Origin: a virus | Virus record (IMG/VR): IMGVR_UViG_3300015371_000210 | Span: 1-21,761 of that record | Strand: one strand, 5' to 3' | DNA length: 21,761 nt | Shown here: positions 1 to 21,761 of the stretch, piece by piece | Position numbering within the stretch: the stretch's first letter is position 1 | Layout of the letters: each line of letters begins with the position of its first letter | The notes under the pieces: generated by a model | Database searches by the model: none | The model's input: only the letters and a program-made list of their open reading frames with translations | What the model was told of the DNA's origin: nothing | Program-made: the position numbers and the translations under genes

Positions 1-70
1 AAAGGCTTTAGTTGCGTTAGTTGAATATCTGTATCGTAAAGAATATGACCGAGAACGAGGTATAAGATGA
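1..70 (+). CDS. 3' end of an upstream gene (partial, unknown)
   Basis: The second frame is open from base 2 to a TGA at 68-70 and would encode a 22-residue C-terminus ending in a charged helix-like stretch (EYLYRKEYDRERGIR). The stop overlaps the next gene's start as ATGA (67-70), the same tight coupling seen between many genes here, which is the main reason to think the frame is real. Nothing can be said about function because most of the gene lies outside the window. Confidence 0.55.
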   Translation, partial: KALVALVEYLYRKEYDRERGIR

Positions 71-405
71 TATACGTACATGAAGCACAGTTGATATCAT
101 TCCTGACCAGTCTGATTGGGCGACAACTCACTTCCAATGAATTGTATGATCTGAATGTTTACTTGTCCAATATGGGAAGGTCGATCAACAGCATGACATT
201 GAACAGCCTGTTGGGAGCCATGTCTGATGGGACAAACAAAATTCATGCCATCAAATATTATCGTTCTTTGACAGGCATGACTTTGGTCGAATCCAAAAAT
301 GCTGTGGAACGGTATTGGAACGCTGCCGCCCCTGCCTCACCCGAACCAATTGTAGGGGATTGGAAATCTTTGACCTCACCTGACACTCATGGGTATCATG
401 ATTGA
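67..405 (+). CDS. Small protein with ribosomal L7/L12 C-terminal-like domain
   Basis: A 112-residue protein. Residues about 58-84 (KIHAIKYYRSLTGMTLVESK followed by NAVE) closely follow the pattern of the L7/L12 C-terminal domain, in which a KI..IK..R..TG..L.E.K..VE motif forms the alpha/beta fold that contacts translation factors on the ribosome. The N-terminal half (1-50) is probably helical and I do not recognise it; the C-terminal tail is Pro/Ser rich. It starts by an ATGA overlap with the upstream frame and its end overlaps the NADAR gene, so it belongs to a plus-strand operon. Domain resemblance is from visual motif matching; a role in translation or just a borrowed fold cannot be distinguished. 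Confidence 0.75.
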   Translation: MIYVHEAQLISFLTSLIGRQLTSNELYDLNVYLSNMGRSINSMTLNSLLGAMSDGTNKIHAIKYYRSLTGMTLVESKNAVERYWNAAAPASPEPIVGDWKSLTSPDTHGYHD

Positions 406-871
406 GACATTTACATTCTTTTACGGTGGACCATTCTCGCAATGGTATCCTGTCAATTTTAAGGTTGATGGTATCGAATATAATTGTGCCGAACAATATA
501 TGATGGCACAGAAGGCTTTGACCTTTGGGGATAATTTGGCTCATGAGCAAATTATGAATAGTGCCAATCCTGCCGAACAAAAATCAATCGGTCGATTGGT
601 TAAAGGATATAATGATGCACGTTGGCATCAAGATGCCAAGCTGGTTGTTTATCGCGGCAATGCAGCAAAATTCTTGGCTGATGTAGCATTGTGGTCGGCA
701 TTGTCGCGCACGTATGGCACAACCTTGGTTGAAGCCAGCCCAACCGATCAGATATGGGGAATTGGTTTAGCTGAAACCGATTATCGGGCTTATAGTCGAG
801 ATACATGGCAGGGAACGAATTGGCTAGGGGAAATTCTTACAATGGTCCGTAATGACCTGATGGAGACGTAA
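398..871 (+). CDS. NADAR-family (YbiA-like) ADP-ribose N-glycosidase
   Basis: About 157 residues (160 if the in-frame ATG at 389 is used; the 398 start gives MIETFTFFYGG and a short ATGATTGA overlap with the previous stop). The sequence carries the hallmarks of the NADAR/YbiA/DUF1768 fold: N-terminal FFYGGPFSQWYP, then DGIEYNCAEQYMMAQKA, a central K..GR...G......W segment, the DQIWGIG motif (residues 120-126 of the longer form) and a terminal GTNWLGEIL..VR. Family length is usually 150-190 residues, so it is complete. NADAR enzymes hydrolyse N-glycosidic bonds of ADP-ribose or riboflavin-pathway intermediates; some remove ADP-ribose from guanine in DNA. In a phage the likely role is reversing ADP-ribosylation or acting in NAD metabolism; that assignment is inference. 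Confidence 0.88.
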   Translation: MIETFTFFYGGPFSQWYPVNFKVDGIEYNCAEQYMMAQKALTFGDNLAHEQIMNSANPAEQKSIGRLVKGYNDARWHQDAKLVVYRGNAAKFLADVALWSALSRTYGTTLVEASPTDQIWGIGLAETDYRAYSRDTWQGTNWLGEILTMVRNDLMET

Positions 872-1198
872 ATGGCTATCCAGAAAATAGAAGCCAATGT
901 CGTTTGTGATGGTTGCGGAAAACAGTTTCGGGTCGAAATCCCGCTTGATGTTCCATTAGACGATTTTGTTGATCTAGAGGATATCTGCCGCGAATACGTG
1001 GCTTGGGGGGAAGGTTACATCTTGGTTGATACTTTCCCCTTGGATAACCATGTCTCAATAGCCGAAGGAGATACTCCGAATCATTGGCTGATGCATCTAT
1101 GTGATGACTGCACCAGAATTATCGATAAAAAGCTGGGGGGTGCTATCGAGTCCACAAAAGATCAGGTTATGGAAGCCCTTGGGTTAGTCGAAATCTAA
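872..1198 (+). CDS. Unknown protein with two CxxC pairs (possible zinc site)
   Basis: A 108-residue acidic protein whose ATG directly follows the NADAR stop (TAAATG). An N-terminal VVCDGCGKQF motif (Cys about 12 and 15) and a distant HLCDDC pair (about 77-80) could together bind one zinc ion, as in small treble-clef or rubredoxin-like knuckles. The intervening region is rich in Asp/Glu and the C-terminus is a likely amphipathic helix. I do not recognise the family. It appears to be the last gene of the first plus-strand cluster, as a 78-nt gap follows. Confidence 0.75.
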   Translation: MAIQKIEANVVCDGCGKQFRVEIPLDVPLDDFVDLEDICREYVAWGEGYILVDTFPLDNHVSIAEGDTPNHWLMHLCDDCTRIIDKKLGGAIESTKDQVMEALGLVEI

Positions 1199-1219
1199 GA
1201 AAATTTCTTATTTTTGGAC

Positions 1220-1248
1220 TTGACAACCCCTTTATAAAATGGGATTTT
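1220..1248 (+). promoter_or_regulatory. Possible sigma70-type promoter
   Basis: The gap 1199-1276 contains an exact TTGACA at 1220-1225. Seventeen bases downstream is GATTTT (1243-1248), a poor -10 match; a better TATAAA (1233-1238) lies too close to serve that -35 box. The AT-rich gap and the downstream ribosome site (AAGGAAAAA ahead of the ATG at 1277) fit a promoter for the 1277 gene, but the -10 is weak. Confidence 0.3.
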
Positions 1249-1276
1249 GTGATGACCAATAATAAGGAAAAACGCC

Positions 1277-1441
1277 ATGGAGAAGAAATTGACGGAAATC
1301 CTAGAGCTATTCCGTATTGGGTCAATCTCGTATGATGACGCCTTGGAACGGTTAGCCGATCTTAATCTAGAGCGTCAAACTGCGGCTAATAAGCTGCAAG
1401 AGGATTTGGCTCAATGTCTCTTTATGTTGGAAACCGAATGA
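1277..1441 (+). CDS. Small hypothetical protein, 54 residues
   Basis: An ATG preceded by AAGGAAAAACGCC opens a 54-residue frame (starts MEKKLTEILELFRIGSISYD and ends CLFMLETE) to a TGA at 1439-1441. It looks like a small all-helical protein with hydrophobic/charged alternation (LERLADLNLERQTAANKLQEDL), possibly a short coiled coil. It overlaps the start of the next gene by 28 bases. Family not recognised. Good ribosome site and packing support coding. Confidence 0.6.
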   Translation: MEKKLTEILELFRIGSISYDDALERLADLNLERQTAANKLQEDLAQCLFMLETE

Positions 1442-1899
1442 ACCTTGATCCTCTTGATCTTAAAGAACGATTGCGGAAAGTTGCGGAGTGTTATGCCGAA
1501 TACATTACGTTTGGTGTAGGGCAGAATCCTTCTGACTATCTTGAAGGTCAAGCCGCTGATTATATCGAACAACTAGAGCAGGCATTACAATCCTTTTTGC
1601 AATTAAGTTGGGAGCCCGGTGATTCGCCCGAACCGTCATATTATTGTGTATATCCCATTGATGACGCCCATAATACTATTCGGGAGGCTTCGATGTTATT
1701 AACGGGGATGAATCCGTTTCCAGCCGAACAGAATGGCTCGGTTTCTTGCTTTTCTGTGGATAATGAAAACCATTATATGGTGTGGCTGGATGGAATGGCT
1801 TACGCTGAAAAGGATCGAGATTTGGTAAAGCCCGAACACCTTGAATTATTTGATCAGGCATTAGCAAATGCAAAGTCTGAAACTGCAAGAAGCGGCTAG
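1414..1899 (+). CDS. Hypothetical protein, 161 residues
   Basis: Unrecognised 161-residue acidic protein. The N-terminal third contains helices (LKERLRKVAECYAEY, then DYIEQLEQALQSF); the rest looks like a mixed alpha/beta domain with the segment NHYMVWLDGMAY. The start at 1414 is favoured by an AGAGGA ribosome site at 1399-1404 with nine-base spacing; an alternative ATG at 1438 would make a classic ATGA overlap with the preceding stop and lose eight residues. No catalytic motif is visible. Confidence 0.75.
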   Translation: MSLYVGNRMNLDPLDLKERLRKVAECYAEYITFGVGQNPSDYLEGQAADYIEQLEQALQSFLQLSWEPGDSPEPSYYCVYPIDDAHNTIREASMLLTGMNPFPAEQNGSVSCFSVDNENHYMVWLDGMAYAEKDRDLVKPEHLELFDQALANAKSETARSG

Positions 1900-2020
1900 T
1901 GCTCTTTGGTTGGATTTTATCATGGGAAAAATTCAAATGGAATGGAATGTCGCTATCGAGGTTTTCATTCTTACCAAAAACCCTAAATTGAAGTTTAAGA
2001 AATTAGGGTTTCCGACTTGA
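1868..2020 (+). CDS. Possible small hypothetical protein, 50 residues
   Basis: A 50-residue frame (MQSLKLQEAASALWLDFIMG to a basic end LKFKKLGFPT) overlaps the end of the previous gene by 32 bases and fills the space up to the hairpin region at 2028-2088. A second in-frame ATG at 1922 would give a shorter, non-overlapping product. The ribosome site is weak and no family is recognised, so this is a tentative call. Confidence 0.4.
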   Translation: MQSLKLQEAASALWLDFIMGKIQMEWNVAIEVFILTKNPKLKFKKLGFPT

Positions 2021-2027
2021 TAAACAA

Positions 2028-2088
2028 TTGTCACGTGATCATCCCGCCCCCAAGTGATCATGTGATGATGGGAGGGTTGGCAATCCTC
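2028..2088 (+). promoter_or_regulatory. Two hairpin-forming dyads upstream of the 2138 gene
   Basis: TCACGTGATCA (2031-2041) and TGATCATGTGA (2055-2065) form an 11-bp inverted repeat with one G-T wobble around a C-rich 13-nt loop. Immediately downstream GAGGGTT (2072-2078) and AATCCTC (2082-2088) can form a second stem, with one wobble, around GGC. Neither is followed by a T tract, so intrinsic termination is unlikely. The location, in a 117-nt non-coding gap just upstream of a gene, fits an operator or a structured 5' leader. Confidence 0.45.
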
Positions 2089-2137
2089 ATGTCCCAATTT
2101 GGTTGTCAACTCTCCCCACTTTTTTACCAGGTGAAGC

Positions 2138-2407
2138 ATGCCTACGTCTGACTACAGTAAGATAGCAACAGCCCTTGGGTTATTTGCCTCAGCAATACGT
2201 TCTGGCGAACGTTGGAGTGAGCAATGCGAAATTACCAATAACGAGGCACACGAGGCTCTTGAACGGCTGACCCATGAACGAAATCAGTTATACGATGTAT
2301 TGCATGCAATGATTAGGTATCTCGGTCCAGATGGATATTTCCCGACTTGCGGCAAGACAATTACCGATCAAGCTAGGGCTGTTCTAGGAGAATGTCATGG
2401 AGATTGA
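2138..2407 (+). CDS. Hypothetical protein, 89 residues
   Basis: ATG with an upstream AGGTGAAGC ribosome site. Residues 1-25 form a possible helix, 30-65 a longer helical region (EAHEALERLTHERNQLYDVL), followed by YLGPDGYFPTCGKTITDQA and an acidic end. It looks like the small phage proteins of unknown function often found in early clusters. Its last bases overlap the start of the next small gene (2397), implying co-translation. No family recognised. Confidence 0.7.
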   Translation: MPTSDYSKIATALGLFASAIRSGERWSEQCEITNNEAHEALERLTHERNQLYDVLHAMIRYLGPDGYFPTCGKTITDQARAVLGECHGD

Positions 2408-2489
2408 TACAATTTTACGCAAATGTTTGGCTTTTCTTATTGGATTAAGCCTTTGTTTTGCAGTAATGGCAACCCTGTCATTTTTGTAA
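2397..2489 (+). CDS. Tiny single-pass membrane peptide, 30 residues
   Basis: ATG inside the end of the preceding gene opens a 30-residue frame with a charged N-terminus (MEIDTILRK) and one hydrophobic segment (residues about 10-30). The stop TAA at 2487-2489 shares bases with the AAGGAG ribosome site of the next gene, suggesting coupling. Probable inner-membrane peptide; function unknown. Confidence 0.55.
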   Translation: MEIDTILRKCLAFLIGLSLCFAVMATLSFL

Positions 2490-2498
2490 GGAGATAAC

Positions 2499-2615
2499 AT
2501 GTCTTATTGGATTGCTTTTGTGTTCTGTGGCTTGGTTGTGTGGTGTTGTTTAGCCGCAGCTTTGTTCGTAACAATCCCGATAATCGCTCTTTCTTATCAT
2601 TGGTGGGTGGGATGA
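2499..2615 (+). CDS. Tiny membrane protein, 38 residues
   Basis: The start is fixed by a near-perfect AAGGAG (2488-2493) six bases upstream of the ATG. The product is almost entirely hydrophobic (residues about 3-33), with a Trp/Cys-rich face (VVWCCLAAALFV) and ends YHWWVG. One transmembrane helix, perhaps a hairpin. Function unknown; it lies in a run of three membrane peptides. Confidence 0.6.
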   Translation: MSYWIAFVFCGLVVWCCLAAALFVTIPIIALSYHWWVG

Positions 2616-2633
2616 AACTACGCCGTTATTGGT

Positions 2634-2822
2634 GTGACAGAGTATAGACCGATGAACGATCTATTTTTTATAATGGTGCTTTTCTTTTATCTGTCCATGG
2701 GTATTATTGCATTTGTGGTAGCTGGTATCGTTATCTCAGTTGAACGATATTTAGCTAGGAAACGCGCCAAACGGCAGGCAGAAGCCGAAGCTGAAACTAT
2801 CATCCGCTTTATCAACAAGTAA
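2634..2822 (+). CDS. Small membrane protein with basic cytoplasmic tail
   Basis: A frame of 62 residues from a GTG at 2634, or 56 from the ATG at 2652; neither has a good ribosome site, so translation may be coupled to the preceding frames. Residues about 10-36 are one long hydrophobic helix, followed by a positively charged helix (RYLARKRAKRQAEAEAETII). The positive-inside rule places the tail in the cytoplasm. It is the last gene of the left plus-strand cluster, before the convergent minus-strand genes. No family recognised. Confidence 0.6.
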   Translation: MTEYRPMNDLFFIMVLFFYLSMGIIAFVVAGIVISVERYLARKRAKRQAEAEAETIIRFINK

Positions 2823-2845
2823 ATTAGCCATCATCTGTCTATACC

Positions 2846-2887
2846 TGGCACACTCACTCGGTGCCACCACCTCCATATTGGCCAATA
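2846..2887. other. Dyad symmetries at the convergent gene junction
   Basis: TGGCAC (2846-2851) pairs with GTGCCA (2861-2866) around nine bases, and TATTGGCCAATA (2876-2887) is a perfect 12-bp palindrome. They sit between the last plus-strand gene and the end of the minus-strand beta-helix gene, where a bidirectional transcription stop would be expected. There is no T tract in either direction, so a terminator is only a possibility. Confidence 0.3.
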
Positions 2888-2919
2888 AATTGTTGCACGA
2901 AAGAAATCACGAGCTGTCA

Positions 2920-3768
2920 TCAGCAAGTAAATTCTTTGGTATAATACCAATAATCATAGCCGGGGACCCACCGACAAGTAGCATAGAAAAAATTACCAAG
3001 AGGGGTGTTGCGTCCTCCGATTGGTGGACCACTGCCATCTTTGTAATGCTGATCAAAATAATTATTGACAACATAAACGTTTTTTCGATTAGCCGCAGGC
3101 TGAAATGCAATATAACAACCTGCCCCTTTATTTTTCAGGAATTGATTTTTAGTAATCATAACTCGAAGTAAGCCCTGAGTCGGTAAGTCTGGTTCAATAT
3201 CAATACCAGCTTGCGGATAGGGTGATTCACTGTGCGTCAAGGTGAACAAACTGTTTTGCACTGTTAGGTCTTCGGCAGAAATAATTGATAAGCCATTGCG
3301 AGCATTGTCGGCACATAGCACATGATCTACTGTTACCAATTTTGAGTCATGAATATACAAACCATCAGCTTGGGCTTCGCGAAGCGCCAGACCTTCTCCA
3401 ACTCGGATATCATGTGAATTGAGGATTTGTAGACAAAAACCATGTCGCCCTGGTTCAGTAGTAATATGCTTATAACGTTCTCCGATAATTGCTCCGGGTC
3501 CGCTAATACTAACATCCTCAACATCCCGAACGTCCACAATTATACTGCTAACTTTATTATGTGGGATGGCTCGCAATATTCCTTCAACTTTTAAATTGGT
3601 GTGGGAATGCATTCGAACACTGCGGATAGAATCAACAAAAAATTCAGTTTGTGGCGGAATCCAAACAGTGTCTCCGCTTGCGGCACGATCCATTGCGATT
3701 TGAATGGCATCAGTACTATCGGGACTATTAGGTACTGCCCCAAAATCTAAAACATTAAGTGTACTCAT
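2920..3768 (-). CDS. Right-handed beta-helix protein (pectate lyase-like fold)
   Basis: A 282-residue protein. The N-terminus has the pattern VLDFGAVPN..DSTDAIQIAMDRA followed by G.TVWIPP (residues about 6-40), the opening of many pectate-lyase-3 / polygalacturonase-type beta-helices. It is followed by repeated short strand/turn units typical of beta-helix coils (SIIVDVRDVEDVSISGPGAI, DGLYIHDSKLVTVDHVLC, NGLSIISAEDLTVQNSLF, VYVVNNYF). There is no signal peptide. Such folds in phages are usually tailspike or capsule-degrading modules, but this protein lacks an obvious virion-anchoring N-terminal domain. It begins three bases after the BA14K-like gene. Substrate and catalytic residues are not identified. 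Confidence 0.75.
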   Translation of the reverse strand: MSTLNVLDFGAVPNSPDSTDAIQIAMDRAASGDTVWIPPQTEFFVDSIRSVRMHSHTNLKVEGILRAIPHNKVSSIIVDVRDVEDVSISGPGAIIGERYKHITTEPGRHGFCLQILNSHDIRVGEGLALREAQADGLYIHDSKLVTVDHVLCADNARNGLSIISAEDLTVQNSLFTLTHSESPYPQAGIDIEPDLPTQGLLRVMITKNQFLKNKGAGCYIAFQPAANRKNVYVVNNYFDQHYKDGSGPPIGGRNTPLGNFFYATCRWVPGYDYWYYTKEFTC

Positions 3769-3771
3769 AAA

Positions 3772-4089
3772 TTATCCCCGGGGACAACGATGGAATCTCC
3801 CATCGTACCCAACATATAATCCAGTTTGTGGATTCCAGCTTCGGAAGTGTTGAACACAATAATTGTAGGCTGCGTTTGGATTATAATAGGGTTGCGGCTG
3901 TGGATAGTATGGTTGTGGTTGAGGCGGGTAATATGGCTGCGGCTGGGGAAAGAACGGGAATGGGCTATTACCGCATCCACCAAACAAACAAACATTAATG
4001 TCAAAGCCACCGAAACCTTGGCGTCTACCCTGAGCATTTGCAGGGGTTAGAAACACCAATAAAGCAATAAGACAAAGTATATATCTCAT
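3772..4089 (-). CDS. Secreted BA14K-like protein with PQPQPYY repeats
   Basis: A 105-residue protein with an N-terminal signal peptide (MRYILCLIALLVFLTPANA, probable cut after residue 19), a Gly-rich section with two Cys (34, 39), three proline-rich PQPQPYY repeats (about 48-69) and a C-terminal YNYCVQHFRSWNPQTGLYVG motif continuing to Cys102. The last part matches the BA14K family pattern (C...RSYDP.TGTY.G.DG..H.C), known from alphaproteobacterial surface-exposed proteins. Its ribosome site, GGAGGT, lies in the 3' arm of the terminator hairpin just upstream (see 4094-4129). A phage copy is unusual; probably acquired from a host. Export to the periplasm or envelope is expected; role unknown. 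Confidence 0.82.
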   Translation of the reverse strand: MRYILCLIALLVFLTPANAQGRRQGFGGFDINVCLFGGCGNSPFPFFPQPQPYYPPQPQPYYPQPQPYYNPNAAYNYCVQHFRSWNPQTGLYVGYDGRFHRCPRG

Positions 4090-4093
4090 AAAA

Positions 4094-4129
4094 AAATACC
4101 TCCGTAAGAGTGAACCTACGGAGGTATTT
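4094..4129 (-). terminator. Intrinsic terminator after major capsid gene
   Basis: AAATACCTCCGTA (4094-4106) and TACGGAGGTATTT (4117-4129) form a perfect 13-bp stem with a ten-base loop. Read on the minus strand the stem is followed by a run of Ts that continues to the ATG of the BA14K-like gene. This fits a rho-independent terminator ending the gp23 transcript. The 3' arm includes GGAGGT, the ribosome site of the next gene. Confidence 0.85.
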
Positions 4130-4132
4130 ATC
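4125..4132 (-). promoter_or_regulatory. T4-type late promoter (GATAAATA) for BA14K-like gene
   Basis: Minus-strand GATAAATA differs from T4 TATAAATA at the first base only. It lies 35 nt upstream of the ATG and overlaps the 5' base of the terminator stem, so transcripts starting here would begin inside the hairpin and lose its 5' arm. Confidence 0.6.
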
Positions 4133-4147
4133 GGTTTAGTTTACCGA

Positions 4148-5572
4148 TTAGGTAAGGTTTTTGACAATTACGCGCCGATAGTAAACATTACTATCTTGTG
4201 TCAGAGCACCCAAGCCTTGAGTTGTGCCTTGAGCATATGGGTTCGCAACCACGCCATAACGGGTCTTGAATCCAATCTTTGGCTGGAAGGTGTTTGGATC
4301 AACTGCCCGAACCATTTGCAATGGCACATATGGGCAATAGAACAAGCCAGCGTCAGCAAAGTTGTTACCCTTATAACCAATGGTTAGATATTCTCCACCC
4401 ATTGCATACGGATCAATATAGACGCGATACTTGCCATTAAGCACTCCCGCAAATGTGTTGCCAGTGTCATCCACTGACAGGTTGTTGCTGGTAAGAGCCG
4501 TGCTGTAGTCAAGCTTGCCGGTTTCAGTTAACGCCGATGCTACGTCCGAAGAACACAGCACAACGTTACCACGACCCCGACGAGTCTGCTTGGCAATTTG
4601 ATTTGCTTCGCGCTCTAGCTGGAAGTGAAGTCCCTTGAACTTTTCCACCAACCAACGACCATTGGAATCAACATCAAGATCAAAAATACCGGCTGATGTC
4701 GTGTCGGTCTGTGCGCCAGAAACCGCGCAGATGTTAATCACGCGAACGATTTCTCGGTTAATTTCTGCCAGAATTTCGGTTGACAGAATGTTGCTTAGTT
4801 CAGTCTCAGCATCAAGCCCATGAACGGCTTTCAAGTCCTGAGCAAGTTCCATGCTGTACTCAGCCTTTAGGGCACGAGACATTGCAGTAACGGAAACTTT
4901 CTCAATGCTGAAGCCCATTTCAGGGAAGATTGAGAGAGTGTTAGAACCTAACCATTCCGTTAGGGTTCGGCTGATACCACCTGCATAGTTATAGGTGCTA
5001 TTACCAGCGTTATTAGAAACGCCAGGGATGCTAAAGGTTGTATTAGAACCAACGTTATTAGCACCACCACCAAGAACAGTGTTAGAAGCATATCCTGTTT
5101 CTGAGTTAGCAGTTGCATTTGCACCACCACGGGCTGAGAAGCCAGTGTTAGGCTCATAATAGAAAGCTTCCGTACCTGATGTGGTGTTAGAAGATGCATT
5201 GATGTAACGAGAACGCATCGCAAAAACGAGTCCAGTAGGACCAGTCATTTGCTGAACGCCACACAGATCATACGCAATCAGGTTAGGCATTGCCCGACGA
5301 ATTAGGGAAATCATAATCGGGTCAAAAGTATCGATTGCACCCGTACCTTGCGTAGAACTTGAAGCTCCCATGCTGTTGGTTGGTGCAGCTTCCCGCAACA
5401 GGAATTGAGATTGATCCCGATAGGCTCCCAATTCACGTTCGGTGTTTTCCAGCATGCATGCCGTTACCAACCGACGATGTGGGTCTTTAATATTTGGCAA
5501 TTCGGGATGATTCAGAACTGATTCCCATTTCTTCTGAACTTCTTCTGCCAGATAAGCCAATTGCATAATCAT
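4148..5572 (-). CDS. 23: Major capsid protein precursor (gp23-like)
   Basis: A 474-residue homologue of T4 gp23 (521 residues), the hexamer-forming shell protein. Recognisable segments include the N-terminal KKWESVLNHPELPNIKDPHR, the AMRSRY stretch, the central FSIEKVSVTAMSRALKAEYS region, and the C-terminal conserved GFKTRYGVV. The prohead protease consensus (L/I)xE occurs at L59-R60-E61 followed by Ala, close to the known cut after residue 65 in T4, so residues 1-61 are likely removed in maturation. Start at the first ATG with AGGGAGA upstream; an ATG two codons in is possible. Own late promoter (5614-5621) and a terminator (4094-4129) make it a separately transcribed unit. Confidence 0.97.
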   Translation of the reverse strand: MIMQLAYLAEEVQKKWESVLNHPELPNIKDPHRRLVTACMLENTERELGAYRDQSQFLLREAAPTNSMGASSSTQGTGAIDTFDPIMISLIRRAMPNLIAYDLCGVQQMTGPTGLVFAMRSRYINASSNTTSGTEAFYYEPNTGFSARGGANATANSETGYASNTVLGGGANNVGSNTTFSIPGVSNNAGNSTYNYAGGISRTLTEWLGSNTLSIFPEMGFSIEKVSVTAMSRALKAEYSMELAQDLKAVHGLDAETELSNILSTEILAEINREIVRVINICAVSGAQTDTTSAGIFDLDVDSNGRWLVEKFKGLHFQLEREANQIAKQTRRGRGNVVLCSSDVASALTETGKLDYSTALTSNNLSVDDTGNTFAGVLNGKYRVYIDPYAMGGEYLTIGYKGNNFADAGLFYCPYVPLQMVRAVDPNTFQPKIGFKTRYGVVANPYAQGTTQGLGALTQDSNVYYRRVIVKNLT

Positions 5573-5613
5573 TTTTTTAAATCTCCCTATTCTTTGTGCG
5601 GGTTGTAGTTAAT

Positions 5614-5621
5614 TATTTAGT
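5614..5621 (-). promoter_or_regulatory. T4-type late promoter (ACTAAATA) for gp23
   Basis: Minus-strand ACTAAATA matches TATAAATA at six of eight positions and lies 41 nt upstream of the gp23 start, in a 61-nt non-coding gap. The position agrees with the other seven late-promoter-like sites in the window. Confidence 0.65.
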
Positions 5622-5633
5622 AATTCTCACAGT

Positions 5634-6734
5634 TTACAATGGACGCAATGTCCGCGAAATTGCCTTCATGTAAGATTGCATCTGCGGAGCTAAGTTTTTC
5701 AGATTGTCTTCCGCTGGAGCATTATCCTCGTCCACAGCTTCCATGGTTTCATTCAAGGTTTCAGTCTTTTTCTTAGGTGTTCCTTTGACGAAATTGCTTT
5801 CTTTGATCACTGTTACTTTCTTGGTAAAAGCTTCAATATCATCAGCATCAACAGTTTCAGATAGTTCCCGAAGCTTTTCGGTCTGTTGCAAAGTCAAGCC
5901 TTCACTCAACTTTTCAACAACTTCTTTCTTCTCATAACCTGCAACCTTCTCTTTCAACGATCCATTATCAGTAATCAAATCATTGACTCGTGATTCTAGT
6001 TCATCAACTTTAGTTGCTAGTGTATCAACAATATCGACTTGTTCTTCTGGAATATTGGCGTTGTGCTGAAGGAACAGATTGCGCAATCCTTCAATGAACT
6101 CAGCCGTCATCTGATTACGTAGGGCTGATTCAATTGCTACTTGATTTTCGGTTAGCCATTCCTTGGCAACGTAATCAAGATAATTGTCAACACCATGTAG
6201 TAGTTCTTCGGTTAATCCTTGAATTTCTTCATCCAGACGCTTGTTGTAAGTATCTTCCATTTCAACAAGAATGGCATTAACTTGCGCATCAACTGCGGCT
6301 TCAAACAAAGTGGTTGCCTTGTCCTTAAATTCACCACTAAGACCATCCTCACCATCCAACAGTTTGGAAACATCTTGCTTGATAGCTTCCTTAACAGCTA
6401 AATGGGGGGTTGCCATTTTCTCTTTGCCATATGAGTGTTCGTGGGTAGCATCTGAAGGGTGCATATCATGAGTTGCATTATTACGACCAGCAACATCACC
6501 AACTCCCATACCGTGACCAACTTGACTATGATAGGACATCATAGAATTAAAATGCTTCAATAGATCATTATCCTGCATGGCAAGGCTGGCCCCAACCATC
6601 TTGGCAATCATTTCTGCTTTGCTCTTGGGGTCCTCAGCCGGATGTGAATTTGGCTTTAGAGATTCAGCCGCAGCGGTACCCTCTTTGACAACTTCGGTTT
6701 CTTCTTTTAGTTGCTTCTTTGCAATCCGCGCCAT
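5634..6734 (-). CDS. 22: Prohead core scaffolding protein (gp22-like)
   Basis: A 366-residue, highly charged, mostly helical protein lying directly between protease and capsid genes, exactly where T4 has gene 22. Long heptad-like stretches (e.g. VDIVDTLATKVDELESRVND) predict coiled coils in the middle third. The C-terminal region is acidic and ends in a short basic tail (SYMKAISRTLRPL). T4 gp22 builds the inner core of the prohead and is degraded by gp21; several (L/I)xE triplets here would be possible cuts. Strong AAGGAGAT ribosome site and late promoter CATAAATA just upstream. The T4 protein is 269 residues, so this version is longer. Confidence 0.9.
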   Translation of the reverse strand: MARIAKKQLKEETEVVKEGTAAAESLKPNSHPAEDPKSKAEMIAKMVGASLAMQDNDLLKHFNSMMSYHSQVGHGMGVGDVAGRNNATHDMHPSDATHEHSYGKEKMATPHLAVKEAIKQDVSKLLDGEDGLSGEFKDKATTLFEAAVDAQVNAILVEMEDTYNKRLDEEIQGLTEELLHGVDNYLDYVAKEWLTENQVAIESALRNQMTAEFIEGLRNLFLQHNANIPEEQVDIVDTLATKVDELESRVNDLITDNGSLKEKVAGYEKKEVVEKLSEGLTLQQTEKLRELSETVDADDIEAFTKKVTVIKESNFVKGTPKKKTETLNETMEAVDEDNAPAEDNLKNLAPQMQSYMKAISRTLRPL

Positions 6735-6764
6735 GGAATAAATCTCCTTTTGTTAGTAGTGGAT

Positions 6765-6772
6765 TATTTATG
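6765..6772 (-). promoter_or_regulatory. T4-type late promoter (CATAAATA) for gp22
   Basis: Minus-strand CATAAATA, seven of eight to the T4 late consensus, 30 nt upstream of the gp22 ATG and just before the end of the protease gene. Confidence 0.7.
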
Positions 6773-6774
6773 TA

Positions 6775-7446
6775 TTAGTGGTGTTTACGCTGTATTTCGG
6801 CAACCAAACTAGCAAATTGTTCAAATATTTGCCGACTATTCTTCTTGATTACTGGAATCGACTGTTTTTTTAGTTCTTTTCGGGTGTTTTCTACCCATTC
6901 TCCCAAACCCAAATCATAGATATATTCCCGTCCTTCCATGATACCGTCCACGAAAGCATCGGGTGCGCTAGGGTCGGCAACCACATCAATGGCTAGAAGG
7001 CGCAAATCGTCCTGTACCTCATTGATGCCATCTTTCATCGCTTTGACGGAACCCAAAGCCCGGGTGCTTACGCCCAACCGTGCTCCATCGTTAATCAGTC
7101 CTGCCACAATTTGACCCATGGGGGTGCTGGTGACTTTGGCTTTTCCGATAAAATTATTGCCTTCTTTGATCAATTCTGTTGTCAGAATACAGGTCCGATC
7201 CAGATTGATGTTGGGCCCAGATGGATGACCAAGTTCCCCGAATGCTCTCTTGGGCTGAACTGATTCTTTTAGAAACCGATTGATTTCATTTTCAAGGATC
7301 GGCATTCGATAGATACGCTTGTTACGATTAGCAACATCGGCTTGGGCAAACGGACCATGAATGAACAGAGTGGTCTTGCCTTCCTTTTCTTCTTTCAGAT
7401 ACTCAATATCCTCATTTAGTTCTCGTATTAATTTCATTTTTTCCAC
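6775..7446 (-). CDS. 21: Prohead core scaffold/maturation protease (gp21-like)
   Basis: A 223-residue homologue of the T4 prohead serine protease (peptidase family U9/S80). The catalytic His is in FGELGHPSG (H74), the nucleophile Ser in LGVSTRALGS (S127), and the conserved Asp-rich segment DVVADPSAPDAF follows (about 154-164). T4 gp21 cuts scaffold, capsid and internal proteins after (L/I)xE and then itself. The annotated start is a GTG directly after the stop of the upstream gene; an ATG three codons in (7437) is an alternative. The length matches T4 gp21 (212). Flanked by gp22 downstream. Confidence 0.95.
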   Translation of the reverse strand: MEKMKLIRELNEDIEYLKEEKEGKTTLFIHGPFAQADVANRNKRIYRMPILENEINRFLKESVQPKRAFGELGHPSGPNINLDRTCILTTELIKEGNNFIGKAKVTSTPMGQIVAGLINDGARLGVSTRALGSVKAMKDGINEVQDDLRLLAIDVVADPSAPDAFVDGIMEGREYIYDLGLGEWVENTRKELKKQSIPVIKKNSRQIFEQFASLVAEIQRKHH

Positions 7447-7992
7447 TCAGTTTTTGTAGGCAACGGGTACGCCCAAAACCTTGCCAGTGTTGTTATTACA
7501 TGACAAAACATCAGTGTTATGTTTCTCTAATGTAATTTCAGCCCCAATTTGCAGGGGAATACTACCGATTTGAACATTAGTAACTGAATCACTTACTGTG
7601 ACCATTGCTACGGCTGCATCGGTATTCAATAAACGAACCAGTTTGGCTCCGCTCAAATTGGTATTGGCATTGTTTACCTGCCAATTATTTACAGCTAAAT
7701 TAGCAACTAAAGTAGCTCCCGTACCGTTTGATGCTGCGCCGTTTGCAGCATAGACCGTAAATTTAGCATCGGTGTTAATTTGAGCTGGTGCAAAGCGTCC
7801 GACATTACGGACAACGATATCAGTATTACCAAATTGACCAGCAGCATTAGTAGTGAATGTCGCAATGGCATTCATAGTAGCATTACTGACCACAATAAAA
7901 TTAGTGTTATGGTAACCAGTAGCACCAGTTACATTGATATTGTTCAGAAACTTCTCGGCAACTTGGGGTATTAATTTAGTTATTGTTGTCAT
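7447..7992 (-). CDS. Putative structural protein, paralogue of the 88-residue neighbour
   Basis: A 181-residue Asn/Thr/Ala-rich, Cys-poor, probably all-beta protein. Its C-terminal 70 residues (KLVRLLNTDAAVAMVTVSD through ITLEKHNTDVLS and the end GVPVAYKN) align with nearly the whole of the next gene upstream, while residues 1-100 are an extra domain with the repeats TNFIVVSNATMN and NTDIVVRNVG. The ATG shares a base with the previous stop (TGATG). Composition and location between internal head protein and prohead protease suggest a head decoration or tail-fibre-like beta domain; no named family recognised. Confidence 0.75.
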   Translation of the reverse strand: MTTITKLIPQVAEKFLNNINVTGATGYHNTNFIVVSNATMNAIATFTTNAAGQFGNTDIVVRNVGRFAPAQINTDAKFTVYAANGAASNGTGATLVANLAVNNWQVNNANTNLSGAKLVRLLNTDAAVAMVTVSDSVTNVQIGSIPLQIGAEITLEKHNTDVLSCNNNTGKVLGVPVAYKN

Positions 7993-8258
7993 CAGTTCTT
8001 AAATCCAATTGCTGTAGCCAATACATTTGTGGCATGATTTGAAGTCAACACGTCAGTCGCATCTTTCTCCAGAATAATTACACTGTTTGCCGCCATTTGA
8101 TAGGTCGCGGTTTGAGTATTCGCGACGGTATCGAATTGCGTAATCAGCGCAACAGTTGCACCAGTATTTAGGATTCTTACTAATTTTGAAGCATTTACGC
8201 TGTTATTAGTTGTGGCTATGGCTGCGCTATTTGCTCTTACTTGAATTATCTCACTCAT
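7992..8258 (-). CDS. Small beta-rich putative structural protein
   Basis: An 88-residue protein starting MSEIIQVRANSAAIATTNN. The pattern KLVRILNTGATVALIT...ILEKDATDVLTSN...AIGFKN is the same module as in the C-terminus of the downstream gene, so the two form a paralogous pair, probably an old tandem duplication. A GGAGAGA ribosome site lies within the end of the upstream 801-residue gene. Likely a small beta-sandwich virion protein; function not known. Confidence 0.75.
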   Translation of the reverse strand: MSEIIQVRANSAAIATTNNSVNASKLVRILNTGATVALITQFDTVANTQTATYQMAANSVIILEKDATDVLTSNHATNVLATAIGFKN

Positions 8259-10664
8259 TTATTCTCTCCAATGTTTCTTGACATCAGCTACCGGCATACT
8301 GTTCTTGCCATATATCGGAGCAATACCCACGGTCTTAGATAATTTCGTATATGGATGCTTGTATTCCAAATAATTTACAGTGTTTATCAAATTGTTTAAT
8401 TTGTTTGATGGTTGCACAGTTGGTTGTTTAAATTCCAAGTAATTTACTGTATTTATTAGGTTATTTAATTTGTCAGCAACGTCTTCATGTTGATGACATA
8501 CTGTTAGATGATAGCTTTGAAAGAGACTGCGTTCATTTGGTACTGGTATATCTTTGTTCATAGCATCATGATAATGTTCGGTAGCTCGTCTAAGGTGTCT
8601 ATTTCGTTCCGCAATATATTCGCCAATTTCATTAGGCAGTGATTCCGTCAAATCTTTTTTTTTACCCTTCCAAAAAAGCTCAACATGTGGTCGCTCCGGA
8701 TGCTTTTTAGCTTGTTTAGCTAAGTATTTTTGAACTTGCCGCCCCAATGTAGTGTGAGGTATAGCTATTTGAATTTCATCTAATGATTCTTCTTCTTCAT
8801 TGGTACGTTTTGCCAAAGCCCGATCCCGTAACCGACGAATTAAGGTTGAAATATCCTGTCGAATGGAATTACCAAAGGCTCCCCCAATTCCAGCTCCCGC
8901 AATAGCCCCGGGAACACCGGCAATATAACCTCCAATTACGGCTCCGGTTATTGCTCCAGATTTGCCAAGGGTTTTATGTTCTCGTCCTTCAGTGTCACGC
9001 GGAGTTTCACTTGCCCGTAATTCTTTTTTACGTTGACGATTAATTGCCCAAGCTCCAGCTAGACCAGCCGCAGCCCCGCCCACTATATTTCTGGCAATAC
9101 TGGGCTGAGCAAAATTTTGTTGAGCCCACATTCGATCATAGGCATCTGGAACAAATGCCCCTGTTACTGGATCATATGCTTCCGTTACTTTTTTTTTTAA
9201 ATCAACATCTTCATTTTTTTTGGAATAACAAGCTCCAAGAGCACGTTTGATACGTTGTTTTTTAGAATCATCCGAGAACTTTTTATTCTTGCTATGAACA
9301 AAATCATGAATTACATCTTTGCATGGAGTGTCCTTGGTGATTGTTTCATCAAGTTGGGTTTCTTCTTTTTTAATAGTCTCAAATTTACCCGATTTAAAAA
9401 ATTTGCGAGCAGTTGCAACATGTTTTTCGTGTTTAGTTTTTGCAGCCGCTACTTCTTTAGGATGATGGTGACTACTCCAATAAAAACTACCAGCTTTTTG
9501 GGATTGTCTTTCAACATTACCAATTTTATTTAAGTATTGTTTTTTTGTTTTGTTGGAGATTTCGTCTAATGTTTCTTCATTCTTTTCGCAGTGGGTACCT
9601 TTGCATCCTGCTGCATCAAGAAATCGCTTACGGTCAAAACGTGGATTTTGTTTACTGAACACCTCGGCATGATGATGGGCAACACGCTCCCGATCTGCCG
9701 GGTCCTTGATCATCTTAACAACTTCGGCAACTTGCTTGAAATGCTTGCGAGTTGGATAACCTTCGTTTATGGTTTCTTCTTTTTTGATAGATTTTGGAGC
9801 ATTGGGTTTGTACCCTGCATCGGGGTGGCGTCTACGATGGGCTAGTACTGTTGCTGCATCGTTTACTTGGTCCAAATATTTGCCTTCGGCTTTATCATCA
9901 TGACCTCTTACTGCTTTGGATGCGGCATGAGCATCTTTCATGATATAATGCAATTCAGCATCAGATTTTTCATGATAAGGATGACCCTTTATAGGAGTAG
10001 CATAACGTGCTTCATCAAGCTCAGTTTCTTCTTTCTTCAGAATTTTTTTAGCTTCTGCTTTGGATGGTCCTCCCATAACACCCAACATTTCATCAGGCAT
10101 TTTTAATGAACCACGAGCTACTTTACGTTGATGCCATTTACTAGGATCATTACGATGTTTGGCATCAGGGTCTTTCATTGTTTTTTTCTGATATGCACTT
10201 AAAGTGGGTTTTTGTGTTTCATCAATCTGATTACCAGTTTGTTCGGTTTCATTACCCAATAAAGTTTTACCAACTTTTTTCGCTACAGCTTTACCTAATC
10301 GTGATACGGTTCCTCCAAGCGAACTAGCAGGCTTTGCCGTTAGAGCAGAAGATGAACTACCATGTTCACCCCCAAGTATACTGCGACTTCGACTACGACC
10401 AAACGATTTTCCTAAATCCGCTAGGCTACCACCTCCCATTTGTTCGGCTTGCATATAAGGCGAAGTATCTTTTACTGGTGCAGCTCCCCCGCCTTTACGT
10501 GTGGCTGGTTGAATGTTAGAGGCATTGAACATCTTGTCATCATTACCGTTGGCATCCAACGTCTTTTGTACGGTATGCATACGTACAAACTCTTTTTCCT
10601 TACCAGACTTAACTGAAGTAACGGCTGGATTGGTGACCATTATTTGTTTTAATTTCTTAGCCAT
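8259..10664 (-). CDS. 801-residue modular internal head protein (possible polyprotein)
   Basis: A long basic, low-complexity and modular protein between gp67-like and gp21. Repeated linkers occur at residues 211-218 (KEETELDE), 294-301 (KKEETINE), 361-368 (KNEETLDE), 432-440 (KKEETQLDE) and 622-630 (NEEEESLDE), with IDE at 147-149. All contain the (L/I)xE triplet of T4 prohead protease sites. Between them lie distinct short modules, for example DAELHYIMKDAHAASKAV, DRERVAHHHAEVFSKQNPRF and CKDVIHDFVHSKNKKF, of a type I have seen in marine T4-like phages. Residues 523-601 hold two glycine-zipper hydrophobic stretches. The C-terminus has a tandem 17-residue repeat (KLNNLINTVNYLE). Likely packed in the prohead and processed; function otherwise unknown. 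Confidence 0.8.
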   Translation of the reverse strand: MAKKLKQIMVTNPAVTSVKSGKEKEFVRMHTVQKTLDANGNDDKMFNASNIQPATRKGGGAAPVKDTSPYMQAEQMGGGSLADLGKSFGRSRSRSILGGEHGSSSSALTAKPASSLGGTVSRLGKAVAKKVGKTLLGNETEQTGNQIDETQKPTLSAYQKKTMKDPDAKHRNDPSKWHQRKVARGSLKMPDEMLGVMGGPSKAEAKKILKKEETELDEARYATPIKGHPYHEKSDAELHYIMKDAHAASKAVRGHDDKAEGKYLDQVNDAATVLAHRRRHPDAGYKPNAPKSIKKEETINEGYPTRKHFKQVAEVVKMIKDPADRERVAHHHAEVFSKQNPRFDRKRFLDAAGCKGTHCEKNEETLDEISNKTKKQYLNKIGNVERQSQKAGSFYWSSHHHPKEVAAAKTKHEKHVATARKFFKSGKFETIKKEETQLDETITKDTPCKDVIHDFVHSKNKKFSDDSKKQRIKRALGACYSKKNEDVDLKKKVTEAYDPVTGAFVPDAYDRMWAQQNFAQPSIARNIVGGAAAGLAGAWAINRQRKKELRASETPRDTEGREHKTLGKSGAITGAVIGGYIAGVPGAIAGAGIGGAFGNSIRQDISTLIRRLRDRALAKRTNEEEESLDEIQIAIPHTTLGRQVQKYLAKQAKKHPERPHVELFWKGKKKDLTESLPNEIGEYIAERNRHLRRATEHYHDAMNKDIPVPNERSLFQSYHLTVCHQHEDVADKLNNLINTVNYLEFKQPTVQPSNKLNNLINTVNYLEYKHPYTKLSKTVGIAPIYGKNSMPVADVKKHWRE
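8352..8471 (-). repeat. Tandem 17-codon duplication in the 801-residue gene
   Basis: Residues 732-748 (8421-8471) and 755-771 (8352-8402) read KLNNLINTVNYLE followed by FKQP or YKHP. The DNA copies are clearly related but have diverged, mainly at third codon positions, so protein sequence is being conserved. Confidence 0.8.
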
Positions 10665-10896
10665 TATCTTCCTTTTCCGGTTCTTTTATTTCAGTTGGCT
10701 TTGGTTCGTTGTCAGGTTCCTTAACTTCTGGTTCTTCCTGACCTTCCGGCGACCCAAACAATGCAGATGATAGGTCAAGCTTCTTTTGAGCAACCAAGGC
10801 TGAGATACGTTCCTTCATTATATCATTAAAATTGCTGGCAACATCGCTGGATTTTTGGTCAACAATAGAATCAATCAAGTCCTTAACATCAGTCAT
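10657..10896 (-). CDS. 67: Prohead core protein (gp67-like)
   Basis: A 79-residue protein with a helical N-terminal half (KDLIDSIVDQKSSD then IMKERISALVAQKKLDLSSALFG) and a highly acidic, Pro/Glu/Lys-rich C-terminal half (about 50-79). T4 gp67 is an 80-residue prohead core protein with the same architecture (helical start, acidic end), in the same place immediately downstream of the portal gene. Strong AAGGAGAC ribosome site; exact TATAAATA late promoter 23 nt upstream. The stop overlaps the start of the 801-residue gene by eight bases, so the two are co-translated. Assignment rests on position, size and composition. Confidence 0.8.
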   Translation of the reverse strand: MTDVKDLIDSIVDQKSSDVASNFNDIMKERISALVAQKKLDLSSALFGSPEGQEEPEVKEPDNEPKPTEIKEPEKEDNG

Positions 10897-10919
10897 AAAA
10901 TATGTCTCCTTTTTCCAAA

Positions 10920-10927
10920 TATTTATA
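10920..10927 (-). promoter_or_regulatory. T4-type late promoter (TATAAATA) for gp67-like gene
   Basis: Exact T4 late consensus TATAAATA on the minus strand, 23 nt upstream of the gp67-like ATG in the 43-nt gap after the portal gene. It would also drive the 801-residue gene, both beta-rich proteins and gp21, as no stronger start is seen between them. Confidence 0.8.
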
Positions 10928-10939
10928 GTAATTGAGTAG

Positions 10940-12715
10940 TTACGTGCCTTTACTTAGGATTGCCGCTACCGACTTAAAGTTGTTTGGTTTATTTTTAGTT
11001 TTGGAAACTTTTTGGGTGTCAGTAAACGACTTATTGGCTCCTAATTTAGAAACTGCCATCGGTCCTGCACTTTTCAGTTGACCTTTACCATCACTTTGAC
11101 CGTTACCATTTGACAATTCGGGAGATGGTGAATCGAATGATCCACTATCAGCAATTACGGCGGGATTGTTAGGATCATCCATGGCATTCGGGTCTTGACC
11201 CAATGGCATCATAAATTGTGGATCATTCATTTCCTCGGCAATCTCGGCATCCATTTCCTTGATTTCCTCTTCAGACTGCTTCAGGATATTTTCCCGCAAC
11301 CATTCATTTGAGTAGTATCGACCCACAAACGGTGACATTGACATGGCTAACTCAAGTCGAGCTGCCATGATCATTTGTTCCTTGCCTTCTAGGAAATAAT
11401 TATCCTTCACAAAGTCAAATTTTAAGTATGGGGCAATGATTTGGAAATCTTCAATGGTCATGATCTTCTTCAGAACAATTTGTTTCTCCATGACCTTGAC
11501 GAATAATTGAGAGAAACGGGTTCGTAACCGTTCAATGAACTTACCAAACTTCACTTCATCACGAGTAATCTGAGTAGCAATATCGGCATTATACAGATTA
11601 TTAGGATCGAGCCGACTGATTGGAACATGCAGAGATGAGTAGAGTTTCTTCTGAAAGAACAAGATATCATCTAACTGATTAAAAGCTGCACCGGGAGGTA
11701 GCACATCAACTTTGGTACCCTTACCTTCGCGTTGCGGCAACCAATAGTCTTCCAACATATTAATGAACTTGTGTTCATTTCTAATTTCACCAGTTTCGGC
11801 ATTATAATTAAGCTTGTTTTTATGCTTGTTCATAATGTCTTTGACGTATTGTTCGGCTTTCATCTTGGGTAGATTGCCAATATCAATGTACCAAATACGC
11901 CGCTCCGGACTTCGACTAAGACGATAGATAATCGCCGCATCCTCTAAAGTGCGCAGTTGGTTAAGGGGTTTGATGGCTTTATGTAGATAGGATAGAACCA
12001 TGCTACCTAATGAATCCGTCAAACCCGAAGTGACATGAACTACAGCATCTTTGGCAATTTTCAAACCATTGGTTGCGCCTCCACCAGACGCAGGATTCTG
12101 CATAGCTTTCTGTGCAAAATTAAAACCCCGATCCGAGTATAGAAAATACTCGTTTTTGGTTTGGGTCAGGACAGCATCCCCGGCAGTTACCGCCGATCCC
12201 CGCACTTGTCGCTTGATAATTTCTCGAATTTTGCGAATTTTACGCGGGTCAATATACCGAATTTCTTGAATACCCTCGACGGTATTTTGTTCATCAATAA
12301 TCACATGAAAATATAACCGACCATCAATATACCAACGTTTGACCACATCATAGAGATGTAAACGAGCATCCAACAATTCCAAGACTTCTTCAAAAGCCAT
12401 TACTAGAGCTTTTTTAACAACATCATTCTGTTCGACATCATCCAGAATTATTTTGACATTGTATTCTCCCGCAATCATTTCATTGATGATTTCATCTACG
12501 GCGTTATCAATCTCGGCTTGTTCAGCCATTTGTCGGTAACGATTGACGACTTCAGCTTCACTACGTACTGTTCCATCAAGATCAATAAAAGTTCCAAATG
12601 CACCAGCCGCAGCTACAGCGGTCGCGCCATCATCAAATTCCCGGGGGGAAAAGCTAGGCGGTTCAGGCTTGTCCTGATCCTTACGTTTGAATTCAAAACC
12701 AAAAAGTTCTATCAT
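10940..12715 (-). CDS. 20: Portal vertex protein (gp20-like)
   Basis: A 591-residue homologue of T4 gp20 (524). Typical segments are FGFEFKRKD at the N-terminus, NRYRQMAEQAEIDNAVDEI (about 58-76), RYIDPRKIRKIREI, TLEDAAIIYRLSRSPERRIW (central, a hallmark of T4-type portals) and LHVPISRLD. The dodecameric portal sits at one capsid vertex, initiates prohead assembly and is the DNA channel to which terminase and neck attach. The C-terminal tail (about 500-591) is Asn/Asp/Ser-rich and not conserved. Transcribed from a late promoter lying in the terminator loop just upstream (12747-12754). Start ATG with a short AGGT ribosome site. Confidence 0.96.
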   Translation of the reverse strand: MIELFGFEFKRKDQDKPEPPSFSPREFDDGATAVAAAGAFGTFIDLDGTVRSEAEVVNRYRQMAEQAEIDNAVDEIINEMIAGEYNVKIILDDVEQNDVVKKALVMAFEEVLELLDARLHLYDVVKRWYIDGRLYFHVIIDEQNTVEGIQEIRYIDPRKIRKIREIIKRQVRGSAVTAGDAVLTQTKNEYFLYSDRGFNFAQKAMQNPASGGGATNGLKIAKDAVVHVTSGLTDSLGSMVLSYLHKAIKPLNQLRTLEDAAIIYRLSRSPERRIWYIDIGNLPKMKAEQYVKDIMNKHKNKLNYNAETGEIRNEHKFINMLEDYWLPQREGKGTKVDVLPPGAAFNQLDDILFFQKKLYSSLHVPISRLDPNNLYNADIATQITRDEVKFGKFIERLRTRFSQLFVKVMEKQIVLKKIMTIEDFQIIAPYLKFDFVKDNYFLEGKEQMIMAARLELAMSMSPFVGRYYSNEWLRENILKQSEEEIKEMDAEIAEEMNDPQFMMPLGQDPNAMDDPNNPAVIADSGSFDSPSPELSNGNGQSDGKGQLKSAGPMAVSKLGANKSFTDTQKVSKTKNKPNNFKSVAAILSKGT

Positions 12716-12732
12716 TGATTACCTAAAAAAAG

Positions 12733-12765
12733 AGAGCGATACCGAATATTTAGCGGTATCGCTCT
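12733..12765 (-). terminator. Intrinsic terminator between tail tube and portal genes
   Basis: AGAGCGATACCG (12733-12744) and CGGTATCGCTCT (12754-12765) form a perfect 12-bp stem with a nine-base loop; on the minus strand it is followed by CTTTTTTT. It ends the gp19 transcript. The loop and the first base of the stem carry the GCTAAATA late-promoter motif. Confidence 0.87.
12747..12754 (-). promoter_or_regulatory. T4-type late promoter (GCTAAATA) for portal gene, inside terminator loop
   Basis: Minus-strand GCTAAATA, 31 nt upstream of the gp20 start, identical to the gp19 site. It lies almost entirely in the loop of the 12733-12765 hairpin, so the same 33 bases can end one transcript and begin another. 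Confidence 0.6.
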
Positions 12766-12796
12766 ATCATAATTAACGGTCCTATCAAAGAGATAG

Positions 12797-13510
12797 TTAG
12801 CTAACTCGTGTTACTGAAGGACTCGTAGTTCCTGCCGATCCTGGAATACCAAAGTTGCTGCTAATCTGATTGACTTGCTGGCTATCATTAAAGATACCAT
12901 TGCCTGGATCGTAAGATGCAGGTGCAAGCTGTTCTTGGTCAGGCTGACCAGTAATGGCTGGCTCCCACCAATCATAAGCAAAGCGTACATCAAAAGTTTC
13001 AATCCGATTGCCTTGGTCCCAAGACAACGCGATATCACCCACTATGACGGGGAATAGTCCATAGAACACATATTCTCGTAAAAGCGAACCATCTTTTCCC
13101 CATTGAATCACTTTAGCCATATCGACTTTATAATCTTCAGGAGAAGACGAACCTTGCTGAATGTTAGCCACCATCATGTTCATACGGTTTGACCAAGCTT
13201 CAAAGAAGTCACGAAGATCGAAGTCTTCATCATTCAGGACTGTCACCGCCCATGGCTCGAATGACCGTTCACCAGCTAGATAGATGGACCGTCCAAAGTA
13301 GAACACTGGAACAGCATCAACCCGTGATGCTGGAATAGATGCACTGTTACATAGGAAGGTTAATCGATCCCCGAATGCTGACTTGGTGCCAAGATTACCA
13401 TTGGCAATCAAGCCCGGTGGGTAAACTGGAAAGAATACCTCGAACAAACTAGGTCGGGCACCGCCGAGTACTAGTCCGTTGCTTCTGAAATTGGCTACAT
13501 TAAAAGGCAT
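12797..13510 (-). CDS. 19: Tail tube protein (gp19-like)
   Basis: A 237-residue version of T4 gp19 (163 residues), the hexameric ring protein of the inner tail tube. Recognisable parts are FLCNSASIPASRVDAVPVFY (about 50-70), FYFGRSIYLAGER, EPWAVTVLNDEDFDLRDFFE, FYGLFPVIVGDIALSWDQGN and FDVRFAYDWWEP. The extra length is mainly a C-terminal Pro/Asn/Ser-rich tail after the core fold. ATG with AGGAGAG upstream and a late promoter at 13541-13548. It ends just before a strong terminator. Confidence 0.94.
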   Translation of the reverse strand: MPFNVANFRSNGLVLGGARPSLFEVFFPVYPPGLIANGNLGTKSAFGDRLTFLCNSASIPASRVDAVPVFYFGRSIYLAGERSFEPWAVTVLNDEDFDLRDFFEAWSNRMNMMVANIQQGSSSPEDYKVDMAKVIQWGKDGSLLREYVFYGLFPVIVGDIALSWDQGNRIETFDVRFAYDWWEPAITGQPDQEQLAPASYDPGNGIFNDSQQVNQISSNFGIPGSAGTTSPSVTRVS

Positions 13511-13540
13511 TTATATTCTCTCCTGTTTTCTTGTTATTAT

Positions 13541-13548
13541 TATTTAGC
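13541..13548 (-). promoter_or_regulatory. T4-type late promoter (GCTAAATA) for tail tube gene
   Basis: GCTAAATA on the minus strand, 30 nt upstream of the gp19 ATG, overlapping the stop codon of the upstream 38-residue gene. Confidence 0.6.
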
Positions 13549-13660
13549 CACCAATAGCGTAAATTACCAAACAAACCCCTGCAATAATCAATGCCGCTGT
13601 TACGAACCCCGGCAAATACAATAACGGGGGTGATAGCGGGGGTGTCTTATCGTATGTCAT
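13544..13660 (-). CDS. Tiny membrane protein, 38 residues
   Basis: The ATG at 13660 shares one base with the previous gene's TAA (TAATG), which is why this start is preferred over a longer frame that would run through that gene. The product begins MTYDKTPPLSPPLLYLPGF and continues as one hydrophobic helix ending GVCLVIYAIGG. Probably a single-pass inner-membrane peptide translated together with the two-helix protein upstream of it. Function unknown; a lysis accessory is possible. Confidence 0.6.
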   Translation of the reverse strand: MTYDKTPPLSPPLLYLPGFVTAALIIAGVCLVIYAIGG

Positions 13661-13884
13661 TAGCGTAATGCAGGTAAGTGCAGTCCACCAGTTCCACCAC
13701 CTGTTAACACTGTTAACAAAGCAATAAGTGCTAATAGAAGTACAATCACCCAAACACCTTGTTTGATTTTTTCAGGTATTGCCGTAACAAATTGTTCAAT
13801 TACCCATATAGCAAGATAGATAATTCCACACAGAACAATTAAACCAATCAAAAACCACAATACACTTATACCAATTGCCAGCAT
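13660..13884 (-). CDS. Small protein with two transmembrane segments (holin-like?)
   Basis: A 74-residue protein with two hydrophobic helices (about residues 3-30 and 43-62) separated by a short charged loop (EKIKQG), then a Gly-rich TGGGTGGLHLPALR tail. It has a strong AAGGAG ribosome site. Two-helix size and topology are like class II holins, but there is no adjacent endolysin, so the lysis role is only a guess. The stop is coupled (TAATG) to the 38-residue membrane gene. Confidence 0.7.
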   Translation of the reverse strand: MLAIGISVLWFLIGLIVLCGIIYLAIWVIEQFVTAIPEKIKQGVWVIVLLLALIALLTVLTGGGTGGLHLPALR

Positions 13885-13899
13885 GTTAATTACTCCTTA

Positions 13900-14121
13900 T
13901 TAAATATTGTTCTCTTTCACGTTCTCATCACAATCCAAATGAATAAGCAAATTCGTTGCTTCGGGATGCTGCTCTTTCACAACCTCACTTAACGATTGCA
14001 AGGCTTCAGGTTTCTTTGCTTCACACGCTTCAGCATTCTGAAATTGCGTATTATATGTATAGCGTTCATGTAATGGACCTTGCGGCATTATCACAATAAC
14101 TACAGCAACTAATAACCACAT
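13900..14121 (-). CDS. Small exported or membrane-anchored protein, 73 residues
   Basis: The N-terminus (MWLLVAVVIVIMP) is a short hydrophobic segment that could be a signal anchor; the rest is hydrophilic with two Cys (about 33 and 64) and a likely helix (EALQSLSEVVKEQHPEA). AAAGGAATT serves as ribosome site and a TCTAAATA late-promoter motif lies 27 nt upstream. It starts a group of three small late genes between sheath and tube. No family recognised. Confidence 0.65.
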   Translation of the reverse strand: MWLLVAVVIVIMPQGPLHERYTYNTQFQNAEACEAKKPEALQSLSEVVKEQHPEATNLLIHLDCDENVKENNI

Positions 14122-14148
14122 TGCATAATTCCTTTTTCACAACATCCT

Positions 14149-14156
14149 TATTTAGA
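14149..14156 (-). promoter_or_regulatory. T4-type late promoter (TCTAAATA)
   Basis: Minus-strand TCTAAATA overlaps the end of the sheath gene and lies 27 nt upstream of the 73-residue gene's ATG. One of eight similar motifs with the same spacing to late genes. Confidence 0.55.
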
Positions 14157-16476
14157 ACTGTACCGCTTCGGCTTCCGCAAATGACAAGGTTGGAGGCACC
14201 GCAATAAAGTTCAACATAATCCAGTTAATGCTATAGTTTGGTCGGATGAAGATATCCGCCACAAACTGGTTATTCTGGATAATCCATGGTGTGTTGTTGG
14301 TTTGGTCACAACGTACCAAGAATCCAGTAATACCACGCTTGCCTTGAACATCCTTCAAGAACGGTGTCAACATTGCCTTAAATTGGCTACGAGTGAATTC
14401 ATCGTTGAATTCGAACAGAGTGAACTTCGCCGCTGTTGCAATCGACTTTTCTAGCACGATGAATAGCCGACGAACGTTGATACGGTTGAAGGCTGATGGC
14501 TTATGGAATAGCGTCTTATCACCATACAGCACCACTCCCATATCGCGGAATCCCACAACGGGATTAACGTCATTCACATATAGCGTGTCACGTTCGCTTT
14601 CTCGTGGGTTCCAAGCGAGTTTAACAATATTCTTAATATTACCACGATTGAAACCAGCGGGTGACCACCAAGCCGCATTGGTTTGATCCGTTTGCGCGCA
14701 TAGTCCCGCAATATCCCCGTTTAGTGGGACCCAACGATAAACATCGTTATATCGGTCATACATGTATTTGTAACCACTATCCATCACACCGTATGAGGTT
14801 GATGGCATGGTGTTACGAGCATCGGCAATATCCGAAGCTTCAAAGCCCACGTTATTGACTACGATATTCATGTCAGGTGAGCACAGAACAATGCAATCCT
14901 TTCGGCGTTCTGCAATGTTCTGAATCAACCATGTGGCTAACTGAGTATTGGCGTTAACAGGTAGACCCCGAGCCTTACCAGTAATCAGCAATGAAATATC
15001 AACATCTTCAGCACTCTGATATAAGCTATAACCATTAATCAAAGCTCCCAAATCAATGTCAGCTTCATTTAGACCGTCATCTCCAAACTGAAGTCGTAGG
15101 TTCAATGGAGCCGTAGCAGTTGAAGAGGCTACGAATTCGGCTGTAGCCGATTCGGCTGTGGTTCGATCATGAGCCCACCAGACATACAAAGACTGTTGAT
15201 TTATAACTGTCTTGTAATAGTTGGTGGTATTGTTGTGATTCTTACCGTCAGTGGCACGGCTCAAATTACGATAGACTTCCAGTACTGCCCCGGGATCACC
15301 TGTGAACGATCCTCCTTCATCTATAACAACAACATGCAATTCGTCCTGAGCTGAGGTGTTACCAAAGGCATAGACATAATCACTTTGACCCGGAGCTTCT
15401 CCTGCTAGGTTATAAAATTCCCAATATCGTCGCAGACTGTCAGTGGTAGCATTGGCATGCAGTTTAAATTCATCTTCACAATTGATCGTAAAGGAAAAGA
15501 CATTGCTGGTGCTAACAACATTGGTAAAACCAACAACTTTCATGAACTGGAATCCCATTGAGGTATTACCAGTTTCAATCAAGTCTCCAAGTGTCAATGA
15601 TCCCCAAGCTGCTTCAGCAATAGTATTTGCTGATGTTACATGGGTTGCATTACCAGTATTAGCAGGGGTAACTGTTACTGTAATATCAGGACTACCTACA
15701 TTGGCGGTAACAAATGTTGCAAGAGCATTAATATGGGTGTTAGTCACAGGTGACAAGTCAGTGTTTGAAGCAAACTGATCAGCCGTGTCACAAACCGCTA
15801 CTCGCAGAGAGTTACCATAAGAACCCGGATATCGAGCCATATACAGAATTGAAGGATCAAATGAACCATCCTTGATAGTATAATCATGAGGGTTCAGAAC
15901 CATTTGGTTTTGCCATTCATTGGTATAATCCACAACTTCTTGCGCAACTGCACTAAAGATCATGTTGGTGCGGAAGATAAAGTCAACGTTGGCAGCATTA
16001 TTTTTGACAACAGCCGCACTTAGCGTAACAGATGTGGAATTAACATCCGTGACATAAACACCACCTTGCTGATTTGGATCAATAACTTCATTATTTTGGG
16101 CATAAAACAGCTTCATTCCAGTTACAATAGAAGTAGTATTGGCAAGCAGAATCTTATTATTGCCAGCCTCACACTTGTTTACAACGTTACAAGTTTGTTT
16201 AATAGTATCACCAGCCAAATCGCCAGTACGAACCACATAGCAGAAACCACCATATGATAAGAAGGATGAGGCTGAGAACCACGTTTCTCCGTTCAGATTG
16301 CTTGGCTTTCCGAAAACTCGCACCAGCATATTCTCTGAATCAACCAACATGCGTTGCATGACGGGACCCCAACGGAACACGCCAGAGAAGGCAGCAGGAG
16401 TCTCGGCAATCGCCGGTACCACAGTTGTTAAATCGAATTCTCTAATGGCTACGCCAGGTGATACGGCAAAAGTCAC
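14152..16476 (-). CDS. 18: Contractile tail sheath protein (gp18-like)
   Basis: A 774-residue protein matching T4 gp18 (659). The N-terminus MTFAVSPGVAIREFDLTTVV with FSGVFRWGPV is the standard sheath opening, and the C-terminal quarter holds the conserved core, with segments such as LFEFNDEFTRSQFKAMLTPF, FLVRCDQTNN, FVADIFIRPNYSINWIMLNF and VPPTLSFAEAE. The sheath wraps the tail tube and contracts to drive it through the envelope. The central Thr/Asn/Ser-rich region (roughly 200-470) is the variable surface domain and explains the extra length. GTG start, with AGGAGT eight bases upstream; exact late promoter TATAAATA 40 nt upstream. Confidence 0.96.
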   Translation of the reverse strand: MTFAVSPGVAIREFDLTTVVPAIAETPAAFSGVFRWGPVMQRMLVDSENMLVRVFGKPSNLNGETWFSASSFLSYGGFCYVVRTGDLAGDTIKQTCNVVNKCEAGNNKILLANTTSIVTGMKLFYAQNNEVIDPNQQGGVYVTDVNSTSVTLSAAVVKNNAANVDFIFRTNMIFSAVAQEVVDYTNEWQNQMVLNPHDYTIKDGSFDPSILYMARYPGSYGNSLRVAVCDTADQFASNTDLSPVTNTHINALATFVTANVGSPDITVTVTPANTGNATHVTSANTIAEAAWGSLTLGDLIETGNTSMGFQFMKVVGFTNVVSTSNVFSFTINCEDEFKLHANATTDSLRRYWEFYNLAGEAPGQSDYVYAFGNTSAQDELHVVVIDEGGSFTGDPGAVLEVYRNLSRATDGKNHNNTTNYYKTVINQQSLYVWWAHDRTTAESATAEFVASSTATAPLNLRLQFGDDGLNEADIDLGALINGYSLYQSAEDVDISLLITGKARGLPVNANTQLATWLIQNIAERRKDCIVLCSPDMNIVVNNVGFEASDIADARNTMPSTSYGVMDSGYKYMYDRYNDVYRWVPLNGDIAGLCAQTDQTNAAWWSPAGFNRGNIKNIVKLAWNPRESERDTLYVNDVNPVVGFRDMGVVLYGDKTLFHKPSAFNRINVRRLFIVLEKSIATAAKFTLFEFNDEFTRSQFKAMLTPFLKDVQGKRGITGFLVRCDQTNNTPWIIQNNQFVADIFIRPNYSINWIMLNFIAVPPTLSFAEAEAVQF

Positions 16477-16516
16477 GTTTGTTACTCCTATATGAGAGTT
16501 TTTTTCTTAGTCAAAA

Positions 16517-16524
16517 TATTTATA
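16517..16524 (-). promoter_or_regulatory. T4-type late promoter (TATAAATA) for tail sheath
   Basis: Exact T4 late consensus on the minus strand, 40 nt upstream of the gp18 GTG start, in the divergent 101-nt gap between gp18 and the plus-strand island. Confidence 0.8.
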
Positions 16525-16537
16525 AATTACGGGGTTT

Positions 16538-16561
16538 TACCAGGGCACTTCTGCCCTGGTA
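16538..16561. other. Strong hairpin between sheath and plus-strand island
   Basis: TACCAGGGCA (16538-16547) and TGCCCTGGTA (16552-16561) form a perfect 10-bp stem with a CTTC loop. There is no T tract on either side in either direction. It lies directly upstream of the ribosome-site region of the 16578 gene and just behind the gp18 late promoter, so it may be a 5' leader structure for the plus-strand island or a weak minus-strand stop for gp17 transcripts. Confidence 0.55.
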
Positions 16562-16577
16562 TTGGAATAAATAATTG

Positions 16578-16835
16578 ATGATACAGATAGAGTGCCGCCG
16601 AAAAGGGGGATTGGTTGCGGGGCGCGCGGCAGTCCACAACAAGACAGGCATTCATTCTCTCTCGAAAGATCAGACCAAACGCAACTCGCTTAAGGGGGTT
16701 GAAGCCATGCGGGCTAAATTTAATAGTAAAGAATATCGGGCTTTACACGCCCAAAAAATCCGCTATGGACGCTTGAAAAAGCGGTTCGATGCTGCTATAG
16801 TGGCTATGACCCATTATGTGGAGTTCACCCCATGA
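16578..16835 (+). CDS. Small basic protein, NUMOD-like motif
   Basis: An 85-residue, strongly basic protein; ATG at 16578 (an in-frame TTG one codon upstream is less likely) with GGAATAA before it. The stretch KGGLVAGRAAVHNKTGIHSL followed by SKDQTKRNSLKGVEA resembles short Gly/Lys/Arg repeats found near NUMOD3-type DNA-binding segments of phage homing-endonuclease-related proteins, but no nuclease domain is present. The first 60 bases are clearly richer in G+C than the surroundings. It begins a four-gene plus-strand island between gp17 and gp18. DNA binding is an inference from charge and the motif. Confidence 0.55.
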   Translation: MIQIECRRKGGLVAGRAAVHNKTGIHSLSKDQTKRNSLKGVEAMRAKFNSKEYRALHAQKIRYGRLKKRFDAAIVAMTHYVEFTP

Positions 16836-16930
16836 GTACAAGCACTCTCATAGTTATTTCACTGCTTTTGGTAACTTTTTTTATTGCATTTCGGTTCTGG
16901 ATATGGTTAGGTGACCATGATTTTGAGTAA
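16832..16930 (+). CDS. Tiny single-pass membrane peptide, 32 residues
   Basis: Starts by ATGA overlap with the preceding stop. Encodes a 32-residue peptide with one hydrophobic helix (residues about 5-26) and an acidic tail GDHDFE. Coding is supported by the tight coupling and by the similar small membrane genes in the window. Function unknown. Confidence 0.5.
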   Translation: MSTSTLIVISLLLVTFFIAFRFWIWLGDHDFE

Positions 16931-16936
16931 TGAAAA

Positions 16937-17053
16937 ATGAAAATTGAGATAGACGGTTGGGATTTAACTAAGCGGATTATCATGGTATTGTTTATTGTTA
17001 TAATTTGTTCCTTGATATCTGAAATACTACTGCTTGTGTTGAAAGGCGACTGA
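16937..17053 (+). CDS. Tiny single-pass membrane peptide, 38 residues
   Basis: A 38-residue frame with a charged start (MKIEIDGWDLTKR) and one hydrophobic helix (about 14-35) ending LVLKGD. It begins seven bases after the preceding stop and ends one base before the next ATG. A probable membrane peptide of the plus-strand island; function unknown. Confidence 0.55.
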   Translation: MKIEIDGWDLTKRIIMVLFIVIICSLISEILLLVLKGD

Positions 17054-17054
17054 T

Positions 17055-17303
17055 ATGGAAAAGAACATGCTTCATCTGATCTTAGCAAATCAAATTGGAA
17101 TTATGCATACCTTAAAGGGTATGGCATATCTAATTATCGGAACTAAACACGATCTGCTTGCGGATGCTGAGATTATTAAAAAAACTTTGAAAACCCTGGA
17201 CGATGGTTTGGATGCATTGATTGAAGCGTCATCTGACGTAATTAAAAATCAAGTGGGTAATCAGGATCGCTCTCATCCATCAGAATCCACGACTTCCCCC
17301 TGA
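17055..17303 (+). CDS. Hypothetical helical protein, 82 residues
   Basis: ATG with an AAAGGCGAC ribosome site. Residues 1-28 are moderately hydrophobic (LILANQIGIMHTLKGMAYLI), followed by an amphipathic helix (EIIKKTLKTLDDGLDALIEA) and a polar tail. The last 62 bases run antisense over the end of the large terminase gene, so the polar tail is likely to be constrained by the opposite strand. Family not recognised. Confidence 0.6.
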   Translation: MEKNMLHLILANQIGIMHTLKGMAYLIIGTKHDLLADAEIIKKTLKTLDDGLDALIEASSDVIKNQVGNQDRSHPSESTTSP

Positions 17304-18951
17304 TCATCAAATCATCCCATTGTTTGGCTAGTTCCACCATATCAGGCTCGCCCTTATCAATAAAGCCAAAGGGAATCAAATCTTCCTCAACAGCTTGCAT
17401 ATCCTTATCGCGCAATTCCGAAAGCGTATTGACGTTAATCAGATCAGTAAAATATTGCTGATCGCTCATCCAACCAAATACCACCAAGGCCATTACTAGA
17501 TCATCATGGCATCCTTCTTCGGCTTCAAATTTCTTTTTGCCTTCCTCGCGTGAAAATGTAGCAAATTCATGCACAGAATTATAGTCAATGACCTTTAGTT
17601 TATTTTGTTCAATTAGCAGCTTAATTAAGGAGCATCCCATTGACCGAACGATCTGCGTCATTTTCACGCCGCGATCTACGCCCCGCCCTGCCGCCATTGT
17701 AATCTGCTTACCCTTTGCCCCCTGACTGGCTGTTGACAACAAATTTTCGTAACCAAAGTCATTGAACAATATATCAGATACTTGTGGTCCTAAATTCTCA
17801 TACTCAACGAGTATCATGGCACTATTGTAGGATTTGGCGGTTTGATGAATAATTTGAGCAAATTCATGCGGACCCATTAAGTTGGAACGAAACACACAGA
17901 CCTGTTCCCATGGCATAGTTGTAATATCAATGCATTGTAATACTGAGTAATTCAAGCCTTTGCCTTCTGAAACATCCACAGTAACGGCATAAGAATGGTT
18001 CTTCATTGGTTCGACATATTTGGATAACCCATCTTTATAATAAATCGGTTCCTGATAATCCACCATCATTTCTTTTAGTTTCCATCCCGCAATCAGCGTA
18101 CCAGATGAACCAAGGAATTCACACTCATACTCTTGGGCAAACTTATCATAATCATTGTTCAACTCGGCTACTGCCATCAGCTTCCATTCATTATCGCGCC
18201 CTGGTACCTGTGACCAATGCACCATGATTGGAATATAACCATTCGATTCTTTAGCCGTTGGTTGAGCATTCTGCCATGTCTTGTAGAAGTGGTTCAATCC
18301 CAGGGGAGTGCTGATTTGCACCAGCTTAGTGGTTCTACCAGATGAAATGGTTGGGATAACTGAGCTTGCAAATTCTTCCCAATTCTCAACGTGCGCCGCT
18401 TCATCAATGATCAGGAGGTTAACGGTATATCCCCGAATGGTATCAGAGGCAGTTGAATCAGCAATGGCTCGACTACCGTTTTCCAATACAATCCCATGTT
18501 TACTCCATTCCACAATACCTTGTTGTAGAAAATGTGGAATGTACATAAAGGCTAAATGTAACTTGCTGAGAATTTCTAAGGCTGTTTTTTCTTTGTTAGC
18601 CACCAACGCAGCGGTAACTGATTCATTGAACAGAATATACCATAAGATATATCCAATCATAGCGGTGGACTTGCCTGATTGGCGCGCCATACACATGATA
18701 ACTCGGCGGTTGGCATGGATGGCATCAATCATTTCGACTTGATAGCCCCGCAATTTAAATGGTACCAATCCACGATCAACATGAATAATCTTCATGTAGT
18801 TTTCAATGAAATATACCGGGTCTTTGGCACACTTCTGATATTCTTCAATGGATTCCTTAGTCCATTGTATCTGTGTGCCAACCTTTTTCAGCCGGGGATT
18901 GTTTTTAAATCCCCCTTCAAGATTTAGAATTAAAGGTTCATTATCTGTCAT
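17242..18951 (-). CDS. 17: Terminase large subunit (gp17-like)
   Basis: A 569-residue ATPase-nuclease that drives DNA packaging (T4 gp17 is 610). ATPase domain: Walker A ARQSGKST (89-96), Walker B LLIIDE (179-184), coupling motif STP (214-216). Nuclease domain of RNase H fold: first Asp in VTVDVSEG (D326), Glu in LVEYEN (E383), final Asp pair in CHDDLVMAL (483-484), matching the catalytic acid triad of gp17. The ATG overlaps the stop of the cysteine protease gene as ATGA, so it is translationally coupled. The 3' end overlaps the plus-strand 17055 gene by 62 bases. All key residues are present, so it should be active. Confidence 0.97.
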   Translation of the reverse strand: MTDNEPLILNLEGGFKNNPRLKKVGTQIQWTKESIEEYQKCAKDPVYFIENYMKIIHVDRGLVPFKLRGYQVEMIDAIHANRRVIMCMARQSGKSTAMIGYILWYILFNESVTAALVANKEKTALEILSKLHLAFMYIPHFLQQGIVEWSKHGIVLENGSRAIADSTASDTIRGYTVNLLIIDEAAHVENWEEFASSVIPTISSGRTTKLVQISTPLGLNHFYKTWQNAQPTAKESNGYIPIMVHWSQVPGRDNEWKLMAVAELNNDYDKFAQEYECEFLGSSGTLIAGWKLKEMMVDYQEPIYYKDGLSKYVEPMKNHSYAVTVDVSEGKGLNYSVLQCIDITTMPWEQVCVFRSNLMGPHEFAQIIHQTAKSYNSAMILVEYENLGPQVSDILFNDFGYENLLSTASQGAKGKQITMAAGRGVDRGVKMTQIVRSMGCSLIKLLIEQNKLKVIDYNSVHEFATFSREEGKKKFEAEEGCHDDLVMALVVFGWMSDQQYFTDLINVNTLSELRDKDMQAVEEDLIPFGFIDKGEPDMVELAKQWDDLMIRGKSWILMDESDPDYPLDF

Positions 18952-19733
18952 AGTGCCTTATACAGTCGATTCGGATCGAGTGTTTCCATGCTACGAATAC
19001 TGAAACAATCATCACAAAGAGCACTATGCATAACTGGTTGTGGGATGTAACAAAAGCCATTATCTCCCCAACCTTTACCCCACGAATTCATAATAACATA
19101 CCAGTCTTTCTCATCATCATAATCCAGACACAAGATGGCATGACCACCAACTATTTTGTCGGATCGCACCGGGTATGGTACTATGCCAGTTTTAGCAACT
19201 GAATCATTTTCAAACGATGAATAGATTTGCATGCCAAATACAAACGGATACCCATCAACCAACGACTGTTTTAGATTATAGGGGGTCTTATCAATACGGA
19301 TGTATTGTTTGACCATATTTTGTACGGCATCTTTGAAACAATGATCAGAAGGATGGTTCCAAAGATTTTCTTTGACAAACGGAAAGTCTTCTTCGGGACA
19401 TACTCCAATATTAGCCAAAACTCGCATTGACGAACGAATGGTTGCGCCTTCATCCTTAGCCAAAGTCCCTTCATAGCGCCGTTCAACCCAATAATGAAAC
19501 AGCCGGGATGGTAGAGTTGCGGGTAGTCCTTCTCTCTTATTGACAAACCGATTAAGCCCTACAGCAGCATGAGAGGTACATGATGATGTTTTGGCTTGGC
19601 TATAGGCTTCCCAATCCACCAAAGCTTTATTATTGGTTCGCACTGGTAGGGAGACTTCTTGTGGAGCCGCCACACCATACACAACGTCGCGATGATCTTT
19701 GGGCGACCATTTCATCCCATAATAATAAATCAT
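18948..19733 (-). CDS. Papain-like cysteine protease (peptidase family C1A)
   Basis: A 261-residue protein with the complete C1A catalytic set: oxyanion Gln and nucleophile Cys in SQAKTSSCTSHAAVG (Q46, C52, spaced as in papain), His in GGHAILCLDYDD (H198) and Asn in MNSWGKGWGDNGF (N216). The segment GATIRSSMRVLANIGVCPEE (about 96-115) is the S.R..L..L...GVCPE stretch typical of bacterial C1A enzymes. It has neither a signal peptide nor an obvious propeptide, so it probably acts in the host cytoplasm. It lies between small and large terminase genes, linked to each by an ATGA overlap. T4 has nothing here. Target is unknown. Confidence 0.92.
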   Translation of the reverse strand: MIYYYGMKWSPKDHRDVVYGVAAPQEVSLPVRTNNKALVDWEAYSQAKTSSCTSHAAVGLNRFVNKREGLPATLPSRLFHYWVERRYEGTLAKDEGATIRSSMRVLANIGVCPEEDFPFVKENLWNHPSDHCFKDAVQNMVKQYIRIDKTPYNLKQSLVDGYPFVFGMQIYSSFENDSVAKTGIVPYPVRSDKIVGGHAILCLDYDDEKDWYVIMNSWGKGWGDNGFCYIPQPVMHSALCDDCFSIRSMETLDPNRLYKAL

Positions 19734-20104
19734 TTTGCTTCTCCTCTAATAATCTTCAATAAGTCATCAGATGTACCAACGAACAGATTATTTAAGGTAG
19801 TTGTTGGTTTTAGGCTGGTATCATCCTTGGTAATATCTCGCATCTGTTTTTGTAGAGCCAATAGTTCTTTATTGGCACTAACCAACGAATCAATCATTTC
19901 TGAAACCACCTTATAGTAGCGGTCAGATTGGCTTTGGTCGGCTAACATCAATAAGGTACTAAGGGCTTCTCCGCCCTGAGCAATTACACTTAGTAAATTT
20001 TCTCGGGCTGTGTTGAAGTCATCCGCGACTTGTTGCGTTTTGGGCACCACCGATTTTTTGATCATCGGGGTGACCCCAAATTGTTCAGATATCAAATCTT
20101 TCAT
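19730..20104 (-). CDS. 16: Terminase small subunit (gp16-like)
   Basis: A 124-residue, mostly helical protein. The central pattern LLMLADQSQSDRYYKVVSEM, then DSLVSANKELLALQKQMRDI, is typical of T4 gp16, where it forms the coiled-coil oligomerisation core that stimulates gp17 ATPase and recognises DNA. T4 gp16 is 164 residues; this one is shorter, mainly at the C-terminus. The start overlaps the stop of the 66-residue gene (ATGA) and the stop overlaps the protease start (ATGA). Confidence 0.87.
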   Translation of the reverse strand: MKDLISEQFGVTPMIKKSVVPKTQQVADDFNTARENLLSVIAQGGEALSTLLMLADQSQSDRYYKVVSEMIDSLVSANKELLALQKQMRDITKDDTSLKPTTTLNNLFVGTSDDLLKIIRGEAK

Positions 20105-20301
20105 ACAACAACATCCTTGAGTGGTTTCTTTTTCTTTTCCTTGTATTTACCACTTTTAACTTCTTCCAACCATTTGGCGCGGTGTTTTGCTCGGATAGCC
20201 GTCAGTAGCTCGATGACTTGTTCCAGATTGCGTTCAATGCCATCCAGCCAGTAAGCATTGTTTTCTATATCTATTGCCAGTAAGTCGATGACCATTATCA
20301 T
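20101..20301 (-). CDS. Hypothetical 66-residue protein with lysine-rich tail
   Basis: The ATG at 20301 overlaps the preceding stop (ATGA), which is why it is preferred to an ATG nine codons upstream that lies inside the neighbouring gene. The N-terminal 40 residues are acidic and probably helical (NAYWLDGIERNLEQVIELL), and the end is strongly basic (KYKEKKKKPLKDVVV). It is directly upstream of gp16 and coupled to it. Not recognised. Confidence 0.65.
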   Translation of the reverse strand: MIMVIDLLAIDIENNAYWLDGIERNLEQVIELLTAIRAKHRAKWLEEVKSGKYKEKKKKPLKDVVV

Positions 20302-21761
20302 TCTGATTGTGTTCCTAGATTCCCCCACCCGTACTGTTTTTGATAATTATTCAAGGATGTTAAAACTTCTGTAGGACTAGCCGAATCAGGTTGATATGCT
20401 CCTTGTGATATGTAATCCGCAACCATGTCCCCAAGTACTTGTAATTTATGATTGTTGCTATTTTTTAGTTCCAATGCTTTCTTATAAGCTTCTTTGTATG
20501 GTCCAGTCGTATTAAAATGATGTTTCCATTTAGTCATTGCATCATTAACTGCATCAGTTGTCATGTTTGTAACATTATTATTTTTAATAGCATCCATAAC
20601 AGATTGGGCATGAATGACAGGATTATATGGGTAACTCAAAACATTCGAAACTTTCGCACCATCACCATGACCTGCGGCTAAGGCAAGCTTGTGAACTTCT
20701 TTTGCCAACTTATAGGTATGATCCCAAATACCATGGTCAGGTTCCTTGGTACCAACAATATCACTCAGCGGTTTTGGTGATTTATTAAAAGCTGTTTCTG
20801 CTTTCAAATTCCAAGTATCAATAATTTTCTTGGCATGCGCTTTTGCTTCATCGCTGTATCCTGGTTCTGAAGCAACTATTTTTGCGGTGTGAAATGCATT
20901 ACTAACAAGATTTGTAGCTGCTTCTTTTTCAACTTCATCCTTACTATTTTTCATGACATCTATATGTTTATTGAAAGCCTGCAATGAAACCTGATTAGGG
21001 GTGGTTGTAACTGGAAATGGTTCTTTTGGCCATTCTTTCATGGCTTTAATAATTGCATCGGGAGCAATGTTTTCCTTATCATACCCTCCTGTCATGATAT
21101 TATCCATGACGTGGGAAGCCAACTCTTTATGATGGGGGGGTGAAAATGGATTATCTTTAATTGCTTGGGCTAGACCATAGGTATGATCCCATTTGTGGGG
21201 GTCTGGTTTACCCGCTGATACTGGTTCCCCAAGAATAGCTTTGAGTGGTTTTGGTTCACCAGGAATCCAATCTGGCCAAGATGATTTTGGTTTTGGTTCA
21301 ATCGAAACGAGGGCTGCATCTTTCAATATATCTTCCATATGCCCTATTACTCCGCCCGGAGTAGTATGCTCCCAAGTAGATGAAAATTTGTAGCCTTTTG
21401 CATCAACAAGCTTGGTGATAATATGTTCAGCATATTTTTTACCTTCTCCTGATACATATGGGTCGTTAGTGACGACATGAGCCAAATCATAGGCAGGAAG
21501 CCATTTTGCATCTTGTGGGGTGATAGGCTCTTTATCCCACCATTTGCCAGTTGGTGTTTTGTGTTCAATTTTTTTCCAACTATCCAAGACATATTGAACT
21601 TGTTCAGGTTGATCTGCTTTTCTTCCTTTTTTCATATCATACGTTTCATGATCCTTCATCAAAATTCGATTAATTGTATTTTTAGCAAACAATTTGGCGT
21701 AATCAAGGGTCCCAAAAGCTTCCTCATCATACTCTATCATTGTATCAACGTTGCTGGGAAG
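20298..21761 (-). CDS. Large repeat-containing protein of unknown function, probably 5'-truncated by window edge
   Basis: At least 480 residues from the first ATG (21740), but the frame stays open to the window edge and no ribosome site precedes that ATG, so the real start may lie outside. Two clear repeats are PKPLKAILGEP, WDHTYGLAQAI, VMDNIM, DAIIKAMKEW (163-236) and PKPLSDIVG, WDHTYKLAKEV, VMDAIK, DAVNDAMTKW (322-405). Weaker related helices occur at 83-113, 282-310 and 417-466. It looks like an alpha-helical repeat protein without membrane segments or catalytic motifs. In T4 the neighbour upstream of gp16 would be gp15/14; this does not resemble them. A structural or internal head role is possible. 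Confidence 0.75.
   Translation of the reverse strand, partial: LPSNVDTMIEYDEEAFGTLDYAKLFAKNTINRILMKDHETYDMKKGRKADQPEQVQYVLDSWKKIEHKTPTGKWWDKEPITPQDAKWLPAYDLAHVVTNDPYVSGEGKKYAEHIITKLVDAKGYKFSSTWEHTTPGGVIGHMEDILKDAALVSIEPKPKSSWPDWIPGEPKPLKAILGEPVSAGKPDPHKWDHTYGLAQAIKDNPFSPPHHKELASHVMDNIMTGGYDKENIAPDAIIKAMKEWPKEPFPVTTTPNQVSLQAFNKHIDVMKNSKDEVEKEAATNLVSNAFHTAKIVASEPGYSDEAKAHAKKIIDTWNLKAETAFNKSPKPLSDIVGTKEPDHGIWDHTYKLAKEVHKLALAAGHGDGAKVSNVLSYPYNPVIHAQSVMDAIKNNNVTNMTTDAVNDAMTKWKHHFNTTGPYKEAYKKALELKNSNNHKLQVLGDMVADYISQGAYQPDSASPTEVLTSLNNYQKQYGWGNLGTQSE

Follow-up and report, generated by a model that had tools for sequence, protein, structure and literature searches.

Organization of p801 and its gene neighborhood

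The DNA analyzed here, hereafter the window, is a 21,761-nucleotide IMG/VR fragment (record IMGVR_UViG_3300015371_000210, positions 1 to 21,761) from a T4-superfamily myovirus. Its minus strand carries head genes in the T4 order, running from sheath and tube through portal gp20, a gp67-like gene, a gene that we call p801, two small related proteins and a gp21-like S77 protease to gp22-like and gp23-like genes. The genes that bear on p801 are as follows.

4148..5572, minus: gp23-like major capsid protein, with an inferred maturation site FLLRE/AAPTN placed by analogy with 43 relatives (here and below a slash marks a proposed cut)
5634..6734, minus: gp22-like scaffold (PHROG/Pfam and sequence), with an N-terminal p801-like linker, KEETEVVKE/GTAAAES
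6775..7446, minus: gp21-like prohead protease (Peptidase_S77; PF03420, 1e-35; phrog_207, 4e-66), the proposed processing enzyme
8259..10664, minus: p801, modular head-locus protein and candidate polyprotein (ORF and translation)
10657..10896, minus: gp67-like prohead core protein (phrog_1064)
10940..12715, minus: gp20-like portal protein (phrog_213, 1e-175)

A first-pass annotation of this DNA had described p801 as a possible head polyprotein lying in the same late transcript as gp21. The ORF is genuine, with 801 codons between an ATG at 10664 and a stop at 8259 on the minus strand (a strand that the annotation had not given), and it does lie upstream of gp21 in the same orientation. The protein belongs to no PHROG family, its only Pfam match is a sub-threshold one to a glycine zipper, and neither database revealed an enzymatic domain in it. 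Its gene occupies the position of T4 gp68, between the gp67-like gene and gp21. For the N-terminal core domain no homology to T4 gp68 was detected, HHalign giving a probability of 0.1 when 18 N-terminal domains were compared with 10 gp68 sequences.

The two small proteins between p801 and gp21 (p88 and p181; 7447-8258, minus) are related to each other (phrog_19805), and a p88-like gene adjoins gp21 in many relatives. A papain-family cysteine protease ORF (PF00112, Peptidase_C1; 18948-19733, minus) lies between the terminase genes, an unusual position in a T4-like late operon. Beside the head operon are ORFs for a NADAR-domain protein (389-871, plus) and a right-handed beta-helix protein (2920-3768, minus). 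The domain of a small ORF at 3772-4089 (minus) is BA14K-like (PF07886) and belongs to a family described in alphaproteobacteria, which hints at a host in that group.

Along the p801 chain, small modules alternate with linkers and candidate junctions.

10479..10664, minus: N-terminal core domain (aa 1-62), also present in syntenic relatives; L001 and DLP6 have it as a free-standing protein
10218..10253, minus: junction 1, NETEQTGNQIDE/T (IDE 147-149), a weak site in the sequence without the KKEE prefix
10011..10040, minus: linker 2, LKKEETELDE/A (KEETELDE 211-218), strict motif, predicted disordered
9795..10010, minus: module M3 (aa 219-290), predicted helical hairpin, found in 6 other proteins with different neighbors
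9762..9791, minus: linker 3, SIKKEETINE/G (KEETINE 295-301), strict motif, predicted disordered
9609..9761, minus: module M4 (aa 302-352), also found in L129 and L190
9561..9593, minus: linker 4, HCEKNEETLDE/I (KNEETLDE 361-368), strict motif
9345..9374, minus: linker 5, IKKEETQLDE/T (KEETQLDE 433-440), strict motif, predicted disordered
9195..9344, minus: module M6, or "DFVHS" module (aa 441-490), two predicted helices, found in 73 loci
9180..9221, minus: candidate junction KKNEDVDLKKKVTE/A (aa 482-495; VTE 493-495, with V at P3) at the boundary of M6 and the glycine zipper, from the sequence and the wider [LIV]xE rule
8829..9182, minus: glycine-zipper module M7 (about aa 495-612), common to p801 and L014
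8775..8804, minus: linker 6, TNEEEESLDE/I (NEEEESLDE 622-630), a looser form seen in the sequence
8643..8666, minus: candidate junction GKKKDLTE/S (LTE 672-674), seen in the sequence

The C-terminus carries a tandem repeat, KLNNLINTVNYLEFKQP / KLNNLINTVNYLEYKHP, at residues 732 and 755 (8352-8471, minus).

Six or more linkers of the form K(K/N)EET-x-(L/I)(D/N)E had been claimed for p801. Four strict copies stand (residues 211, 295, 361 and 433), while the copy at 622 is looser and that at 147 is a bare IDE, so that the count was overstated. Four strict motifs compare with a mean of 0.0006 per protein and a maximum of 1 in 5000 composition shuffles, which excludes chance. Bare (L/I)xE tripeptides occur nine times in p801, four of them outside linkers against 3.7 expected; since this number is unremarkable, the signal lies in their placement inside linkers.

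In AlphaFold2 models M6 forms two helices and M3 a helical hairpin, with pLDDT of about 85-92, and the linkers flanking them have values of mostly about 50 or less, as in disordered segments; the input alignments were small and shallow, with mean pLDDT of 69 and 66. Structure matches were to phage proteins, some of them annotated as cytidyltransferase-like or EF-hand. A search for solved-structure relatives of M6 returned short matches to designed dTor repeat proteins only (best E 1e-4, 23 residues), which we do not consider relatives. The modules are mostly basic and of 5-20 kDa, with computed pI of 8.7-10.1. Cuts after every junction Glu would yield fragments of 15.5, 7.8, 9.3, 7.8, 8.4, 20.6, 5.2 and about 14 kDa, the largest of which would be divided by the extra VTE/A site at 493-495. 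In agreement with the basic products foreseen earlier, all predicted fragments are basic except for the 8-residue stretch 675-682.

Constant junctions and exchanged modules in relatives

A gene of the p801 type is found directly upstream of gp21 in about 30 loci. Relatives encoded at this locus, in the interval from the gp67-like gene to gp21, differ in length from the 801 aa of p801 (L014, 525 aa; L015, 474 aa; L016, 613 aa), and in L001 and the cultured phage DLP6 the protein is short and consists of the N-terminal domain only. As the first-pass annotation anticipated, the linkers persist in these syntenic relatives, whereas modules are exchanged, missing or found in other positions. When searched separately, the modules of p801 matched different viral proteins with different neighbors (six for M3, two for M4 and 73 loci for M6). 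Among 44 non-redundant relatives, picked by module similarity and not by linker, [KN]EE[VTAIL] was followed by [LI]xE within six residues in 59% of cases versus 7% of arbitrary 9-aa windows. At an E value of 0.01 sequenced phages contained no direct p801 homologue, and M6 together with its own linker found no match in them either. We found no description of the linker/module system in the open-access literature that we searched.

At the DNA level, the pattern KEEVEx(I/L/M)DE was found in at least 120 viral stretches. By a loose count, among the matches listed 99 ORFs had at least two linker-like motifs and 21 had one; thus most, but not all, of these matches are multi-linker proteins. An extended linker pattern gave 55 matches in 51 loci among the viral matches listed. 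The GTDB genome set yielded only two, one lying in a frame of 74 aa and the other in a pilus-type ATPase, neither of which is a recognizable multi-linker protein. Linker strings are also encoded by the cultured Caulobacter phage Cr30 (AGS80949), Synechococcus phage S-SKS1 (AGH31595) and Prochlorococcus phage P-TIM68 (AIR93496); in Cr30 the residues that follow a junction Glu include AAKGYYHF, ISKATLGS and VSKSLLAR.

The position of the junction is highly regular. Across 44 distinct contexts before M6, Glu occupies P1 in all and L/I/V occupies P3 in 43, while P2 is variable (D, N, Q, S, E, T, A, L and M among others), as are positions further upstream. M3 starts directly after [LIV]xE in 7/7 proteins, these residues ending either a K-EE linker or, at the N-terminus, a short leader. 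The polyprotein proposal depended on conservation of the linker Glu in homologues, and this held before M6 (44/44) and in the M3 alignment (7/7); Val can also occupy the L/I position. ELSK-type modules, which are unrelated to M3 and M6, begin after [LIVM]xE in 92 of 95 cases. A boundary common to unrelated modules is unlikely to belong to any one fold.

Six proteins that open with M3 or M6 (L181, L133, L119, L184, L188 and L059) have a short leader in place of the linker: MKNFKTFITE/GR, MIKFNEYTVLEE/GR, MKSLKDIRTQIDE/VL, MKTLKEFNLQINE/VL, MKSYKDIVQQLDE/VL and MKSFLDLQLE/VL. The leader Glu is kept in all six and [LI]xE in five, the exception being MKSFLDLQLE/VL of L059 with Gln at P3. In L137 the leader is slightly longer and ends in ITE.

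Association with gp21 and the proposed processing

T4 gp21 cleaves after L/I-X-E (PMC9026906), and the inferred maturation site of the capsid protein is always LxE, with variable P2 and P1', in 43 relatives. Besides the window, relatives also have the p801-type linker in gp22, which gp21 is known to cut, and in some of them gp22 or the gp67-like protein carries entire modules as fusions. We compared linker- or module-bearing contigs of at least 40 kb with random controls in the same size class and found S77 in 29/44 of the former versus 1/15 of the latter (Fisher p = 6e-5). For contigs picked by the linker pattern alone the frequency was 18/29 (p = 4e-4), and it reached 16/17 for linker-bearing contigs over 100 kb. 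Fifteen contigs were S77-negative; gp23 is missing as well from 13 of them and is truncated by the contig end in the remaining two, so many of the negatives are probably fragments; the 187-kb S77-negative contig of L162 is an exception that this explanation leaves over.

Our combined findings suggest that p801 is probably a prohead-core polyprotein that gp21 would cut into small basic head proteins, a reading of sequence patterns that leaves the polyprotein interpretation of the first-pass annotation partly supported. The same layout is seen in numerous uncultured phages of the T4 type. In the scheme that we propose, a chain of small, mostly basic modules, with acidic, disordered linkers that end in (L/I)-x-E between them, would enter the prohead core together with gp22. 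During maturation the S77 protease gp21 would cut after the Glu of each linker, and short basic proteins would be left in the head in equal copy number. These pieces may coat the DNA or be injected like T4 internal proteins.

Several observations count against processing by gp21. P2 is mostly Asp in the K/N-EE linkers and is Asp in 0/43 distinct inferred capsid-protein sites, which indicates that the linkers carry a constraint beyond the minimal specificity of gp21. The EF-hand-like KID module follows a weaker rule, with P1 Glu in 24/24 cases, [LI]xE in only 3/24 and [LIVM]xE in 14/24. Within modules [LI]xE shows no absolute depletion (122 seen versus 107 expected) and is low only relative to the mirror motif E-x-[LI] (178 versus 106 expected), and thus internal cuts would be possible. 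No N-terminal (L/I)xE leader is present in p801 itself, which begins with MAKKLKQIMVTNPAV. Finally, a distant M6 relative in Agrobacterium phage Atu_ph07 has no junction before it; the text of the study in which Atu_ph07 virions were analyzed by mass spectrometry does not name its gene (PMC6102473).

The linkers could instead have a docking role. They may be repeated motifs, comparable to internal capsid-targeting sequences, that bind the gp22 core and so draw the multi-module chain into the head, with the chain left intact or cut only at its N-terminus. This would fit the occurrence of linkers both in p801 and in gp22 itself, as well as the frequent conservation of the acidic upstream part (K/N-EE-V/T-E), which cleavage alone would not need, and in T4 a leader of 10 residues serves both targeting and cleavage (PMC9026906). 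Nonetheless, before M6 the acidic part is free to vary while P1 Glu and P3 L/I/V are fixed, the pattern of a protease site. Docking and cleavage can also coexist, and we consider docking in place of cleavage unlikely.

The linkers might alternatively be inert flexible spacers that spread with the modules through duplication and recombination, with (L/I)xE incidental. They are charged and predicted to be disordered, and codon identity between linker copies inside one ORF is 0.78 versus 0.63 expected, suggesting that some were copied along with modules. The window copies, however, keep the protein motif with different synonymous codons (CTT/TTA, GAT/GAC, ACT/ACC/ACA) and are therefore not recent DNA duplicates; on this ground we rejected the idea that plain DNA-level duplication alone explains why the linkers are conserved. 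Moreover, the junction rule survives replacement of the spacer by an unrelated N-terminal leader, and linker-bearing contigs are strongly associated with the S77 protease. This explanation appears improbable. Cutting by another protease, such as the papain-like enzyme at 18948-19733, whose Peptidase_C1 ORF belongs to the same run of minus-strand genes and is flanked by those for terminase, or by post-injection processing in the host, is very improbable, as the junction fits both gp21 specificity and the inferred capsid-protein site and the association measured here is with S77.

Processing of p801 by gp21 could be one instance of a broader "cassette string" system in many uncultured aquatic T4-superfamily phages, to which we give an even chance. 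Any module following an (L/I)xE site would be a head passenger, whether behind an N-terminal targeting leader, inside a polyprotein or within gp22, and the freely swapped cassettes would make up an equimolar, evolvable load that is injected or DNA-bound. If true, this would account for a large set of so far unannotated proteins of environmental T4-like phages, which could be read by splitting them after (L/I/V)xE and annotating every fragment on its own. Phage head biology would gain a protease-processed polyprotein whose modules are exchangeable, along with a source from which new injected proteins could be drawn.

Comparison with known head and injected proteins

The closest parallels are in T4, where the internal proteins IPI-III and Alt are small basic head-core proteins with a leader ending in (L/I)xE that is cut by the S77 protease (PMC9026906, PMC9958956). 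T4 capsid-targeting leaders are about ten residues long and are removed by gp21 (PMC9026906). The N-terminal modules of p801 relatives have leaders of this kind, and these resemble the T4 capsid-targeting sequence. T4 internal proteins are nevertheless encoded by one gene each and undergo a single N-terminal cut, whereas p801 has many modules in a chain with a cut-site-like linker before each and no recognizable leader. Set against a T4-type gp21-processed internal head protein, p801 thus shares the encoded S77 protease and (L/I)-x-E at its boundaries, and differs at its N-terminus.

In operon position, p801 is similar to the T4 core proteins gp67, gp68 and gp22, and gp22 of the window has a p801-type linker. 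In T4, gp21 cuts core proteins at multiple sites (PMC9958956). These proteins are broken down there into peptides, most of which exit the head, while p801 consists of distinct conserved modules that are predicted to fold.

An S77-related protease (phiKZ gp175, SPN3US gp245) also processes many internal and ejected proteins of phages phiKZ and SPN3US; its cleavage motif is short and has Glu as the last residue, and long propeptides are cut several times (PMC10052503). Those cuts mostly take off N-terminal propeptides (after AxE in SPN3US) rather than setting free a series of shuffled modules.

Polyvalent proteins of phages and conjugative elements are multi-domain like p801, are thought to be packaged and injected, and some are processed (PMC5512222). 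They are defined by two or more disparate enzymatic domains, which are large, whereas p801 has tiny modules, a uniform linker and no recognized enzymatic domain. Unlike p801 itself, one relative (L041:4339-6945, 868 aa) joins a cytidyltransferase-like domain, behind the leader MKTFKASLTE/A, to p801-type linkers and a DUF5824 domain. Linker-string proteins are also encoded close to cytidylyltransferase genes in P-TIM68 and Cr30.
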